A stretch of 64,000 bases of DNA. Origin: Paenibacillus hemerocallicola (GTDB taxonomy: Bacteria; Bacillota; Bacilli; Paenibacillales; NBRC-103111). The translations under genes and the position numbers were made by a program. Shown here one piece after another: positions 1-64,000 of this stretch; position 1 is the stretch's first letter; each line of letters starts with the position of its first letter. The notes under the pieces were generated by a model. The model was given only the letters and a program-made list of their open reading frames with translations. It was not told the DNA's origin and ran no database searches. Where the stretch lies: positions 62,001 through 126,000 of the forward strand of contig NZ_VDCQ01000005.1 of assembly GCF_006265175.1 (NCBI RefSeq), in the 5' to 3' direction.

Positions 1-794
1 CGACCCGACCGGCGGGAGAACATTGTCACCTGCCGGTCGTTTCTATGCAGAACGTTTCATTTCAGTACGAGCAGCGGACCGTTATCGATCGGTTGAACTT
101 CGACATTTTGCAGCGTGATTTCGTCGGCCTGATCGGTTCGAACGGAGCCGGCAAAACGACCCTGCTCAAGATGATCGTCGGCTTGCTGAAGCCGGATCAG
201 GGAGAGGTTCGCTTGTTCGGAACGCCGCTGCCGCAGTTTCGCGATTGGGAGCGGATCGGGTATGTTCCGCAGAAGAACGCGTTCAACCCGCTATTTCCCG
301 CTACCGTCCGGGAAGTCGTGTTATCCGGCTTATACGGACGCAAGAAGCTGTTCAAGCGGATAAATCGCGACGATTTGAAAAAATGCGACGATGCGCTGCA
401 CGCGCTGCGCATCGAGGAGCTTGCCGATCGCCGTATAGGCCGATTGTCGGGCGGACAGCAGCAGCGCGTATTCCTCGCCCGGGCGCTGGTGAACAGTCCG
501 GAGCTGCTCATCCTTGACGAGCCGACGGTCGGCATCGATTCGGAGACGCAGGAAAGCTTCTTTCATATGATCCGGCATATGCATCAGCGGCATAATATCA
601 CATTTCTGATGGTATCGCACGATCTCGATATGATGAATGCGTATCTCGGTTATGAGCCGGCCCACGCTAGCGGAAAGTTGAAATTTTTCGTCAAGCATTC
701 GCACGAGCTTGACAATTGCGCCGAGACAAACCTGGCGCACAGCCTACGCGACCTTCGGCTTGCCGATGAACCCGAACCGTTAACGGCACGATAA
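1..794 (+). CDS. znuC: Zinc ABC transporter ATP-binding protein, 5'-truncated by window edge
   Basis: This is the ATPase subunit of a metal (probably zinc) importer; it works at the inner face of the membrane with the permease encoded next. Counting from the ATG at 45, Walker A GSNGAGKTT is at residues 31-39, the signature LSGGQQQR at 134-141, Walker B LLILDEP near 154-160 and the switch His in SHD at 191-193. The frame stays open to the window edge and upstream codons read EHCHLPVVS, so the true start is probably outside and ATG 45 is internal. After the H-loop there is an unusual tail with H207, H218, H220 and C225. The permease follows after 15 bases. Family assignment is firm; zinc rather than manganese specificity is inferred from the tail and from the AdcC/ZnuC-like sequence. 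Confidence 0.88.
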   Translation, partial: TRPAGEHCHLPVVSMQNVSFQYEQRTVIDRLNFDILQRDFVGLIGSNGAGKTTLLKMIVGLLKPDQGEVRLFGTPLPQFRDWERIGYVPQKNAFNPLFPATVREVVLSGLYGRKKLFKRINRDDLKKCDDALHALRIEELADRRIGRLSGGQQQRVFLARALVNSPELLILDEPTVGIDSETQESFFHMIRHMHQRHNITFLMVSHDLDMMNAYLGYEPAHASGKLKFFVKHSHELDNCAETNLAHSLRDLRLADEPEPLTAR

Positions 795-809
795 GGGAGA
801 AGAATACTA

Positions 810-1619
810 TTGGATATTTTTTCGGAATACTTTTTTCAACGGGCATTGATTGGAGGTATTCTGATCGGGGGAATGGCGCCGCTTTTGGGCGTTTTTCTGG
901 TTCTCAGACGGTTGTCGATGATCGGCGATACGCTGGCCCACGTCTCGATCGCCGGCGTCGCGTTGGGCTTCCTGCTCGGCGTGTATCCTCTGGCAGTAGG
1001 ATTGTTGTTCTCCATTCTCGCCTCGTTCGCGATCGAACGGCTCCGCAGAGCGTACAAGACGTATGCGGAATTGTCCATTGCCATCATTATGTCCGGGGGA
1101 GTGGCGCTGGCCACGTTTTTGTTTACGTTGGGCAGAGGGTTCAACATGGACGTAACCAGCTATTTGTTCGGCAGCATTTATACGCTCAGCTGGACCGATT
1201 TGTGGCTCGTACTGGCCGTGACGCTGGTCGTGATGTGCATGCTGATCGTTTTTTTCAAGGAAATGTTTCTGATCATGTTCGATGAGGACGCGGCGGCCGT
1301 GAGTGGAATACCGCTTCGCGCATTGAACCTGCTGACGACCATACTGACGGCGCTGGTGATCGGCGTGGCCATCAAAATCGTCGGAGCCTTGCTCGTATCC
1401 GCGCTTTTGACGGTTCCGGTCGCATGCAGCTTGGCTGTGGCCAAAAGCTTCCGGCATTCGGTATGGATCGCGCTCGTGTATTCGGAGATTGCCGTTGTGG
1501 GCGGACTTGTCGCGGCCGGCGTTTGGAACTGGGCACCCGGCGCAACCGTCGTGCTGATGCTGATCGCTCTGCTGATCGTCACGCTGCTCGTGCGGGGGCG
1601 CAGCGGCGCCAAAGTGTAG
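810..1619 (+). CDS. znuB: Zinc ABC transporter permease
   Basis: This is the ABC-3 family membrane subunit that moves the metal released by a ZnuA-type binding protein. The 269-residue protein is almost entirely hydrophobic with about eight membrane segments and carries the family motif DTLAHVSIAGVA near residues 39-50. It starts with TTG at 810, preceded by AAGGGAG at 794-800. It follows the ATPase by 15 bases and clearly shares its transcript. A binding-protein gene is not seen and would have to lie upstream of the window or elsewhere. Confidence 0.88.
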   Translation: MDIFSEYFFQRALIGGILIGGMAPLLGVFLVLRRLSMIGDTLAHVSIAGVALGFLLGVYPLAVGLLFSILASFAIERLRRAYKTYAELSIAIIMSGGVALATFLFTLGRGFNMDVTSYLFGSIYTLSWTDLWLVLAVTLVVMCMLIVFFKEMFLIMFDEDAAAVSGIPLRALNLLTTILTALVIGVAIKIVGALLVSALLTVPVACSLAVAKSFRHSVWIALVYSEIAVVGGLVAAGVWNWAPGATVVLMLIALLIVTLLVRGRSGAKV

Positions 1620-1650
1620 TCGTACAATTGCTTGAAGAGGAGGGGACGGC

Positions 1651-2364
1651 TTGACTCAAGTCAACATTTGGATCGCGCTGTGGGCCGGATTCGCTTCATT
1701 TATATCGCCCTGCTGCCTGCCGCTGTATCCTTCTTATTTGTCCTACATAACCGGTATTTCCGTACAGAGGCTTAAGGAAGACCGGACGAAGAAGGAAGTG
1801 CGGCTGGCCACGACGGGGCATACGCTGTTTTTTATACTCGGGTTTTCGATCATCTTCTATTCGCTCGGGTTCGGGGTCGGGCTTGTAGCCGACTGGTTCA
1901 ACGACTACCGGGATATCATTCGCCAGCTGTCGGCCATTCTCATCTTCGTCATGGGCTTGTTTCTGATCGGCGTGTTCCAACCGCAATGGCTGATGCGGGA
2001 ACGGAAGCTGCAAGTGAAATCGAAGCCGGCCGGATACCTTGGCTCTTTGGTCGTAGGAATGGGCTTTGCCGCAGGCTGGTCGCCTTGCGTCGGTCCGATC
2101 CTCTCGTCGATTTTGCTGCTCGCGGCTACGGAGCCGGGCACATGGTTTCAATTGACGACCGCTTATTCCGTCGGGTTCGCGATCCCGTTTTTCATACTTG
2201 CCTTCTTTATCGGCTCTACGAAGTGGATCGTCCGTTATTCTTCGCTGCTCATGAAAATAGGCGGAGGATTGATGATCTTGATGGCCGCGCTGCTTTATTT
2301 CGATAAAATGATTTTGATTACGATCTGGCTGCAGGAACGGACGCCGGATTGGCTGAAGTTTTAA
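1651..2364 (+). CDS. ccdA: Cytochrome c biogenesis protein CcdA
   Basis: CcdA carries reducing equivalents from cytoplasmic thioredoxin across the membrane to extracytoplasmic thiol-disulfide proteins used in haem attachment and spore cortex synthesis. The 237-residue protein has about six membrane segments and the two hallmark cysteine motifs: ISPCC near residues 18-22 and GWSPCVGP near 146-153. TTG at 1651 is chosen because GAGGAGGGG lies just upstream and the first membrane segment begins at once. It sits 31 bases after znuB and ends in a strong terminator, so it is probably the last gene of that transcript. A link to zinc uptake is not known. Confidence 0.9.
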   Translation: MTQVNIWIALWAGFASFISPCCLPLYPSYLSYITGISVQRLKEDRTKKEVRLATTGHTLFFILGFSIIFYSLGFGVGLVADWFNDYRDIIRQLSAILIFVMGLFLIGVFQPQWLMRERKLQVKSKPAGYLGSLVVGMGFAAGWSPCVGPILSSILLLAATEPGTWFQLTTAYSVGFAIPFFILAFFIGSTKWIVRYSSLLMKIGGGLMILMAALLYFDKMILITIWLQERTPDWLKF

Positions 2365-2372
2365 TCGGGGAA

Positions 2373-2398
2373 AACCGCTCGGTAGCGAGCGGTTTTTT
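2373..2398 (+). terminator. Rho-independent terminator after ccdA
   Basis: A 7-bp GC-rich stem (CCGCTCG, 2375-2381, with CGAGCGG, 2386-2392), extended by flanking A-T pairs, is followed by a run of T. It lies nine bases after the ccdA stop and separates it from the convergent splB. Confidence 0.85.
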
Positions 2399-2409
2399 TC
2401 AATTGCGCG

Positions 2410-3477
2410 CTAAGTGAAGTATTCGATTTTGGCTTGCGGAAATTGCTCGAATATGCGCTCGGTAATAAATTCGCGTAAAGCGTGAGCCTGTTCGTCGGGA
2501 TACACGTATTTGCCCTGACCCCAGCGTCCCCATTTGTATTTGCGCTTCGCCTCGTCCATCTCCAGCTTCGTTTTCGGATAGCGCTGGAGGATGACGGTTT
2601 TGGCCGTCTTCGTAAACCGGTGCTGGATCAGCTCGAACGTCAGCCCGTCCGACGCTTCCTCCGGTACGGCGGCCCTCAGCTTCTCCAGCAAGGCGCTGTA
2701 GCCATCCTCCCAGCCGTCGTGCCATATGATCGGGGCGATAATAAATCCGAGCGGATATCCCGCTCTCGCCACTTTGCCGGCAGCTTCGATTCGTTCGGCA
2801 AAAGTCGAGGTGGCCGGTTCGAAATGGCGAATGACATAATCGGCATTCACGCTGAAGCGGAACCGCGTATTTCCGTTATGCCTCGCATCCAGCAGCGAAT
2901 CGACGTGATGAAATTTGGTGACGAACCGGAGCCGTCCCAGCGGCTGTTCGCCCATGAATTCGATCAGTTCCTTCAACGATCCGGTAATATGCTCCAAGCC
3001 GACCGGGTCTGACGTACATGCGGCTTCGAAACGCGTAACCTCTGGCTCCCGCTCCGTAATATATCCCCGAGCCGCGTCCAGAACGTCGTCCATATTGACG
3101 TATACGCGAATATACGGCTTGGCCCCCAGAGTCGTCTGAAGATAACAATAATGGCAATGCCCCATGCAGCCTGTCGCGATCGGAATGGCATACTCCGCCG
3201 AAGGCTTGGACGTATCGAATTTTAACGTTTTCCGCACGCCTACGACGAGCGTCCGTTTGGCGATTTTGTACTTTTCCGAATCGCTATCTCCGGGAAAGCC
3301 GGTAATCCGGTTGTGCGAGCTTGTCATGCGAATGGGCAGCCCCAGCGAGACGGCCCATTCATGGATGCGCCGGCCTTTCGGATAATGCAAGGAATCCGGT
3401 TCGAAATAGACGAGTTCCGGGACGAATTGAAGCGTATTTTTCGTTTTGACCGGAGGGGACAGCAGCTCGGTGGTCAA
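2410..3477 (-). CDS. splB: Spore photoproduct lyase
   Basis: This radical-SAM enzyme directly reverses the spore photoproduct thymine dimer during germination. From the chosen TTG at 3477 the protein has 355 residues, close to the B. subtilis enzyme. The radical-SAM cluster cysteines are C104, C108 and C111 in CMGHCHYC, and the conserved hydrogen-donor cysteine is C154 in FEAACTSD. The C-terminus KIEYFT matches the family end. The frame is open further upstream to 3612, but AAAGGAGA sits properly before the TTG and the family homology begins there. No splA-like gene is visible beside it. Expression in the forespore is expected from the family; I did not find a convincing sigma-G promoter. Confidence 0.95.
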   Translation of the reverse strand: MTTELLSPPVKTKNTLQFVPELVYFEPDSLHYPKGRRIHEWAVSLGLPIRMTSSHNRITGFPGDSDSEKYKIAKRTLVVGVRKTLKFDTSKPSAEYAIPIATGCMGHCHYCYLQTTLGAKPYIRVYVNMDDVLDAARGYITEREPEVTRFEAACTSDPVGLEHITGSLKELIEFMGEQPLGRLRFVTKFHHVDSLLDARHNGNTRFRFSVNADYVIRHFEPATSTFAERIEAAGKVARAGYPLGFIIAPIIWHDGWEDGYSALLEKLRAAVPEEASDGLTFELIQHRFTKTAKTVILQRYPKTKLEMDEAKRKYKWGRWGQGKYVYPDEQAHALREFITERIFEQFPQAKIEYFT

Positions 3478-3713
3478 GGAGTCATCTCCTTTGCAGGAAT
3501 GAATGTAGTCGGATTCGCCATAGTGTTCCCTTGGGCGTATGCTTCGAGTCTTGTCCGAGACATAACAGTGATCGGCAAATTTGGCTTCCGAGCGTCTACT
3601 AAATTGTACCAACTCAATCGCTCGTTATGATAGAATGATAAAGTCATAAGTCGTACGACGGTCTATTAAACTTGGCATATCCGGTGCCGATATCCGATTG
3701 AGGTGTAGTTCAG

Positions 3714-4514
3714 ATGACGAAAGTGTTAATGACGTTCCCCGAAGGCAAGTTCAAAGTGCTGACATTAAGCTACGACGACGGCAGAAATGCCGACCGGAGA
3801 TTGGTGGAAATCATGAACAGCCACGGAATCAGAGGTACATTCCACCTGAATTCCGGTTTGTTCGGATCGAACGACAGAATCCCGCAGGAAGATATCTCTT
3901 CGCTTTACGAGGGGCACGAAATATCCGCCCACACGGTGAATCATCCGACCATTGCCAGATGCCCCAAGGAGCAAATCGTCGACGAAATTATGGAAGACCG
4001 GAAAGGCTTGGAGAGCATTGCCGGCTATACGGTGAGAGGACTGTCCTATCCGAACGGCTCATACAACAAGCTGATTAAAGAGATGCTCCCTTACATGGGA
4101 ATCGAATATTCCAGAGTTACGCACAGCACGGGCGGCTTCGCCATACCCGACGATTGGTACGAATGGAGACCAACGTGTCATCACAAGCAAAACCTGATTG
4201 GCGTGGCCGACAACTTCCTATCCTTGCAAAAAGTCCAGTATTTGTACATGATGTACGTGTGGGGCCACAGCTACGAGTTCGACAACGACAACAATTGGGA
4301 CGTGATCGAGGCATTTTGCGAGAGGGCCGGCCGTCAAACCGACATTTGGTATGCGACAAATATCGAAATCGTCGATTATTTCAAAGCGTTTCAGCGTCTG
4401 CAATTTTCCGCCTCGCGTTCGTTCGTGTATAACCCGTCGGCCCGTCCGGTTTGGATTTCGGCGAATGGCAAAATCGTCGAAATCGGCGGAGGCAGTCAAG
4501 CGCGGCTCGTTTAA
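3714..4514 (+). CDS. Polysaccharide deacetylase (NodB-type) family protein
   Basis: This 266-residue protein resembles NodB-fold carbohydrate esterases, which remove N- or O-acetyl groups from sugars. The first catalytic motif appears as TLSYDDG near residues 17-23, and the metal-binding motif as HEISAHTVNHP near 69-79, giving the Asp and two His ligands. There is no signal peptide, so it probably acts in the cytoplasm, unlike cell-wall deacetylases. The ATG follows GAGGTG at a normal distance. It stands alone between the splB promoter region and mntR. The substrate cannot be told from the sequence. Confidence 0.82.
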   Translation: MTKVLMTFPEGKFKVLTLSYDDGRNADRRLVEIMNSHGIRGTFHLNSGLFGSNDRIPQEDISSLYEGHEISAHTVNHPTIARCPKEQIVDEIMEDRKGLESIAGYTVRGLSYPNGSYNKLIKEMLPYMGIEYSRVTHSTGGFAIPDDWYEWRPTCHHKQNLIGVADNFLSLQKVQYLYMMYVWGHSYEFDNDNNWDVIEAFCERAGRQTDIWYATNIEIVDYFKAFQRLQFSASRSFVYNPSARPVWISANGKIVEIGGGSQARLV

Positions 4515-4598
4515 TCGATGTCGCATGCCGCGGCACCGTTCCTCCGGACGTCAATGGCCTCCTTATTATCGGTTCTTATATCGGTTAACTGGGTAAAC

Positions 4599-4646
4599 TT
4601 GCTTTGTCCGGTTAATCGGTGTATCATTAATAAGGTTTGGCAAACC
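4599..4646 (+). promoter_or_regulatory. mntR promoter with palindromic operator
   Basis: TTGCTT (4599-4604) and TATCAT (4622-4627) are separated by 17 bases, a good sigma-A match. The predicted transcription start falls on the perfect inverted repeat GGTTTGGCAAACC (4634-4646), a natural repressor position just upstream of a metal regulator gene. Which protein binds is inference; autoregulation by MntR is the obvious candidate, although the site is not the classic Bacillus MntR box. Confidence 0.55.
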
Positions 4647-4666
4647 GGAACCGAGGAGGGGTCTTT

Positions 4667-5092
4667 TTGGCAGCGACACCGAGCATGGAGGACTATCTGG
4701 AGAAGATTTACAAGCTGATCGACGAAAAAGGATATGCCAGAGTGTCCGACATTGCCGAAGGGCTTGAAGTTCATCCCTCGTCCGTTACGAAAATGATTCA
4801 GAAGCTGGATAAAGACAATTACTTGATTTACGAACGATATCGCGGACTTGTCCTTACTTCCAAAGGGAAAAAGATGGGGAAACGACTCGTCGACCGGCAT
4901 CATTTGCTGGAAAGCTTCCTCCAACTGATCGGCGTTCAGGAGGAGAACATTTATAAGGATGTCGAAGGAATCGAGCATCATCTGAGCTGGGATTCGATCA
5001 CCTGCATCGAAGTGCTCGTCGAGTATTTCCAACGGCAACCGGAACGCGTAACGGAATTGATGAATATTCGCAACGAGCTGGAATCGGAATAA
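4667..5092 (+). CDS. mntR: Manganese-dependent transcriptional regulator MntR
   Basis: MntR is a DtxR-family repressor that senses Mn(II) and represses manganese uptake genes. The 141-residue protein reads [15 protein letters not shown] at the start and contains the winged-helix segment [16 protein letters not shown] and the metal/dimer segment [11 protein letters not shown], all very close to the B. subtilis protein. Metal ligands corresponding to Asp8, Glu11, Glu99, Glu102 and His103 of that protein are present. TTG at 4667 is selected because GAGGAGGGG precedes it and it gives the family N-terminus; an in-frame ATG at 4637 overlaps the palindrome and is unlikely. It is monocistronic, with its own promoter and terminator. 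Confidence 0.95.
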
Positions 5093-5102
5093 CCGATTGA
5101 TT

Positions 5103-5147
5103 AAACGCTCCGAGTGTCCCGCAAGGCGGGGCAAACGGGGCGTTTTC
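5103..5147 (+). terminator. Terminator after mntR
   Basis: An outer stem AAACGCTC (5103-5110) pairs with GGGCGTTT with one G-U pair, and an inner CCCGC/GCGGG hairpin stacks inside it. The 3' side ends in TTTT. It begins ten bases past the stop codon. Confidence 0.65.
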
Positions 5148-5252
5148 GCATTTATGCCGCTATGGAGCCGAGGGTGTCATACGAACAAACCGGTACCGCA
5201 TACAGTTCTTTAGTAGTTAATCGCTAAAGACGGCTGCGGAAGGGTGACAACC

Positions 5253-6239
5253 ATGATCGTCAACGGTGTGTTCGAAGGAGGGGGCGTCAAAGCGATTGCG
5301 CTCGTCGGAGCGATTAAGGCGGCAGAGGAGTACGGAGTCAAATTTCGTCATGTCGCCGGCACCTCCTCAGGTGCGATTGTGGCGTCGTTGTTGGCTGCCG
5401 GATATACGGCCGACGAGCTGAAGAAAATTATATTGGAGACGCCCTTTACGGACTTTCTGACCCGTTCCTGGCTGCATCAGCTGCCGATCGTCGGGCCCGC
5501 CGCGCGAATATTGATCAAAAAGGGTCTTTACTCGGGTCAGCGTCTCGAGTTATGGATCGCGGAGAAGCTCGCTGCAAAAGGAGTGCGAACCTTCGCCGAT
5601 TTGCCCAAAGGAAAACTGAAAATCATCGCATCGGACATCTCGCAGGGAAAGCTGCTTGTGCTTCCCGACGACATCGCCCAATACGGAATCGATCCGGAGC
5701 AGCTGCCTGTCGCGAAAGCGGTCCGGATGAGCACGAGCATCCCTTATTTCTTCGACCCCGTCGTCTTGCGGAAAACGCCAAAGGTACGCAAAAAGGGGGA
5801 ATCCTTCGCCGATCAGTTCATTTATATCGTCGACGGAGGGCTGTTAAGCAATTTCCCGCTCTGGATCTATGACGAGGAGAACGGCAAAATACCGGAGAGC
5901 GAGCTAATTCCCACACTCGGATTCCACCTTGTAGGGAAGCAATCGAACAGCCCCCGTACCATTGTCGGACCGTTGTCGATGTTTCAGGCACTATTTGCGA
6001 CTATGATGGAAGCGCACGATGAACGGTACATCGAAGAGAAAAACCGGTTCCGTACGATCAAAATCCCGACGCTGGGCGTAAGGCTGACCGACTTCGATAT
6101 TAAGCCCGAGAAAAGCTTGGAGCTGTTCAACGCGGGATATGCGGCAGCCAAAGCTTATTTCCAAAAATGGTCGCACCAGCACTATATCCAAACGTTCAAT
6201 CATCTTATTCGGGATGGTCAGAAGGGACGACCGGCTTAA
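5253..6239 (+). CDS. Patatin-like phospholipase
   Basis: Patatin-like proteins are serine lipid acyl hydrolases with a Ser-Asp dyad. This protein has the oxyanion glycine motif EGGGVKAIALVG near residues 8-19, the nucleophile elbow GTSSG near 37-41 and the catalytic Asp in VDGG near 193-196, so it should be active. ATG at 5253 is preferred over GTG at 5244 because GGAAGGG is eight bases upstream of it. There is no signal peptide, implying a cytoplasmic or peripheral membrane location. It is a lone gene ending at a shared terminator. Confidence 0.88.
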   Translation: MIVNGVFEGGGVKAIALVGAIKAAEEYGVKFRHVAGTSSGAIVASLLAAGYTADELKKIILETPFTDFLTRSWLHQLPIVGPAARILIKKGLYSGQRLELWIAEKLAAKGVRTFADLPKGKLKIIASDISQGKLLVLPDDIAQYGIDPEQLPVAKAVRMSTSIPYFFDPVVLRKTPKVRKKGESFADQFIYIVDGGLLSNFPLWIYDEENGKIPESELIPTLGFHLVGKQSNSPRTIVGPLSMFQALFATMMEAHDERYIEEKNRFRTIKIPTLGVRLTDFDIKPEKSLELFNAGYAAAKAYFQKWSHQHYIQTFNHLIRDGQKGRPA

Positions 6240-6263
6240 ACAAAATAATGTTGTCGAAAAAGT

Positions 6264-6289
6264 AGACCCGGGATCGATATCCCGGGTCT
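6264..6289. terminator. Bidirectional terminator between convergent genes
   Basis: A perfect 10-bp stem (AGACCCGGGA, 6264-6273, with TCCCGGGTCT, 6280-6289) and a six-base loop lie between the patatin gene and the minus-strand gene ending at 6299. A T run follows on the minus strand; the plus-strand T run is short. Confidence 0.65.
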
Positions 6290-6298
6290 TCATTATGG

Positions 6299-6598
6299 TC
6301 AATGATACGTATATGGCTTCTCCGGCGGCTCGTCGTCATCCCGCTTGTTTCCTTGAATGACGCGAAACGGGATGTTTTTCCGTTTTTCTTTCGTTTTCTT
6401 TCCGGCAGAAGAGGGTGACGATTTGCGCTGCTTCGATTTGCGCCAACGGGCAGGCGGATATTTATAGAGGACGAATATGCCTCCGAATATAACGATCGCG
6501 ATGATCAGATTAAACGGGTTGGACATCATCGTGCTAAAGATGCCGATAGCCATCAAGACGAGAATGAGAATAAAAAGCGGATGTATGCGCCGTTTCAA
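6299..6598 (-). CDS. Small membrane protein of unknown function
   Basis: I do not recognise this 99-residue protein beyond its layout. Two hydrophobic segments lie at about residues 8-25 and 30-46, followed by a very basic, hydrophilic tail rich in Lys, Arg and Ser. The tail is probably cytoplasmic by the positive-inside rule. It lies 36 bases downstream of the yqhQ homologue on the same strand and is likely co-transcribed with it. The ATG has GGGGGAAG nearby upstream. Confidence 0.72.
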   Translation of the reverse strand: MKRRIHPLFILILVLMAIGIFSTMMSNPFNLIIAIVIFGGIFVLYKYPPARWRKSKQRKSSPSSAGKKTKEKRKNIPFRVIQGNKRDDDEPPEKPYTYH

Positions 6599-6634
6599 AT
6601 GCAGCTTCCCCCTTTCAGCGTATATGCCTATCTC

Positions 6635-7597
6635 CTAAACCGCCTGTCCTGCATTGGCCGCATTCCGGTGTTGCAGCAATTCCCGTTCGATTTCCAGCAT
6701 CCGTTCGAACGAGGCGATCGATACTTCCACCTGCGAGTCGTCCGGCTCCTTGGTCGTCAGCTTTTGCAGCCACAATCCGGGGTAGCCGAGATAGCGCAGC
6801 ACCGGCGTTTCCCTTACCGAGTTCGTCAATCGGAGTACTTCGTACGAGAGACCGATGACGAGCGGCAGCAGCAAGATCCTAAGCAACAAACGCTCCCATA
6901 AGTTATCGTATTCGAAAAACGAGTATACGATCACTCCGACGAGGACGGTAAATACGATAAAGCTGCTGCCGCACCGGTAATGCAAAGTATTGAATTTCTG
7001 TACGTTGGAGACGGTCAGCTCTTTGCCCGCTTCGTAGGCGCTGATTACCTTATGCTCGGCGCCGTGGTATTGGAACAGCCGCTTGATCAATGGCGTCAGC
7101 GAGATAAAGTAAATATACCCGAGCAGCAAAACGATTTTGATGACGCCTTCCAGCAAATTGTGCAAAATCTGATTCTCGAACAAGTTCTGAAACAACAGCT
7201 GCTCGATAAAGGCCGGTACGAGCGTGAACACGAATTTACCGAACAGAAACGATAAGACGCCTACGACGGCAACACCGAGAATCATGGAAACATTGCCGAA
7301 TCCGCCTTGTTTTTTGGAAGGCTGCTCTTCGGCTCCGCCCTCGTCCTCGGCATATTTTTCCGCGGAGAAGTTCAGATGCTGCGCGCCTTTGGCGCTCGAT
7401 TCGATAATGGCTACAATGCCGCGAAGCAGCGGGATTTTTTTGAGGTTGCTCACCCAAGAAATATCTTTGCGGGGCACCTCGAAAAATTCGATTTGATTGT
7501 TTTTACGGCGAACCGCAGTTACATTGACGGTTTTGCCGGCCATCATGACGCCTTCCATAACCGCCTGACCGCCGTAAACGGCCTGATTTTGAGACAA
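6635..7597 (-). CDS. yqhQ: DUF1385 membrane protein YqhQ
   Basis: This is a conserved Firmicutes membrane protein with no firmly established function. The N-terminus contains the family block YGGQAVMEGVMMAGK, then VTAVRR and the KKIPLLRG segment. Several membrane helices follow, and the motif YHGAEHKVISAYEAG near residues 177-191 is strongly conserved in the family. TTG at 7597 is chosen because AAGGAGG lies eight bases upstream, whereas GTG at 7606 overlaps that site. The protein has 320 residues. It is divergent to yqhR, the arrangement seen in B. subtilis. Confidence 0.88.
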   Translation of the reverse strand: MSQNQAVYGGQAVMEGVMMAGKTVNVTAVRRKNNQIEFFEVPRKDISWVSNLKKIPLLRGIVAIIESSAKGAQHLNFSAEKYAEDEGGAEEQPSKKQGGFGNVSMILGVAVVGVLSFLFGKFVFTLVPAFIEQLLFQNLFENQILHNLLEGVIKIVLLLGYIYFISLTPLIKRLFQYHGAEHKVISAYEAGKELTVSNVQKFNTLHYRCGSSFIVFTVLVGVIVYSFFEYDNLWERLLLRILLLPLVIGLSYEVLRLTNSVRETPVLRYLGYPGLWLQKLTTKEPDDSQVEVSIASFERMLEIERELLQHRNAANAGQAV

Positions 7598-7735
7598 TGA
7601 GGTCACCCTCCTTCGACTGAGAATGGATTTCGTATATATTCATTGTAACGAATTCCGGCGCGGAACGCCACTCGTTTAGTTCACCCCGAAATGCGCATAC
7701 TAAAGCTAACTTTGGCAATGAAAGGACGAAAAGTC

Positions 7736-8233
7736 ATGGATCAACGAGCAATGGGCCCAGAGCGGAAGGAGCCTACGGGCGTGTGGTCATTTGCGCTGCA
7801 GATCGGATTTTTCGCGGGGCTGATCTGGGGAGCGGTCAAAGCGGTCGAAACCTATTTCAAGTTTACGAAAATACCGGCAACATTTATGGCCAAACCGTTT
7901 TTCGCGCCGTCTTTCATGAATACGACCGCCGGTTTTTGGATGGGATGGCTGGCCTTCATCGTATTTTCGATCGCCGCCGCTTTGCTTTACGCGGCGCTGT
8001 TTCGCAAGGTCGTGGGGCATTGGACGGGGCTTGCTTACGGAGCGGCGTGGTGGGCTTTGCTGTACTTGCTCGTTGGACCGTCGACCGGCATGATGAAATG
8101 GATATACCGGTACGAATGGAATACGATCGTAACAGACGCCTGTTTATTTTTGCTGTGGGGGTTGTTCATCGGATTTTCGATCTCGTTCGAATTTACCGAT
8201 GAACGGGAAAGGGAGCCTTCCGTAACGACCTAG
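7736..8233 (+). CDS. yqhR: Conserved membrane protein YqhR
   Basis: The 165-residue protein has four hydrophobic segments at roughly residues 20-36, 63-85, 95-110 and 128-148, and matches YqhR of B. subtilis in size, layout and position between yqhQ and aroQ. Function is unknown. ATG at 7736 follows AAAGGA at a normal distance; an upstream in-frame ATG at 7691 is less likely. A structured intergenic element begins directly at its stop codon. Confidence 0.8.
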   Translation: MDQRAMGPERKEPTGVWSFALQIGFFAGLIWGAVKAVETYFKFTKIPATFMAKPFFAPSFMNTTAGFWMGWLAFIVFSIAAALLYAALFRKVVGHWTGLAYGAAWWALLYLLVGPSTGMMKWIYRYEWNTIVTDACLFLLWGLFIGFSISFEFTDEREREPSVTT

Positions 8234-8234
8234 A

Positions 8235-8327
8235 GACTGTCGAGCTTTTGCCTCCCTGGCAATAGCAAATTTTAATGCTAGGCGGCTGCATAAGTTTATT
8301 TATGCAAACAGTCCAGGTTGTCGAACC
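8235..8327 (+). other. Multi-branched RNA-like element between yqhR and aroQ
   Basis: A closing 6-bp stem GACTGT (8235-8240) / ACAGTC (8308-8313) encloses three hairpins: TGCC/GGCA (8249-8261), TAGCA/TGCTA (8263-8280) and TGCATAA/TTATGCA (8287-8306). A further GGTT-GTCG-AACC hairpin follows. All stems are perfect Watson-Crick. The arrangement resembles a small folded leader or the 3' end structure of the yqhR transcript. I know no family it matches, and the possibility of chance cannot be excluded from one sequence. Confidence 0.35.
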
Positions 8328-8416
8328 GTGCCATTCCAAAAAAAAGTTCTCAAAGCGGGGAAACTTATGGTAAAATGGCTTCGGTTCGATTCTTCCGATT
8401 CGGGGTGGTGGTTAGA

Positions 8417-8866
8417 TTGTACAATATATTGGTTCTGCACGGCCCCAACTTGAATATGCTCGGTATCCGGGAGCCCGGCATATACGGGACGGTAACGTTG
8501 GCCGCCATCGAAGAGCGGCTTGCCGGATTGGCCGGACCGATCGGCGTTAACCTGGAGTTTCATCAGTCCAACCATGAGGGCGTGCTGATCGACCGGATTC
8601 ACGGCGCGTTCGGGACGAAGGACGGGATCCTGATCAATCCGGGCGCCTTTACTCATTACAGCTACGCGCTTCGTGACGCGATATCTACCGTTATGCTGCC
8701 GACGGTGGAAGTCCACTTGTCCAATATTCATAAAAGAGAGCCGTTTCGGCACGTGTCGGTCATCGCTCCCGTAGCCGTCGGCCAAATAGCCGGATTCGGG
8801 GCTGCCAGCTACGAGTTGGGATTGTTGGCGCTGCACCGTCACCTTGAAGAAAAGGGGAGCTCCTGA
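8417..8866 (+). CDS. aroQ: Type II 3-dehydroquinate dehydratase
   Basis: AroQ dehydrates 3-dehydroquinate to 3-dehydroshikimate in the shikimate pathway and forms a dodecamer. The protein begins [16 protein letters not shown], with the family's catalytic Tyr in [35 protein letters not shown] and the end motif [11 protein letters not shown] complete the signature. TTG at 8417 gives 149 residues, the usual size; GTG at 8408 or 8405 is possible but overlaps the GGGGTGG ribosome-binding site. The last base of its stop overlaps the start of the next gene, as in B. subtilis yqhS-yqhT. Confidence 0.93.
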
Positions 8867-9939
8867 TGGAACAAGCCAGACTGTCCCGATTGCGAAAGCT
8901 TATGCTCGAAAGGAAGCTGGAGGCGCTGTTCATCACCGGAGAACATAACCGGAAGTATTTGTCCGGGTTTACAGGGTCGTCCGGGTATTTGCTCATTACG
9001 GCCGACAAGGCGTACTTGCTGACCGATTTCCGGTATATGGCGCAAGCGCCCGCTCAAGCGAAGCATTTCGAAGTCGTCGAGCATCAGCCTAAAGTATCCG
9101 CGACGGTCAGGGAGCTGCTGAACCGGGCAGGCGTCAGGGAGCTGGGCTTCGAGCAGCAGCATATTACTTATGCTTCATACGTATCTTATGCGGCCGATTT
9201 GGCGGACATCCGGCTCGTGCCAACCGATTCGTTGGTGGAGCTTCTTAGGATGGTGAAGGACGAATCGGAACTGAAGGTCATGAGGGAAGCGGCGGAGTTG
9301 GCCGACAAGACGTTCGCCCATCTGCTGACGACGCTTAAGCCGGGGATAACGGAAAATGACGTCGCCTTGACAATCGAGTTTTTTATGCGCCAGCATGGCG
9401 CTTCCGGGGTATCGTTCGAAACGATCGTCGCCTCCGGAGAACGATCCGCGCTGCCGCACGGTAAAGCGAGCGACCGGGTGCTGAAGTCCGGGGAATTTGT
9501 AAAGTTCGATTTCGGCGCTTATTATAAAGGATATTGCTCCGATATTACGCGTACCGTCATGCTGGGCAAGCCGACCGAAAAGCACCGGCAAATTTACGAT
9601 ATCGTGCTGGAGGCGCAATTGAATGCGCTCGAGCATATGCGGCCCGGTATGACCGGCAAGGAAGCGGATGCGCTGACCCGCGATATCATTAAGCGCCACG
9701 GCTTCGGGGATCATTTCGGCCATAGCACCGGCCACGGACTGGGCATGGAGGTCCACGAAGCGCCCAGACTTTCGATGCAGAGCGAGACCGTGCTGACCCC
9801 GGGAATGACCGTCACGGTCGAACCCGGCATCTACTTGCCCGGATTCGGCGGCGTCCGGATCGAGGACGACGTTGTCGTAACGAACACGGGAGTCCAAAGA
9901 TTGACACAATCGACAAAAGACTTTATTATCATCGATTAG
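8866..9939 (+). CDS. pepP: Xaa-Pro aminopeptidase/dipeptidase, M24B family
   Basis: This is the homologue of B. subtilis YqhT, a dinuclear-metal peptidase that cleaves N-terminal residues next to proline. After a creatinase-type N-terminal domain (about residues 5-130), the pita-bread domain shows all five metal ligands: Asp in FDFGA, Asp in CSDITR, His in GHGLG, Glu in VEPGI and Glu in RIEDDV. The length of 357 residues is typical. The ATG overlaps the aroQ stop by one base, indicating translational coupling. The efp gene follows after 52 bases with its own strong ribosome-binding site. Confidence 0.92.
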   Translation: MEQARLSRLRKLMLERKLEALFITGEHNRKYLSGFTGSSGYLLITADKAYLLTDFRYMAQAPAQAKHFEVVEHQPKVSATVRELLNRAGVRELGFEQQHITYASYVSYAADLADIRLVPTDSLVELLRMVKDESELKVMREAAELADKTFAHLLTTLKPGITENDVALTIEFFMRQHGASGVSFETIVASGERSALPHGKASDRVLKSGEFVKFDFGAYYKGYCSDITRTVMLGKPTEKHRQIYDIVLEAQLNALEHMRPGMTGKEADALTRDIIKRHGFGDHFGHSTGHGLGMEVHEAPRLSMQSETVLTPGMTVTVEPGIYLPGFGGVRIEDDVVVTNTGVQRLTQSTKDFIIID

Positions 9940-9991
9940 TGAATCTTTTTTTAGATAGGACCGATCCAGAACTATTTAGGAGGAAACGATT

Positions 9992-10549
9992 GTGATTTCT
10001 GTTAACGATTTTCGCACTGGCTTGACCATCGAGGTGGAGAACGATATTTTTACCGTAATTGATTTCCAACACGTAAAACCCGGGAAAGGCGCAGCCTTCG
10101 TCCGTTCGAAGCTGAAAAACTTGCGCAACGGCAATACGGTGGAAAGAACGTTCCGTGCCGGCGAAGACGTAGGCCGTGCCCATGTGGAGAACCGAGCCAT
10201 GCAATATTTGTATGCAAGCGGCCAAGAGCATACGTTCATGGATAACGAAACCTACGACCAAATTACGCTTCCGGCATCCCAGCTCGAATGGGAGTTGAAT
10301 TTCCTGAAAGAAAACATGACGATCAACATCGTCAGCTATCACGGCGAAATTCTCGGCATCAACCTGCCGAACAGCGTCGATCTGAAAGTAATCGAGACGG
10401 AGCCGGGCATCAAAGGCAATACGGCTACGGGCGCTACGAAGAACGCGAAGGTCGAAACCGGCCTGAACGTGCAAGTGCCGCTTTTCATCAACGAAAACGA
10501 CACGCTTCTGATCAGCACGAGCGACGGCAAATACATTTCGCGCGCTTAA
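9992..10549 (+). CDS. efp: Translation elongation factor P
   Basis: EF-P binds between the P and E sites of stalled ribosomes and promotes peptide bonds at polyproline stretches. The 185-residue protein contains the three beta-barrel domains and the conserved domain I loop with P30-G31-K32-G33; Lys32 is the position modified in B. subtilis. The GTG start at 9992 follows TAGGAGGA closely. A strong terminator ends the gene. Confidence 0.96.
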
Positions 10550-10571
10550 GCTGTACAAGCAAACCGACAAG

Positions 10572-10606
10572 GAAAGCATCCTTCTAATTGAAAGGGTGCT
10601 TTTTTG
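10572..10606 (+). terminator. Terminator after efp
   Basis: An AAAGCATCCTT/AAGGGTGCTTT hairpin with one G-U pair and a small AT-rich loop is followed by more than ten bases dominated by T, starting 23 bases after the efp stop. Confidence 0.88.
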
Positions 10607-10654
10607 TTTTTTGCGGTTTGTTTATTGATACATTCGAGGAGGAGGAGTTTCAAT

Positions 10655-11320
10655 ATGGTAAGCGGATCGGCATACGAAATATGGACCCGGGAACATGCCG
10701 GGAATCGAAAGGGCGAGAGGCTTCGACGTTTGAAGGAAGGACACGGCCATGCCGAGAAGCTGTTTGCCGAATCGGTTTGGTGGCCAGCCTTTACAAGCTA
10801 TGACCGGCTGCATCCGGAATATGAAGTGTCCGACTTCAAAGATGGTTCCCGCTATCTGGACTTCGCCTATATCCGGGAAGGAGCGAAGGTGTGCATCGAA
10901 ATCGACGGATATGGACCGCATCGCCGGGATGCCGACCGCAGACAATTTTCCGACGAACTGACCCGGCAAAATCATCTGGTGATCGACGGCTGGATCGTAA
11001 TCCGATTTACATACGACGACGTAAAGGAGCGGCCTCGACACTGCCAACAATTGCTGCAGCAGCTCTTCGGCAAACTGTTCGGGGATCGTAACCGCACCGG
11101 AGAAAACTTGTCCATTCTGGAGAAGGAGGCAATCCGGCTTGCGTATCGGCAAAACGGCAAGGTGGCGCCAGGCGAGCTGTTCCATTATCTTGGGATAGGC
11201 AGAACGAAAGGCAGCCGGCTGATTGCGGACTTAATCGATAAAAAGTGGTTCATCCCGGCTTCCGGCAATCGGAGAATATGTTTATATCGATTAAACGGCG
11301 ATCGGCCGTTGACTTTTTGA
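10655..11320 (+). CDS. PD-(D/E)XK-like nuclease domain with C-terminal winged helix (DUF559-like)
   Basis: The central segment around residues 70-115 has the order of a DUF559/Vsr-like nuclease fold: LDFAY, then VCIEIDGYGPH, then DADRRQ, RQNHL and DGWIVIRFTYDDV. This supplies the Asp and Glu expected of a PD-(D/E)XK metal site. The N-terminal part is hydrophilic and helical. Residues about 145-221 look like a winged-helix DNA-binding domain. ATG at 10655 follows GAGGAGGAGG; the frame is open further upstream but runs through the efp terminator. It has no co-oriented partner. The nuclease fold is inferred from motif order, and I cannot say whether it serves repair, restriction or something else. 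Confidence 0.65.
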   Translation: MVSGSAYEIWTREHAGNRKGERLRRLKEGHGHAEKLFAESVWWPAFTSYDRLHPEYEVSDFKDGSRYLDFAYIREGAKVCIEIDGYGPHRRDADRRQFSDELTRQNHLVIDGWIVIRFTYDDVKERPRHCQQLLQQLFGKLFGDRNRTGENLSILEKEAIRLAYRQNGKVAPGELFHYLGIGRTKGSRLIADLIDKKWFIPASGNRRICLYRLNGDRPLTF

Positions 11321-11494
11321 ACGCAGCTTTCAATCAGTCGGCGAAACGAAGCTTACGGAGATTACTGCATACTGTCGGGTTCCTCCACAATAGGAATGCA
11401 CAAACCGGCGTTATTTCGGGTGCGAGAAGGCAAACTGGCGCGGATAGTGCTCAAATGAGCGTTACTGGTTCCCTGCTGCTGGCTAACTAACGAA

Positions 11495-11526
11495 ATCAGC
11501 TCTGCCGGAGGCCCGACAGAGCTGAT
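11495..11526 (-). terminator. Terminator for the minus-strand aspartokinase gene
   Basis: A perfect 10-bp stem ATCAGCTCTG (11495-11504) / CAGAGCTGAT (11517-11526) lies eight bases beyond the aspartokinase stop. The minus-strand tail has only a short T run. Confidence 0.6.
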
Positions 11527-11534
11527 CATTATGA

Positions 11535-12893
11535 TCACGTATTGAAAAATGCGTCGTGCAGGGCGACGATCGCCTTGTTCATGTCGCCGCTTTGGATCCC
11601 GAACATGATGCTGCTCTCGGAGGCGCCTTGGTTGATCATCTCGAGATTGACGCCGTGGTCGGACAGAGCGCCGGTGGCGCGTTTGGCGACGCCGATTTGC
11701 TTGCTCATGCCGTCGCCGACGATCATGATCAGCGCGATTCCCCGCTGTACGATCAGCTTGTCGGGCTGGAGCTCGGTGCGGATCCGCTCGAGCACCTGCT
11801 TCTCCACCTCCGGAGTAAACGTCGACTCCTTGATGATGACCGAAATATGGTCGATTCCCGACGGAGTATGCTCATAGGACAGATCGGCGTCTTCGATAAT
11901 TTGCAGAAGGCGGCGGCCGAATCCTTTTTCGCGGTTCATTAAATATTTGCTTAAGAAAATGGCGCAAAAATCCGAAGAGCCCGCCACGCCGACTACCGGC
12001 AGCTCGTGGTTGCTGCGTTCGAGAGAGATTAACGTTCCCCGCGACTCCGGATTGTTCGTATTCCGGATATGAACCGGAATTTTGGCGTTGAATGCCGGTT
12101 GCAGCGCTTCGTCGTGCAGGACGGAAAATCCCGCATATGACAGCTCGCGCATCTCGGCGTAAGTCATTTCATGAATCGCGGCCGGTTTCTCGACAATTCG
12201 CGGATCGGCGGCGAACACGTTGTCCACGTCCGTAAAGTTCTCATATACGTCCGCATGCACGGCTGCGGCCAAGATAGCTCCGGTAATATCCGAGCCTCCG
12301 CGGGGGAAGGCAACCAGATTGCCGTTCTTCGCGTATCCGTAAAAGCCCGGGAAAATAATACGGTGAGCGCTGTCCCGCAGAGGGCGCAAAAGCTCATACG
12401 ACTCCGGCAGAACTTGAGCGTTGCCCGGTTCGTCGCTTAGAACGAGTCCGGCTTCCTTCGGATCTACATATATGAAATCGTGCCCTTCCTTGCGCAAAAA
12501 AGCGGCAAGCAGGCGGGCGCTGAATTCTTCACCCAAAGCTTTGATAGAATCGATATACCGGGCGCGGTGATTGCGGTTTCCTTCGCCACGGGATTTGAGC
12601 AGCGTCGCGATCGTTTCGAATTCCTCTCGGGGCAGCTCCAAGCCTTCGATAATGCCTGCAAAACGGTCCAATATCGATTGCTGCACCGCTTCCGCACCGG
12701 AGCCGCCCAACTTCGCTTCGGCGAAGGCAATCAGCAAATCGGTCACCTTCGTGTCCGGTTTGTTTCGTTTTCCGGGAGCGGATACAACTACGATTTTCCT
12801 GTCATCGTCGGCCAGCGCAATGGTGGCCACTTTGCGAAATTGCTCGGCGGAAGCTAGCGATGTGCCGCCGAACTTGCACACTTTTAAAGCCAT
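11535..12893 (-). CDS. Aspartate kinase (class III, YclM-like)
   Basis: Aspartate kinase phosphorylates aspartate in the first step of lysine, threonine and methionine synthesis. The 452-residue protein starts with the ATP motif CKFGGTSLAS (residues 6-15), has the FPRGGSDITGA substrate loop near 196-206 and ends with two ACT domains from about residue 310, including the block VGDGMSKQIGVA. Length and N-terminal Lys-Phe-Gly-Gly-Thr-Ser match the monofunctional, separately expressed B. subtilis YclM type rather than the alpha/beta LysC type. It has its own transcript. Which end product inhibits it cannot be read from the sequence. Confidence 0.92.
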   Translation of the reverse strand: MALKVCKFGGTSLASAEQFRKVATIALADDDRKIVVVSAPGKRNKPDTKVTDLLIAFAEAKLGGSGAEAVQQSILDRFAGIIEGLELPREEFETIATLLKSRGEGNRNHRARYIDSIKALGEEFSARLLAAFLRKEGHDFIYVDPKEAGLVLSDEPGNAQVLPESYELLRPLRDSAHRIIFPGFYGYAKNGNLVAFPRGGSDITGAILAAAVHADVYENFTDVDNVFAADPRIVEKPAAIHEMTYAEMRELSYAGFSVLHDEALQPAFNAKIPVHIRNTNNPESRGTLISLERSNHELPVVGVAGSSDFCAIFLSKYLMNREKGFGRRLLQIIEDADLSYEHTPSGIDHISVIIKESTFTPEVEKQVLERIRTELQPDKLIVQRGIALIMIVGDGMSKQIGVAKRATGALSDHGVNLEMINQGASESSIMFGIQSGDMNKAIVALHDAFFNT

Positions 12894-12969
12894 GACGTCT
12901 CCTCCTAAACTGACTCTTCTGATACACTACCACAAGAGTGTTGTGGATTCAACGAGAATTCACGCGGAC

Positions 12970-13434
12970 TTAAGGAAATTTTCCGAACAGAAAGGTGGCG
13001 ATTTTCAGCAGCAGAGCCGTTATGCCCGCCGCCATGAGCGGCCCGACGGGGATCCCTCTCATGAAAATGATTCCGAAGATCGAGCCGATAACCAGACCTA
13101 CGATCAACTGCGGATCCACCTTCAATAAATCGAGCCCTTTTCCGTTCATATAGGTGGCGATGGCGCCGCCGATCAAGGCGATAATTCCCGGCCATGACGT
13201 AAACACGGCCATGATGTCCTTGGTCGAGATCCGCTCGCTGGCGAAAGGCACCAATACGCCCATCGTTAAAAATAAGAGGCCCAGCTCGAGGCCTCTTCGT
13301 TCGATGGACGGCAAATAACGTTCCAGATGAATCAGCTTGACTACGAGCAGGACGCAAGCCGCTGTCGTAATGATCGGAGACCGCCCGACCATGCCGACAA
13401 TGATCAACAACAATAGCAGAAGTTCGCCGTTCAT
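12970..13434 (-). CDS. DUF441 family membrane protein (YtwI-like)
   Basis: This 154-residue protein has four to five membrane segments and the DUF441 look: an N-terminal very hydrophobic [15 protein letters not shown] segment, a central [16 protein letters not shown] and a glycine-rich C-terminal [15 protein letters not shown]. Function is not established in the family. ATG at 13434 is preferred because AAGGGG precedes it and it gives the size of B. subtilis YtwI; the frame extends to 13485 without a good ribosome site. It lies 76 bases upstream of the aspartokinase gene on the same strand. Confidence 0.8.
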
Positions 13435-13521
13435 ACGAATAACCCCTTGTCCTTCTGGAGTGTGTGCCGATACATAAGCACGCAAGCAAAGCGCGCAAGA
13501 CTGCCCGTCTTATGCTTGCCT

Positions 13522-13559
13522 AGTACGAAACGAAAGCAAGACAGCCTTTCATTCGTACT
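13522..13559 (-). other. Intergenic hairpin after comB
   Basis: AGTACGAA (13522-13529) and TTCGTACT (13552-13559) form a perfect 8-bp stem enclosing GAAAG/CTTTC. It sits 23 bases past the comB stop. No T run follows on either strand, so it may be a processing or stability element rather than a terminator. Confidence 0.4.
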
Positions 13560-13582
13560 TATTGTATGAAAGGACAAGAGGT

Positions 13583-14293
13583 TTAGAACCGCATCATCGA
13601 TTGGTCTCTCCAAACGGGGACGAGGTCGTAACGGTTCAATTGGGAGCAATGCAGGATGTCGTCGCGATGGCCGATTTTGCTCAATCTTCTGCCGCTGGAG
13701 CAGGATAGCAGCGTGTCTTCGATCCGATCCCGAACCGCTTCATAAGCATGTCTCATCGCCATGCCGAGATCGTTCGCTTCCACTTTATCGCCTCCGTATT
13801 CCATTAAGTATACGATCAATAGTCCCGCGCACAAGCCGTCTTCCAAGCAAAATTCATCCTGTGTACCCGCGCAGACGATTACGACATCCCGTTTCTGACT
13901 GAAGGCCGCTTTGGCGCACGCCTCGGCGTTCAACAAGGAGCCGGACAGCAGCCGGCCCGCCCGCTGAGATTTCTGAATGGCTCTGGTTCCGTTCGTTGTA
14001 GTGAGGATGATCCGTTTGCCGGCAATCGCTGGAGTCGAATATTCAGCGGGAGAATTGCCGTAGTGAAAGCCGGCGATCTTTTTGCAAAACCGTTCCCCCC
14101 CGAGCAAGTCTCCTTCTTGTTGAAGCTGTATCGCCTGATTGACCGTTTCAGCGGGTACAATCGCGGAGCAGCCATGCGCGAGCGCCGTGACGATCGTGCT
14201 CGTGGCCCTCAGCACATCGATCACGATGACCGTCTTCTGAATGAAGTCATCCGATCTTGCTTCGTTTACGTTCGAGATGACGTCCACTTGCAT
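13583..14293 (-). CDS. comB: 2-phosphosulfolactate phosphatase (ComB family)
   Basis: ComB removes phosphate from 2-phospho-3-sulfolactate to give 3-sulfolactate, a solute reported in Bacillus spores and, in methanogens, a coenzyme M precursor. The 236-residue protein has the family motifs VIDVLRATSTI near residues 24-34, TTTNGTRAI near 98-106 and an acidic CAGTQDEFCLEDGLCAG block near 141-157. Its partner comA lies 250 bases upstream on the same strand, so together they make sulfolactate from phosphoenolpyruvate and sulfite. They correspond to yitC and yitD of B. subtilis. Whether the final product is sulfolactate here is inference. Confidence 0.85.
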   Translation of the reverse strand: MQVDVISNVNEARSDDFIQKTVIVIDVLRATSTIVTALAHGCSAIVPAETVNQAIQLQQEGDLLGGERFCKKIAGFHYGNSPAEYSTPAIAGKRIILTTTNGTRAIQKSQRAGRLLSGSLLNAEACAKAAFSQKRDVVIVCAGTQDEFCLEDGLCAGLLIVYLMEYGGDKVEANDLGMAMRHAYEAVRDRIEDTLLSCSSGRRLSKIGHRDDILHCSQLNRYDLVPVWRDQSMMRF

Positions 14294-14546
14294 GTCTGAT
14301 CCCTCGCTTTATAAAAAGGATGAATGAACCAAAATTCACTAATAGTGAGCCTCATTGCGCCATTCGTTTGATGGATGTGCAATTTCGGCGAGAGCCAAGA
14401 AAATCACAAATAAGCAAAATTGGTAAAATTGGTTCACTATTCGCCAACTGGCGCGATGGAGCAATACGACTTCCGTGTCCATGCTTAGCCCCTATTTTGT
14501 CTGGATGATTAGGAGGGCCTCCCGAGAGAGACTTCTGAGCATCGCC
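14294..14546. other. Intergenic region between comB and comA
   Basis: No gene is seen in these 253 bases. It contains the short palindrome CACTAATAGTG near 14338-14348 and inverted partial copies of a GAACCAAAATT...AATAGTGA pattern around 14327-14350 and 14430-14452. The GGAGGGCCTCC palindrome near 14512 lies just downstream of the comA stop. I recognise no promoter for comB with confidence. Confidence 0.4.
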
Positions 14547-15347
14547 TCACTTTTGGGGGAAGCAAAACGTATCCGAGCGAAGTCCCCTGCGCAGCGATTC
14601 CAACGAATAAATGTCTTGCGGCGCGATGTTGCCCAAATTGACGGATGTCCCAAGCGCTTTCAACAAATCAATTTGTTGCTGCTTTTGCGGCGCTTCCCAC
14701 AAAATACGCTTCGGGTCGGGCAATTGGCCGACTATATTATGAAGCTCCTCGTCGCGGCATTGTCCGTTGGCGTCGAAAATGCCGACACCCGCACCGGATT
14801 CCCGGGCTTCGATCGTTACGAGCGATGCTCCTTGCTGAACATCGATGAGGACGGTTTCCAGCAGCTGTTCCGTGTTGATCGTAGACCCCCACAGCTTTTT
14901 GCCGTACTCCGTGAACACCGTCATTCCTGCTTCACGTCCCCGCCGGATCAGATCGTTGCGTACCGACCGTTCCAATTCGATCGTTCCATCCGAAACTTCG
15001 ATTGCGGTAAACCCGAGCCGTCGAATCGTATCGAAAAAATCCGGGACCGCGTCCTGCGCGACGGCAACCTCCAAGAAGGTGCCTCCCGGCATGATGGCGA
15101 TTTGATGCTGACGCGCCAGCTCCAGTTTCCGTTTCAGCAGGTCGGTCGGATAAAGCGGCGTAGTTCCGAAGCCGATCTTCAGAAGGTCGATATATGGCGC
15201 GGATGTTTGGAGCAAATCTTCGAAAGCGTGGAGCCCCAGACCTTTGTCCATCACCATCGTTAGGCCGCAGGTGCGCGGCTTGACGGACCGGCATGCGGTC
15301 GGATCTTTCAGCAGCGGGTGCCACTCCAGCCGTGAAGTAACGTCCAT
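14547..15347 (-). CDS. comA: Phosphosulfolactate synthase (ComA family)
   Basis: ComA adds sulfite to phosphoenolpyruvate to make 2-phospho-3-sulfolactate. The 266-residue TIM-barrel protein shows the family blocks TMVMDKGLG, DLLKIGFGT, PGGTFLEVA, EVSDGTIEL and EARESGAGVGI. ATG at 15347 follows GAGGAGAT with an eight-base gap. It lies directly behind a good sigma-E promoter (15375-15403), which places sulfolactate synthesis in the mother cell during sporulation. The B. subtilis equivalent is yitD. The name comA here means the coenzyme M type enzyme, not the competence regulator. Confidence 0.9.
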   Translation of the reverse strand: MDVTSRLEWHPLLKDPTACRSVKPRTCGLTMVMDKGLGLHAFEDLLQTSAPYIDLLKIGFGTTPLYPTDLLKRKLELARQHQIAIMPGGTFLEVAVAQDAVPDFFDTIRRLGFTAIEVSDGTIELERSVRNDLIRRGREAGMTVFTEYGKKLWGSTINTEQLLETVLIDVQQGASLVTIEARESGAGVGIFDANGQCRDEELHNIVGQLPDPKRILWEAPQKQQQIDLLKALGTSVNLGNIAPQDIYSLESLRRGLRSDTFCFPQK

Positions 15348-15374
15348 AAAACAAATCTCCTCACTGTTTAAGGA

Positions 15375-15403
15375 TTTGTATGATGTATGGGAGCAATATA
15401 TGC
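15375..15403 (-). promoter_or_regulatory. Candidate sigma-E promoter of comA
   Basis: Reading the minus strand, GCATATA (15403-15397) and CATACAAA (15382-15375) are separated by 14 bases. This matches the sigma-E consensus at 13 of 15 positions with the standard spacing. The predicted start lies about 20 bases before the comA ATG, just upstream of its ribosome-binding site. Confidence 0.6.
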
Positions 15404-15536
15404 ACTCGCCCGGGGCGTGGTGCCGGCATGCCTAAAATGGGACTTGCTCGCATAACATGGGGAAAAGGTCGTTTCGGACGAGGAGGGGAAGAGTCCCGCT
15501 CGCCCGAAACGCCCGAAGAGGAGGGGAGCACAACCG

Positions 15537-15803
15537 ATGATCAACAAAATCGTGCTCGGCATGGCCAGTCTGCGGCTCATGTCCGGAAGTCTGGAAATTA
15601 TCGCCGCACTGCTCATGCTGAGGCTCAACCAGGTGGACAAAGCGCTGCTGGTCAATTCGGGTCTCGCTATCGTCGGCCCGATGACGCTTCTATTAACGAC
15701 GACGATCGGATTGGTAGGATTGGCCGAGAAGCTGTCGTTTACGAAGATGCTGTGGGTCGGGCTCGGCGTAACCTGCATCTTTATCGGCATTCTGAAAAAA
15801 TAG
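15537..15803 (+). CDS. yqhV: Small membrane protein YqhV (DUF2619)
   Basis: This 88-residue protein has three hydrophobic segments and begins MINKIVLGMASLRLMSG, matching YqhV, which lies immediately upstream of spoIIIAA in B. subtilis. Function is unknown; the position suggests a sporulation role. GAGGAGGGG lies at a suitable distance from the ATG. CATAACAT at 15451-15458 resembles a sigma-E minus-10 element but its minus-35 partner is poor. It ends 65 bases before spoIIIAA. Confidence 0.85.
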   Translation: MINKIVLGMASLRLMSGSLEIIAALLMLRLNQVDKALLVNSGLAIVGPMTLLLTTTIGLVGLAEKLSFTKMLWVGLGVTCIFIGILKK

Positions 15804-15804
15804 G

Positions 15805-15832
15805 GAATAAACCGCCTGTCCGGGCATATAGA
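15805..15832 (+). promoter_or_regulatory. Possible sigma-E promoter of the spoIIIA operon
   Basis: GAATAAA (15805-15811), 13 bases, then CATATAGA (15825-15832) gives a partial sigma-E match between yqhV and spoIIIAA. The B. subtilis operon is known to be sigma-E dependent; the assignment here rests on that and a moderate match. Confidence 0.35.
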
Positions 15833-15868
15833 TGAGAGTAAACCCGGACAAACCGGGGAGGTGCCGCA

Positions 15869-16870
15869 ATGCATGCGATTCTACCTTTTCTGCCGGCGCG
15901 GATTCGCGGAATGCTAGAAAGGCTGCCGGGCACGGCGAGCAATCGCCTCGAGGAAATCCGGATCCGGGAGTCGAGGCCGCTGGAGCTCGTCGTCGACGGG
16001 GAATCCCGCTTCGTATCGCCGGACGGGGCGTTTACCGACATAGCCGATGCGGGCTACCGACCTTCAAAAGAGGACGGGCTGAAGCTGCTCGACCTGCTGA
16101 CCAACCATTCGTTGTATACGTTCGAAGAGGAACTGCGACGCGGCTACATTACGATCGCGGGCGGTCATCGGGTCGGCCTGGCGGGGAAAACGGTTCTGGA
16201 GCGCGGCGAGGTAAAGCATATCCGGGATGTCGCCAGCTTCAACATCCGCATCGCCCGGGCGCTCCCCGGCCTAGGGAAGCCGCTATTGTCCGCAATATGG
16301 GACGAGTCGGTCGGAACGATCCATCAGACGCTGGTCATCTCGCCTCCGCGCCAAGGCAAAACGACGCTCATCCGGGATTTGGCCCGACTGATCAGTGCGG
16401 GAGAAAGGAATGGCGGCGAGCTCGCCCGACCCGGGCTGCGGGTAGGCATCGTGGACGAACGGTCGGAAATCGCCGCTTGCGTGAAGGGCGTTCCGGCATT
16501 CGACGTAGGTCCGCGAACCGATGTGCTCGACGGATGTCCGAAAGCCGAAGGGATGATGATGATGATACGCTCCATGTCGCCCGACGTGCTCATCGTAGAC
16601 GAGATCGGACGCCCCGAGGATGCTTCGGCGCTACAGGAAGCGCTGCACGCGGGCGTGCGCGTCATCGCCACGGCACACGGTCGCAGCGTCGGCGACGTCC
16701 GTGACAGACCCGTTATGAAGCGCATGCTGGAGGATCGGGTATTTGCAAGACTTGTCGAGCTCTCGAGGAGCCGTCGCTCAGGCTCGCGTTACATCGTATG
16801 GGACGCCTTCGGACGAAAAGTGGCCGAGCTGGCCGCCGCCGAGCTTGGCGACGGCGGGAGGTCCCCATGA
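15869..16870 (+). CDS. spoIIIAA: Stage III sporulation protein AA, ATPase
   Basis: SpoIIIAA is the secretion-ATPase-like motor of the SpoIIIA-SpoIIQ channel (feeding tube) joining mother cell and forespore. The 333-residue protein has a DNA/RNA-binding-like N-terminal part, Walker A PPRQGKTT at residues 159-166, and Walker B VLIVDEIG near 245-252. It heads the eight-gene operon, and its stop overlaps the ATG of spoIIIAB by four bases. Expression in the mother cell is expected. Confidence 0.95.
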   Translation: MHAILPFLPARIRGMLERLPGTASNRLEEIRIRESRPLELVVDGESRFVSPDGAFTDIADAGYRPSKEDGLKLLDLLTNHSLYTFEEELRRGYITIAGGHRVGLAGKTVLERGEVKHIRDVASFNIRIARALPGLGKPLLSAIWDESVGTIHQTLVISPPRQGKTTLIRDLARLISAGERNGGELARPGLRVGIVDERSEIAACVKGVPAFDVGPRTDVLDGCPKAEGMMMMIRSMSPDVLIVDEIGRPEDASALQEALHAGVRVIATAHGRSVGDVRDRPVMKRMLEDRVFARLVELSRSRRSGSRYIVWDAFGRKVAELAAAELGDGGRSP

Positions 16871-17385
16871 TCAAGCTGTTCGGCGCCATTCTCATCCTGG
16901 CCGCGGGAACGATGATCGGCTTCTCCAAAGCGAGCGTCTACGCCCGCCGGCCGAGGCAAATACGCCAACTGATCCATGCGCTGCAGCGGCTCGAGACGGA
17001 AATGACATACGGCTATACGCCGCTGCCGGAAGCGCTTCTGCGCATTGCCGCCCAACTGGAGCCGCAGCTGGCCGCCCTGTTCCGGATGGCCGCCGAGCCG
17101 TTGCTTACGGCTACAGGCAAGACGGCGGGCGAAAGCTGGAGGGAGGCCGTCAGCGCCTGTTGGAAACAAACCGCCCTATCATCGAATGAACGGGAAGTGT
17201 TGAGCCAGTTGAGCTTTACCTTGGGCATCAGCGACCGCGACGATCAATCGAAGCATCTGCGGCTGGCCGTCAGTCTGCTGCAGGCCGAGGAACAAGCCGC
17301 CTGGGACGATCAGCGGCGCTACGAGAAAATGTGGAGAAGCCTCGGGGTGCTGGCCGGAGCATTTGTCGTCATTCTGATGTACTAG
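16867..17385 (+). CDS. spoIIIAB: Stage III sporulation protein AB
   Basis: SpoIIIAB resembles GspF-type inner-membrane platform proteins and is needed for the SpoIIIA channel. The 172-residue protein has an N-terminal membrane helix (about 4-22), a helical cytoplasmic domain with LIHALQRLETEMTYGYTPLPEAL, and a C-terminal helix LGVLAGAFVVILMY. The ATG at 16867 overlaps the spoIIIAA stop (ATGA), and GGGAGG lies just upstream. Size matches the family. Confidence 0.94.
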   Translation: MIKLFGAILILAAGTMIGFSKASVYARRPRQIRQLIHALQRLETEMTYGYTPLPEALLRIAAQLEPQLAALFRMAAEPLLTATGKTAGESWREAVSACWKQTALSSNEREVLSQLSFTLGISDRDDQSKHLRLAVSLLQAEEQAAWDDQRRYEKMWRSLGVLAGAFVVILMY

Positions 17386-17399
17386 AAGGGGTGCGGGTA

Positions 17400-17603
17400 A
17401 TGAATGTGGATGTGAACGCGATTTTTCAAATCGCCGGCATCGGCATCATCATCGCGATGATCCATACCGTCCTGAAGCAAATGGGGAAAGAGGATATGGC
17501 GCACTGGGTGACGGTTATCGGCTTCGTCGTCGTCCTGTTCATGGTGGTGAGTCTGCTGGACGATCTGTTCAAGGAAATCAAAACGATCTTCTTATTCCAG
17601 TAG
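17400..17603 (+). CDS. spoIIIAC: Stage III sporulation protein AC
   Basis: This 67-residue membrane protein has two helices, with the family sequence IFQIAGIGIIIAMIHTVLKQ followed by KEDMAHWVTVIGFVVVLF. It forms part of the membrane platform of the SpoIIIA channel. ATG at 17400 is chosen because AAGGGGTG is upstream and the family N-terminus starts there. It is 14 bases after spoIIIAB. Confidence 0.93.
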   Translation: MNVDVNAIFQIAGIGIIIAMIHTVLKQMGKEDMAHWVTVIGFVVVLFMVVSLLDDLFKEIKTIFLFQ

Positions 17604-17663
17604 CAAGCGAGGTCATCCGAAGCTTCATGCTGTATAGAGGTACCGCAGGGTAGGTGTTCCCGG

Positions 17664-18053
17664 GTGGAAATGATCCAAATCGTCGGCCTCGGATTTATTG
17701 TAGCGATTTTGACGCTCGTCCTGAAGGAGCATAAGCCGCTGTTCGCTTTTTTGCTGGTCGCGATTACCGGAATTTACATTTTCCTGTTTCTGCTCGGCAA
17801 AATTTCCGCGGTGATCGATGTGCTCGAACAGCTGTCGGCCCAGACGAACATCAACGTGATGTTTCTGAAAACGGTGTTGAAAATAATCGGAATCGCCTAT
17901 ATCGCCGAATTCGGTGCGCAAATCGTCCGCGATTCGGGGCTCGAATCGGTCGCCTCCAAAATCGAGCTGGCCGGCAAAGTGCTTATTATGGTGATGGCCA
18001 TTCCGATCATCTCGGTCATTATCGAAACCGTGGTGAAGCTGCTGCCCGCCTGA
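17664..18053 (+). CDS. spoIIIAD: Stage III sporulation protein AD
   Basis: This 129-residue protein has four membrane helices and is a paralogue-like partner of SpoIIIAC in the SpoIIIA channel platform. It begins with GTG at 17664 as MEMIQIVGLGFIVAILTLVL, the family start, and ends ETVVKLLPA. Sixty bases separate it from spoIIIAC. Confidence 0.93.
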   Translation: MEMIQIVGLGFIVAILTLVLKEHKPLFAFLLVAITGIYIFLFLLGKISAVIDVLEQLSAQTNINVMFLKTVLKIIGIAYIAEFGAQIVRDSGLESVASKIELAGKVLIMVMAIPIISVIIETVVKLLPA

Positions 18054-18075
18054 GGAGACGAATCGAATACGGGAG

Positions 18076-19263
18076 ATGAATCGCTTGATCCAGCAACGAT
18101 CGCGTAGAACGGCAGCCGTCATGCTCTTCCTGTGGATCATGCTCGCCGGCACGGTCGTCCACGCGGATTCCCCGACCGAGACGATCGTCCGGGAGCAGGC
18201 GGAGCGGCTGCCGACGGAAAAGGTGGAAGGGTACTGGAAGCAGCTGATGAAGGAGTACGGGGGGTACTTTCCCGAGAACAAAACGCCGAGCTTCATGGAT
18301 CTGGTCATGGGCGGCGAGGGCTTCGGCCTGAAGTCGATCGGCATTGCGATCGGCAAATATTTCCTCCATGAAGTCATTATCGGAGGGAAATTACTCGCAT
18401 CGATCGTCATTCTGACCGTCTTCAGCATGATATTGGAATCACTGCAGAGCGCATTCGAACGAAACAATGTAAGCAAAGTCGCCTATGCGATTTCCTACAT
18501 GGTGCTGCTGCTGATCGCGATCAACAGCTTCAGCGTGGCGATCGGATACGCCAAGACGGCGATAACGAACATGATCCAGTTCATGATCGCGATGATCCCG
18601 CTTATGCTGACGATGCTCGGGGCGATGGGCAACGTGACGACGGTAGCGGTTCTGCATCCGCTTATCGTGTTCATGATCCATGCGGTGGGCACCTTGATCT
18701 ACACGGTCGTATTCCCGCTGCTGTTCTTCTCCGCCGTGCTTCATATCGTCAGCTCGATCAGCGACAAGTACAAGGTGACGCAGCTGGCCAACTTGCTTCG
18801 GAGGATCGGCGTTGCGGCGCTCGGCATTATGGTGACGGTATTTCTCGGAGTCATCTCGGTACAGGGGGGAACCGGGGCTGTTACGGACGGCGTAACGATC
18901 CGGACGGCCAAATACATTACCGGCAATTTCGTGCCGGTCGTCGGGAGATTGTTCTCGGACGCCTCGGAGACCGTAATCGGAGCATCGCTTCTCGTAAAAA
19001 ATGCGGTAGGCATTTCCGGAGTCGCCATCATCGTCTTCCTGTGCACCTTCCCGGCGATGAAGATTATGGCGCTGGCGCTAATCTACAACGTTTCCGCAGC
19101 GGTTATGCAGCCGCTCGGATCGAATCCGATCATCAGCTGTCTGCAAACGATCGGCAAAAGCCTCATTTATGTATTCGCGGCGCTCGCTGCCGTAGGCTTC
19201 ATGTTTTTTCTCGCCGTAACGATTCTGATTACGGTCGGAAACGTGTCCGTCATGATGCGCTGA
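18076..19263 (+). CDS. spoIIIAE: Stage III sporulation protein AE
   Basis: SpoIIIAE is the large polytopic membrane subunit of the SpoIIIA channel and is essential for late sigma-G activity in the forespore. The 395-residue protein starts with a cleavable signal peptide (hydrophobic core about residues 14-29, ending VVHADS), then a short extracytoplasmic region with TEKVEGYWKQL, then about eight membrane helices. Length and order match the family. It follows spoIIIAD by 22 bases. Confidence 0.95.
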   Translation: MNRLIQQRSRRTAAVMLFLWIMLAGTVVHADSPTETIVREQAERLPTEKVEGYWKQLMKEYGGYFPENKTPSFMDLVMGGEGFGLKSIGIAIGKYFLHEVIIGGKLLASIVILTVFSMILESLQSAFERNNVSKVAYAISYMVLLLIAINSFSVAIGYAKTAITNMIQFMIAMIPLMLTMLGAMGNVTTVAVLHPLIVFMIHAVGTLIYTVVFPLLFFSAVLHIVSSISDKYKVTQLANLLRRIGVAALGIMVTVFLGVISVQGGTGAVTDGVTIRTAKYITGNFVPVVGRLFSDASETVIGASLLVKNAVGISGVAIIVFLCTFPAMKIMALALIYNVSAAVMQPLGSNPIISCLQTIGKSLIYVFAALAAVGFMFFLAVTILITVGNVSVMMR

Positions 19264-19308
19264 ACGTTTTCACCGATTCGACTTTATTCGTGCAAAGGAG
19301 CCGCACTC

Positions 19309-20010
19309 ATGATCGATTGGCTGAGCGGTTGGCTGAGAGAAATCGTTTTGATCGTCCTGTTCGCGGCTTTCGTCGATCTGCTTCTACCCAACAATGCTTT
19401 TCAGCGCTATGTAAGGACCGTGCTCGGGCTGTTCATTTTACTCACGCTTTTGTCTCCGATCCTGACGTTGTTTCAGCAAAAATGGGATTCGCAAAAATTG
19501 CTCGCCTCGGTCGAACAGCTCGGCAGCCGCTCGATCGACGGAACATCGTTCGAGTCGATGAGGCCGCTTCAAGCGATTATGCAGGATGCGGAGCGATGGC
19601 GGCAAAACGACCGGACGGAAGCGCAGCGGCTGATGGAGCTTCAATTGGCAGCCGAGCTGCAGCAGAGCATCGGAGATTCGGAGCAAGTACGGGTGAAACA
19701 AGTCAAGCTGCAAATGAGCTATGACAATAACGGAACGCCCAGCATGAACCATATGCAGGTGGTCCTTAATCATATAGAAGCAGCACCGGCCGCTGCCAAG
19801 CCGCAGGGCGAGGCGGCCGGCCGCAAGCCGATCGGTGCCGTAGAGCCCGTCCATATCGATATTCGGATAGGAGCGGCGACGGTCAAGCCGGACGAGGGCA
19901 AGCTTACGCCCGAACAAATTACCGCCAAGCAGCGCATATTCGAGCAGTTGAACAAGCAATGGAAGTTGAATCGGGACCAAGTTACGCTGCTCTACGAGAC
20001 CGAGCTTTAG
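19309..20010 (+). CDS. spoIIIAF: Stage III sporulation protein AF
   Basis: SpoIIIAF has two N-terminal membrane helices (about residues 9-27 and 38-55, the second LGLFILLTLLSPILTL) and an extracytoplasmic ring-building domain resembling secretin ring modules. The linker around residues 160-180 is rich in Ala, Pro and Gly. At 233 residues it is somewhat longer than the B. subtilis protein, mainly in that linker. It stacks with AG and AH in the intermembrane space. Confidence 0.92.
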   Translation: MIDWLSGWLREIVLIVLFAAFVDLLLPNNAFQRYVRTVLGLFILLTLLSPILTLFQQKWDSQKLLASVEQLGSRSIDGTSFESMRPLQAIMQDAERWRQNDRTEAQRLMELQLAAELQQSIGDSEQVRVKQVKLQMSYDNNGTPSMNHMQVVLNHIEAAPAAAKPQGEAAGRKPIGAVEPVHIDIRIGAATVKPDEGKLTPEQITAKQRIFEQLNKQWKLNRDQVTLLYETEL

Positions 20011-20029
20011 GAATGAGAGGTGAGCTCAT

Positions 20030-20668
20030 TTGGCAAAATGGCTGCAATGGCTGGAGCAGAAAGTCGGAGGAGGGCCGGGCGGCCCCAAAAGGGTCGGCAC
20101 GTTCCGCTGGCTGATGCTGCTGGGCTTGCTGGGAGTAGCCTTGATGATCCTCAACTCGTTCCTGAACATCAAGACGGTCGAGCAGCCGCAGGAGGATCCG
20201 GGCGGAGCGCCCGAGCCGCAGACCCAGCAAGCATTCGCGGGCAAAGCCGGCAACGAAAGATCCGGATTTCGCGATTACGAGGATGCGTACGGAGGAGCAA
20301 TCAAAGATATTTTGCAAAAAGTAGTCGGGATCGGCGATGTGGAAGTGCTGGTTACGATCGAGTCGACCGAAGAAACGATTGTTCATTCCGATACGAAGGA
20401 AACCCAACAAATTACGAATGAGAAAGACCAGAACGGATCGACCCGCCACATCACCGAAATATCACGAAGCGGAGAGGTAGTCCTCTATGAAGCGTCAGGC
20501 GGTCAAACTCCGATCGTGTTAAAAAAAATAAAACCGCGCATAAGGGGGGTTGTCGTCGTCGCCAAAGGAGCCGAAAATTTGACGGTCAAGCAAATGATCG
20601 CGGAAGCGGTCGGCCGGGGACTGGACGTTCCCGCGCACCGGATATCCGTACTGCCCCGGAAGCAATAG
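20030..20668 (+). CDS. spoIIIAG: Stage III sporulation protein AG
   Basis: SpoIIIAG forms the large oligomeric ring of the channel between mother cell and forespore. The 212-residue protein has one membrane helix (about 26-46) and a ring domain with VGIGDVEVLVTIESTEE, RGVVVVAKGAENLTVKQMI and ALGLDVPAHRI-like sequence at the end. The TTG start at 20030 follows GAGAGGTGAG. It lies 19 bases after spoIIIAF. Confidence 0.94.
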   Translation: MAKWLQWLEQKVGGGPGGPKRVGTFRWLMLLGLLGVALMILNSFLNIKTVEQPQEDPGGAPEPQTQQAFAGKAGNERSGFRDYEDAYGGAIKDILQKVVGIGDVEVLVTIESTEETIVHSDTKETQQITNEKDQNGSTRHITEISRSGEVVLYEASGGQTPIVLKKIKPRIRGVVVVAKGAENLTVKQMIAEAVGRGLDVPAHRISVLPRKQ

Positions 20669-20722
20669 ACGGCAGCGGGCAGCGAACTACCATAACGATA
20701 AGTTTAGAGGAGGAAACGATCG

Positions 20723-21430
20723 ATGAATACGAAAAGACAAACGGTTTGGCTCGTATCGATGCTTAGCTTGATGGTGGTGCTCTCCGCGTATTACTTGTTC
20801 ACGGAAGACGTGAACGATCTCGATCTGACAAAGCAGCAGACGGCAGCGGGCAACGAAATCAAAGTCGACACGATCGCGACGGGCGCCGCAACGACGACGA
20901 AAACAAACCCGCTCTCGGACAAAGCGGCTACGGATACTAAAGCGGCAACAACGGATAAAGCGGCGACAACCGACAAAGCTGCAACAACGGACAAAGCTGC
21001 ACAAGGAGACGCGGCTGCAACGACGAGCAAGCCCAAGACAGACGAAGAAGTATTGAAGCAAGTAACGGCCAAGGCGACTTCCGGCAGCGACTACTTTGCA
21101 TCCACCCAAATGAAGCGGAATGAAGAACTGGCGAAGCAAACGGAAAAATGGATGACCGTCAGCCTGGATTCGAAAAAGTCGACGGAAGAAGTGGAAAAAG
21201 CGCTCGCCGAATTGCAAAAGCTGCAGGATCAGGACGAGAAGGTAACGAACCTGGAAGACGTGCTCGCCAAACAGTTCAAAAATGCCGTCGTCCTGCAGGA
21301 AAGCGGCAAATGGAAAGTGGTCGTTCAAGCGGCCAAGCTGGAGAAAAGCCAAGGGGTCAGCATCGTCGATCTCGTCATGCAGGAGCTTGGCGTAACGCCC
21401 GACAAAGTATCCGTACAATATTTGCAATAA
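20723..21430 (+). CDS. spoIIIAH: Stage III sporulation protein AH
   Basis: SpoIIIAH is anchored in the mother-cell membrane and zips to forespore SpoIIQ during engulfment. The 235-residue protein has one N-terminal membrane helix (about 8-26), a low-complexity linker with five six-residue repeats of KAATTD type (residues 67-96), and a YscJ-like ring domain from about residue 110 to the end (KVVVQAAKLEKSQGVSIVDL). The repeat linker is an unusual local feature; the rest is typical. GAGGAGG is well placed before the ATG. It ends the operon. Confidence 0.94.
   Translation: MNTKRQTVWLVSMLSLMVVLSAYYLFTEDVNDLDLTKQQTAAGNEIKVDTIATGAATTTKTNPLSDKAATDTKAATTDKAATTDKAATTDKAAQGDAAATTSKPKTDEEVLKQVTAKATSGSDYFASTQMKRNEELAKQTEKWMTVSLDSKKSTEEVEKALAELQKLQDQDEKVTNLEDVLAKQFKNAVVLQESGKWKVVVQAAKLEKSQGVSIVDLVMQELGVTPDKVSVQYLQ
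20921..21010 (+). repeat. Five tandem 18-bp repeats inside spoIIIAH
   Basis: Units start at 20921, 20939, 20957, 20975 and 20993. The core unit reads AAAGCGGCAACAACGGAT, encoding Lys-Ala-Ala-Thr-Thr-Asp; the first and last units are divergent. They lengthen the periplasmic-side linker in frame, so copy-number changes would keep the gene intact. Confidence 0.9.
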
Positions 21431-21475
21431 GGCTTGCGCGCTCGAAAGGGCGGAATACCGCCGGACCGACGGAAG

Positions 21476-21500
21476 GACCTCTGGGCAGCCAGGGGTCTTT
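21476..21500 (+). terminator. Terminator after the spoIIIA operon
   Basis: GACCTCTGG (21476-21484) pairs with CCAGGGGTC (21489-21497) with one G-U pair and a four-base loop, followed by TTT. It lies 45 bases after spoIIIAH and separates it from accB. Confidence 0.65.
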
Positions 21501-21521
21501 CGGTTCTCCGAAACGGCTCGT

Positions 21522-21561
21522 CATAAACTTGTTTATGTGCGATTGACGGTTGTGATATAAT
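21522..21561 (+). promoter_or_regulatory. accB promoter with overlapping palindrome
   Basis: A perfect inverted repeat CATAAACTTGTTTATG (21522-21537) overlaps the expected minus-35 position of a consensus TATAAT at 21556-21561. No good minus-35 hexamer is present, which suggests regulated initiation. The binding protein is unknown; the sequence is not the FapR consensus I know. Confidence 0.5.
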
Positions 21562-21615
21562 ACAAGCATTGCCCGTCCGAGCAAGCGCTTCACAATCGTT
21601 GAAGGAGTGAAACCG

Positions 21616-22113
21616 ATGTTTAAATTAAGCGAAATCAAAGAATTGATCAAACTGGTCGATACGACGACCGTGCAAGAGCTGGAAATCGAAAACGAAGGCT
21701 CGCGCCTTTTAATCCGTAAACCGAATAAAACCGAATCCGTCGTCGTGACGCATGCTCCGGCGGTTCATCCTAACTCTTACATAACGGCACCATCCATCGC
21801 GGCCCCGGCCCAAGTACAATCGGTACCGACCCAGGAGGCGAGCGTGCCGGAGGCCGTCGATCCTAGCGTGGGATTGCACAAAATTACTTCGCCCATGGTA
21901 GGCACCTTCTACTCGGCATCGGCGCCGGGCGCGGCACCTTTCGTCGGAATCGGCGACCGCGTCAGCGAGAAAACGACCGTATGCATCGTCGAAGCGATGA
22001 AGCTGATGAACCCGATCGAAGCGGAAGTGAAAGGGGAAATCGTCGACGTCCTCGTGGAAAACGGACAGCTCGTCGAATACGGACAAACCTTGTTCCTGGT
22101 GAAACCGGAATAA
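21616..22113 (+). CDS. accB: Biotin carboxyl carrier protein of acetyl-CoA carboxylase
   Basis: AccB carries carboxybiotin between the biotin carboxylase and carboxyltransferase in the committed step of fatty acid synthesis. The 165-residue protein has an N-terminal segment MFKLSEIKELIKLVD, an Ala/Pro-rich linker (about 45-85) and a biotinyl domain with EAMKLMN, where Lys129 is the biotinylation site. ATG at 21616 fits AAGGAGTG upstream. accC follows at once; the two are co-transcribed. Confidence 0.96.
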   Translation: MFKLSEIKELIKLVDTTTVQELEIENEGSRLLIRKPNKTESVVVTHAPAVHPNSYITAPSIAAPAQVQSVPTQEASVPEAVDPSVGLHKITSPMVGTFYSASAPGAAPFVGIGDRVSEKTTVCIVEAMKLMNPIEAEVKGEIVDVLVENGQLVEYGQTLFLVKPE

Positions 22114-22131
22114 ATGGAGGATAATGCGGAC

Positions 22132-23490
22132 ATGACGTTTCATAAAATTTTGGTGGCGAACCGCGGCGAGATCGCGGTCCGCATCATTCGCGCCTGCCGG
22201 GAGCTGGGCATCTACACGGTTGCCGTATACTCGGAGGCCGACCGGGATTCGCTTCACGTCCGATTGGCCGACGAAGCGTACTGCATCGGTCCGATCTTGT
22301 CGAAGGACAGCTATTTGAACTTTACGAATTTGATGAGCGTGGCGACGCTGACCGAATCCGACGCGGTCCATCCGGGATACGGCTTCTTGGCTGAGAATGC
22401 CGATTTTGCGGAAATATGCGAGCAATGCAACATTACGTTTATCGGACCTTCCCCGCAGGCGATCAGCAAGATGGGGGACAAGGCGGTAGCGAAGCAAACG
22501 ATGAAGGAAGCGAATGTTCCGGTTATTCCCGGCTCGGACGGCCTGATCCAGGATTTGGACGAAGCCGTAAGGATCGCGCGGGATATCGGCTACCCGGTCA
22601 TCATCAAGGCGACGGCCGGCGGCGGAGGCAAAGGAATCCGGATCGCCGACGACGAGGAGTCGCTCGTCCAGCAAATTACGACCGCGCAGCAGGAAGCGCA
22701 GAAAGCGTTCGGCAATGCGGGCGTTTACTTGGAAAAATATTTGACGGGCATGAAGCACGTCGAAATTCAAATATTGGCCGACAAGCACGGCAACGTCGTT
22801 CATTTGGGCGAGCGGGACTGCTCGGTGCAGCGGCGCAGACAAAAGCTTGTGGAAGAAGCGCCTTGCCCCGTGCTCACGCCCGAAATTCGCGCGGCCATGG
22901 GACAGGCAGCCGTCCGGGCGGCGCAAGCCGTCGAATATTCCGGAGCGGGCACGCTAGAATTTTTGCTCGGTGCCGACGGCAATTTTTATTTCATGGAGAT
23001 GAATACGCGCATTCAGGTCGAGCACCCGGTGACCGAGATGATTACGAACATCGATATCATCAAGGAAATGATCCTTGTCGCGCAAGGAGAGCCGCTTTCC
23101 TTCAGACAAGAGGACGTACGCATCAACGGCTGGTCTATCGAGTGCCGGATCAATGCGGAAGATCCGGAGCGCAATTTCATGCCGTCTCCGGGGCAGATCC
23201 AATTTTATTTGCCGCCGGGCGGTCCGGGCGTCCGCGTGGATAGCGGCGCTTATCAGGGCTATACGATTTCCCCGCACTACGACTCTATGATCGCGAAGCT
23301 GATCGTGTGGGCGCCAACCCGAGACGAGGCGATTGCCAGGATGCGCAGGGCGCTTGGCGAATTCGCCGTCGAGGGCATCCATACGACGATCGGATTCCAT
23401 CTGAAGCTGATGGACCACAAGAAGTTCCAGGCGGGAACGTTCGATATCAAATTTCTCGAGGAGCACGACGTGAACGATCCCGAATCGTGA
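22132..23490 (+). CDS. accC: Biotin carboxylase subunit of acetyl-CoA carboxylase
   Basis: AccC uses ATP and bicarbonate to carboxylate biotin on AccB. The 452-residue protein begins [19 protein letters not shown] and shows the ATP-grasp glycine loop [10 protein letters not shown], the bicarbonate/biotin site region [12 protein letters not shown] and FLEMNTR-like [19 protein letters not shown] at 22132 is chosen; the in-frame ATG at 22114 overlaps the ribosome-binding site ATGGAGG. Confidence 0.96.
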
Positions 23491-23513
23491 CAACTGCCGG
23501 CGTTCCGTATCGT

Positions 23514-23542
23514 TTGTCATAAAAATGGCAAAATGGTATAGT
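23514..23542 (+). promoter_or_regulatory. Sigma-A type promoter of the yqhY-amaP genes
   Basis: TTGTCA (23514-23519) and TATAGT (23537-23542) are separated by 17 bases, 39 bases upstream of the yqhY start codon. Confidence 0.6.
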
Positions 23543-23580
23543 AATAGTATAGACAAGACGTCTGGGAGGTGTTTGAGATC

Positions 23581-23997
23581 ATGAGCACGTTGGCTACGGA
23601 ATTCGAGAAGACGGATATAGGAACGATTCAAATCGCCCCGGAAGTGATCGAGGTGATCGCGGGACTCGCGACCGTGGAAGTGCAGGGCGTAGCGGGGATG
23701 AGCGGAGGTTTTGGCGGGGGCATCGCCGAATTGCTCGGCCGCAAAAATTTGTCAAAAGGCGTCAAGGTGGAAGTCGGGCAACGCGAAGCCGCCGTTGACG
23801 TATCGATTATCGTGGAATTCGGCAACCGGATTCCCGAGGTGGCGAGCGCCATCCAGCGCAATGTGAAGCAGACCATCGAGTCGATGACCGGATTGGCAGT
23901 CGTAGAGGTTAACGTACATATTCATGACGTTCAGTTCAAGACGACGGATAAGCAAATACCAATAGAAGAAGAAACGGCGGTGCAGCGAGTCAAGTAA
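23581..23997 (+). CDS. yqhY: Asp23/Gls24 family protein YqhY
   Basis: This 138-residue Asp23 (alkaline shock) family protein matches YqhY, which lies next to accBC in B. subtilis and affects acetyl-CoA carboxylase homeostasis there. The family core is APEVIEVIAGLATVEVQGVAGM near residues 13-34 (first half shown by IEVIAGLATVEV) and VNVHIHDVQF near the end. ATG at 23581 follows GGGAGGT; an in-frame GTG at 23569 overlaps it. Conserved position beside accC supports the functional link. Confidence 0.9.
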   Translation: MSTLATEFEKTDIGTIQIAPEVIEVIAGLATVEVQGVAGMSGGFGGGIAELLGRKNLSKGVKVEVGQREAAVDVSIIVEFGNRIPEVASAIQRNVKQTIESMTGLAVVEVNVHIHDVQFKTTDKQIPIEEETAVQRVK

Positions 23998-24018
23998 CGG
24001 GCTCGCTCTCGTCACGGG

Positions 24019-24049
24019 GACGGAGGCTGTCCGTGGGGACGGCCTCGTC
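24019..24049 (+). other. Strong intercistronic hairpin between yqhY and amaP
   Basis: GAC(G)GAGGCTGTCC (24019-24032) pairs with GGACGGCCTCGTC (24037-24049) through about 13 pairs, one of them G-U, with loop GTGG. No T run follows, so it is more likely a processing or stability element than a terminator. Confidence 0.5.
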
Positions 24050-24081
24050 GGCCCCGCTTACGCGGAAGGGGACGGACCAGC

Positions 24082-24639
24082 GTGATCAAAGTATTGGACC
24101 GGTTGCTGCTTTTTTTGTATACGCTGATTATCGGAATCAGCGTAGTCTTTTTTTTGACCGCATCGTTTGGATGGGTACCGATCGAGACGTCCGGGAACTT
24201 TGTTCGCAACTTGTATTACGAAGGCTCCACCGCCTATCCGGCGATCGCGATCGGCCTGTTCGTGCTGCTCGTAACGTGCCGGTTTTTCTATGTTTCGGTA
24301 CGTCGGGGGCGCGGTCAAGTGCCTTCGATCGATCAAAGAACCGATTTTGGAGATATCCGCATCTCGCTGGAGACGGTCGAGAATTTGGCGTTGAAGTCGG
24401 CCGGCCGCGTTAGAGGCGTGAAAGATATGAAGGCCAAAGTATCGGTAAGCGATGCGGGGCTCGATATCGTGATACGGGCCGTGGTAGACGGAGAAAGCTC
24501 GATACCCGAGCTGTCGGAAGACATGCAGCGGTCGGTCAAAAACCATATCGAGGAAATAACGGGCATCCCCGTCGCGGGCGTTTCCGTATTCGTGGCCAAC
24601 GTCATGCAATCCCAGGCGTTTAAAAGCAGAGTCGAATAG
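24082..24639 (+). CDS. amaP: Alkaline shock response membrane anchor protein AmaP
   Basis: AmaP anchors Asp23-type proteins at the membrane. The 185-residue protein has two N-terminal membrane helices (about 6-28 and 52-72) separated by an extracytoplasmic loop, then a cytoplasmic domain with LETVENLALKSAGRVRGVKDM that itself resembles Asp23. GTG at 24082 follows GGAAGGGG. It sits between yqhY and a DUF2273 gene, the usual three-gene alkaline-shock set. Confidence 0.9.
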   Translation: MIKVLDRLLLFLYTLIIGISVVFFLTASFGWVPIETSGNFVRNLYYEGSTAYPAIAIGLFVLLVTCRFFYVSVRRGRGQVPSIDQRTDFGDIRISLETVENLALKSAGRVRGVKDMKAKVSVSDAGLDIVIRAVVDGESSIPELSEDMQRSVKNHIEEITGIPVAGVSVFVANVMQSQAFKSRVE

Positions 24640-24653
24640 AGGTGGCTTGCGCG

Positions 24654-24890
24654 ATGTGGAACGAGCTGTGGGAACGGCACAAAGGCCGCCTGATCGGCGT
24701 CGCTTCTGGCTTGTTTTTGGGCATCATATACTTGATCTTCGGATTTTGGGACATGCTGATCGTTGCATTTATTATTGCGGTTTGCGCTTATGCGGGCGGC
24801 AAGTACGACGCGAACGGGTTCCGGTTTAACGCGGACGAGTGGCTAAGCAAGCTGAGCAGACTTGCGGATCGTTGGAGATGGTTTCGTTAA
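24654..24890 (+). CDS. DUF2273 family small membrane protein
   Basis: This 78-residue protein starts MWNELWERHKGRLIGVASG and has two close membrane helices (about 15-34 and 37-52), the DUF2273 layout. Such proteins occur with Asp23 and AmaP and are thought to help membrane anchoring. ATG at 24654 is preferred over GTG at 24642, which overlaps AGAGGTGG. It lies 14 bases after amaP. Confidence 0.87.
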   Translation: MWNELWERHKGRLIGVASGLFLGIIYLIFGFWDMLIVAFIIAVCAYAGGKYDANGFRFNADEWLSKLSRLADRWRWFR

Positions 24891-24895
24891 CGGCG

Positions 24896-24934
24896 GAAGG
24901 CGGTTCCACCTAGGAAACGGCCTTCTTCTGTTTT
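24896..24934 (+). terminator. Terminator after the DUF2273 gene
   Basis: GAAGGC (24896-24901) pairs with GCCTTC (24920-24925), with an inner GTTCC/GGAA helix, followed by TTCTTCTGTTTT. It begins five bases past the stop and precedes nusB. Confidence 0.55.
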
Positions 24935-25003
24935 GTACGCATGATTTTGTGGTATATTGAACGCAGAGGCGTTCGGATAGAAGGCAGGAGGATGATTCGC
25001 GCG

Positions 25004-25468
25004 ATGAAGCGTAGATTGGCCAGGGAAATCGCGTTGCAAAGCTTGTACCACATCGAGATGAACGACGTATCGCCGGAGTTGGCGATCGAGACCGTTCTGG
25101 AGGAAGCGCGGAGCGACAATGAAGCCGATTTGGCCGTCGGCGACGGGGATGTTGCGGGTACGCCTTATTTGACCGGCTTGGTCGAGGGGACGTCCGGCAA
25201 TAAGGAACGAATAGATGAGACGCTTAGCGCCTACTTGACCGGCTGGAAAGTGGACAGGCTGTCCAAGGTAGACAGGCAAATTTTGCGGCTCGCAGCCTAC
25301 GAAATGCTGTTCGGCACCGAAGTTCCGCCAAAGGTCGTCGTCAATGAAGCGATCGAGCTGGCGAAGCGGTTCGGCTCCGACGAGTCCGGAAAATTCGTTA
25401 ACGGCGTGCTGGGCAAGCTGATCAAGGAACTGGATACGATCAAGAGCAATTATGAAACGACGCAATGA
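25004..25468 (+). CDS. nusB: Transcription antitermination factor NusB
   Basis: NusB with S10 binds boxA RNA and supports rRNA antitermination. The 154-residue all-helical protein begins MKRRLAREIALQSLYHIEM and has the family blocks VDRLSKVDRQILRLAAYEML and NEAIELAKRFGSDESGKFVNGVLG. Start at ATG 25004 is chosen since AGGAGG would be too close to ATG 24992. The insert around residues 35-55 is acidic. folD follows after 39 bases. Confidence 0.94.
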   Translation: MKRRLAREIALQSLYHIEMNDVSPELAIETVLEEARSDNEADLAVGDGDVAGTPYLTGLVEGTSGNKERIDETLSAYLTGWKVDRLSKVDRQILRLAAYEMLFGTEVPPKVVVNEAIELAKRFGSDESGKFVNGVLGKLIKELDTIKSNYETTQ

Positions 25469-25507
25469 CGTTGCTATTTCGAAGATGGACCAGAGGGAGG
25501 AACATGG

Positions 25508-26359
25508 ATGTCCCAGCATATTATTGACGGGAAACAGCTTGTAGGCGACATTCGCGGCAAAATCAAGGAAGAAGTGGACGCTCTGGCGGCAGAGGGCTTT
25601 CGCCCCGGCCTTGCCGTCGTGTTGGTGGGAGAAGATCCCGCATCGGCCGTCTATGTGCGCAATAAAGCCAAGTCGTGCGACCAGGTAGGCATATACTCCG
25701 AAGTGCATCGTTTGCCGGCGGAAACGACGCAAGCCGAACTGCTCGAGCTGGTGGACAAGCTGAACCGCGCTGCGAACATACACGGTATACTCGTGCAGCT
25801 TCCGCTGCCGAAGCATATATCCGAGGACGCGGTAATCGATGCGATTGCGATAGAGAAGGACGTGGACGGTTTTCATCCGATCAACGTCGGCAACCTTTCG
25901 ATCGGCAAGCCGAGCCTGCTTCCTTGCACGCCGGCAGGCGTTATCGAAATCATCAAGCGGACGGGAACGACGATTTCCGGCAAAAAAGCCGTCGTTATCG
26001 GGCGCAGCAACATCGTAGGCAAACCGGTATCGATGCTGCTTCTGCGCGAAAACGCCACGGTCACGATCTGCCACTCGCGCACGGAGAATATGAAGGAGCT
26101 TTGCCGCGAAGCGGATATTCTTGTGGTTGCGATCGGCAAGCCGAAATTCGTCACCAAAGAATTCGTGAAGCCGGGAGCGGTCGTCATCGATGTCGGCATT
26201 AACCGGCTGGAGGACGGCAAGCTTGCGGGCGACGTCGATTTCGACGATGTTGTCGACACGGCCGGCCCTATTACCCCGGTACCGGGAGTCGTAGGTCCGA
26301 TGACCATCACAATGCTGCTGCAAAATACGCTGCAGGCCGCTAAAGCGCTGCGCAAATAA
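25508..26359 (+). CDS. folD: Bifunctional methylenetetrahydrofolate dehydrogenase/cyclohydrolase
   Basis: FolD interconverts 5,10-methylene- and 10-formyl-tetrahydrofolate using NADP. The 283-residue protein has the substrate-site block [12 protein letters not shown] with the catalytic Lys, QLPLPKHI, the conserved [10 protein letters not shown], the nucleotide-binding [12 protein letters not shown] and the C-terminal [17 protein letters not shown] precedes the ATG. The nusB-folD-xseA order is the Bacillus order. Confidence 0.96.
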
Positions 26360-26387
26360 GCGAAGCGGGATAGGACGACGATAAGCG

Positions 26388-27743
26388 ATGCAGAATCCGG
26401 ATAAAGTATTGTCCGTTAAAGATTTGACGCGATATATCAAAATGAAGCTCGAAGGGGATTCGGTGCTTCAGGATGTGTGGGTAAGAGGCGAGCTGTCCAA
26501 TTTCACGCACCATTCGAGCGGACATATGTATTTTACGCTCAAGGATGCGGCCAGCCGGGTCAAATGCATCATGTTCGCCTCCAACAACCAGCGGCTTGGT
26601 TTCATTCCGCGCGACGGCTCCAAAGTAATAGCCAGGGGAAACATTTCCGTCTTCGAGCGGGACGGTCAGTACCAGATGTATGTGACCCACATGCAGCAGG
26701 ACGGGATCGGCAACTTGTATTTGGCCTTCGAGCAATTGAAAAAAAAGCTGGGGGACGAAGGGCTGTTCGCGTCGGAACGGAAAAGAGCGATTCCGAAATT
26801 TCCGCAAACGGTAGGCGTAATCACCTCGCCTACGGGAGCGGCCGTTCGGGATATCGTTACAACATTGCAGAGACGTTATCCGTCGGCGTCCATTCTGCTG
26901 TATCCCGTGCTTGTGCAGGGCTCGCAAGCCGCCCCAAGCATCGCGCGGGCTATTGACGCGATGAACAGGCATAGCGAAGCGGATGTGCTGATCGTCGGCC
27001 GCGGCGGAGGCTCGCTGGAGGAGTTGTGGGCGTTTAACGAAGAGATGGTCGCAAGGAGCATATTCGGCTCGGCTATCCCGGTCATCTCGGCGGTCGGTCA
27101 CGAAACGGACTTCACGATCGCCGATTTCGTCGCCGATTTGCGGGCGGCTACGCCGACGGCTGCAGCGGAGCTTGCCGTGCCGCATCATCTGGAATTGAAG
27201 CAGCATTTTGTCCATTTGTCGCAGCGGCTGCTCAAAGGATTGTCGGCGCAGGTGACCGTCAAGAAGGAGCAATTGAACCGGCTGCGCCGGTCGCCCGTGC
27301 TGACGCAACCGCGAAGGCAGCTGCAAGAGCCGGCCCAACGGCTCGACCGACTGAGGGAGCAGCTGGCGTTCCGGCTGCGGGAGAAGGTTTCCGCGTCACG
27401 GGAGTCGGCGATCAAGCTGGAGCGCAAGCTGTCGGCCCACAATCCGAAGCAGCAGCTCGGCTTCGCCAAGAAGCGGATCGACGTAGCCCGTCATCAGCTG
27501 CTTCAGTCGATGCAGGCGGTATACAAGGAGACTCGTCACCGTTATACGGTGCAGCTGCGCCAGCTGGATGCGCTTAGTCCGCTCAAGGTGATGCAGCGGG
27601 GATACAGTCTTGCTTATGATGAGAAGCAGCAGCGGATCATCAAATCGGTCAGCCAGGTTCAACCCGGCGATATGATCCGGATCCGGCTGACGGACGGCAA
27701 GCTCGATTGTCACGTGTGGGGAATGGAGGAGGAACGGGGATGA
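26388..27743 (+). CDS. xseA: Exodeoxyribonuclease VII large subunit
   Basis: XseA is the catalytic subunit of the single-strand-specific exonuclease VII. The 451-residue protein has an N-terminal OB domain (VWVRGELSNFTHHSSGHMYFTLKD, here split as VWVRGELSNF and HMYFTLKD), the catalytic domain with GRGGGSLEELWAFNEE and SAVGHETDFTIADFVAD, and a long C-terminal coiled coil. Its stop overlaps the ATG of xseB (ATGA). Confidence 0.95.
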   Translation: MQNPDKVLSVKDLTRYIKMKLEGDSVLQDVWVRGELSNFTHHSSGHMYFTLKDAASRVKCIMFASNNQRLGFIPRDGSKVIARGNISVFERDGQYQMYVTHMQQDGIGNLYLAFEQLKKKLGDEGLFASERKRAIPKFPQTVGVITSPTGAAVRDIVTTLQRRYPSASILLYPVLVQGSQAAPSIARAIDAMNRHSEADVLIVGRGGGSLEELWAFNEEMVARSIFGSAIPVISAVGHETDFTIADFVADLRAATPTAAAELAVPHHLELKQHFVHLSQRLLKGLSAQVTVKKEQLNRLRRSPVLTQPRRQLQEPAQRLDRLREQLAFRLREKVSASRESAIKLERKLSAHNPKQQLGFAKKRIDVARHQLLQSMQAVYKETRHRYTVQLRQLDALSPLKVMQRGYSLAYDEKQQRIIKSVSQVQPGDMIRIRLTDGKLDCHVWGMEEERG

Positions 27744-27985
27744 GTAACGCAGAGGCGGAAAACGGAGTAAGCTTCGAGCAAGCCATGGACAAGCTGGAGC
27801 AGATCGTCTCCAAGCTCGAGAGCGGCGATGTACCGCTCGAGAAGGCGATCGAATTGTTTCAGGAGGGTATGGCGCTGTCGCATTTATGCGGCCAAAAGCT
27901 GGAGCAGGTGGAACAGAAAATCGAGACGCTGCTGGAAGAAAACGGAAACTTCGTAAAAAAGCCGTTCCAACCGGCTTCGGACTAA
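27740..27985 (+). CDS. xseB: Exodeoxyribonuclease VII small subunit
   Basis: The 81-residue XseB forms a coiled coil that binds the XseA tail. It contains the family signature FEQAMDKLEQIVSKLESG and PLEKAIELFQEGMAL. The ATG at 27740 overlaps the xseA stop by four bases, and GAGGAGGAACGGGG precedes it, so the two are translationally coupled. Confidence 0.95.
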   Translation: MSNAEAENGVSFEQAMDKLEQIVSKLESGDVPLEKAIELFQEGMALSHLCGQKLEQVEQKIETLLEENGNFVKKPFQPASD

Positions 27986-28000
27986 AGGGAGATTGGATAC

Positions 28001-28903
28001 ATGTGTTATCCGTCCATTAAGGACTATATCAAGGGTCATGCGGAGCGGATCGAACGGGAGCTCGCCGCCTGCTTGCCCGCGGAATGGCAGGTTCCGGCCG
28101 TGCTGCGCGAATCGATGGACTATTCGCTTATGGCGGGCGGGAAGCGGATGAGACCCATTATGGTTATCGCCGCGGCGGAAGCATGCAACGGCTCGGCGGA
28201 CGCGGCATTGCCCGTCGCCTGCGCGGTGGAGATGGTACATACGTATTCGCTCATCCACGACGACCTGCCGGCCTTGGATAACGACGATTATCGACGCGGC
28301 CGGCTGACCAATCATAAGATGTTCGGCGATGCGACGGCCATACTGGCAGGCGACGCCCTGCTGACTCACGCTTTTTTCGCCGCGGCGAGAACGGCCCGTC
28401 AGCACGGAATTTCCGCGGACCGGGTATTGGCCGTAATCGAGGATTTGGCCGAGTATGCCGGTCCGCGGGGAATGGTCGGCGGACAAGTAGCCGATATGCT
28501 GGGAGAACAAGGGCTGACGAAGCTGGAAGAGCTGGAGTATATCCATTTGCACAAAACGAGCGATTTGATCGTGTTTTCGCTGAAGGCCGGAGGCCGCATC
28601 GGCGGAGCGACGGAACGTCAATTGCAGGCGCTCGAAACGTTCGGAACGAATATCGGGCTTGCTTTCCAAATCCAAGACGACATTCTGGATGTCGTCGGAG
28701 ACGCGAGCAAGCTGGGTAAAGCCGTTCGAAGCGACGAGAAAATGCAAAAGGTAACGTACCCGTATTTCATCGGCTTGGACGCTTCGCGCCAAAAAGTCAA
28801 GGAGCTGACCGAGCAGGGTAAGGAAGCGATCGTTCGCGCGGAGATTCCCGATCCGGAAAGACTGCTGCAGCTTGCCGATTATTTGATGCAGAGGGACCAT
28901 TAG
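28001..28903 (+). CDS. ispA: Farnesyl diphosphate synthase
   Basis: IspA condenses isopentenyl and dimethylallyl diphosphates to geranyl and farnesyl diphosphate. The 300-residue protein has GGKRMRP near residues 45-51, the first Asp-rich motif HDDLPALDND near 86-95 and the second QDDILDVVGD near 225-234. The bulky-residue spacing before the first motif fits a short-chain farnesyl synthase. The ribosome site is AAGGGAG. It lies 15 bases after xseB and 356 bases before dxs. Confidence 0.94.
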   Translation: MCYPSIKDYIKGHAERIERELAACLPAEWQVPAVLRESMDYSLMAGGKRMRPIMVIAAAEACNGSADAALPVACAVEMVHTYSLIHDDLPALDNDDYRRGRLTNHKMFGDATAILAGDALLTHAFFAAARTARQHGISADRVLAVIEDLAEYAGPRGMVGGQVADMLGEQGLTKLEELEYIHLHKTSDLIVFSLKAGGRIGGATERQLQALETFGTNIGLAFQIQDDILDVVGDASKLGKAVRSDEKMQKVTYPYFIGLDASRQKVKELTEQGKEAIVRAEIPDPERLLQLADYLMQRDH

Positions 28904-28993
28904 AGGCTGGCGGGGCGCATTCGCGTTTTCCGCCGTTTTGCGCTGTTTTGCGATGCTTGTCCGATCAGGAAACGCCGGGTTTCGACAACTTCG

Positions 28994-29023
28994 TTGAGCG
29001 TTAATTCGCGGATATGGTATAAT
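28994..29023 (+). promoter_or_regulatory. Sigma-A promoter of dxs
   Basis: TTGAGC (28994-28999), 18 bases, then consensus TATAAT (29018-29023). It implies a transcript start near 29030 and a leader of about 230 bases before dxs. Confidence 0.7.
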
Positions 29024-29259
29024 GTTGGATATGAAGTTCGGTGGATACGACGCAAGCGGGCAATACTAGCAGGGAACACCGCTAAGGCATGCTGCTCACC
29101 GGACTTGTGTCGGCTGCGACCGTTGACTGTATGGCAAGGGGAAGAACGCTTTCGACCCCGATCGCAGGCGGCATTGCGCGGCCGGTAGTCGAACGTTCAT
29201 CCTTCCCGACAGCCTGACGGGCGTAAACATTAAGTCGAACGGAAAGCGAGGGCACAAAC
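29024..29259 (+). other. Long untranslated leader of dxs
   Basis: No gene is supported in the 356 bases between ispA and dxs apart from the promoter. The leader has several pairing elements (CGGTG/CACCG, AGCAG/CTGCT, a CCGGAC-TTGT-GTCGG hairpin) and a 12-codon reading frame starting at the predicted transcript start (ATG 29031 to TAG). I could not match it to a riboswitch class or T-box. Confidence 0.45.
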
Positions 29260-31164
29260 GTGCTTCTAAATCAAATCAATAGCCCGGCCGATCTCAAGAA
29301 GCTGAGCGTTCCCCAGTTGGAGACGCTGGCTGAAGAAATACGCGGCTTTCTCATTGAAAAATTATCGATAACCGGCGGTCATCTCGCCCCGAATCTCGGG
29401 GTTGTCGAGTTGACGCTGGCGCTCCACTATTTGTTCGACAGCCCGAAGGATAAGTTTATATTCGACGTAGGCCATCAATCTTACGTCCATAAAATATTGA
29501 CCGGGCGCAAAGGACGTTTCGACACGCTGCGCAAATACAAAGGCTTGTGCGGGTTCGTGAAAATGTCCGAAAGCGAGCATGACGTTTGGGAAGCCGGCCA
29601 CAGCAGCACTTCGCTGTCCGCCGCCATGGGAATGGCAATCGCCCGGGATTTGAAGGGCGAGGACAACAAGATCGTCGCCATCATCGGAGACGGAGCTTTG
29701 ACGGGCGGCATGGCGCTTGAAGCGATGAACCATATCGGACACGAGCGTAAAAATATGACCGTGATTCTGAACGACAACGAAATGTCGATCGCTCCCAATG
29801 TCGGCGCCCTGCACAATTATTTGAATAAAATCCGCACCGACAAGCATTACAACAAAGTAAAAGAAGAATTCGAGCATTTGCTCAAAAAAATACCGGCCAT
29901 AGGCGGAACGCTCGCCAAAACGGCCGAACGGTTAAAGGACAGCCTGAAATATTTGGTAGTGACGGGCGTATGGTTCGAGGAGCTCGGCTTCAAATATTTC
30001 GGACCGGTCGACGGTCACAACCTGACCCAGCTGTTTGAGACGTTCAAGCAGGCCGAGAAAGTAAACGGTCCCGTTCTCATTCACGTCATTACGGTTAAAG
30101 GAAAAGGCTATTTGCCGGCGGAAGCGGATTCCCATGCGTGGCACGGCGGCGGTCCGTACAAGATCGAGTCGGGGCAGTTCGTCAAGGTTGTCGGACCTCC
30201 GGTGTATACCGACGTGTTCGGCAACACCTTGATCGAGCTGGCGGAGAAGGATGAACGGATCGTGGCGGTTACCCCCGCTATGCCCAAAGGCTCGGGGCTC
30301 GAGAAGTTTGCCGATGCATTCCCTGGACGGATGCTCGACGTAGGCATTGCCGAGCAGCATGCGGCTACCTTATGCGCTGCGTTGTCTCTGGAAGGCATGA
30401 AGCCTGTCTTCGCGGTATATTCAACGTTCATGCAGCGCGCTTATGACCAGATCGTACACGATATATGCCGCCAAAATACGAATGTCGTCTTTGCGATCGA
30501 TCGCGCAGGGTTCGTCGGCGCCGACGGGGAGACCCATCAGGGCGTCTACGACATCGCCTTTATGCGCAGCATTCCGAACATGGTGCTGATGATGCCGAAG
30601 GACGAGAATGAATTGCGTCACATGATGAAAACGGCGTTCGACTACAACGAAGGTCCGATTGCAGTCAGATATCCGCGTCTGAACGGCGTAGGCGTCAAAA
30701 TGGACGAGGAATTGAAGCCGATTCCGATCGGTTCGTGGGAAACGGTCCGCGAAGGCGAGAAGTTTGCGATATTGGCTTCCGGAGCGCCGATGCTGGAGCT
30801 GGCCGCCAGTGCGGCGGAGCTGCTCAAGAGCGACGGGATTAATCCGCGAATCGTCAATGCGCGGTTTCTGAAGCCGCTGGACGAAAATATGCTGATCGGT
30901 CTGTACGAGGACGGTTATCACTTATTGACGCTTGAAGAGGGCGCCGTTCTCGGCGGGTTCGGCAGCGCGGTATTGGAGTTTTATGCCAGCCGCGGTATTT
31001 ACGGAGTCAAGGTCAAGCCTATCGGCATTCCCGATTATTTCGTAGAGCACGGGAGTCCGAAGGAGCAGCGTCAGGAAGTCGGATTGACTCCGGAGCGGAT
31101 CGTAACGGAAATGAAAGCGATGCTGCCCCGCAAGCGGCAGGCGGCCGGCTTAAAGTCCAGGTAG
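29260..31164 (+). CDS. dxs: 1-deoxy-D-xylulose-5-phosphate synthase
   Basis: Dxs makes deoxyxylulose phosphate from pyruvate and glyceraldehyde 3-phosphate, the entry to the non-mevalonate isoprenoid pathway. The 634-residue protein has the thiamin-diphosphate domain with [15 protein letters not shown] and ILNDNEMSI, the transketolase-like central domain ([16 protein letters not shown]) and a C-terminal domain. The GTG start follows AAAGCGAGGG. With ispA next door, the two supply isoprenoid precursors. It is followed closely by tlyA. Confidence 0.96.
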
Positions 31165-31175
31165 GAGCGTCATTC

Positions 31176-32000
31176 ATGTCTTCCAACAAAGAAAGGCTCG
31201 ATATAATATTGGTCGAGCAGGCTTATTACGACAGCAGGGAAAAGGCGAAAGCCGCCATCATGGCCGGGCTCGTGTTCGTCGACGAGGAGCGGATCGACAA
31301 GGCCGGCACGAAAATTTCGCGGGATTCGCGAATCAGCGTCAAAGGCGCGGTTCATCCTTATGTCAGCCGCGGCGGCTTGAAGCTGGAGAAAGCGATCCGT
31401 ACGTTTGGCATCGATCTGCACGGAGCCGTCATGGTCGACATTGGGGCGTCGACAGGAGGATTTACCGATTGTGCGCTGCAAAACGGCGCATCCTACGTGT
31501 ACGCGATTGACGTTGGCTACAATCAGCTCGACTGGAGCTTGCGGAACGATCCCCGGGTGTGCGTGATGGAGCGCACCAATTTCCGATATACGCAGCCGGG
31601 CGATATTGCAGGACCGCTGCCGACTTTCGCTTCGATCGACGTTTCGTTTATTTCGTTGAAGCTCATTTTACCGCCTCTCCATTCCCTGCTGGCCGACGAA
31701 GGCCGAGCGGTGGCGTTGATCAAGCCCCAGTTCGAGGCGGGGAGAGAGAAGGTCGGCAAGTCCGGTGTCGTCCGCGATTCCGACGTCCACCTCGAAGTAC
31801 TCCGGACGGTATTGCAGTTTGCGGCCGATACCGGCTTCGGCATTATGGGTCTGACGTATTCCCCGATCACCGGGGGAGAAGGCAATATCGAATTTCTGGT
31901 TTTGCTCGCCAAGAACGGAAATGATCCCGCCTCTTTATCCGTACAGGACCGGAATCTTCTTATCGAGGAAACGGTTGCCGCCGCTTCGGGGGCGTTTTGA
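31176..32000 (+). CDS. yqxC: TlyA family rRNA (cytidine-2'-O)-methyltransferase / YqxC
   Basis: The 274-residue protein joins an S4 RNA-binding domain (about residues 1-62, RLDIILVEQAYYDSREKAK) to an FtsJ-like SAM methyltransferase domain with DIGASTGGFTDC, AIDVGYNQLDW, FASIDVSFIS and LIKPQFEAG. It matches B. subtilis YqxC and mycobacterial TlyA, an rRNA 2'-O-methylase; haemolysin was an early name. The gene lies 11 bases after dxs, as in Bacillus. The precise rRNA target here is inferred. Confidence 0.93.
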   Translation: MSSNKERLDIILVEQAYYDSREKAKAAIMAGLVFVDEERIDKAGTKISRDSRISVKGAVHPYVSRGGLKLEKAIRTFGIDLHGAVMVDIGASTGGFTDCALQNGASYVYAIDVGYNQLDWSLRNDPRVCVMERTNFRYTQPGDIAGPLPTFASIDVSFISLKLILPPLHSLLADEGRAVALIKPQFEAGREKVGKSGVVRDSDVHLEVLRTVLQFAADTGFGIMGLTYSPITGGEGNIEFLVLLAKNGNDPASLSVQDRNLLIEETVAAASGAF

Positions 32001-32006
32001 ACGATA

Positions 32007-32035
32007 GGCCGCCGGTATAAACCGACGGTCTTTTT
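32007..32035 (+). terminator. Terminator after yqxC
   Basis: GGCCGCCGGT (32007-32016) pairs with ACCGACGGTC (32021-32030) with one mismatch and one G-U, followed by TTTTT, seven bases after the stop. Confidence 0.8.
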
Positions 32036-32142
32036 GCCGATCCCCAGACTGGCCGAAACTCATCGAATCAGGTGAGTTTTTTACTCGTTCCGAAAGGATT
32101 TTCCGCCTGCCTCTAGAATGTTTCAACATGGAGGGATCGGCG

Positions 32143-32598
32143 ATGCGAACCGGCGACACGTTTGTCGTACTGCTGCTGATCGTAGTCGCAATCGTATGGT
32201 TTTACGCTCGGGGACGACTATGGTACCATAAACCGAGACCATCGCTTGCGATTCCGCGTCAGGATGAAATATTCGTACCGTCCGAGGAGGCGGTCCGTCT
32301 GTTGAATACGCAAGGATACGAAATCGTGGCGGGCAAAACGAAGCTGCCCATAACGGTTACGCTGGATGAGCAGGAAATGGAGAGCCGGCTGTTCGTCGAC
32401 GCTTTCGTGCTCAAGGATGACGAGATGTACATAGTCAAGCTGGCGAGAGAGCGGCAGCCGCTCGAGATGAGCGCGAGCGCCATCCGGGAAAGATTGTTGG
32501 TATTCAGTTTGTTATATCCGGAAGCGGCCGGAGTGTTGTATGTGGATCCGGAAATTCGTTCCATACGGAAAATTACGTTCGACGTCGAACGGAACTAA
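32143..32598 (+). CDS. Membrane-anchored protein of unknown function
   Basis: I do not recognise this 151-residue protein. It starts with one membrane helix (about residues 6-22, FVVLLLIVVAIVWFYA) and continues as a soluble domain of alternating strands and helices facing the cytoplasm, judged by the Arg/Lys after the helix. ATG at 32143 follows ATGGAGGGA. It lies 12 bases before the argR start and is probably co-transcribed with it. No catalytic motif is visible. Confidence 0.75.
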   Translation: MRTGDTFVVLLLIVVAIVWFYARGRLWYHKPRPSLAIPRQDEIFVPSEEAVRLLNTQGYEIVAGKTKLPITVTLDEQEMESRLFVDAFVLKDDEMYIVKLARERQPLEMSASAIRERLLVFSLLYPEAAGVLYVDPEIRSIRKITFDVERN

Positions 32599-32610
32599 CG
32601 GAGGTTGTCC

Positions 32611-33060
32611 ATGAAAGCCCAGCGTCATTTCAAAATAAGGGAAATCATTACGAGCAAAGAAATCGAAACCCAGGACGTGCTGGTGGAAGAGATGCGCGGT
32701 TCCGGATTTCATGTAACCCAAGCGACGATTTCCCGCGATATTAAGGAAATGCACCTTATTAAAGTTCCGCTCGAGGATGGCCGCTACAAATATTCAATGC
32801 CGGCGGAGCAGAAGATGAACCCGCTTCCAAGGCTGAAACGGGCATTGGCCGATCATTTCGTGCATATCGATTTTACGGAAAATTTGGTTGTCATGAAATG
32901 TATGCCCGGCACGGCCAACACGCTCGGATCGCTGATCGACAGCCTGGAATGGACGGAAATAATGGGGACGATTTGCGGCGACGATACGATTTTGATTATT
33001 TGCCGAACGAAAAAGCAAAGCGCCGACGTCTTGAAACAATTTTTGGAAATGCTCGGATAA
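32611..33060 (+). CDS. argR: Arginine repressor/activator
   Basis: ArgR (AhrC in Bacillus) is a hexameric arginine-responsive regulator that represses arginine synthesis and activates catabolism. The 149-residue protein has the N-terminal winged helix [20 protein letters not shown] and the C-terminal arginine-binding and trimer domain with [11 protein letters not shown] and [13 protein letters not shown] at 32611 is six bases past GGAGG. The order yqxC-ahrC-recN-spoIVB-spo0A is the Bacillus one. Confidence 0.95.
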
Positions 33061-33087
33061 CCCATGCGAAACCGGGGAGGGTAAATC

Positions 33088-34806
33088 ATGATTACGGAAT
33101 TGACGATTCGCAACTTGGCCGTCATCGAACATGTAACCGTTTCGTTTCGAAACGGTTTTTCGGTATTGACGGGGGAAACGGGTGCGGGCAAATCGATTAT
33201 CATTGACGCGCTCAGTCTGATTGCGGGCGGACGCGGATCGGCGGAGCTGATCCGCTATGGCTGCGAGAAAGCGGAGATCGAGGCTCAGTTCGATATCCCG
33301 CCAGGCCACCCGGCATACGAGGCGCTTGCGAAAATCGGTATCGAAACGGTCGGCGACGAGCATCTGATTATCCGCCGCGAAGTATCATCCCAGGGCAAGA
33401 GCACGAGCCGGATCAACGGGCAGCTCGTCAATTTGACGATGCTCCGCGAAGTAGGCGAATGGCTGGTCAATATTCACGGACAGCACGAGCATCAGTCGCT
33501 GATGAAGACGGAAGCCCACCTTCATTGGCTCGATTTGTTCGATTCGGAGCGGATCGTTCCGGTACGTCTGCAATATGAGCAGTCGTACGACCGGTATACC
33601 GAGCTGAGGAAGGAGCTTCGCCATTTGGAGGAAACGAGCAAGCAAGCGCTGCAGATGGCCGACCTGTACCGGTTTCAAATCGAGGAAATTGGGGCCGCAT
33701 CGTTAAAAATCGGCGAAGATGAATCGTTATCGGAAGAAAAGCGCAAACTATCTAATGCGGAAAAGCTTTTTCAGAACGTAGCGGACTCATACGACGTTTT
33801 ATACGGATCGAAGGGGTTATCGGCAATCGCGAAAGCGATACAACGGGTCGGCGACGTCGCAGGCGTCGATTCTGCCAAGCTGAATCCGCTGCTGGAGCAA
33901 ATGCAGTCGGCTTATTACCAATTGGAAGACGCCGCATTCCAACTGCGCGATTACCGGGACGGAATCGAATTCAACCCCGCGAGGCTGGAGCAAATCGAAG
34001 ACCGGCTTAGTTTAATCGGATCGCTTAGACGCAAATACGGCGACGATGTCGGGGAAATGATCGCTTATGCGCAACGGATTCAGCAGGAGCTGCTGCTGAT
34101 CGAGAACAAGGACGAAACGATCAAACGGATCGAACGGGATCTCGAACGCGAGAAGGAAGCGCTTATTGGCGTCGGCTCGAAGCTGTCTAAGCTGCGCCAG
34201 GACGCGGCCAAACTGTTGGCCAAAGGAATCGAAGCCGAGCTTAAGGCACTCCATATGGAACGGACCCGCTTTGACGTCAGCTTTCGTCGAAGCGATGACC
34301 TGGATGCCGGGGGTACGGCTCATTTGTCGCGAAACGGGCTGGACGAAGCCGAGTTTCTTATTTCCCCCAATCCCGGTGAACCGCTTCGGCCTTTGGCGAA
34401 AATTGCATCAGGCGGAGAAATGTCGCGCATAATGCTGGCGATGAAATCGATTTTTGCCCGGGTGGATCGAATACCCGTGCTCGTTTTTGACGAGGTGGAT
34501 ACCGGGGTGAGCGGACGTGCGGCTCAAGCGATCGCCGAGAAAATGTCGGAGCTGTCGCGGTTTTGCCAAGTATTCTCGATTACCCATCTGCCCCAAGTGG
34601 CATGCATGGCGGATTCGCACTATTTAATCCAAAAAACGGTTCAAGGCGACCGTACGTTTACTTCCGTAGAAGACGTGCGCGATTCGGATCGGGTACGGGA
34701 GCTCGCCCGCATGCTGGGCGGCGTAGAGGTTACAGAAACGACAATGAATCACGCCCGCGAAATGATCGAGCTGGCCGATGAAAAGAAAATGAACACCAGT
34801 GCGTGA
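33088..34806 (+). CDS. recN: DNA repair protein RecN
   Basis: RecN is an SMC-like ATPase recruited early to double-strand breaks. The 572-residue protein has Walker A TGETGAGKSIIID near residues 29-41, two coiled-coil arms around about 160-210 and 320-370, the ABC signature IASGGEMSRIMLAMK and Walker B VLVFDEVDTGVSGRAA. Length is standard. It begins 27 bases after argR with GGGGAGGG upstream of the ATG. Confidence 0.96.
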   Translation: MITELTIRNLAVIEHVTVSFRNGFSVLTGETGAGKSIIIDALSLIAGGRGSAELIRYGCEKAEIEAQFDIPPGHPAYEALAKIGIETVGDEHLIIRREVSSQGKSTSRINGQLVNLTMLREVGEWLVNIHGQHEHQSLMKTEAHLHWLDLFDSERIVPVRLQYEQSYDRYTELRKELRHLEETSKQALQMADLYRFQIEEIGAASLKIGEDESLSEEKRKLSNAEKLFQNVADSYDVLYGSKGLSAIAKAIQRVGDVAGVDSAKLNPLLEQMQSAYYQLEDAAFQLRDYRDGIEFNPARLEQIEDRLSLIGSLRRKYGDDVGEMIAYAQRIQQELLLIENKDETIKRIERDLEREKEALIGVGSKLSKLRQDAAKLLAKGIEAELKALHMERTRFDVSFRRSDDLDAGGTAHLSRNGLDEAEFLISPNPGEPLRPLAKIASGGEMSRIMLAMKSIFARVDRIPVLVFDEVDTGVSGRAAQAIAEKMSELSRFCQVFSITHLPQVACMADSHYLIQKTVQGDRTFTSVEDVRDSDRVRELARMLGGVEVTETTMNHAREMIELADEKKMNTSA

Positions 34807-34836
34807 AAAATACCCCTAGCAGTGGCATCATTTTCA

Positions 34837-34867
34837 GTTATAAAACGGTTGGGGCACGGTTACCTTA
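34837..34867 (+). promoter_or_regulatory. Possible forespore (sigma-F/G) promoter of spoIVB
   Basis: GTTATA (34837-34842), 15 bases, then GGTTACCTTA (34858-34867) partly matches the sigma-F pattern. B. subtilis spoIVB is forespore-expressed, which favours the reading, but the match is only moderate. Confidence 0.3.
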
Positions 34868-34929
34868 TAGGTACGCGAACGGCGAAAACGCCCAGTCAGG
34901 CAGCTATGCGTAAAGGAGCGTGACCAGAG

Positions 34930-36258
34930 TTGACCACCGACAAAAGGAAAAGATTGATGGGTCTTATTCTCGTCTTCTTCGTTTGTTTAGGTTGTATTTC
35001 CACTCCTTTTCAAAGCTTCGCATCGTTTCCCAACGAATTGAGGTTGTTTACGGGTCAAGGCAAAGAGCTTCATTTATCGATGCCGGTGCATGCGCAAGTA
35101 ACGGTCGATCCCAATGTCGTCAAAGTAAACGGCAATTCCCGGCATTCGTTCCAAGTCGATCTGAATGAGCCCATATCGCTGGAATCGGCCCAAAGCGGGG
35201 AGACGGAGCTGCAGCTGCGGTTGTTCGGCAAAATCCCGCTCAAGACGGTTAAAGTCAATGTCGTGCCCGATCTGAAGGTCATTCCGGGCGGGCAAACGAT
35301 CGGCGTCAAAATCAAATCGGACGGGATTATGATCGTAGGCCATCATCTGGTGAACGTGGCGGACAACAAGAAAGCATCGCCCGGCGAAGAAGCGAAAATC
35401 CAAGTCGGCGACTTGATTCAGGAAATCGACGGCACCTACATCAACGACGTCTCGAAGGTCGCCGAAATCGTCAAGAAAGCAGGGGAGCAATCCAGATCGC
35501 TGTCGCTGAAAATACGCCGCAATGATACTCATATTCGGGCGGAAATCAAACCGGCCTACGATACGTTGGATAAAGCGTACCGTCTCGGTCTCTACATCCG
35601 CGATTCCGCCGCCGGCGTCGGAACGTTAACCTTCTATGCCCCCGATCAAGGCGTATACGGAGCGTTAGGCCATGTGATTACGGACATGGATACGCAGACG
35701 CCGATTTCCGTCGGGGAAGGTCAGATCGTCCACTCCAACGTCACCTCGATCGCCAAAAGCCAAAACGGCGAGCCGGGCGAAAAACGCGCAAACTTTTTCA
35801 ACGAAAGCAAAGTGCTGGGCAATATCGAAAAAAATACCGCGTTCGGCATATTCGGCAAAATGTTCGCTTCTCCGGAGCACAGCTTGGTGAAAGAGGCCCT
35901 TCCCGTCGCTTTTGCCGAAGAAGTCAAGGAAGGCCCGGCCCAAATTTATACGGTCGTATCGGGGCAGAAGGTCGAAAAATTCGATATCGAGGTTACGCAT
36001 GTGTCCAAGCAGGAGTTTCCGGCAACGAAAGGGATGGTCATTAAAATAACCGATCCCCGCTTGCTGGATAAAACGGGAGGCATCGTTCAGGGCATGAGCG
36101 GAAGTCCGATTATCCAGAACGGAAAGATGATCGGTGCCGTTACGCACGTGTTCGTCAACGACCCGACCTCCGGTTACGGATGCTTTATCGAGTGGATGCT
36201 GCAGGATGCCGGCGTTGTCATTAGTCCGAATGGAGCAAAAAATCTTAAGGCCGGATAA
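34930..36258 (+). CDS. spoIVB: SpoIVB serine peptidase
   Basis: SpoIVB is the forespore peptidase secreted into the intermembrane space that cleaves SpoIVFA and so triggers pro-sigma-K processing. The 442-residue protein has an N-terminal membrane signal anchor (about 8-30), a PDZ domain around residues 115-185 (GEEAKIQVGDLIQEIDGTYI) and an S55 peptidase domain with the His in GALGHVITDMD and the nucleophile Ser in QGMSGSPIIQNG. The TTG start at 34930 lies behind AAAGGAG. The stop codon lies inside the loop of the terminator that ends the gene. Confidence 0.95.
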   Translation: MTTDKRKRLMGLILVFFVCLGCISTPFQSFASFPNELRLFTGQGKELHLSMPVHAQVTVDPNVVKVNGNSRHSFQVDLNEPISLESAQSGETELQLRLFGKIPLKTVKVNVVPDLKVIPGGQTIGVKIKSDGIMIVGHHLVNVADNKKASPGEEAKIQVGDLIQEIDGTYINDVSKVAEIVKKAGEQSRSLSLKIRRNDTHIRAEIKPAYDTLDKAYRLGLYIRDSAAGVGTLTFYAPDQGVYGALGHVITDMDTQTPISVGEGQIVHSNVTSIAKSQNGEPGEKRANFFNESKVLGNIEKNTAFGIFGKMFASPEHSLVKEALPVAFAEEVKEGPAQIYTVVSGQKVEKFDIEVTHVSKQEFPATKGMVIKITDPRLLDKTGGIVQGMSGSPIIQNGKMIGAVTHVFVNDPTSGYGCFIEWMLQDAGVVISPNGAKNLKAG

Positions 36259-36275
36259 GGGCCTTAAGATTTTTT
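36238..36275 (+). terminator. Terminator overlapping the 3' end of spoIVB
   Basis: A perfect 12-bp stem AATCTTAAGGCC (36241-36252) / GGCCTTAAGATT (36260-36271) is flanked by an A run and a T run. The spoIVB TAA (36256-36258) is in the loop, so the 5' half of the stem is coding sequence. Confidence 0.92.
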
Positions 36276-36283
36276 TACCTTTT

Positions 36284-36390
36284 TGTCGAACTATAAGAGA
36301 AAATAAAGAAAAATTTCATTATAGATGATTTTTCGAAAAAATAAAAGAAAAAAATTTTTCGACAGAAGGAAATTGATCTGCCTTGTCGAA
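36284..36390 (+). promoter_or_regulatory. Three 0A boxes upstream of spo0A
   Basis: The Spo0A-P box TGTCGAA occurs at 36284-36290 and 36384-36390, and its complement TTCGACA at 36358-36364. The first lies just after the spoIVB terminator; the last overlaps the sigma-H promoter. A symmetric TTTTTCGAAAAA at 36329-36340 may be a weak fourth site. Confidence 0.75.
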
Positions 36391-36393
36391 AAT
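36365..36393 (+). promoter_or_regulatory. Sigma-H promoter of spo0A
   Basis: GAAGGAAAT (36365-36373), 11 bases, then GTCGAAAAT (36385-36393) matches the sigma-H consensus RNAGGAWWW-N11-RNNGAATWW with one core mismatch. A 0A box overlaps the minus-10, consistent with autoregulated sporulation induction. Confidence 0.68.
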
Positions 36394-36446
36394 ATTTAGT
36401 AGTGGAATAAAACCATCACATTTTACAACAATTGAAGGAGGATATG

Positions 36447-37244
36447 ATGTTGCAAAAGATCGAAGTGTTATTGGCCGATGACAACCGGGAATTTACTAAC
36501 CTGCTTTCCGAATTTATCTCCGAGCAAGACGATATGGTGGTGGCCGGCGTCGCATATAACGGGAATGAAGTGCTCTCTTATATCGAGCTCAACAATAAAG
36601 CCCCGGACGTGCTCATTCTCGATATCATCATGCCGCATCTCGACGGGCTTGGCGTGCTGGAGAAGCTGCGCGAGATGAATTTGAACCCGCAGCCGAAAAT
36701 CATCATGCTGACCGCGTTCGGTCAAGAAAACATCACGCAAAAAGCGGTCCAGCTGGGCGCCTCCTATTACATATTAAAACCTTTCGATATGGAAATTTTG
36801 ACGAATCGGATTCGTCAGCTTGTCACCAATACGAGTCCGATGACTTCCCATATCTCGATGAAGCCGAATGTCGTACCGATTACGAAGGGCAGAAATCTCG
36901 ACGCGAACATCACGAGCATCATTCACGAAATCGGAGTGCCCGCGCATATTAAAGGGTATCAATATTTGCGGGAAGCGATTACGATGGTGTACAACAATAT
37001 CGAAATATTGGGAGCCATTACGAAAACGCTCTATCCGGCCATTGCCGACAAATACAAAACGACCCCCAGCCGTGTCGAGCGCGCCATCCGCCACGCGATC
37101 GAAGTCGCTTGGACGCGCGGCAATATCGACAGCATCAGCCACCTGTTCGGCTACACGATCAACATCAGCAAGTCGAAGCCGACCAATAGCGAGTTCATCG
37201 CGATGGTGGCGGACAAGCTGAGGATCGAGCATAAAGTGTCGTGA
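36447..37244 (+). CDS. spo0A: Sporulation master response regulator Spo0A
   Basis: Spo0A, phosphorylated by the phosphorelay, decides entry into sporulation. The protein (about 265 residues) has a receiver domain with acidic residues ADDN (10-13), phospho-acceptor Asp59 in [12 protein letters not shown], switch Thr in MLTAFGQ and Lys in ILKPFDME. The C-terminal domain has [22 protein letters not shown] and the recognition helix [15 protein letters not shown]. Start codon is uncertain among ATG 36444, ATG 36447 and TTG 36450; 36447 gives a five-base gap from AAGGAGG. It has its own sigma-H/0A-box promoter and a terminator. Confidence 0.97.
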
Positions 37245-37271
37245 AAGGGTAAGGAGTTTTAGAACACAATA

Positions 37272-37326
37272 AAATGCCGCTAATTTACTGGTTCCTTAAA
37301 AACCTTTAAAGGAGCGGCATTTTTTA
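37272..37326 (+). terminator. Terminator after spo0A
   Basis: AAATGCCGCT (37272-37281) pairs perfectly with AGCGGCATTT (37313-37322), followed by a T run. The 31-base loop contains a further CCTTTAAAGG palindrome. Confidence 0.85.
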
Positions 37327-37377
37327 CTATTCTAGTCGGGACTCGCACAGCGGAGCAATGGATTGAGGAGGTGTGTC

Positions 37378-37761
37378 ATGGACACTACTGCCAAGATTAT
37401 TATTGCACTTGTCGTATTATCCATCCTCACAGCTTCCATTACGATGGTCAGAGCAATGAAGCTCATCCGCTCGAATAAAGCGGAATTGAACAAACGGAAA
37501 CAAATATTGACGAACGGGATCGACGCTCGGGCGACGATCAACTCGATCCGGCAAACGAACTCGAGACTTGACGAACAGCCGGTCGTATTGCTCGATTTGA
37601 CTTTGACCAAAGAAAACGGCGAAATCGTAAATGCGGTAATCAGAACCGCCATTCCGGTCGTCCATATTCCGGATTTCCAAAAAGGCAAACAGATTGGAGT
37701 GAAATATATGGTAAAAGACAATCAGCTGCTGGTTGAACCCGTAGACTCCTATTTGCCGTAA
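37378..37761 (+). CDS. Membrane-anchored hypothetical protein
   Basis: I do not recognise this 127-residue protein. It has one N-terminal helix (about residues 6-24, IIIALVVLSILTASITM) and then a basic linker and a small domain that alternates short beta strands (ARATINSIRQT, VVLLDLTLT, GVKYMVKDNQLLVEP), suggesting a beta-barrel such as an OB-like fold. ATG at 37378 follows TGAGGAGGTG. It stands alone between spo0A and a repeat-rich region. Confidence 0.75.
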   Translation: MDTTAKIIIALVVLSILTASITMVRAMKLIRSNKAELNKRKQILTNGIDARATINSIRQTNSRLDEQPVVLLDLTLTKENGEIVNAVIRTAIPVVHIPDFQKGKQIGVKYMVKDNQLLVEPVDSYLP

Positions 37762-37830
37762 ACGTTAAAAACGACGACAACATGATCCGTATACGAGTTT
37801 GGGGAGGACGTGACAAGGCGTTGCCTTTAT

Positions 37831-38032
37831 ATAACGGCATTGGATTCCGCTATTGTCTCGATTTTCGCTACACTCCTGAATATAACGGCACATGCTTCCG
37901 TTATTTCGAGCTCACGGTGTGAAAAGAGGTGCTTGACAGCGGAATAGAGGAATCGTTTTCCTTTATTTTGCTGACGGCACTGCTTTTCGGTGCAATAGCA
38001 TACGCAATTTCCGCTATTGTCTCGATAAGCGG
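37831..38032 (+). repeat. Intergenic hairpin repeats (TTCCGCTATTGTCTCGAT family)
   Basis: The 412-base gap 37762-38173 has no supported gene. An 18-base sequence ending the first unit (37845-37862) recurs exactly at 38009-38026. Hairpin-type units begin at 37831 (ATAACGG...CCGCTAT) and 37882 (ATAACGG/CCGTTAT, perfect 7 bp). A third copy forms CCGCT/AGCGG at 38011-38032. The style resembles the repeat array at 47786-47970, so it is probably a dispersed family. Confidence 0.6.
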
Positions 38033-38121
38033 TATCGCGAACGAAGGATTGGGTGCCAATCGTTCAACGATCGCGCGTGGCGTGTACTTCTGTAGGCGAA
38101 ATATGCTGCTGTCGTAGAATA

Positions 38122-38167
38122 CCGCAAAATCATCATGCGACATGGACCGATGATTTTGCGGCTTTTT
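38122..38167. terminator. Strong hairpin terminator at the end of the GH31-like/AraC gene
   Basis: CCGCAAAATCATC (38122-38134) and GATGATTTTGCGG (38149-38161) form a perfect 13-bp stem. CTTTTT follows on the plus strand, seven bases before the end of the minus-strand gene at 38174. It best stops plus-strand transcripts and may also end the minus-strand one. Confidence 0.75.
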
Positions 38168-38173
38168 GGTTTG

Positions 38174-41122
38174 TCATTCCTTTTTGTTGCGGAAATGGAT
38201 CGGTGCTTGCCCCCAATAGTGGCTGTAGACGCGAGAGAAATGACTGGCATCCTGAAATCCGCTCGCCGCCGCTGCTTCATATACTTTCATGCCGGATTCG
38301 AGCAACGCTTTGGCCCGCTGCATCCGCTGCTGAAGCACGTAATCGGAGAAGGGGAGACCGATCTCCTTCTTGAACAGACGGCTCAAATAAACGGGATGGA
38401 TCCCGCCCCGGTCGGCAGCCTCCTGCAAAGACAGCTTCTTGTGAAGCTCCCGCTGCACAAGGGCGACGGTCTCGCGAATAATCGGATGCCTTACCGACTC
38501 GACCGTTCTCTTCGCCGCGGAAATCACTTCTCCCGCCAATTGAAGCAGCAGCGAGAAGCCCTGCTCCGGAGCCCGGATGTCCGCGTGCGACAGAGGGTTG
38601 GCAATGTCGGAACCGAAGCCGTCGTCAAAGCTCCAGCCTCGACGTTCCGCATGGCGGATTAACAGCAGACAACCGTCGAGCAGGTGCGTCCGCCAATGGT
38701 CGGAGGGCGAGCCGGAGACGTTCATTTTGCCGTTCCACCATGAGGTTAAGGCGGCTTCAACTTCGGCCAGGACGCAGGTGTCCAACGCGATATGGAGCCA
38801 TTGGACGGAATCGTCGCGGGTCTCGTCCGTGCCTCTTCCTGAAAGCGGCAGCGATTCGGCGCTGTCTTGCTTTTGCACGTTCGACTGTTCCGGCTCCGGG
38901 GAACGATAGCCGATTTCGATCCGGAGCGGCTCTCCGTCGTTCGGTGCTTCCTCGGCAAACAGCCGGAGCGTGCCTGCGGTCCGATCGAATTTCCAACCGG
39001 TCAGAGGATTTCTTCGAGCGGAGCTCGGCGTTTGCTCCAAGCTCCGTTCTCCACCAAGATGAACCGCCGCCGGTTTTTCGTCAGTATGCACGATCACCTC
39101 GTAGCCGCGATGCTGCGGCATACCCACATAAGTTCCTCCGCGCCGCCAAATACGAATCTCGATCCGATCTCCGACTGCCTCGCATCGTATGCGGGTAGTC
39201 GATACCCGACCATCCTCATATTCGAAGCTGACGCCGTCATCCTCGCGCAGTACGGTCTCGTTAAATCCATGCGGATAAACGTGCAGCACGATCCGTTCCG
39301 CGCTTGTTTGACCGATAAAGTCCATATCCGGCCGCATCGGTATAATCGCTCCCGCACGTACGAAAAGCGGACCGCCCGCATGCTCGGGCACCTTGTAATC
39401 GATCGCAGCCGGACCTTCGAAGCGATCTCCCGTCCAATAGTCGATCCAAACGCCTTTCGGCAAATAGACGAGGTTGGTGAAAACGGCCACAAGCAATTCC
39501 GCGCCAAGCATGTATTGGCTGCTCAAGCGGCGGCAATTCGGGTCGTCCGGAAAGGCGAGCGGCATCGCCCTGGCAATGGGCATACCCGTCAGCGAAGCCG
39601 TATGCGCGGTCGAATACAAGTAGGGCAACAGTCTGTAGCGCAGACGCGCATACAAGCGGAACAGCCCGCGCTGCTTTTCTTCCAGAAAGCACGGATGGCG
39701 GAAATGTCTGCCGGAATTGTTTTGCGCCCAAGGCAGCAAAAAACCGGCATGAATGCCTTCCGGCTCGTCTACGTGCATATGAATCGCCGTATGCACATGG
39801 CCGGATAAACCGGAATTTAGCGCGGAAATGACGGCTGTCGACCGCAAACCGTATTTTCCGCATTCGGTGGCGGTAAACTGCTGCATGCCGGTATAGCCGA
39901 CCACGGCGTGAATCATCGGCCGTTTGCCGGTTTTTGCGCGGTAGCCCTCGTACATTTGCTTGCCGAGCAAAATCGGATACAGGTTATGCAGCTCGTTATC
40001 CGACATTCCGTTGGCGTAGCGCCGGTCGGGATGCGGAATCGTCTGATTTTGACTCGGAACTTTGAACGCGTCGACGCCGTCGTCGATAAAGGCGAGCAAT
40101 TGGTCGAACCATGCTTTTTCCGTTTCCCCGCCCGATGACGACGAAGGAAGGTCTGCCGGCCGTCCCTCCAAGGCGGTAACGTCATGATCGCACGAAAGCA
40201 ATAGACTGAGCTTGAAGCCGTGCCTGTGCAGCGTATCGATGAACGCGGACGATTCGCTGCCCGGGTCGGATGAAATAACGAGGCGGCGTGTATCCCCGGG
40301 TCCGCTTCCGGAGCCGTCCGGAACCGCGGCCGTCCAGCCGTCCGACAGGCCGATCAGATCGCATGGAATCCCCTCTTGACGGAACTTCAGAGCATCCTCC
40401 ACAATTTGCCTGCCGCCCGATTCCACGCTGCAAAAATAATGAAGGCCGTACGCCCACATCGGCAGCAGTCGAGGTTTACCGGCTATATCGGTATAACGGT
40501 TCATCAGTTGTTCATAGCCGTTTCCGCAAATAAGATAAAAATCGAGCTCGCCTTCCGGACCGGAGATCAGAATACGATCCTTGCTCTCCTTCCCGATGTC
40601 GATGGAATGCTTCCAAGAAGTATTCATCAAGACGGCCCAACCCCGGCTGCTCATGAGGAACGGAACCGGGGAATGGAAATTGGTCCCGGCGACCCACATA
40701 TCCGCCTTCTGGCCTCGCCGATCGATCCGGTCGGGAGCCACGTCCCCGAGTCCGTATATCGCTTCTTCTTCGAGAAGGGCCAACCGCATGCCGAAGCCGG
40801 CCGAAGCCGAGGACCATGGAGCCTCGGTCGTGCAAACGCAGGCGTTCCCGTCGCTATCGTTCCAGCGAAATTGTCCGTCCGTCGATTCGACGCACAGTTT
40901 TGCCGCTTCGGTATGCACGGAGATCGTATTTCCGTCGCGTTCAGTCGAGTACGGAACGCGATCGCGGGGCTGGCCGACAACGCCATAACGGACTAGAGCC
41001 GGTTCGGGAAATAATCCGGTATCGTTCAGCCGGATCCGGTATGTATGAGGGGCTACGGGATTTATGAGCATCCAACCGCCCTGATCCAATTCGAACAAAA
41101 AGCCGTTTGCTTGCCGACTCAT
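38174..41122 (-). CDS. Degenerate GH31-like glycosidase fused to AraC-type DNA-binding domain
   Basis: About 740 N-terminal residues have the GH31 alpha-glucosidase/xylosidase order: a beta-rich N-terminal domain, a TIM-barrel (IYGLGDVAPDRIDRRG, PMWAYGLHYFCS, DGVDAFKVPSQN, GMSDNELHNLYP) and C-terminal beta domains (LPKGVWIDYWTGDRFEG). Residues about 880-982 form an AraC HTH pair (SLQEAADRGGIHPVYLSRLF and SHFSRVYSHYW). The motif that holds the nucleophile, normally FKTDFGE, reads FKVPSQN, and the WGGD acid/base motif is absent (ATECGKYG). The fold is therefore likely kept for sugar binding, not hydrolysis. ATG 41122 is chosen; GTG 41131 is possible. It is divergent from two Gfo/Idh genes. Confidence 0.88.
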   Translation of the reverse strand: MSRQANGFLFELDQGGWMLINPVAPHTYRIRLNDTGLFPEPALVRYGVVGQPRDRVPYSTERDGNTISVHTEAAKLCVESTDGQFRWNDSDGNACVCTTEAPWSSASAGFGMRLALLEEEAIYGLGDVAPDRIDRRGQKADMWVAGTNFHSPVPFLMSSRGWAVLMNTSWKHSIDIGKESKDRILISGPEGELDFYLICGNGYEQLMNRYTDIAGKPRLLPMWAYGLHYFCSVESGGRQIVEDALKFRQEGIPCDLIGLSDGWTAAVPDGSGSGPGDTRRLVISSDPGSESSAFIDTLHRHGFKLSLLLSCDHDVTALEGRPADLPSSSSGGETEKAWFDQLLAFIDDGVDAFKVPSQNQTIPHPDRRYANGMSDNELHNLYPILLGKQMYEGYRAKTGKRPMIHAVVGYTGMQQFTATECGKYGLRSTAVISALNSGLSGHVHTAIHMHVDEPEGIHAGFLLPWAQNNSGRHFRHPCFLEEKQRGLFRLYARLRYRLLPYLYSTAHTASLTGMPIARAMPLAFPDDPNCRRLSSQYMLGAELLVAVFTNLVYLPKGVWIDYWTGDRFEGPAAIDYKVPEHAGGPLFVRAGAIIPMRPDMDFIGQTSAERIVLHVYPHGFNETVLREDDGVSFEYEDGRVSTTRIRCEAVGDRIEIRIWRRGGTYVGMPQHRGYEVIVHTDEKPAAVHLGGERSLEQTPSSARRNPLTGWKFDRTAGTLRLFAEEAPNDGEPLRIEIGYRSPEPEQSNVQKQDSAESLPLSGRGTDETRDDSVQWLHIALDTCVLAEVEAALTSWWNGKMNVSGSPSDHWRTHLLDGCLLLIRHAERRGWSFDDGFGSDIANPLSHADIRAPEQGFSLLLQLAGEVISAAKRTVESVRHPIIRETVALVQRELHKKLSLQEAADRGGIHPVYLSRLFKKEIGLPFSDYVLQQRMQRAKALLESGMKVYEAAAASGFQDASHFSRVYSHYWGQAPIHFRNKKE

Positions 41123-41184
41123 CGGCTTCACCCCCGTCTCTCCCCATCATATCATGCTAGGTCGAAGGAGGATATAAGTAAAGG

Positions 41185-41205
41185 TTATGAACCGTCATGA
41201 ATCGA
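41185..41205 (+). promoter_or_regulatory. Direct repeat in the divergent GH31-like/AraC - dehydrogenase promoter region
   Basis: TTATGAACCG (from 41185) and TCATGAATCG (from 41196) repeat an ATGAA core ten bases apart, one helical turn. AraC-family dimers or two-HTH monomers bind such direct repeats. The link to the neighbouring regulator is inference. Confidence 0.35.
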
Positions 41206-41330
41206 TCGATAAAAGGTTTACAATAGCAAAGAAAATGTCATTTCGGTTACGTATACGGTCGACGCCCTTTTTGTTATTCTGTAGTACGAAAGCAGCAAAA
41301 CATACGGAAAATGCGGGGAGACGGTAGCGA

Positions 41331-42347
41331 ATGTCTTATCGGTTTGGGGTTGTCGGTTGTCGTCACGGACACATTCAAAGCTTTATCGCGGATATGCTGG
41401 ACAGGGGGCATACTTGCGCCGGAATATATGATCCCGAAGATTGGAAGCTTGCGCGCCAATATGCGGAACGTTTCAACATTCCGATCGTAGAGCGTGCGGA
41501 GGAATTGTTGAATCGTAACGTACATATTGTCGGATCCTCGGCGGTCAACAATGAGAAAATCGATCTGATCGAAGCTTGCGAACGGAACGGCCAACATCTA
41601 CTGCTCGACAAGCCGGCCGTTACCGACCGGTCCGGACTTCAGCGGCTCGAAGCCGTCGTCCGGCGCGGCGCGATTCAGATCGGAATGATGCTGCCGAAGC
41701 GATTCTGGGGCTACTTGACCGCATTGAAAAGGGAAATCGAGTCGGGCGCTTTGGGGCAGCTCGTTACGATTTATATTAGCAGTCCCCACAAGCTGATGCC
41801 CGCTTCGCGCGATGCGTGGCATTTCTCCAAAGAGCGCAACGGCGGAGTGCTCATCGACCTGCTTATTCACGATATGGACTTGCTGCGCTGGCTGACGGGC
41901 CAAGAGATCGTGATGACGCAAAGCGTCATGTCGAAAACCATTTTGCCCGAATACCCCGATTTTTACGATGCCGCATGCGTGCAGGTCGTGATGGGAGACG
42001 GCACCTCGGCCCAGCTGTATGCGGATTGGCATACGCCGGCGAACAACAAGGACGGGCGCTACAGCCGCATCGTCATCGCGGGGACGGAAGGGTATGCGGA
42101 GTACGGAGTTTGTTACGATCCGGCAGAAGGGAAAGAAAAGACGCGGCTGCGCATCACGCGCGGCGACGGACCGGATCAAGGCGGGATTTATTTGCAGCCG
42201 GATGCGGATTCGTCTACGGCATTGAGCGATTTTCTTGATCGCGTGGAAGGCAAACCGGGCTCGTTTACGCACCAGGACATCGTAGCGGCCAGCAGGGCGA
42301 CGATCGAAGCGGACGAGCAGGCGGTTATACGGAATCGTTTTGCATAA
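41331..42347 (+). CDS. Gfo/Idh/MocA family oxidoreductase (first of pair)
   Basis: This is an NAD(P)-dependent sugar or inositol dehydrogenase-like protein of 338 residues. The N-terminal Rossmann fold starts FGVVGCRHGHIQSF, and the family EKP motif appears as DKPAVT near residues 92-97. The C-terminal domain has NGGVLIDLLIHDMDLLRWLTG, where His is the likely catalytic residue. The glycine motif is atypical (GCRHGH). It is followed 21 bases later by a second family member and preceded by a 200-base region shared with the divergent GH31-like/AraC gene. Substrate is unknown. Confidence 0.87.
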   Translation: MSYRFGVVGCRHGHIQSFIADMLDRGHTCAGIYDPEDWKLARQYAERFNIPIVERAEELLNRNVHIVGSSAVNNEKIDLIEACERNGQHLLLDKPAVTDRSGLQRLEAVVRRGAIQIGMMLPKRFWGYLTALKREIESGALGQLVTIYISSPHKLMPASRDAWHFSKERNGGVLIDLLIHDMDLLRWLTGQEIVMTQSVMSKTILPEYPDFYDAACVQVVMGDGTSAQLYADWHTPANNKDGRYSRIVIAGTEGYAEYGVCYDPAEGKEKTRLRITRGDGPDQGGIYLQPDADSSTALSDFLDRVEGKPGSFTHQDIVAASRATIEADEQAVIRNRFA

Positions 42348-42368
42348 ATTGAAGGGGGATATCACGAT

Positions 42369-43418
42369 ATGAACAAGAAACGGGACAAATCGAACGTAGG
42401 GGCGGCCGTCATCGGACTCGGACGCGGCCGTGCACACATCGAAGCGCTTATCCGGGCGGAGGGCGCAGAGCTGTTGGCGGTTTGCGACAAAAACAAGGAA
42501 ACGGCGGAACGGTTCGCCGCCAAGTATGAGGTCGACGCCTATACCGATCTCGGAGAAATGCTGAAGCGCGACGACATCGATCTCGTTCACGTCTGCACTC
42601 CGAGCGGCCTTCATACCGAGATGCTGCTGCAAATCGCCGAAGCGGGCAAGCATGCGATTACGGAGAAGCCGCTCGATATAACGCTTGAACGGATCGACCG
42701 CGCCATCGAAGCGTTCGCCACGCGGCAGCTGCAGCTCGGATGCATTTTCCAAATCCGGCTGATGCCCGCCGTACTTGAGATGAAGCAGGCCATCGACGCC
42801 GGACGTCTGGGCAAGCCGATGTTGGCGAACGCGCAAGTCAAATGGTTCCGAACCCAGGAATATTATGACCAGAACGGCGGCTGGAGAGGCACGTGGGCAT
42901 GGGACGGCGGCGGATCGCTGATGAATCAGGCTGTTCATACGATCGATTTGCTACAATGGATGATGGGTCCGGTCCAATCCGTAGTCGGTCATACGCAGGT
43001 GAGTGCGCATCGGATCGAAACGGAGGATTTGGGCGTGGCGCTGGTCAAGTTCAGGAACGGGGCGCTTGCTACGATCGTAGGCACGACGGCGGCTTATCCG
43101 GGGTTTGGCACCTCGCTCGAAATTTTTGGTACGGACGGCGGAATCGCGATGAAGGACAACCTGATTACGGAGTGGAAAATACGAGGAGACGATATGGCGG
43201 CGGAAGAGGCGGATATGCGGCGGAAGTTCGGAGACGACAAAGCCGCTCCGCCGGCGGACACGACCTATGTGCAAATTCAGGATATGATCGATGCCGTGCG
43301 CAATAATCGGGCCCCTCTCATTACCGGCAGAGAAGGACGCGATGCTGTAGAAATCGTGCTGGCCATATACGAATCCGCCCGTGCGGGGAAAGAAATTGAA
43401 TTGCCGTTAAAATCTTAA
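42369..43418 (+). CDS. Gfo/Idh/MocA family oxidoreductase (second of pair)
   Basis: The 349-residue protein has a canonical Rossmann start (AAVIGLGRGRAHIEAL), the EKP motif TEKPLDITLE near residues 97-106 and the catalytic block GGGSLMNQAVHTIDLLQWMMG near 177-197. The C-terminal half is the usual open beta-sheet domain. It is co-transcribed with the preceding paralogue (21-base gap) and ends in a terminator. Pairs of these enzymes often work on a sugar and its keto form in turn; the substrate cannot be read here. Confidence 0.9.
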   Translation: MNKKRDKSNVGAAVIGLGRGRAHIEALIRAEGAELLAVCDKNKETAERFAAKYEVDAYTDLGEMLKRDDIDLVHVCTPSGLHTEMLLQIAEAGKHAITEKPLDITLERIDRAIEAFATRQLQLGCIFQIRLMPAVLEMKQAIDAGRLGKPMLANAQVKWFRTQEYYDQNGGWRGTWAWDGGGSLMNQAVHTIDLLQWMMGPVQSVVGHTQVSAHRIETEDLGVALVKFRNGALATIVGTTAAYPGFGTSLEIFGTDGGIAMKDNLITEWKIRGDDMAAEEADMRRKFGDDKAAPPADTTYVQIQDMIDAVRNNRAPLITGREGRDAVEIVLAIYESARAGKEIELPLKS

Positions 43419-43429
43419 CCCGTTCATGC

Positions 43430-43468
43430 AAAAGCCGCTTCCCCGACATGGAGGAAACGGCTTTTATT
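43430..43468 (+). terminator. Terminator after the dehydrogenase pair
   Basis: AAAAGCCG (43430-43437) pairs with CGGCTTTT (43458-43465), with inner TTCC/GGAA pairing, followed by ATTTAA. It begins 12 bases after the stop. Confidence 0.8.
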
Positions 43469-43527
43469 TAAGTCGCGGAAATGGACGGGATTCCACCTGA
43501 CACTCATCCATGGAAATGTCTCAATGG

Positions 43528-44445
43528 TCAAACGTCTTGCAATGTGTTCGTAACGTTCGCTTTACCAGCTACTTCTTGCATCCAGGTGTTGGACAGCTCT
43601 TGAACCTCTTGCATGACCAGCGTTTCCCTTATTTCGTTCTTTTTCTCCTCAAAGGTCGGCGTCACGGCCGCTTTCTTATCCGTAACCTTAATAATATGGA
43701 ACCCGTGCTCCGTTTGTACGACGTTGCTTATTTGGCCGACGGGGAGGGTGAAAGCGGCGTCCTCGAATTCCTTTACCATTTTTCCCTTCGCGAAGTAGCT
43801 CAAGTCTCCGCCGTTGTCCTTCGACCCCGGATCGATCGATTTCTCCTTGGCCAATTGGGCAAAGTCGGCGCCCGTATTCAACTGGGCCAATATCGCTTCC
43901 GATTCCTCTTTGGTCGAAACCAAAATGTGCGATGCCTTCACTTGCTCCGGTGTTGCCAGCATCTCTTTGTTTTCGTCATAATATTTCTTCATTTCCTCTT
44001 CGGTGACGTCTGTCTTCGGCTCGAGCAGCTTGCGCAGGCGCACCTGCATCGGCATCTGCTTCTTCAGCTCGTCCTTGGTCATGCCGTACTGCATGAGCAT
44101 CATGTCGAATTCCTCGTCCGAAGATAAAGACAAGCTTTTCTTGAACGAGTCCAGCTCTTTATTCAGGTCGGCATCGGTTACTTGGACACCGGCTTTATCC
44201 GCTTCCTGCTTGACCAGTTCTTCGTTGATCAAATTGTTCAACACTTGCGCGCCGCCGTTGCGGATCAGTTCGTCGAACAGCTGCTGCTTGCCGATCTCGA
44301 CTCCGTTCACGGTCGCGACAACGGTATCTTTTGGTTCTCCGCCTTTCGTAAAGGCAAATACGGATACTCCCGCAAGCAGTACGAACAGGACGATGGAAAT
44401 CCCCATCCATAGCTTGTTCGTACTACTGGATTTTCTTGATTTCAT
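43528..44445 (-). CDS. prsA: PrsA-like peptidylprolyl isomerase (foldase)
   Basis: PrsA-type foldases help exported proteins fold at the membrane-wall interface. The 305-residue protein has a single N-terminal membrane helix (about residues 12-32), a chaperone (SurA-like) domain around 40-165 and one parvulin domain at about 170-255 (VKASHILVSTKEES to GFHIIKVTDKK). Unlike classic PrsA there is no lipobox cysteine, so it is held by the helix rather than by lipid. It is a lone gene. The symbol is by family; other prsA copies may exist. Confidence 0.87.
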   Translation of the reverse strand: MKSRKSSSTNKLWMGISIVLFVLLAGVSVFAFTKGGEPKDTVVATVNGVEIGKQQLFDELIRNGGAQVLNNLINEELVKQEADKAGVQVTDADLNKELDSFKKSLSLSSDEEFDMMLMQYGMTKDELKKQMPMQVRLRKLLEPKTDVTEEEMKKYYDENKEMLATPEQVKASHILVSTKEESEAILAQLNTGADFAQLAKEKSIDPGSKDNGGDLSYFAKGKMVKEFEDAAFTLPVGQISNVVQTEHGFHIIKVTDKKAAVTPTFEEKKNEIRETLVMQEVQELSNTWMQEVAGKANVTNTLQDV

Positions 44446-44780
44446 GCGTATGAACCCCTTTCTATTGGACGAAAATGATGGGTGACGGCCGTTTTTCCCA
44501 CTATATCAAAAACTACCGGGCGGAACCTTAATTTCAGATAAAAGTTGGGGAATGCCCGGGCAATTACGGGAATGGTGTCGTGATGAAAGGATACGACTCG
44601 AAACACGCCCTTGTTAATGGCCGGATTAAGCGGAATGCTGGACGATCGTGTCCGATGTTCACAAAAAATTGAAAAGTGCGTGACAAGAAGTGACAAACAC
44701 CGACGGGCGGATCGTATTATAATGATTTCTAGAATAAAAACGACATGAAAAGATCAAATACGAAAGAGGAATGAAAACAC
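44446..44780. other. Intergenic region between prsA and the Spo0E-like gene
   Basis: No gene is supported here. TGACAA (44691-44696), 18 bases, TATTAT (44715-44720) is a plausible sigma-A promoter for the Spo0E-like gene; a TATAAT also overlaps at 44718. The minus-strand side should hold the prsA promoter, which I could not define. Confidence 0.4.
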
Positions 44781-44957
44781 ATGAACGCGGTATTGTTGGA
44801 AGAAGCTGAGACAATTGAGCAGCTTCGCGGGGATTTGGTGGCGCTAGCCATGGAGAAAGGCACCTTTGCGGACGACACCGTGCTGGAGATGAGCCAGCAG
44901 TTGGACGAATTTTTGGTCCAGTTCATCAAACTGCAGCAAGAGTGCAATAAGTACTGA
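44781..44957 (+). CDS. Spo0E-like aspartyl-phosphate phosphatase
   Basis: This 58-residue protein has the size and two-helix layout of Spo0E-family phosphatases, which dephosphorylate Spo0A-P and delay sporulation. The second helix carries EMSQQLDEFLVQF, matching the family SQxLD signature that inserts toward the aspartyl phosphate. AAAGAGGA is well placed before the ATG. It is monocistronic, with a plausible promoter at 44691-44720 and a strong terminator. The target response regulator is inferred from the family. Confidence 0.82.
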   Translation: MNAVLLEEAETIEQLRGDLVALAMEKGTFADDTVLEMSQQLDEFLVQFIKLQQECNKY

Positions 44958-45001
44958 AAATCGTATACAGGTTTATAACCGGACATGATTCCGGAAAGCA
45001 T

Positions 45002-45031
45002 CCCTCCGCTATAAAGAAGCGGGGGGTTTTT
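45002..45031 (+). terminator. Terminator after the Spo0E-like gene
   Basis: CCCTCCGCT (45002-45010) pairs with AGCGGGGGG (45018-45026) with one G-U pair and a seven-base loop, followed by TTTTT. Confidence 0.85.
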
Positions 45032-45110
45032 CTCATTTGCGCATGACGACCGTCCAAATTGTCCAGACTAATACCGAACGACACAATGTATTCGCTGCGG
45101 AGGGACCGGT

Positions 45111-46166
45111 ATGGTGGCAAAAAGCGCGAGGCCGATAGCCGATATCGAAGGTACCGTTCGATCCGATTCCAATACGAAGCAGCTGCTCCGTTCCGTCCGG
45201 CCGGAAGAGATCGCCTTGATCCGTCATGCCGATTTGGATGCGCCCGCCGCGGAAGGTCTGCTGCAAGCGGGCGTGAAAGCGATTGTAAATGCTGCAAGGA
45301 CGATGACGGGCACATTTCCGCATGCAGGGCCGTTATGCTTGCTGCAAGCCGGAATTCCCATATTCGAAATCGGCGAAGAGCATTTCGGCGACATTCAGGA
45401 TGGTGAAAAAGTTCAGTTTAGCGAAGGGTTGCTCCTAAGCCGAAATATAGCCGTTCCGTACAAGGAGTTCGGCTATGAAGAACTGCACGGGGCGAATCGG
45501 ACGGCGGAATGGAATTTTGGACATACGCTGCTCGACTTTGCGGAAAACACGCTTCGTTATGCGATGGACGAACTGGATATGCTGCGAAAGCCTCTTGCGA
45601 TCCCGCCTCTTCGCAAAAAGATCGGAACGAAGCCTGTCGTTATCGTTTCCCGGGGAAAAGGCTACAAGGCGGATTTGTCCGCATTGCGCGATTACATAAT
45701 GGCAATGAAGCCGGTGCTGGTCGGGGTTGACGGCGGGGCCGACGCGTTGATTAATCAAGGCTATAAGCCGGATATAATCATTGGCGACATGGATAGCGTC
45801 ACGGACGAGACGCTTCATAGCGGGGCTCAGCTGCTCGTCCACGCTTATATGGACGGCAAAGCTCCCGGACTGGAACGGCTTCGGCGCCTCGGACTGCCCT
45901 GCGATACGATAGCCGCGCCGGGGACGAGCGAGGATGTCGCGATGCGGATCGCTTTCGAGCAGGACGCCGTGACGATCGTTATCGTAGGGTCGCACAGCCA
46001 GCCGGTCGATTTTTTGGAGAAAGGTCGGGCGGGCATGGCCAGCACGCTGCTTGTCCGCATGATGATCGGACACAAGCTGGTCGATGCGAAAGGGGCGAGC
46101 TTGTGGCAGCAGCCCAAAAAGCCGCTGCTGCACATGATACCCGGACTGCAGCTATCCGGCAACTGA
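45111..46166 (+). CDS. steA: SteA-like protein with thiamine-pyrophosphokinase-type catalytic fold
   Basis: The 351-residue protein resembles SteA, a protein linked to cell separation in corynebacteria. The second half has the thiamin-pyrophosphokinase-like nucleotide block GVDGGADALINQGYKPDIII followed by GDMDSVTDE near residues 204-232, while the first half is specific to SteA (LPFHAGP-like FPHAGPLCLL). It lacks the C-terminal membrane segments I would expect of corynebacterial SteA. It heads a three-gene cluster with a glycosyltransferase and a MraY-like transferase. ATG follows GCGGAGGGA. The symbol is by homology only; a role in thiamin is unlikely. Confidence 0.78.
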   Translation: MVAKSARPIADIEGTVRSDSNTKQLLRSVRPEEIALIRHADLDAPAAEGLLQAGVKAIVNAARTMTGTFPHAGPLCLLQAGIPIFEIGEEHFGDIQDGEKVQFSEGLLLSRNIAVPYKEFGYEELHGANRTAEWNFGHTLLDFAENTLRYAMDELDMLRKPLAIPPLRKKIGTKPVVIVSRGKGYKADLSALRDYIMAMKPVLVGVDGGADALINQGYKPDIIIGDMDSVTDETLHSGAQLLVHAYMDGKAPGLERLRRLGLPCDTIAAPGTSEDVAMRIAFEQDAVTIVIVGSHSQPVDFLEKGRAGMASTLLVRMMIGHKLVDAKGASLWQQPKKPLLHMIPGLQLSGN

Positions 46167-46214
46167 TAAAGGATCCGCCGGATACGCGGATGAAGCGGAA
46201 GAAGGAGCGAGAAG

Positions 46215-46913
46215 ATGGGAACAACGGTATCGATTATCGTCCCCGCTTGGAACGAAGAACGGAGAATCGGCGCAACCTTGGAGGCACTTCACCGGATCCG
46301 GGGCGAATCTGCCTCCCCGCTATGGACGGAGTTGATCGTCGTCGATGACGGGAGCACGGACAAGACCGCCGACGAAGCCGCCCGCTGGGCGACTGTCGTC
46401 ATCGAGCATACCCGCCGGCTGGGCAAAGGCGCTGCGCTGCGTTCCGGCTGGACGCGGGCGAGCGGGGATGTGGTCTTGTTCGTGGATGCCGATCTGGAGC
46501 ATTCCGCCGTACATTTGGCCGGACTGCTGGAGCCGGTTTTGAACGGAGACGCGGATATGGCGATAGCGCGATTTTCCGCTCCGTCTGCGCGCGGAGGCTT
46601 CGGTATCGTAAAACGGTTCGCCGGCGGCGGTATATTCAAGCTGACGGGTCTCCGATTCGAAGCCCCTTTGTCGGGGCAGCGTGCGGTTAGAAGCCAACTT
46701 CTCCGTCAAGTCGGCCGGCTGCCCGAAGGGTTCGGCATCGAGGTCGGTTTGACGATTGATGCGGCCCGCTTGGGTTACCGCATTTGCGAAATTCCTTTGC
46801 CGCTCCATCACCGCGAAACCGGAAAATCGCTGCCCGGTTTTTGGCACCGCGGCAATCAGCTGCTCGCTGTCGGGAAGACGATGCTGTACAGATGGATGAG
46901 GCCCGTTCCATGA
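46215..46913 (+). CDS. Family 2 glycosyltransferase
   Basis: The 232-residue protein has a GT-A fold with the start VSIIVPAWNEERRI, the nucleotide-binding VVDDGSTDKT and the metal motif FVDADLEHS near residues 95-103. It ends soon after the catalytic domain, with LSGQRAVRS and IEVGLTIDAA, without membrane helices, and resembles dolichyl/polyprenyl-phosphate sugar transferases. Its stop overlaps the start of the MraY-like gene (ATGA), implying a joint pathway. The sugar donor and acceptor are unknown. Confidence 0.87.
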   Translation: MGTTVSIIVPAWNEERRIGATLEALHRIRGESASPLWTELIVVDDGSTDKTADEAARWATVVIEHTRRLGKGAALRSGWTRASGDVVLFVDADLEHSAVHLAGLLEPVLNGDADMAIARFSAPSARGGFGIVKRFAGGGIFKLTGLRFEAPLSGQRAVRSQLLRQVGRLPEGFGIEVGLTIDAARLGYRICEIPLPLHHRETGKSLPGFWHRGNQLLAVGKTMLYRWMRPVP

Positions 46914-47743
46914 TCATCCCGTTTTTGTCGATCGTCTGCCTGTATCTGTTGGGCCGGTTGGCGCTTCCCGCGGTTGTTCGCTTTTTGCGGCAGCACGGTT
47001 TGGTGTCCTCGAACTACGCAGGCGATATTATTCCTGTCGGAACCGGCGTCGTCTTGATCATCTTGTTCGCCGCGTTTTATACGGGCTTGGAGTTGACGGC
47101 TTCGATAGGTCGTACGCCGGCGGCGGATACGATCGCTCGCGGTCCTATGGCCGCGTTCCTGCTCGTATTCGCGGTCGGGTGGCTGGATGATTCCGTAGGG
47201 GACCGCACGGTGAAAGGACTCGGAGGACATTGGCGAAAATGGCGGGATACCCGGACTTTGTCCACGGGAGTCGTCAAAGCGGCCGTAATCGTAGTCGCCG
47301 CGTTATGGATCGTTTTGCGCGAGAGCGGCAATTTTGCGGAATCGCTGGTCGATTGGATAACGATCGTATTGTCGGCCAATGCGCTGAATTTGTTGGATGT
47401 ACGGCCGGGGCGGGCATGGAAAGGATTCTATATCGGGGCGGCAATCCTGATAGCGGCGAGTGCGGACTGGACCCGCTGCGTATGGCTTCTGCCGAGCATA
47501 GCCGGGGGATTGGCCCTTATGCCCGGCGATTTGAAGGGAAAGCATATGCTGGGGGATTGCGGCTCCAACCTGCTCGGGTTCGTCTTGGGCTGCACAATGG
47601 CGATCGCCGCTCCCGTCTGGCTGCAGGCGACAGGGCTTTTCATGCTGGCCGCCATGCACCGGACAGCGGAAAGAAGCTCGATCACGGCATGGATCGAGCG
47701 GCATAAGTGGGTCCGTTGGCTGGACAGGTTCGGCCGCGCCTAG
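46910..47743 (+). CDS. MraY/WecA-like polyprenyl-phosphate glycosyl-1-phosphate transferase
   Basis: This 277-residue polytopic membrane protein has the order of the PNPT superfamily, which attaches a sugar phosphate to a polyprenyl phosphate carrier. Key motifs are WLDDSVGD (the Asp-Asp pair), SANALNLLDVRPGRA (like NAxNxxDG of MraY) and GDCGSNLLG (like GDxGSxxLG). It is shorter than MraY. ATG at 46910 overlaps the glycosyltransferase stop; the frame extends upstream but not with homology. It may start a lipid-linked saccharide that the preceding transferase extends. Confidence 0.82.
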   Translation: MIIPFLSIVCLYLLGRLALPAVVRFLRQHGLVSSNYAGDIIPVGTGVVLIILFAAFYTGLELTASIGRTPAADTIARGPMAAFLLVFAVGWLDDSVGDRTVKGLGGHWRKWRDTRTLSTGVVKAAVIVVAALWIVLRESGNFAESLVDWITIVLSANALNLLDVRPGRAWKGFYIGAAILIAASADWTRCVWLLPSIAGGLALMPGDLKGKHMLGDCGSNLLGFVLGCTMAIAAPVWLQATGLFMLAAMHRTAERSSITAWIERHKWVRWLDRFGRA

Positions 47744-47785
47744 ACGGTACCTGCATGAGTCTGATTTCCGTTGCTTGATAGGAAG

Positions 47786-47970
47786 GGAACTATAAGTTCC
47801 TCTATTGCCGGGTAAAATGCGACAGAACAGTACAAACGGAACTATTTGTTCCTCTATTCGAGCAAAACGACCTTCAGACGGCCATATAACTGTGAATAAA
47901 GGAACTAATCCTTCCTCCACGCCCCATTTTAGCGGCTCTCTGAAGGAATAGCGGAACTTTTTATTCCGCT
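47786..47970 (+). repeat. Four degenerate intergenic hairpin repeats (GGAACT-N-GTTCC type)
   Basis: The 353-base gap 47744-48096 has no gene. Hairpins occur at 47786-47800 (GGAACTATAAGTTCC), 47838-47852 (GGAACTATTTGTTCC), 47899-47915 (AAGG/CCTT) and 47950-47970 (AGCGGAA/TTCCGCT). They are spaced 52, 63 and 52 bases apart. The first two are followed by matching TCTATT and a purine-rich spacer, so these are tandem degenerate units. Confidence 0.7.
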
Positions 47971-48096
47971 TGCCTGGTCAGACCGTCTACGGGCTCATTA
48001 TATGCGCCAATCCATACTAATCCGACATCTGGAGGTTATCAGTACCAAGGCTGACGGTTTTAATGTGATTTTGGCGCAATCCGTGCCGAATTCATA

Positions 48097-48366
48097 CTAG
48101 GACCGCTTTTTTTTTGCGCGGAAACGGGGAGCGACATAATTGCGCTTGCGGTCGCGGAAAAAAATCCAACCGCCGATGAATGCGACACCGGCCGCGAACA
48201 AGACGAAGCCGAGCAGCATTTTGCCCCATAAAATATGCGGATTCTCGTCCTCCGGCCCGAATTGCGCGAACAGGGCGTCTTTCATGGCAAGAAAGCCGTA
48301 GGTCGCGGCGGCTCCGGGTATAATGAGCAGCAGAATGGCGACGAACCGCTGGAATTTGTCTTTCAT
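48097..48366 (-). CDS. yqzF: DUF2627 family membrane protein (YqzF-like)
   Basis: This 89-residue protein has two membrane helices (about 8-27 and 46-70) and a basic C-terminal tail ending KKKRS. It matches YqzF (DUF2627), which lies near the bkd operon in Bacillus, and here sits just before lpdV in the opposite direction. Function is unknown. GAGGTC lies upstream of the ATG. Confidence 0.85.
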   Translation of the reverse strand: MKDKFQRFVAILLLIIPGAAATYGFLAMKDALFAQFGPEDENPHILWGKMLLGFVLFAAGVAFIGGWIFFRDRKRNYVAPRFRAKKKRS

Positions 48367-48488
48367 GAAGCGGACCTCTCTTTACCTAGTAGTAGTCATT
48401 CTTCTATCTTATCTCGAATCCTATTTGATGTCTAATTCGCTTTTGGTACAATAAAGGCATCGTTTCGAAAGACGGGAGGAATCATCAT

Positions 48489-49910
48489 ATGTCCAAAACA
48501 TTCGACCTGGTCGTGCTCGGTGGCGGTATCGGCGGTTATTCGGCGGCCATCCGCGCTGCACAGCTGGGGAAGTCGGTTGCGATCGTCGAGCGGGACAAGC
48601 TCGGGGGAACTTGCCTGCACAAGGGCTGCATTCCGAGCAAAGCGCTGCTGAGAAGCGCGGAAGTATATGCCACGATGAAGCGCGCCGACGAGTTCGGCGT
48701 TATGGCGAATGCCGTTTCGTTCGACCTCGCGAAAGCCCAGTCGCGCAAATCCGCGATTGTGGAGCAATTGCATAAAGGCCTGCAATATTTGATGACCAAA
48801 CATAAAATCGAAGTCATTCGGGGGAACGGTCGCATTATCGGTCCGTCGATCTTCTCGCCAAGGAGCGGCTCCGTAGCGGTTGAACTGGAGGACGGAGAAA
48901 CGGATACGCTCGTACCTGCGCAGCTGATTATCGCTACCGGATCCAGACCCGCCATGCTGCCCGGCCTGGAGGCGGACGGCAAGCGGATTATGACGAGCGA
49001 CCATGCGCTGGAGATGGAAAGTCTTCCGGCCTCGATCGCGATTATTGGCGGCGGAGTCATCGGCGTGGAATGGGCTACGATGCTGCAGGAGTTCGGCGTA
49101 GAGGTGACGATCGTCGAAGCGGAGCGCCGGCTGCTGCCGACCGAAGACGAGGAAATATCCAGGGAGCTGGAGCGTTTGTTCAAAAAGAGGGGCATCCGCG
49201 TGATGACCGGCGCGAAGCTGCTGGTCGATTCCGTTGCGACAGAGGAGGATGGCGTACGGATGACGGTGGAGACGGCCAAAGGAACGGAAGCGCTGACGTC
49301 GGAAACGATGCTCGTCTCTGTCGGACGAATTGCCAATGCAGACGGGATCGGACTGGAGAACACGGATGTCCGCATAGAAAAGGGCGTCATCAAAGTAAAC
49401 GAATTTCTGCAAACGACCGAACCGCACATTTACGCGGTCGGCGATGTGAACGGAGGTCTGCAGCTCGCGCACGCGGCAGGCCACGAGGGCATCGCGGCAG
49501 CCGAGCATGCCGCGGGTAAACCGACTCGCAAGCACCCGGACCATCTTGTGCCGCGATGCGTGTACACCCGCCCCGAGGTTGCATCGGTCGGCTGGACCGA
49601 ACGCGAGGCGGCCGAGCAAGGCTTCGAGCTGAAGACGGCGAAATTTTCGTTCAAGCCGCTGGGCAAGGCGCTCGTATTGGGAGAGAACGACGGATTCGTA
49701 AAAGTCGTGGTGGACGCGAAAACGAACGACTTGCTCGGCGTGCATATGATCGGGCCGCATGCGACCGACCTCATCTCGGAAGCGGCGCTCGCCAAGCTGC
49801 TGGACGCGACGCCATGGGAAGTGGGCAGCGTTATACATCCGCATCCGACCTTGTCCGAGGCGCTCGGCGAAGCGATGCTGTCGGTGGACGGACTGTCCAT
49901 CGGCGGATAA
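48489..49910 (+). CDS. lpdV: Dihydrolipoyl dehydrogenase (E3) of the branched-chain 2-oxo acid complex
   Basis: E3 reoxidises the lipoyl group of the E2 subunit with FAD and NAD. The 473-residue protein has the FAD motif LGGGIGGYSAAIRA, redox-active GGTCLHKGCIPSKAL with the two cysteines, NAD motif IIGGGVIGVEWA, and the C-terminal catalytic VIHPHPTLSEAL with His-Glu. GGGAGGA precedes the ATG. It lies 238 bases upstream of bkdAA, as in the Bacillus bkd cluster; no ptb, buk or bcd genes are seen. Confidence 0.94.
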   Translation: MSKTFDLVVLGGGIGGYSAAIRAAQLGKSVAIVERDKLGGTCLHKGCIPSKALLRSAEVYATMKRADEFGVMANAVSFDLAKAQSRKSAIVEQLHKGLQYLMTKHKIEVIRGNGRIIGPSIFSPRSGSVAVELEDGETDTLVPAQLIIATGSRPAMLPGLEADGKRIMTSDHALEMESLPASIAIIGGGVIGVEWATMLQEFGVEVTIVEAERRLLPTEDEEISRELERLFKKRGIRVMTGAKLLVDSVATEEDGVRMTVETAKGTEALTSETMLVSVGRIANADGIGLENTDVRIEKGVIKVNEFLQTTEPHIYAVGDVNGGLQLAHAAGHEGIAAAEHAAGKPTRKHPDHLVPRCVYTRPEVASVGWTEREAAEQGFELKTAKFSFKPLGKALVLGENDGFVKVVVDAKTNDLLGVHMIGPHATDLISEAALAKLLDATPWEVGSVIHPHPTLSEALGEAMLSVDGLSIGG

Positions 49911-49937
49911 AGCCGGATAGGGACCGTTTTGTTCAAA

Positions 49938-49966
49938 TTGTATTCACAAGCAAAAGCGATTATAAT
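49938..49966 (+). promoter_or_regulatory. Sigma-A promoter upstream of bkdAA
   Basis: TTGTAT (49938-49943), 17 bases, then consensus TATAAT (49961-49966). The transcript would carry a leader of about 175 bases with a CGGGGACCCCG hairpin near 50055-50065 before bkdAA. Confidence 0.65.
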
Positions 49967-50148
49967 ATACTTATAGAGTCAACTCTTAGGACCAGATACT
50001 AAAGACGATCCCCAAAAAGTGAAGTATTGCTTAGCAGTTTTTCCCAGTACTTTCCGGGGACCCCGATATTTGATCCATAACCATTAATCCGGCGAGCGAG
50101 GGCGATCTAGCGCCCGATCCGTTCGGCCGACCAGGAGGCTGAAGCCCC

Positions 50149-51159
50149 ATGTCCATCGGTCAATTGACGAAGCACAAGCAATTGGGCCTATCCGACACGC
50201 AAGCGCTCGACATGTACAGGTTCATGCTGCTCGCACGAAAGTATGACGAACGCGCCCTGCTGCTGCAACGGGCTGGCAAAATCAACTTTCACGTTTCCGG
50301 AATCGGACAGGAGGCGGCCCAAGTCGGCGCGGCATTCGCGCTCGATCGGAACCGCGATTATTTTCTGCCATATTACCGCGACTACGCATTTGTTCTTAGC
50401 GTCGGCATGACGCCCAAGGAGCTGATGCTGTCGCTGTTCGCCAAAGCCGGCGACCCGAACAGCGCCGGCCGGCAAATGCCAGGCCATTTTTCGCACCGCA
50501 AGCTGCGCATAGTTACCGGCTCCTCTCCCGTGACGACTCAAGTGCCGCATGCGGTCGGCTTCGCGCTTGCGGCCAAAATGAAAGGCGAACCGTTCGTCTC
50601 GTTCGTCACGTTCGGAGACGGGTCCAGCAATCAGGGCGACTTTCACGAAGGCTGCAATTTCGCAGGCGTTCATAAGCTGCCCGTCATTTTCATGTGCGAG
50701 AACAACCAATACGCGATTTCCGTGCCGCTGCACAAGCAAGTGGCCGCTTCCATCGCAGACCGGGCAATCGGGTACGGCTTTCCCGGCGTGAAGGTAGATG
50801 GCAACGACGTGCTGGAAGTGTTCCGGGTTGTCAAGGAAGCGCGGGAGCGGGCGATGCGCGGAGAAGGTCCGACGCTGATCGAGGCGGTGACCTATCGGCT
50901 GTCTCCGCATTCCACGTCCGATAACGATCTCGCTTACCGGACTAAAGAGGAAATCGATATGCACCGGGGGAAGGACTCCATTCCGCGCTACAAATCGTAT
51001 TTGATCGAATGCGGGATATGGAGCGAAGAGGAAGACGCGAACCTGGTCGCACAGTTGACCGCGGAGCTCAAGGAAGCGACGGAGTACGGCGACAAAGCTC
51101 CTTTTCCGGATCCGGAGCATTTGCACCGTCACGTCTATGCCGATGAAGAGGGGGAATAA
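50149..51159 (+). CDS. bkdAA: Branched-chain 2-oxo acid dehydrogenase E1 alpha
   Basis: With the beta subunit this thiamin-diphosphate enzyme decarboxylates the 2-oxo acids of valine, leucine and isoleucine, supplying branched primers for fatty acids. The 336-residue protein has the ThDP motif FGDGSSNQGDFHEG and NNQYAISVP near residues 160-190, and the phospho-loop-like RLSPHSTSDND. AGGAGG precedes the ATG. Three bases separate it from bkdAB. Confidence 0.94.
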   Translation: MSIGQLTKHKQLGLSDTQALDMYRFMLLARKYDERALLLQRAGKINFHVSGIGQEAAQVGAAFALDRNRDYFLPYYRDYAFVLSVGMTPKELMLSLFAKAGDPNSAGRQMPGHFSHRKLRIVTGSSPVTTQVPHAVGFALAAKMKGEPFVSFVTFGDGSSNQGDFHEGCNFAGVHKLPVIFMCENNQYAISVPLHKQVAASIADRAIGYGFPGVKVDGNDVLEVFRVVKEARERAMRGEGPTLIEAVTYRLSPHSTSDNDLAYRTKEEIDMHRGKDSIPRYKSYLIECGIWSEEEDANLVAQLTAELKEATEYGDKAPFPDPEHLHRHVYADEEGE

Positions 51160-51162
51160 CCG

Positions 51163-52146
51163 ATGCCGGTCGTGAACTATTTGACGGCGATCCGAGAAGC
51201 GATGCGCGAGGAAATGGTGCGTGACGATAACGTATTCGTACTCGGCGAAGACGTAGGCTACAAGGGAGGCGTCTTCGGCGCGACGAAAGGGATGGTCGAG
51301 CAGTTCGGCGACCTGCGCGTGCTCGATACGCCGCTTGCCGAATCGGCCATCGCCGGGGTCGCAATCGGGGCAGCCATGTACGGAATGCGGCCGATCGCGG
51401 AGATGCAGTATGCCGATTTCATGCTGCCCGCGACGAATCAGATTATTAGCGAAGCGGCGAAAATCCGCTATCGTTCGAATAACGACTGGTCGTGTCCGGT
51501 CGTCATCCGGGCCCCGATCGGCGGAGGCATTTTCGGAGGACTGTACCATTCCCAATGCACCGAATCGATCTTCTTCGGTACTCCGGGGTTGAAAATCGTC
51601 TTCCCGTCGACTCCATACGATGCGAAGGGCTTGTTGAAAGCGGCGATCCGCGATGCCGATCCGGTCCTTTATTTCGAACATAAAAAATGTTATCAGCTGG
51701 CCGAGGGCGAAGTGCCGGAGGACGATTACATCGTGCCGATCGGCAAAGCCGATGTCAAGCGCGACGGTACGGACATTACCGTCATCACATACGGATTGAC
51801 CGTTCATTTCGCATTGGAAGCGGCGGGGGAATTGGCGAAGGAAGGCATCAGCGCACTCGTGCTCGACCTGCGCACGATCCAGCCGCTGGACAAGGAAGCG
51901 ATCCTCGAGGCTTCCGCCAAAACGGGGAAAGTATTGATCGTTCACGAAGACAACAAGACCGGCGGCGTAGGCGCCGAGGTGTCCGCCATCGTGGCCGAGG
52001 AGCTGCTGTTCGAACTGGATGCGCCGATTATGCGGCTGTGCAGCCCGGACGTTCCCGCGATGCCGATCAGTCCCGTACTCGAGAAGCACTATATGCTCAA
52101 CAAGGACAAAGTGAAGGAAGCGATGCGCAACCTCGCCTTGTACTAA
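51163..52146 (+). CDS. bkdAB: Branched-chain 2-oxo acid dehydrogenase E1 beta
   Basis: The 327-residue beta subunit has the family blocks VFVLGEDVGYKGGVF near residues 22-36, DTPLAESAIAGVAIGAA, MQYADFMLPATNQI and LDLRTIQPLDKE. It pairs with BkdAA to form the E1 heterotetramer. It is read from the same transcript, with three bases between the genes. Confidence 0.95.
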   Translation: MPVVNYLTAIREAMREEMVRDDNVFVLGEDVGYKGGVFGATKGMVEQFGDLRVLDTPLAESAIAGVAIGAAMYGMRPIAEMQYADFMLPATNQIISEAAKIRYRSNNDWSCPVVIRAPIGGGIFGGLYHSQCTESIFFGTPGLKIVFPSTPYDAKGLLKAAIRDADPVLYFEHKKCYQLAEGEVPEDDYIVPIGKADVKRDGTDITVITYGLTVHFALEAAGELAKEGISALVLDLRTIQPLDKEAILEASAKTGKVLIVHEDNKTGGVGAEVSAIVAEELLFELDAPIMRLCSPDVPAMPISPVLEKHYMLNKDKVKEAMRNLALY

Positions 52147-52233
52147 GCTCTAGATAACTATCAATTTGCTCCGGCGCAAGCCCGACAATTGGGGCGGCTG
52201 CGCGCGGAGCGATTTACCCGGGAGGTTTAGCGC

Positions 52234-53592
52234 ATGAAAGGAACGAAGGCGCAAGGCACCGAAATCGTCATTCCCCAGCTTGCGGAGTCGCTTGTCTCGG
52301 CTACGATCAGCAAATGGCTGAAGAAGCCGGGCGATTACGTGGAGCAATACGAACCGATTTGCGAGCTGATTACGGAAAAAGTGAACGCAGAGCTCCCGTC
52401 GACGGTAGAAGGCACGTTGATCGAGCTGCTGGCCAATGAAGGCGATACGGTGCCGGTCGGCGCAGTAGTCGCGTTGATCGCCGAATCCGGCGATAGCAAT
52501 GGAACGGAGCAATCGGAGACCGACGCGGCCGGGTCCTCTTCTGCTGCCGGTACGCCGGCCGTTTTCCCGCCCTCGGGCGATACGGGGATGCGAAACCGGT
52601 ACTCGCCCGCGGTGCAGCAGATTGCGAGCGAACACGGGATCAACCTGCTGCACCTTAACGGAACGGGGCTGGGAGGCCGAATTACCCGCAAAGACGTACT
52701 GAAATTTATCGAAGAGGGCGGAGCGGAGAAAGCGCGTGCGTCGTCTGCGGGAGCAGTCCCTGTCGCAACGCCCGCAAGCCAAGCTCCGGTTGCGAACAAA
52801 GCGCCCGAGCAGCCGGTGCGCTCGACGGGGCTGCACTTGTCCGAGGAGCCGCCGATTCCGAAAATCGAGGTCGAGAGCCGCAGAGACGACGGACGGGGAG
52901 AATACATAATCGACGTAACCCCGATCCGCAATACGATCGCTACCCGTATGCGTCAGAGCGTTGCGGAAATTCCGCATGCCTGGACGATGATCGAGGTGGA
53001 CGTCACGAACCTGGTCGTCCTGCGCAACAAAATCAAGGACGAGTTCATGAAGAAGGAAGGCATCAATCTGACGTACTTGGCATTCGTCCTGAAGGCTGTC
53101 GTCAATGCGATCAAGGATTATCCGATCGTGAACTCGGTATGGGCGGTAGACAAAATCATCGTCAAACGGGATATTAACATTTCGCTTTCCGTAGGGACGG
53201 AAGATTCCGTCATTACCCCGGTGATCAAAAAGGCCGATCAAAAAAATATCGCCGGTCTCGCGCGCGAGATCGACGAACTGTCGCGCAAGGCGCGTTCGGG
53301 CAAGCTGAAGCTGGACGACGTGCAAGGAGGAACGATTACGGTCAACAACACCGGATCGTTCGGTTCGATTTTATCTTATCCGATAATCAATTACCCGCAG
53401 GCGGTCAATCTTACGTTCGAAACGATCGTAAAAAGGCCGGTCGTCATACATGACATGATTGCGGTCCGCTCGATGGCGAACATTTGCCTGTCGCTGGACC
53501 ACCGCATATTGGACGGCGTCATATGCGGACGGTTTCTGCAGCGGGTGAAGGAAAATCTGGAAAGCTACTCGATCGAGACGAAGCTGTATTAA
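52234..53592 (+). CDS. bkdB: Branched-chain 2-oxo acid dehydrogenase E2
   Basis: E2 is the core acyltransferase. The 452-residue protein has one N-terminal lipoyl domain with Lys49 in ITEKVNAELPS, a Ser/Ala/Pro linker, an E3/E1-binding domain (SPAVQQIASEHGINLLHLNG, then GRITRKDV) near residues 122-160, a second linker and the catalytic domain ending SLDHRILDGVICGRFL with the HxxxDG motif. GGGAGG precedes the ATG. It ends the operon. Confidence 0.95.
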   Translation: MKGTKAQGTEIVIPQLAESLVSATISKWLKKPGDYVEQYEPICELITEKVNAELPSTVEGTLIELLANEGDTVPVGAVVALIAESGDSNGTEQSETDAAGSSSAAGTPAVFPPSGDTGMRNRYSPAVQQIASEHGINLLHLNGTGLGGRITRKDVLKFIEEGGAEKARASSAGAVPVATPASQAPVANKAPEQPVRSTGLHLSEEPPIPKIEVESRRDDGRGEYIIDVTPIRNTIATRMRQSVAEIPHAWTMIEVDVTNLVVLRNKIKDEFMKKEGINLTYLAFVLKAVVNAIKDYPIVNSVWAVDKIIVKRDINISLSVGTEDSVITPVIKKADQKNIAGLAREIDELSRKARSGKLKLDDVQGGTITVNNTGSFGSILSYPIINYPQAVNLTFETIVKRPVVIHDMIAVRSMANICLSLDHRILDGVICGRFLQRVKENLESYSIETKLY

Positions 53593-53657
53593 GCCGTGCC
53601 TTGCGATGCATGTGCCGCCGTGAGCCGCCCGAACAGCGGAAAAGTTACGGACCGTGA

Positions 53658-53753
53658 TCAGAGGAACATGAAGACCGCCGACACGATAACCGAGGAAATC
53701 ATCGCGAATAACATCAGGTATACCATCACTTTGACGAATGTTTTGCCGAACAA
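53658..53753 (-). CDS. Prli42-like stressosome-associated mini-protein
   Basis: A 31-residue reading frame starts with TTG at 53753 behind GAGGAG nine bases upstream. It reads MFGKTFVKVMVYLMLFAMI and ends SVIVSAVFMFL, a short basic head and one membrane helix with the MVYLMLFAM core and MFL end. Length, start and end match Prli42, the Listeria/Bacillus mini-protein that ties the stressosome to the membrane. A longer frame from ATG 53801 lacks a ribosome-binding site. It lies convergent to bkdB and divergent from the peptidase gene. It is too short for routine gene callers. Confidence 0.7.
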   Translation of the reverse strand: MFGKTFVKVMVYLMLFAMISSVIVSAVFMFL

Positions 53754-53842
53754 GGCTTTCAACTCCTCGAAATAGGTTATATTAGAAATCGATAAGGACA
53801 TACGTATATTGTACCTTAATCCATGGCAGGGAGGAAAGTAAG

Positions 53843-54982
53843 ATGATCCAACAAAATCGGCTGGTCGAGCAGTTTTTGCAGCTGGTACGCATTGACAGCG
53901 AGACCAAGCATGAGCAGGAAATAAGCGTTGCGCTGAAAAAGCTGTTCGGCGAGCTCGGCTTGAGCGTATACGAGGACGATACCGCCGCCGCGACCGGGCA
54001 CGGATCGGGCAACCTGATCTGCACGCTGGAGGCGACGCCGGACAAGACGCATGCACCGACCCTTCTGTTCACCTGTCATATGGATACGGTAACGCCCGGC
54101 AAAGGTATCAAGCCGAAGGTGGATGATGACGGCTATATCCGCAGCGACGGTACGACGATACTGGGAAGCGACGATAAAGCCGGCATCGCGGCCATGATCG
54201 AATCGATTCAAGTGCTGAAAGAACAAGGTGTTCCGCATGGAAAGCTCCTGTTCGTCATAACGGCCGGAGAAGAATCCGGCTTGTTCGGATCGCGGGCCAT
54301 GGCGGCCAATCCGCCGGAGCAGCTGAAAGCCGAATATGGTTTTGCCCTGGACTCGAACGGCAAAGTCGGCGAAATCGCCGTGGCCGCGCCGACGCAGGCG
54401 CGCATCCAGATCACGATCAAGGGGCGGTCCGCACACGCCGGCGTCAATCCCGAAGACGGAGTCAGCGCGATCCAGGTGGCAAGCAAGGCGATTTCTCGCA
54501 TGTCGCTCGGCCGGATCGACTTCGAGACGACGGCCAATATCGGCAGCTTTGCGGGCGGCGGCGCGACGAATATCGTGTGCGAGCGGGTCGACATCGCGGC
54601 GGAAGCGAGAAGCCGCGAGCAAGCCAAGCTGGACCGCCAGCTGGAGTCGATGAAGCAGGCATGCGAGTCGGCCGCGCAGGAAATGGGCGCCAAAGCAGAG
54701 TTTATAAGCGAAGTCATTTACCCGGCTTACAAATACGATGAAACCGCGCCGGTCGTAAAGCTGGCCATGACGGCGATCGAATCGATCGGACGTACGCCGA
54801 AGACGTTCCATACGGGCGGCGGCAGCGACGCCAATATGTTTAACGGCATGGGAATCCCGACGGTCAATCTTGCCGTAGGATATGAGAACATACATACGAC
54901 CGAGGAGCAGATGCCGATCTCCGAGCTTGTGGCGATCTCCGAGCTTGTCGTAGCCATCGTCAAGGAGACCGCAAGCAAATAA
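53843..54982 (+). CDS. yqjE: M20 family peptidase, peptidase T-like (YqjE)
   Basis: The 379-residue dinuclear zinc peptidase resembles tripeptidase PepT and B. subtilis YqjE. Metal-site motifs are FTCHMDTV near residues 73-80, LGSDDKAGIAA near 107-117, TAGEESGLFG with the catalytic Glu near 141-150, ALDSNGKVG near 170 and the final IHTTEE. The lid domain (RSAHAGVNPEDG) is intact. GGAGG is well placed before the ATG. It probably cleaves small peptides in the cytoplasm. Confidence 0.9.
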   Translation: MIQQNRLVEQFLQLVRIDSETKHEQEISVALKKLFGELGLSVYEDDTAAATGHGSGNLICTLEATPDKTHAPTLLFTCHMDTVTPGKGIKPKVDDDGYIRSDGTTILGSDDKAGIAAMIESIQVLKEQGVPHGKLLFVITAGEESGLFGSRAMAANPPEQLKAEYGFALDSNGKVGEIAVAAPTQARIQITIKGRSAHAGVNPEDGVSAIQVASKAISRMSLGRIDFETTANIGSFAGGGATNIVCERVDIAAEARSREQAKLDRQLESMKQACESAAQEMGAKAEFISEVIYPAYKYDETAPVVKLAMTAIESIGRTPKTFHTGGGSDANMFNGMGIPTVNLAVGYENIHTTEEQMPISELVAISELVVAIVKETASK

Positions 54983-55005
54983 ATAAGCATTTCCATATCG
55001 ACTAC

Positions 55006-55031
55006 ACGCCCCTACGCGGGCGTTTTATTTT
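55006..55031 (+). terminator. Terminator after the PepT-like gene
   Basis: ACGCCC (55006-55011) pairs with GGGCGT (55018-55023) with a six-base loop, followed by TTTATTTTT. Confidence 0.75.
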
Positions 55032-55121
55032 TGTTCACTTCTCCTTGACCGAGCGTATGGTATAGTAAATGATGGGAAAGAAAGAAGCCGAAGACGCTGC
55101 ACATACAGGAGGAACCCTGTG

Positions 55122-55787
55122 ATGACGAATACGAGTGAACCGTTGCGCACGATCGAAGTGTTGTCCTTGACCGACAACCAGCCTTTTTGCGCCGGGATTG
55201 TCTGGGTACGTGACGGCAAACTGGCCATTACATTGAATCCGGACGGCATGCCGGAAGAGCTGGGGGAGGGGGTACTGAGAATAGGCGGAGTCGGAGGAGG
55301 CCAGGAGCCGGGAGAATCGATTCTGGAGTGCGCGCTCCGCGAGGCGAGAGAAGAGCTCGGAAATGAGGATGTGAGGCTTGTTTCATCCGATGTCACTTAT
55401 TTCCATGACATGGATACGGGGGAAATCGTCCAAGTCCGAAGTACGGATAATACCGCGCCGTTTCTGTTGGAGCGCATGACGAGCAAGCATCCGGACAAGC
55501 CGTACAGGCCGGGGCTCCCTTTCGGCCGATATGTTTATTTTTGCCTGTATCTCGGCGAGGCCGAGGAAGCTAACGTCAATCCGGACGACGACGTGGCAGG
55601 AGTCGTGTTCATTCCTTTGGAGCACGGGCGCCTTCTGCAGAAGGAAGCGTTAACGCTCGGGGAGCTGCTTGAAGCCGGCGCGGAGCTGCTGGAGGCCTAC
55701 GCGATTCCGAGGCATACCCGTCTGTGGCTGCCCGGGAACGAGTCGATCCGGATCGTATTGCGGCTGTTGGAGGGACGGAGTATTTGA
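55122..55787 (+). CDS. Nudix hydrolase
   Basis: The 221-residue protein has a clear Nudix box, GGQEPGESILECALREA then REELGNE, near residues 65-88, so it should split a nucleoside diphosphate linkage. The C-terminal part is longer than in minimal Nudix enzymes and is Leu/Glu-rich. ATG at 55122 is 8-9 bases after AGGAGG; GTG at 55119 is adjacent. It is followed 63 bases later by a PurM-like gene and may share a transcript with it. Substrate unknown. Confidence 0.87.
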   Translation: MTNTSEPLRTIEVLSLTDNQPFCAGIVWVRDGKLAITLNPDGMPEELGEGVLRIGGVGGGQEPGESILECALREAREELGNEDVRLVSSDVTYFHDMDTGEIVQVRSTDNTAPFLLERMTSKHPDKPYRPGLPFGRYVYFCLYLGEAEEANVNPDDDVAGVVFIPLEHGRLLQKEALTLGELLEAGAELLEAYAIPRHTRLWLPGNESIRIVLRLLEGRSI

Positions 55788-55850
55788 CCAAGCCCCTTAT
55801 TGACATGGTCCGATGCCACACTATAACGGAGCAGTAAAAGGAGGGTACAA

Positions 55851-56897
55851 ATGAGCGAACAGCAAAAATTGACGTATGCGCAAGCGGGCATCAATATCGA
55901 CGATACGGATGAAGTGAAGCAAAACATGGCCAAAAGCTTGGAGACGAATGACGGTCGGGTGCTCAATTCGCTGGGAGCTTTCGCGTCCTTGTTCGACTTC
56001 AAATTTCCGGAATACGACCATCCGGTGCTCGTAATGAAAACCGAGGAGCCGGGCTCGAAGCAGAAGCTGGCCGTGCAGCACAACCGGATCCGCTCGGTCT
56101 GCTACGATATGGTGAACCATCTCATTAACGATATTATCGTCATGGGTGCCAAGCCTCTCGCCGTTCAGGATGCTATCATCTGCGGATCTGTGGAGAAGGA
56201 GACGATCGGCGAAATCGTGGATGCGGTGGCGGCGGCCTGCAAGGAACAGGACTGCGTCCTGACCGGAGGCGAAACGTCGATTCAGCCGGGCGTGCTCGAG
56301 CCGGGCTCGTTCATCCTGACCTCGAGCATCGTCGGCATCGTGGACAAGGCGAACATTATCGACGGCTCGGCGATCCGCAAAGGCGACGTCGTGCTCGGAA
56401 TCGCCTCGAACGGCGTCCATACGAACGGCTATACGCTCGTTCGCGCCATTATCGACCGCAAGCCGGACATTCTCGGGGAGCAGGTTGGCGGGGAAAGCTT
56501 CCTCGACGCGATTATGAAGCCGCATCTATGCTATTACCATGCTTTGAAAGGGCTTTTCGGGCTCCAAGGGCTTCACGGAATGGCCCATATTACCGGCGGA
56601 GGCATCGAAGGCAATCTGAATCGGGTCATCCCGCCGGGTTTGAATGCCTCGGTGGATTTATCCGCGATCGATATTTTGCCCGTGTTCAAGCTGATCCGCG
56701 AGGCCGGCAACGTGGACGAACGGGAAATGCAGCGGACGTTCAACCTTGGCGTCGGCATGGTGTTGGTCGTCGACGCGGGCATTGTCGGTCAAGTAAAGGA
56801 GCATTTGTCCCAATACGGCATAAACGGTGCGATCATCGGAGAAATAACCGAAGGGGACAAGCAGGTCGTCTATCGCAACCGTTTGAATTGGGAATAG
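55851..56897 (+). CDS. Divergent PurM-like (AIR synthase family) protein
   Basis: PurM closes formylglycinamidine ribotide to aminoimidazole ribotide. This 348-residue protein follows PurM throughout: LTYAQAGINIDD, ATP-binding block YDMVNHLINDIIVMGAKPL, CVLTGGETSIQPG, ASNGVHTNGYTLVR, HGMAHITGGGIEGNL and TFNLGVGMVLVV. However the usual TDGVGTK reads TEEPGSK, so the nucleotide-site Asp is Glu and the glycine pair is altered. It is not in a pur operon. It could be a second AIR synthase or an altered activity. GGAGG precedes the ATG. Confidence 0.82.
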   Translation: MSEQQKLTYAQAGINIDDTDEVKQNMAKSLETNDGRVLNSLGAFASLFDFKFPEYDHPVLVMKTEEPGSKQKLAVQHNRIRSVCYDMVNHLINDIIVMGAKPLAVQDAIICGSVEKETIGEIVDAVAAACKEQDCVLTGGETSIQPGVLEPGSFILTSSIVGIVDKANIIDGSAIRKGDVVLGIASNGVHTNGYTLVRAIIDRKPDILGEQVGGESFLDAIMKPHLCYYHALKGLFGLQGLHGMAHITGGGIEGNLNRVIPPGLNASVDLSAIDILPVFKLIREAGNVDEREMQRTFNLGVGMVLVVDAGIVGQVKEHLSQYGINGAIIGEITEGDKQVVYRNRLNWE

Positions 56898-56914
56898 CCC
56901 AGTCACCCCGTTTG

Positions 56915-56944
56915 CCCCGTCCTCCAATGGGAGACGGGGTTTTT
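56915..56944 (+). terminator. Terminator after the PurM-like gene
   Basis: CCCCGTC (56915-56921) pairs with GACGGGG (56933-56939), with inner TCC/GGA and a four-base loop, followed by TTTTT. Confidence 0.88.
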
Positions 56945-57036
56945 CGCGTCTGTCCGATGCTCATAAAACGGCCGCTCGATCCATAGGATGGACTTGAATA
57001 CGGTTTGACGCTGTGTCTGGCTGGAGGAGAGAGAGC

Positions 57037-58161
57037 ATGATCATTTGGAAAAGAGGAACGGTAGCAGGTATTGCGGAGGAAAGAGGAGTCGTGCAGGAGG
57101 TCGTGGTTGCGACGGATGACGGTAGTACGAATCATGCCATACATTATATGGACGTCTCAAGGCCACTGCGCTTGGGAGACCGGGTGAAAATGAATGCCAC
57201 GGCAGTAGAGCTGGGACTCGGAAGCGGCGGGTATCATTTTATTTCCGAGGTGGCAGGAGAATCGGATATTCCGGAAACCGATGCGGACCGTACGCCGAAT
57301 CATTCGGGACATATTATGAAGCTGCGCTATACGTCGTTGCAGCGGGCCGTATTATCGGTGGAGGAGCCGGCAAGTCCGCACCATGCGGTATTCGCCGAGA
57401 CGCGCACGCTAGAAGGAATGCCGGTTCTGATCGGCGAGTTGCACAGCATGCTGCCGGCAGCCGCCTTATGGATCGGGAGTAGCCGTCCACTGCATTCGCT
57501 TCGCGTATCGTACGTGATGACGGAAGGCGGCGCGCTTCCGATCTCGTTCAGCAGGCATGCCGCTCTATTAAAGGAAGCCGGGTGGATTTGCGGTACGGTT
57601 ACGTACGGCCATGCATACGGGGGAGATCTCGAGGCGGTCAATAAGTATACGGCGCTGCTGGCCGCACGCCACGTACAGTCTGCGGACATAGCCATTGCGG
57701 CGATGGGACCGGGCATCGTCGGGACGGGAACGCCTTTCGGTCATACGGCTACGGAGATGGCGGAGCTGGTGCATGCCGTTCGGGCGCTCGGCGGGACTCC
57801 GATCGTCATTCCCCGGGTCAGCTTTGCCGATACGAGGGCACGGCACTCCGGGGTCAGCGATCATTTGCTTGAAACGCTCGGCAAGCTTGCCTTGACACCG
57901 GCGGTAATCCCGCTGCCGGAACAATGGGACGAGCGGGAAAAACAGGCCGTCCGGCGGCAGCTTGCCTCGTCCGGATGTGCCGAGCGCCACGAAATCGAAT
58001 GGGTTCGCGAAGTTAGCCTGCACGATGTCGAGCGCTGCCTCGAATCGTATCCGGCGGGCATTACGACGATGGGAAGGGGATTACGCGACGATCCGTCGTT
58101 TTATTTGTGCGCGTGTGCTGCGGCTCAGGCTGCGCTTTCCCGCGTTCGATCGCCTGGATGA
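57037..58161 (+). CDS. DUF3866 family protein
   Basis: The 374-residue protein matches DUF3866, a conserved family without assigned function. It begins IIWKRGTVAGIAEERG, and has a glycine-rich central part, AAMGPGIVGTGTPFGHTATEMAELVHA, shown here as MGPGIVGTGTPFGHTATEMA near residues 226-245, that may bind a phosphate or nucleotide. The C-terminus is TTMGRGLRDDPSFYL. ATG at 57037 follows GGAGGA. The last 100 bases are overlapped by a small gene on the other strand. Confidence 0.82.
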   Translation: MIIWKRGTVAGIAEERGVVQEVVVATDDGSTNHAIHYMDVSRPLRLGDRVKMNATAVELGLGSGGYHFISEVAGESDIPETDADRTPNHSGHIMKLRYTSLQRAVLSVEEPASPHHAVFAETRTLEGMPVLIGELHSMLPAAALWIGSSRPLHSLRVSYVMTEGGALPISFSRHAALLKEAGWICGTVTYGHAYGGDLEAVNKYTALLAARHVQSADIAIAAMGPGIVGTGTPFGHTATEMAELVHAVRALGGTPIVIPRVSFADTRARHSGVSDHLLETLGKLALTPAVIPLPEQWDEREKQAVRRQLASSGCAERHEIEWVREVSLHDVERCLESYPAGITTMGRGLRDDPSFYLCACAAAQAALSRVRSPG

Positions 58162-58291
58162 GCATCGGGAGCAGCGCGGCCAGCTCCGACTGGCCGTCGA
58201 TTGCCTCTCCGGACATTTTGCGCAGCTGCTGGCGTACTTCCCATCCTTTGCCTACAAGCCGGAGATGCTTTTCGGTAACATAGCTTTTCAT
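58061..58291 (-). CDS. Small hypothetical protein antisense to the DUF3866 gene end
   Basis: I do not recognise this 76-residue protein. It begins MKSYVTEKHLRLVGKGWEVR, predicted helical, then GQSELAALLPMLIQAIERGK, and ends in a basic tail. GAGGATGGGA precedes the ATG at a suitable distance. Its first 130 bases lie in the DUF3866-nudF gap, which is otherwise empty, and its 3' end overlaps the DUF3866 coding region by 101 bases. This supports a real gene, but it remains uncertain. Confidence 0.55.
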   Translation of the reverse strand: MKSYVTEKHLRLVGKGWEVRQQLRKMSGEAIDGQSELAALLPMLIQAIERGKAQPEPQHTRTNKTTDRRVIPFPSS

Positions 58292-58425
58292 CGCTCATCC
58301 CATCCTCATTTTCCGATTGAAAGTCTGTTATACTAACAACGTATGCGCGGACTGGACGAGCTATGACTGCGGACGGCGGACAGGCGAAACGATAAGGAAC
58401 ATAACCGGATTGGAGAGATGGAAGA

Positions 58426-58983
58426 ATGAGCGGCTACAAATACGAAGAAGTGACAATCAAGACGGAACCGGTATTCAAGGGCAAGGTCATTTCCCTGCAA
58501 GTCGAACATGTGAAGCTGCCCAACGGTGAGACGGCTACGCGCGAAGTAGTGAAACATCCGGGAGCGGTTGCGGTATTGGCGATACACGACAATAAAATGA
58601 TCGTCGTCGAACAGTATCGGAAGGCGCTCGGGCGCAGTCAGGTGGAAATACCGGCGGGCAAGCTGGAACCGGGGGAAGATCAAACGGAAGCGGCGAAGCG
58701 GGAGCTGGAGGAGGAGACCGGCTACAGCTGCGGCGAGGTTCGTCTCATCAGCTCTTTCTATACGTCGCCCGGATTCGCGGACGAAATATTGCATCTATAC
58801 GTAGCGGATACACTGACGGCGGGCACGGCGAAGCCGGACGAGGACGAGTTTCTCGATTGCGAAGCCATTACGCTCGATACCGCCAAGCAATATATCAAGG
58901 AAGGTCGAATTAGCGATGCGAAGACGATTGCCGCCGTATACGCCTGGCAGCTGCACCTCTTAACCGGCTCCTATACGCTATGA
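58426..58983 (+). CDS. nudF: ADP-ribose pyrophosphatase NudF
   Basis: NudF splits ADP-ribose to AMP and ribose 5-phosphate. The 185-residue protein has the Nudix box GKLEPGEDQTEAAKRELEEE plus TGY near residues 79-101 and the upstream FxxGxVxxL-type start PVFKGKVISLQVEHV typical of this subfamily. GGAGAG lies before the ATG. Its stop overlaps the ATG of the endonuclease Q gene by four bases, as in Bacillus yqkG-yqxK. Confidence 0.92.
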   Translation: MSGYKYEEVTIKTEPVFKGKVISLQVEHVKLPNGETATREVVKHPGAVAVLAIHDNKMIVVEQYRKALGRSQVEIPAGKLEPGEDQTEAAKRELEEETGYSCGEVRLISSFYTSPGFADEILHLYVADTLTAGTAKPDEDEFLDCEAITLDTAKQYIKEGRISDAKTIAAVYAWQLHLLTGSYTL

Positions 58984-60155
58984 ACAGTTATTTTGTCGAC
59001 CTGCATATCCATATCGGACGAACCGAGAAGGGAGCGCCGGTCAAAATAAGCGGCAGCCGCGATTTGACGTTTTACAATATAGCCAAGGAAGCGTCCGAAC
59101 GCAAAGGGATCGAAGTGATCGGCATTATCGATTGCCATTCTCCGGCCGTACAGGAAGAAATCATGCACTATCTGGATATCGGGCAGATGGAGGAGCAGCA
59201 AGGAGGGGGCATCCGGTACAACCGGACGACAGTCATGCTTGGCAGCGAAATCGAAGTAAGAGACCCGGGAATGGGACCGGCCCACTTGCTTGCCTATTTG
59301 CCTACGATCGCAGATATGCGGGAGTTTACCGAATGGATGCGTCCGCATATGAAAAACGTCGGTCTTAGCTCCCAGCGCATATACGTTTCGGCGCGCACGC
59401 TGCAGGAGGAAGTCGTCGGCCGCGGAGGCCTGCTCGTTCCCGCACATATATTCACTCCCTACAAAAGCGTGTATGGAAGCGGGACAACATCGCTCGCCAA
59501 CCTGCTGGACCCCGACAAGGTAGCTGCGGTAGAGCTCGGACTGTCGGCGGATACGGAAATGGCAAGCTGCTTGTCGGAGCTTGACCGTTACTCGTTCGTG
59601 ACGAACTCGGACGCCCATTCGCTCGGTAAAATCGGCCGGGAATACAACCGGCTGCTAATGGCAAACCCGAGCTTCGACGAATTGAAGCTCGCGCTCGCCC
59701 GCGAGGAAGGACGCAAGGTCGCGGCGAACTACGGATTGAATCCGCGCTTGGGCAAATACCACCGCACATATTGCGACTCATGCGAATCCGTACTCGACGA
59801 AGCGGATACGGCAGTAGACCGATGCTTGTATTGCGGAAGCGCCAAAATCGTCAGGGGAGTCATGGACCGGATACGGGCAATCGCCGACCGGGGGGCGGGA
59901 CAAATCGCACCGCATCATCCGCCCTATTTCTTTCAAGTGCCGCTCGAGTTCATTCCCGGGCTCGGCAAAAAGAAGCTTCAAGCGATGCTGGATACGTTCG
60001 GAACGGAAATGAATATTTTGCACAGCGCATCCGCACAGGAAATCCGGGAGGCGGCGGGAGAAGATATCGCTTCGGCCATCATCCGGGCTCGGGAAGGCAG
60101 TCTTGCTTTCGAGGCCGGCGGCGGAGGGCGTTACGGGAAAGTATCCAGGCCATAG
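58980..60155 (+). CDS. yqxK: Endonuclease Q family protein (YqxK-like)
   Basis: Endonuclease Q cuts 5' of deaminated bases (uracil, hypoxanthine, xanthine) and abasic sites in DNA in archaea and a few bacteria. The 391-residue protein has an N-terminal PHP phosphoesterase domain (YFVDLHIHIG, IDCHSP, EIEVRD, TNSDAHSLG), a zinc ribbon with CDSC and CLYC near residues 263-283 and a helix-hairpin-helix IPGLGKKKLQAML near 328-340. The ATG overlaps the nudF stop. Repair function is inferred from characterised homologues. Confidence 0.88.
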   Translation: MNSYFVDLHIHIGRTEKGAPVKISGSRDLTFYNIAKEASERKGIEVIGIIDCHSPAVQEEIMHYLDIGQMEEQQGGGIRYNRTTVMLGSEIEVRDPGMGPAHLLAYLPTIADMREFTEWMRPHMKNVGLSSQRIYVSARTLQEEVVGRGGLLVPAHIFTPYKSVYGSGTTSLANLLDPDKVAAVELGLSADTEMASCLSELDRYSFVTNSDAHSLGKIGREYNRLLMANPSFDELKLALAREEGRKVAANYGLNPRLGKYHRTYCDSCESVLDEADTAVDRCLYCGSAKIVRGVMDRIRAIADRGAGQIAPHHPPYFFQVPLEFIPGLGKKKLQAMLDTFGTEMNILHSASAQEIREAAGEDIASAIIRAREGSLAFEAGGGGRYGKVSRP

Positions 60156-60190
60156 TGCTCCCAAAAGTGAAGCTTGTCCGGAAACGGGAA

Positions 60191-60219
60191 TCATAGTTTC
60201 CTTCCCTTGTACATATGCT
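60191..60219 (+). promoter_or_regulatory. Candidate sigma-E promoter of spoIIM
   Basis: TCATAGT (60191-60197), 14 bases, CATATGCT (60212-60219). Spacing and the CATA minus-10 fit sigma-E; B. subtilis spoIIM is known to be sigma-E dependent. Confidence 0.5.
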
Positions 60220-60250
60220 GGAATCAGTAGGACAAGGGGAGGAAGCCGAC

Positions 60251-60892
60251 ATGAATCGAAACTATCGGATGCGACTCTATATGAAGGACCATTTGCCGCT
60301 CTATTTGTTCGTCTCGGTGCTGTTCGTCATGGGCGTCGTCTTCGGCGCGCTGATGGTGAACGCGCTGTCGCCCGGTCAGAAGGAGGAAATGGCAAGACAC
60401 ATCAACAGCTTCATTCAGATCGTCAATCAAGGCAGCGAATTCGGCGGCCAGACGACGTTGTGGGAGTCGTTCTCCCTTCATCTGAAATGGATCATGCTTA
60501 TTTGGGTGCTCGGGTTATCCGTTATCGGACTGCCGCTCATTTTTCTTCTGGATTTTTTGAAAGGCGTCCTGATCGGATTTTCGGTCGGTTATTTGGTCGG
60601 CTCCTTGTCGTGGAAAGGCATGCTGTTCGCCTTCGTCTCGATTGCGCCGCAAAACCTGATCGTTATCCCGGCCCTCGTCATGTGCAGCGTAGGGGCGTGC
60701 GCCTTCTCCATATATATCGTAAAAAATCGGTTTATCCAGAAGCGCGGTGCGCTCTACCCCATGTTCGTCCGGTATACGTCGATGGCGTTCAGCATGGCGG
60801 CGCTGTTGTTCGGTGTAGCTCTGTTCGAAGCCTATTTGTCGCCGGTCATGATCAAATGGGTGACGCCGATGCTGGTCGCTCAGGCAGGATAA
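60251..60892 (+). CDS. spoIIM: Stage II sporulation protein M
   Basis: SpoIIM is the scaffold of the SpoIID-IIM-IIP complex that drives engulfment by remodelling peptidoglycan. The 213-residue protein has five membrane helices; the family block LPLIFLLDFLKGVLIGFSVG lies near residues 95-114. ATG at 60251 follows GGGGAGGA and gives the B. subtilis size; the frame is open upstream to 60215. A sigma-E promoter lies 32 bases before the ATG. It is convergent with the lacI gene. Confidence 0.94.
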   Translation: MNRNYRMRLYMKDHLPLYLFVSVLFVMGVVFGALMVNALSPGQKEEMARHINSFIQIVNQGSEFGGQTTLWESFSLHLKWIMLIWVLGLSVIGLPLIFLLDFLKGVLIGFSVGYLVGSLSWKGMLFAFVSIAPQNLIVIPALVMCSVGACAFSIYIVKNRFIQKRGALYPMFVRYTSMAFSMAALLFGVALFEAYLSPVMIKWVTPMLVAQAG

Positions 60893-60899
60893 CGCTCTC

Positions 60900-61889
60900 T
60901 CATTCCGTCAGCGCGGCGGTGGAGGGACGGACGATCAGCTCCGAAGGCAGCGTCTGGTCGTACCACTCGCACTCCTTCTGTTCGGTAGAGACGTCCAAGA
61001 GCAGCTTGATCGACTGCTCCGCCAATTGCTCAAAGCTTGGACCAACGGCCGTGATCGGGACATCCAGCAGCTTCTCCATCTCGGGCAGCGTCTCGTACGC
61101 TACGAGTGAAAAGTCCTCGGGAACGCGCAGCTTCAGCTTCCGGATAATTTGGATGAAAGGGAACAAATAACCGTGGCTGTCTACGATTACGGCGGTAGGT
61201 TTCGAGCTTTTGTCGTTATGGACCAGCAGCTTGGCGATGTGCTCTTCCGGCAGCTGGGCGTTATGAACGTTAATAAAATAATCGGGATCGTATTCGAGCC
61301 GATTTTCGAGCAAACCTAACGTGTACCCCATTAATTTGTCGGTTGCGACTCCGACGAACGCAATGCGTTTGTGCCCGAGCTCGGCCAGATGCCGAACCGC
61401 CTTCATGATCGCGTCCTTCCGGTCGACCGCCAAGCGGTGGGCTCCCTCAACGCTTCCTCCTCCTATAACTAGCATTTCGCCTTGAAATCGCTGCTTTTCC
61501 TGCAGAAACTCCAGGCTCGGCTTCCATCCGGTGCCGCACCAGTAAATGATTTTCTCCACCTGATGTTCGTTGAGCTGGCGCATCGCTTCTTCGGGCTTGG
61601 CGAACGATACGAGAATATAATAATCGCGGGAAGCGGCTTGACGTTGAATTTCGTTGCATAAATGGTTGAAGAACAGTCCGACCGGGGGATACCAAATAAT
61701 CCCGATGCTGTTGGCTTTCGTCCCCGATATCCGTTTGGCGGCAAGTCCGGCGGCATAATTCAATTCCTTCGCAATCGTGATAATTTTATGGCGGGTCGCG
61801 TCCTTGACGCCCGGCTCGTCGTTCAGCGCTCTCGATACGGTGGCGGTCGTTACGCCGGCCGCTAGGGCGATATCTTTTAAAGTAGTCAC
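60900..61889 (-). CDS. LacI family transcriptional regulator
   Basis: The 329-residue protein has an N-terminal LacI helix-turn-helix and hinge (TLKDIALAAGVTTATVSRAL, residues 3-22) and a periplasmic-binding-like effector domain (IGIIWYPPVGLFFNHL, RIAFVGVATDK, DFSLVAYETLPE). GTG at 61889 follows AAAGGGAG and gives the usual start; the frame extends to ATG 61907. Two operator-like palindromes lie upstream, between it and a divergent sugar-binding lipoprotein gene, which it probably controls. The inducer is unknown. It ends eight bases from spoIIM. Confidence 0.93.
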   Translation of the reverse strand: MTTLKDIALAAGVTTATVSRALNDEPGVKDATRHKIITIAKELNYAAGLAAKRISGTKANSIGIIWYPPVGLFFNHLCNEIQRQAASRDYYILVSFAKPEEAMRQLNEHQVEKIIYWCGTGWKPSLEFLQEKQRFQGEMLVIGGGSVEGAHRLAVDRKDAIMKAVRHLAELGHKRIAFVGVATDKLMGYTLGLLENRLEYDPDYFINVHNAQLPEEHIAKLLVHNDKSSKPTAVIVDSHGYLFPFIQIIRKLKLRVPEDFSLVAYETLPEMEKLLDVPITAVGPSFEQLAEQSIKLLLDVSTEQKECEWYDQTLPSELIVRPSTAALTE

Positions 61890-61980
61890 GGAGTTCTCCC
61901 TTTCCATATGGTCGCGAATCGACCTTATGTTCTCTCGTATATCATAGCATGAGATGGAAATAAAAAATAGTTGCGGAAAA

Positions 61981-61993
61981 TGTAACGATTACA
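61981..61993 (+). promoter_or_regulatory. LacI-type operator candidate (proximal)
   Basis: TGTAACGATTACA has perfect TGTAA/TTACA arms around a CG-containing centre, the usual LacI-family operator form. It lies 92 bases upstream of the lacI start codon, suiting autoregulation. Confidence 0.55.
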
Positions 61994-62161
61994 AATTGTT
62001 TTTATAAATTACGTAAAATACAACTTTACATTTTTTTGTAACGGATTTATTATGGGATAAGAAAGATGCGAAAGCGGTATAGGTTTCATGTTGTTCCGCG
62101 AAGCGGCTTTGCGTCTGAAATCACCGAATCATCATAGGCGAGGGAGGCTGGAAGCTCTAAA

Positions 62162-62175
62162 TGTAATCGCTTACA
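62162..62175 (+). promoter_or_regulatory. LacI-type operator candidate (distal)
   Basis: TGTAATCGCTTACA has the same TGTAA/TTACA arms with a four-base centre. It lies about 180 bases from the first site and 220 bases before the downstream promoter, allowing looping or control of an undetected divergent promoter. Confidence 0.5.
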
Positions 62176-62381
62176 AATACTTGCTGAAGTATAAATATTT
62201 CATCGATTTCAAGAAGTATTTTGCAAAGCGGAGTGCAAAATAAGCGATAAAATGTGCAAATACTTTAATTGGTATGGTTGCAATAATGTAGGTAGTTCAT
62301 CGGTTTGAATCAGGGAAATGAAAAGGGGGCGCCACAAATAAACGTGAAAACGGGAGCAACGGACGATTTGAAAAAAATGGG

Positions 62382-62410
62382 TTGCTCGAAATGGAAGCGG
62401 TTGCTATAAT
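62382..62410 (+). promoter_or_regulatory. Sigma-A promoter with embedded cre site
   Basis: TTGCTC (62382-62387), 17 bases, TATAAT (62405-62410). The spacer and the first base of the minus-10 spell ATGGAAGCGGTTGCT (62391-62405), which fits every position of the CcpA cre consensus WTGNAANCGNWNNCW. Binding there would block RNA polymerase, so the following transport gene is probably under carbon catabolite repression. Confidence 0.7.
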
Positions 62411-62781
62411 CTCCGTAAGGAATCATAATAGTAATCGATTGCCAATCCGGACGTCAACCCCAATGAGTGGTCGTTCATCGAAGCAAGGGTATTTCTCAAC
62501 CAATCTCGAGGAGGATTTTTGTTACGGGAATCGGATTTACGGTCGCTCGAGAAAATCGGCTGCAAGGAGGTGAACAAAAGTCAGACTTCGGGCCTCATAC
62601 TGCAAAGACGATCGACTTCGGACGTCCAGCTTGCATGAATCCTCATAATGAAAGCGGTTACGAATCGTAAGGGCTCAATGATTCTGTCCAAATTCGAATC
62701 CTGATAGACCTTTGGAAATCGATTGCTATCGCATCGGGCATTTAAGGAAAATCGGATATGAAATGATAAGGGGGATTTCTC

Positions 62782-64000
62782 TTGTTTAAAAAACGAATGA
62801 TGATGCTGCTCTCCTGTATAGTCGTGGCGGGGTCGCTGGCGGCTTGCTCGAATAGCGGAAGCGACGGCGGAAAGGCCGCGGATCCGGGAGACAAAGGAAC
62901 TTCGACGAAAGATATTACGAAAGATCCGGCGGAGGTCGTGTTCTATTCCAATAACGGCGATCCCGTGGAAAGCTTCGATTACCGGTTCGGCAACGCGCTT
63001 CGCAAAAAGTTTCCGAACTGGACGATCAAATATATTCAGCGGACGGGCGCGGGTACTCAGCTTAACGATTTGATCGCAAACGGCACGAAATTCGATATTT
63101 TCTTCCAATCGATCGGCAATTTCGAATCGAACGCCTTCCCGGCGGGCATTCAATACGATATGACCGATATGATCAAAACCCACAAAATCGACTTGAACCG
63201 ATTGGACCCGACCGTAGTCGATGCGGTTAAGCAAGCGTCGGGCGGCAAGTTCTACGGGCTGCCGGTGTTCACGAGCAATCTGGTGCTCTATTACAACAAA
63301 TCGCTCTTCGACAAGTTCGGGGTCGCATATCCGAAGGACGGCATGGCATGGAGCGAAATGGTCGAGATGTCCAAAAAGCTGACGCGGAACGACGGCGGAA
63401 CGCAATATTTCGGCTTTACCCATTCGCCTACCCATACGATAAGGATGAATCCGATGTCGATCCCCGATGCGGACATGACGAACGATACGCCTACGATCAA
63501 TAAAGACGAGCGTTGGAAAAAATATTTCCAAGCTTATTATTTGGACCCGATGCGCGTTCCCGGTTACCTCGACGGCATTAAGAAAATCAACAAAATTCCG
63601 GATATCAATATGTTCGTCAAAGATCAGACCGTAGGCATGTTCGGCTATTTGTCCAGCCTGATCTATGTTTGGGAGCAAGAGCTGAAATCGCTCAACTGGG
63701 ATATCGTCTCGCTTCCGACGGTAGACAAAGGAATCGGCTCGCAATCTTACCCGGCTTATTTCGGCATGACGAACATGGCACGCAACAAAGAAGCGACTAT
63801 GGAAGTGCTCAAATATATGATTTCCGACGAATTCCAGACGGAGATGGCGCGCAAAGGCATCATGCCGGTGCTGAACAACGAAACGGTCAAGAAAGAGCTC
63901 GGCAAAGAATCGCCGTACAAGGACAGAAACTGGAATGCGGTGTTCTTCAACAAGTTCGCGACGATCCCTCCGAAAGCGGGCTACGATACCGATCTCGTCA
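62782..64000 (+). CDS. Sugar ABC transporter substrate-binding lipoprotein, 3'-truncated by window edge
   Basis: A TTG start at 62782 follows AAGGGGGA. The protein begins MFKKRMMMLLSCIVVAGSLA with a lipobox LAAC at about residues 19-22, so it is a secreted lipoprotein. The mature part is a cluster-B extracellular solute-binding fold (VVFYSNNGDPVESF, FDIFFQSIGNF, GLPVFTSNLVLYYNKSLFDK). About 406 residues are seen before the window ends. With the LacI regulator and cre-controlled promoter it is the likely first gene of a carbohydrate import operon. The sugar is unknown. Confidence 0.9.
   Translation, partial: MFKKRMMMLLSCIVVAGSLAACSNSGSDGGKAADPGDKGTSTKDITKDPAEVVFYSNNGDPVESFDYRFGNALRKKFPNWTIKYIQRTGAGTQLNDLIANGTKFDIFFQSIGNFESNAFPAGIQYDMTDMIKTHKIDLNRLDPTVVDAVKQASGGKFYGLPVFTSNLVLYYNKSLFDKFGVAYPKDGMAWSEMVEMSKKLTRNDGGTQYFGFTHSPTHTIRMNPMSIPDADMTNDTPTINKDERWKKYFQAYYLDPMRVPGYLDGIKKINKIPDINMFVKDQTVGMFGYLSSLIYVWEQELKSLNWDIVSLPTVDKGIGSQSYPAYFGMTNMARNKEATMEVLKYMISDEFQTEMARKGIMPVLNNETVKKELGKESPYKDRNWNAVFFNKFATIPPKAGYDTDLV

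Follow-up and report, generated by a model that had tools for sequence, protein, structure and literature searches.

A GH31 glycosidase fold without its catalytic aspartates, fused to an AraC-type DNA-binding domain: a probable saccharide-sensing regulator from Paenibacillus

One gene in the window (the whole 64,000-nucleotide stretch of Paenibacillus hemerocallicola DNA that was analysed) encodes a GH31 glycosidase fold that lacks both catalytic Asp residues and continues into an AraC-type DNA-binding domain. The protein is probably a cytoplasmic one-component regulator, with a pseudo-glycosidase pocket that senses imported saccharides. The sensor would be the whole GH31 fold, which would bind a saccharide without cutting it. 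With the imported saccharide occupying the dead pocket, the change may be relayed by the helical MID segment to the AraC domain, so that the two are repositioned or paired differently on operator DNA. The divergent sugar-use promoter, that of two Gfo/Idh/MocA oxidoreductase genes, would thereby be activated (or released), and the fusion's own promoter would probably be switched too.

AraC regulators of the one-component type are already known, and so are sensors derived from enzymes. The AraC/XylS sugar regulators AraC, RhaS, and MelR sense their ligands through a cupin; the fusion resembles them in joining a putative ligand-sensing domain and a double helix-turn-helix (HTH) in one protein, but its sensor would be an N-terminal pseudo-glycosidase of about 740 residues and not a small cupin. 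Enzyme-derived sensors are found in ROK repressors, SorC, RpiR, and Gal80, and the fusion would likewise use an enzyme fold as a metabolite sensor. We know of no enzyme-derived regulator with a GH31 fold, and a description of a GH31-AraC fusion was not found in the open-licence PMC literature, which was searched partly by partial terms. Staphylococcus Rsp may be a GH39-AraC precedent, although the word 'hydrolase' was absent from the main text of the two Rsp papers searched (among PMC10766802, PMC6230762, and PMC7241556). If the proposed reading is true, the fusion would clearly exemplify the conversion of an entire catabolic enzyme into a transcription factor.

A single frame joining GH31 and AraC domains

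One unbroken open reading frame occupied positions 38174–41131 on the minus strand of the window (985 codons counted from GTG). The initial annotation had ended the gene at 41122. An ATG at that position, three codons inside the frame, is the likelier start because GGGGGTG lies six bases ahead of it; 41122 stands as a probable start, but the open frame itself reaches the GTG at 41131. The protein matched four GH31 domains and HTH_18/HTH_AraC in Pfam, each over its curated cut-off. Together, the single frame and the Pfam matches confirmed that a full GH31 region runs without a break into the AraC domain, as first proposed.

Both the GH31 fold and the GH31 domain order were present in the window fusion. 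The pseudo-GH31 N-terminal beta-sandwich and TIM barrel (approximately residues 24–507; 39611–41062, minus strand) were delimited by Pfam, AlphaFold2, and VIA-align to GH31 structures. A helical MID segment common to YesN-type response regulators was located by MID matches and AlphaFold2 at residues 770–877 (38501–38824, minus strand), and the AraC-type double HTH was placed at residues 880–984 (38180–38494, minus strand) by Pfam, AlphaFold2, and Foldseek. HTH_18 scored 70.4 bits against a cut-off of 33.6, the C-terminal double HTH that marks AraC/XylS proteins was present, and HTH helices were seen in the structure models. No signal or membrane segment was apparent by eye in the protein, as expected for DNA binding.

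The same continuous fusion was found in orthologues at 73, 68, and 62% identity, in named Paenibacillus records. Its occurrence in three independent assemblies ruled out a sequencing error or split gene, the objection that the initial annotation had raised against its own reading.

Catalytic residues and conservation of the fold

Catalytic residues were compared in an alignment of 48 fused and 34 unfused GH31 rows, with Escherichia coli YicI among the unfused; L-numbers (e.g., L044) are the labels of the collected loci. Frames shorter than 500 aa (the L105 halves, the partial L093 and L094 sister frames, and the first part of L115) were left out, as were loci L137–L148, a weak L086 frame, and the truncated L136.

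The YicI motif FKTDFGE aligned to FKVPSQN in the window fusion, with Pro in the column of the nucleophile Asp (YicI D416). The missing nucleophile position corresponds to the Pro-Ser of this motif (residues 359–360; 40052–40057, minus strand). The acid/base region read ATECGKYG, with Lys in the YicI D482 column and the motif absent; the altered loop is CGKYG (residues 424–428; 39848–39862, minus strand). Alignment to YicI thereby bore out both losses that had been read from the window alone. The replacements K426, Y427, and G428 were invariant across the window's four orthologues, in which the nucleophile site was P, P, I, and P and the acid/base site was K in all four.

Loss of the FARSAS and WSHDIGG motifs had also been taken as decay, a claim that failed. 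Unfused sisters with both Asp also lack these motifs, reading like YSxGGYxGIQQ and NTSCDM in their place, so their absence is no sign of decay. Among the four motif losses originally listed, only the two Asp losses discriminate.

The nucleophile Asp was present in 34 of 34 unfused rows and in 2 of 48 fused rows (L044 and L092), and two fusions (L048 and L101) had Glu at this position. The acid/base Asp was likewise kept in all 34 unfused rows. In the fusions this column held Asp twice (L089 and L097) and Glu twice (L045 and L094), in altered loops, and the acid/base motif [AGT]GD[TNC] occurred in 0 of 48. Fused homologues keeping both Asp, which had been named as evidence against the proposal, were searched for and aligned: both residues occurred together in 0 of 48 fused rows versus 34 of 34 unfused rows. 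The sister fusions L044:8963-12070 (own genome, C135) and L092:7881-10919, in which the nucleophile Asp was kept (FKLDG) and the acid/base Asp was gone, appear to be an intermediate state.

These few acidic residues, in four fusions at each position, and the intact fold found by AlphaFold2 and VIA-align would suit a trigger enzyme that still hydrolyses through other residues, or slowly, and both processes and senses its substrate. Such an enzyme is improbable, as the acid/base motif is gone from every fusion and the nucleophile Asp from 46 of 48 while every unfused relative keeps both, and as the window's orthologues carry Pro or Ile at the nucleophile site and Lys at the acid/base site.

Columns kept by 88% or more of 33 unfused relatives were counted as conserved, and those kept by less than 35% of the fusions as lost. 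Of 141 conserved columns, 14 were lost, 119 were kept by at least half of the fusions, and 60 were kept by at least 95%. The barrel contains 104 of the conserved columns and accounted for all 14 losses; the remaining 37 columns had none (Fisher p 0.011). Of the 14 lost columns, 7 were no more than 8 residues away from one of the two catalytic positions, as compared with 8 of the 127 other columns. An alternative listing, which skips one column falling in a gap of the window row, gave 13 lost columns of 140, including the equivalents of YicI W345, D416, and D482. The position of the lost columns in the barrel and near the catalytic residues indicates that loss is centred on the active site and that the scaffold largely stays.

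The four orthologues (62–77% identity) differed with dN of 0.15–0.30 and dS of 1.1–1.8, the latter near saturation. Identity was 71–84% in the TIM barrel (dN 0.09–0.23 versus dS of about 1 or more), 71–88% in the HTH, 55–72% in the N-terminal sandwich, and 17–44% in the linker. That the dead barrel is nearly as conserved as the HTH indicates a domain in use. A decaying pseudogene or an accidental fusion without function would account for the lost catalytic residues, and one broken and one truncated copy were indeed collected. This explanation is nonetheless extremely unlikely given 48 near-full-length frames, dN far below dS among the window's orthologues, and a barrel and HTH that are their most conserved parts. 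The broken copy, L105:7929-9995 from P. oceani, is a fusion in two frames (289 and 399 aa) and is probably a broken or misassembled copy. The truncated copy, L136:7908-9683 from P. allorhizosphaerae, is a 592-aa frame with part of GH31, MID, and HTH. A further 144-aa frame (L029; G000 C85:46907-47203, minus strand) carried a fusion-like HTH at 139 bits and adjoined, in divergent orientation, the unfused sister GH31 of L049; this frame may be what is left of a further fusion.

Distribution and origin of the fusion family

An alignment-based scan of one genome per species (84,980 species) returned 200 relatives; the 80 best, which were retained, made up 74 loci. Among these best 80 of 200 relatives, fusions occurred only in records named Paenibacillus: P. 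ginsengarvi, P. mesophilus, P. oceani, P. eucommiae, P. sp. 32352, P. sp. J5C2022, P. allorhizosphaerae (truncated), and one MAG. Unfused relatives in the same set came from Paenibacillus, Armatimonadota, Lentisphaerota, Verrucomicrobiota, Clostridia, and others. Of 392 genomes sampled from the order, 8 matched with an E-value of 1e-60 or lower. Sampling of the phylum (398 genomes) gave 24 matching genomes besides the window's own; with at most two candidates scored per genome, no match listed for these 24 extended into the HTH part. L150, a 1149-aa GH31 frame of another Bacillota, had no HTH match, and a single-protein scan of genome contigs confirmed 0 of 18 stretches.

In total, 48 near-full-length fusions were collected, all from Paenibacillus: 11 from the window genome, 14 from P. 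ginsengarvi, 10 from P. mesophilus, 9 from P. oceani, and 4 from elsewhere. Within its own 9.65-Mb genome, the window gene was accompanied by ten more GH31-AraC fusions at 39–48% identity and, from its own subfamily, by three GH31 proteins that are unfused. The copy numbers, counted from collected rows, are lower bounds: at least 9, 10, 11, and 14 copies in four genomes, an unusual expansion of one sensor type. This striking expansion is accompanied by unusually complete evolutionary evidence for the fusion family.

Trees of the GH31 domain were built without the catalytic columns. In an 81-row tree (the alignment rows minus L106) the fusions formed one side of a branch with SH-aLRT 97. In a 40-row tree (LG+C20; 40 of the 82 rows) the fused clade had support of 100/99, was found in all 200 bootstrap trees, and lay beside and inside Paenibacillus enzymes with both Asp. 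The trees thus support the direction first suggested for this protein, from enzyme to regulator. Most simply, a single fused clade inside intact enzymes points to one fusion in the enzyme lineage accompanied by catalytic loss, and with one origin the 48 catalytic losses are not independent events.

For the C-terminal half, three YesN-type response regulators in the window's own genome (receiver, GGDEF-like, and HTH_18) matched the MID segment at 71–92 bits. Among 55 AraC-HTH frames without a GH31 match in the set, three others matched MID: a 181-aa frame at the edge of L099 (68.8 bits), whose N-terminal part is cut off and which is perhaps another fusion, and two further frames at 24 bits or less. 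The MID match was absent in 6 of the 48 fusions (L048, L101, L104, L108, L110, and L135). In a Foldseek search of the PDB, the predicted C-terminal half of the window protein (pLDDT 83.4) matched YesN and AraT first; MarA and AraC were also matched. By MID score and predicted structure, this half of the protein is a homologue of YesN-type response regulators. Like the YesN-type AraC regulators, with their receiver, GGDEF-like, MID, and HTH_18 parts, the fusion has MID and HTH, but a GH31 fold stands where the receiver domain stood, and no Pfam match to a Response_reg receiver domain was found in the window fusion at E up to 1. Replacement of the receiver by a GH31 fold suggests that the input would be a ligand and not phosphorylation.

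The family probably arose when an intact Paenibacillus GH31 gene was joined, once, to the DNA-binding portion of a YesN-type response regulator. The acid/base Asp would have been lost as well, and duplication to about ten paralogues per genome would have followed, with the paralogues diverging in their pockets and neighbouring genes. The nearest solved GH31 structure, by sequence, to an intact sister was the FjDex31A dextranase (6jr6); compared with FjDex31A, the window fusion is without the nucleophile and the acid/base residue and has gained a DNA-binding half. General GH31 biology, this dextranase relationship, and neighbouring genes for polysaccharide attack and uptake suggest that the ligand may be an oligosaccharide and not a monosaccharide.

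On balance we favour, with less assurance than the sensing role itself, an expanded repertoire in one Paenibacillus clade: a single conversion, approximately 9–14 versions per genome, each dead site for a different oligosaccharide, each version with its own divergent sugar locus, and nearby intact paralogues sharing the ligand. If the pockets bind oligosaccharides, the family would offer a ready-made collection of intracellular glycan biosensors and would help to identify what uncharacterised GH31 enzymes and Gfo/Idh/beta-helix loci act on. Because close enzyme relatives persist, sometimes at the same locus, fusion, catalytic loss, and pocket diversification can be tested by comparison.

Divergent neighbours and intergenic DNA

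The gene upstream of the fusion was divergent in 40 of 47 cases versus 90 of 348 control pairs drawn from these same stretches, a few of which pairs may count twice where own-genome stretches partly overlap. Neighbour genes were called by our own codon-score script. L105 was left out of the count, its upstream 'gene' being its own first half, the truncated L136 was counted, and the first copy of L081 and L106 had no upstream gene within the stretch. Upstream classes, assigned by similarity to members named by Pfam, were as follows for the same 47 (without L105): 12 Gfo/Idh, 12 solute-binding protein, 6 unfused GH31, 5 beta-helix (pectate-lyase-like), 5 FAD oxidoreductase, 2 esterase-like, and 5 unclassed. 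The upstream gene belonged to one of six recurring classes, usually of a sugar-use type, in 42 of 47 cases. Solute-binding neighbours were set aside as statistical proof, since at least 150 SBP_bac_1 matches in the window's own genome make chance proximity high.

At the window locus, the Gfo/Idh/MocA oxidoreductase genes identified by Pfam, at 41331–42347 and 42369–43418 (both plus strand), are the presumed first and second targets, the first being divergent to the fusion. In three other species, the orthologue likewise had a Gfo/Idh/MocA gene in divergent orientation. The window's own locus had no transporter and no intact GH31 adjoining the fusion.

An unfused GH31 sister was present in the fetched flank of 10 of the 48 fusions: L045, L048, L086, L087, L092, L093 (partial), L094 (cut by the edge), L097, L101, and L107. 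This proximity, and purifying selection on every GH31 subdomain, would also be compatible with a GH31 part that acts as a protein-protein module, for dimerisation or for binding an intact sister or other protein, so that a partner controls the regulator and no sugar is sensed. Such a module is unlikely, if somewhat less so than residual hydrolysis: for most fusions, including the window's, the fetched flank contains no sister, the window's genome has 11 fusions to 3 unfused sisters, and the invariant replacements at residues 426–428 fit a remodelled pocket.

For the favoured saccharide sensor, the intergenic DNA offers candidate binding sites. The stretch between the fusion and the Gfo/Idh gene was conserved in blocks across four species. 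A motif like TTTCATGNNNNTTCATAACA, composed of two TTCATRAC-like halves 10 bp apart, was found upstream of 16 fusions in five orthologue groups, always in the same direction. The scan covered 44 loci, leaving out L105 and intergenic stretches shorter than 80 nt; the other 28 loci scored lower, and many such matches look like chance. In the window, a matrix from other groups placed the operator-like direct repeat ATTCATGACGGTTCATAACC, common to paralogues, at 41183–41202 (minus strand). With the held-out matrix, this was the top match in the 64-kb window (14.1 bits; next 10.4).

Held-out matrices were trained without the tested group and compared with 500 dinucleotide shuffles per locus. At 12 of the 16 loci no shuffle equalled the match; L076 was matched by 6 of 500 shuffles and three g4 loci by 8–16 of 500. 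At L075 and L121 the held-out matrix chose a different place than the full matrix. Nor is the test fully independent, as the full matrix had served to pick the sites used for training. Outside the window's subclade the motif was not found.

A candidate -10 element of the fusion gene, TATGAT (41146–41151, minus strand), was present in all four species. In eight g2, g3, and g9 sites (all but L079) a -10-like hexamer started 16–19 nt downstream of the motif, so that in these groups the operator-like site would reach the -35 region. The distance from motif to -10 was 28–32 nt in the window's group, and no good -10 was found at the corresponding place in the g4 loci. In the window's subclade, the motif would be consistent with an AraC protein that acts on the promoter of the fusion gene itself, and because of its location beside that promoter the motif may be autoregulatory only. 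A second conserved intergenic block, GTATACGTAACCGAAATGACATTTTC (41231–41256, minus strand), taken from the four-species alignment, is a possible candidate site for the divergent operon. A 15-nt direct repeat, AATGTCATTTCGGTT, at 41234 and 41330 was rejected as an operator pair, its second copy lying on the Gfo/Idh coding start. A sigma-70 scan gave one site, on the other strand.

The fusion lies one short gene from spo0A (window 36432–37244; Spo0A_C 153 bits), where a sugar regulator would not usually be expected. The orthologues in P. mesophilus and P. ginsengarvi likewise have a Spo0A-like frame downstream; in P. oceani none was found within the flank. In one subclade (L047, L099, L102, and L103), proteins of 1227–1260 aa were encoded downstream of the fusions, that of L099 with a heparinase II/III C-terminal match. 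These loci also carried an FAD oxidoreductase and paired Gfo/Idh genes, and their surroundings are possibly a polysaccharide locus. Beside another fusion subclade, DUF4838 proteins (L046:12139-15327 and L131:2905-6096) recurred together with a solute-binding protein.
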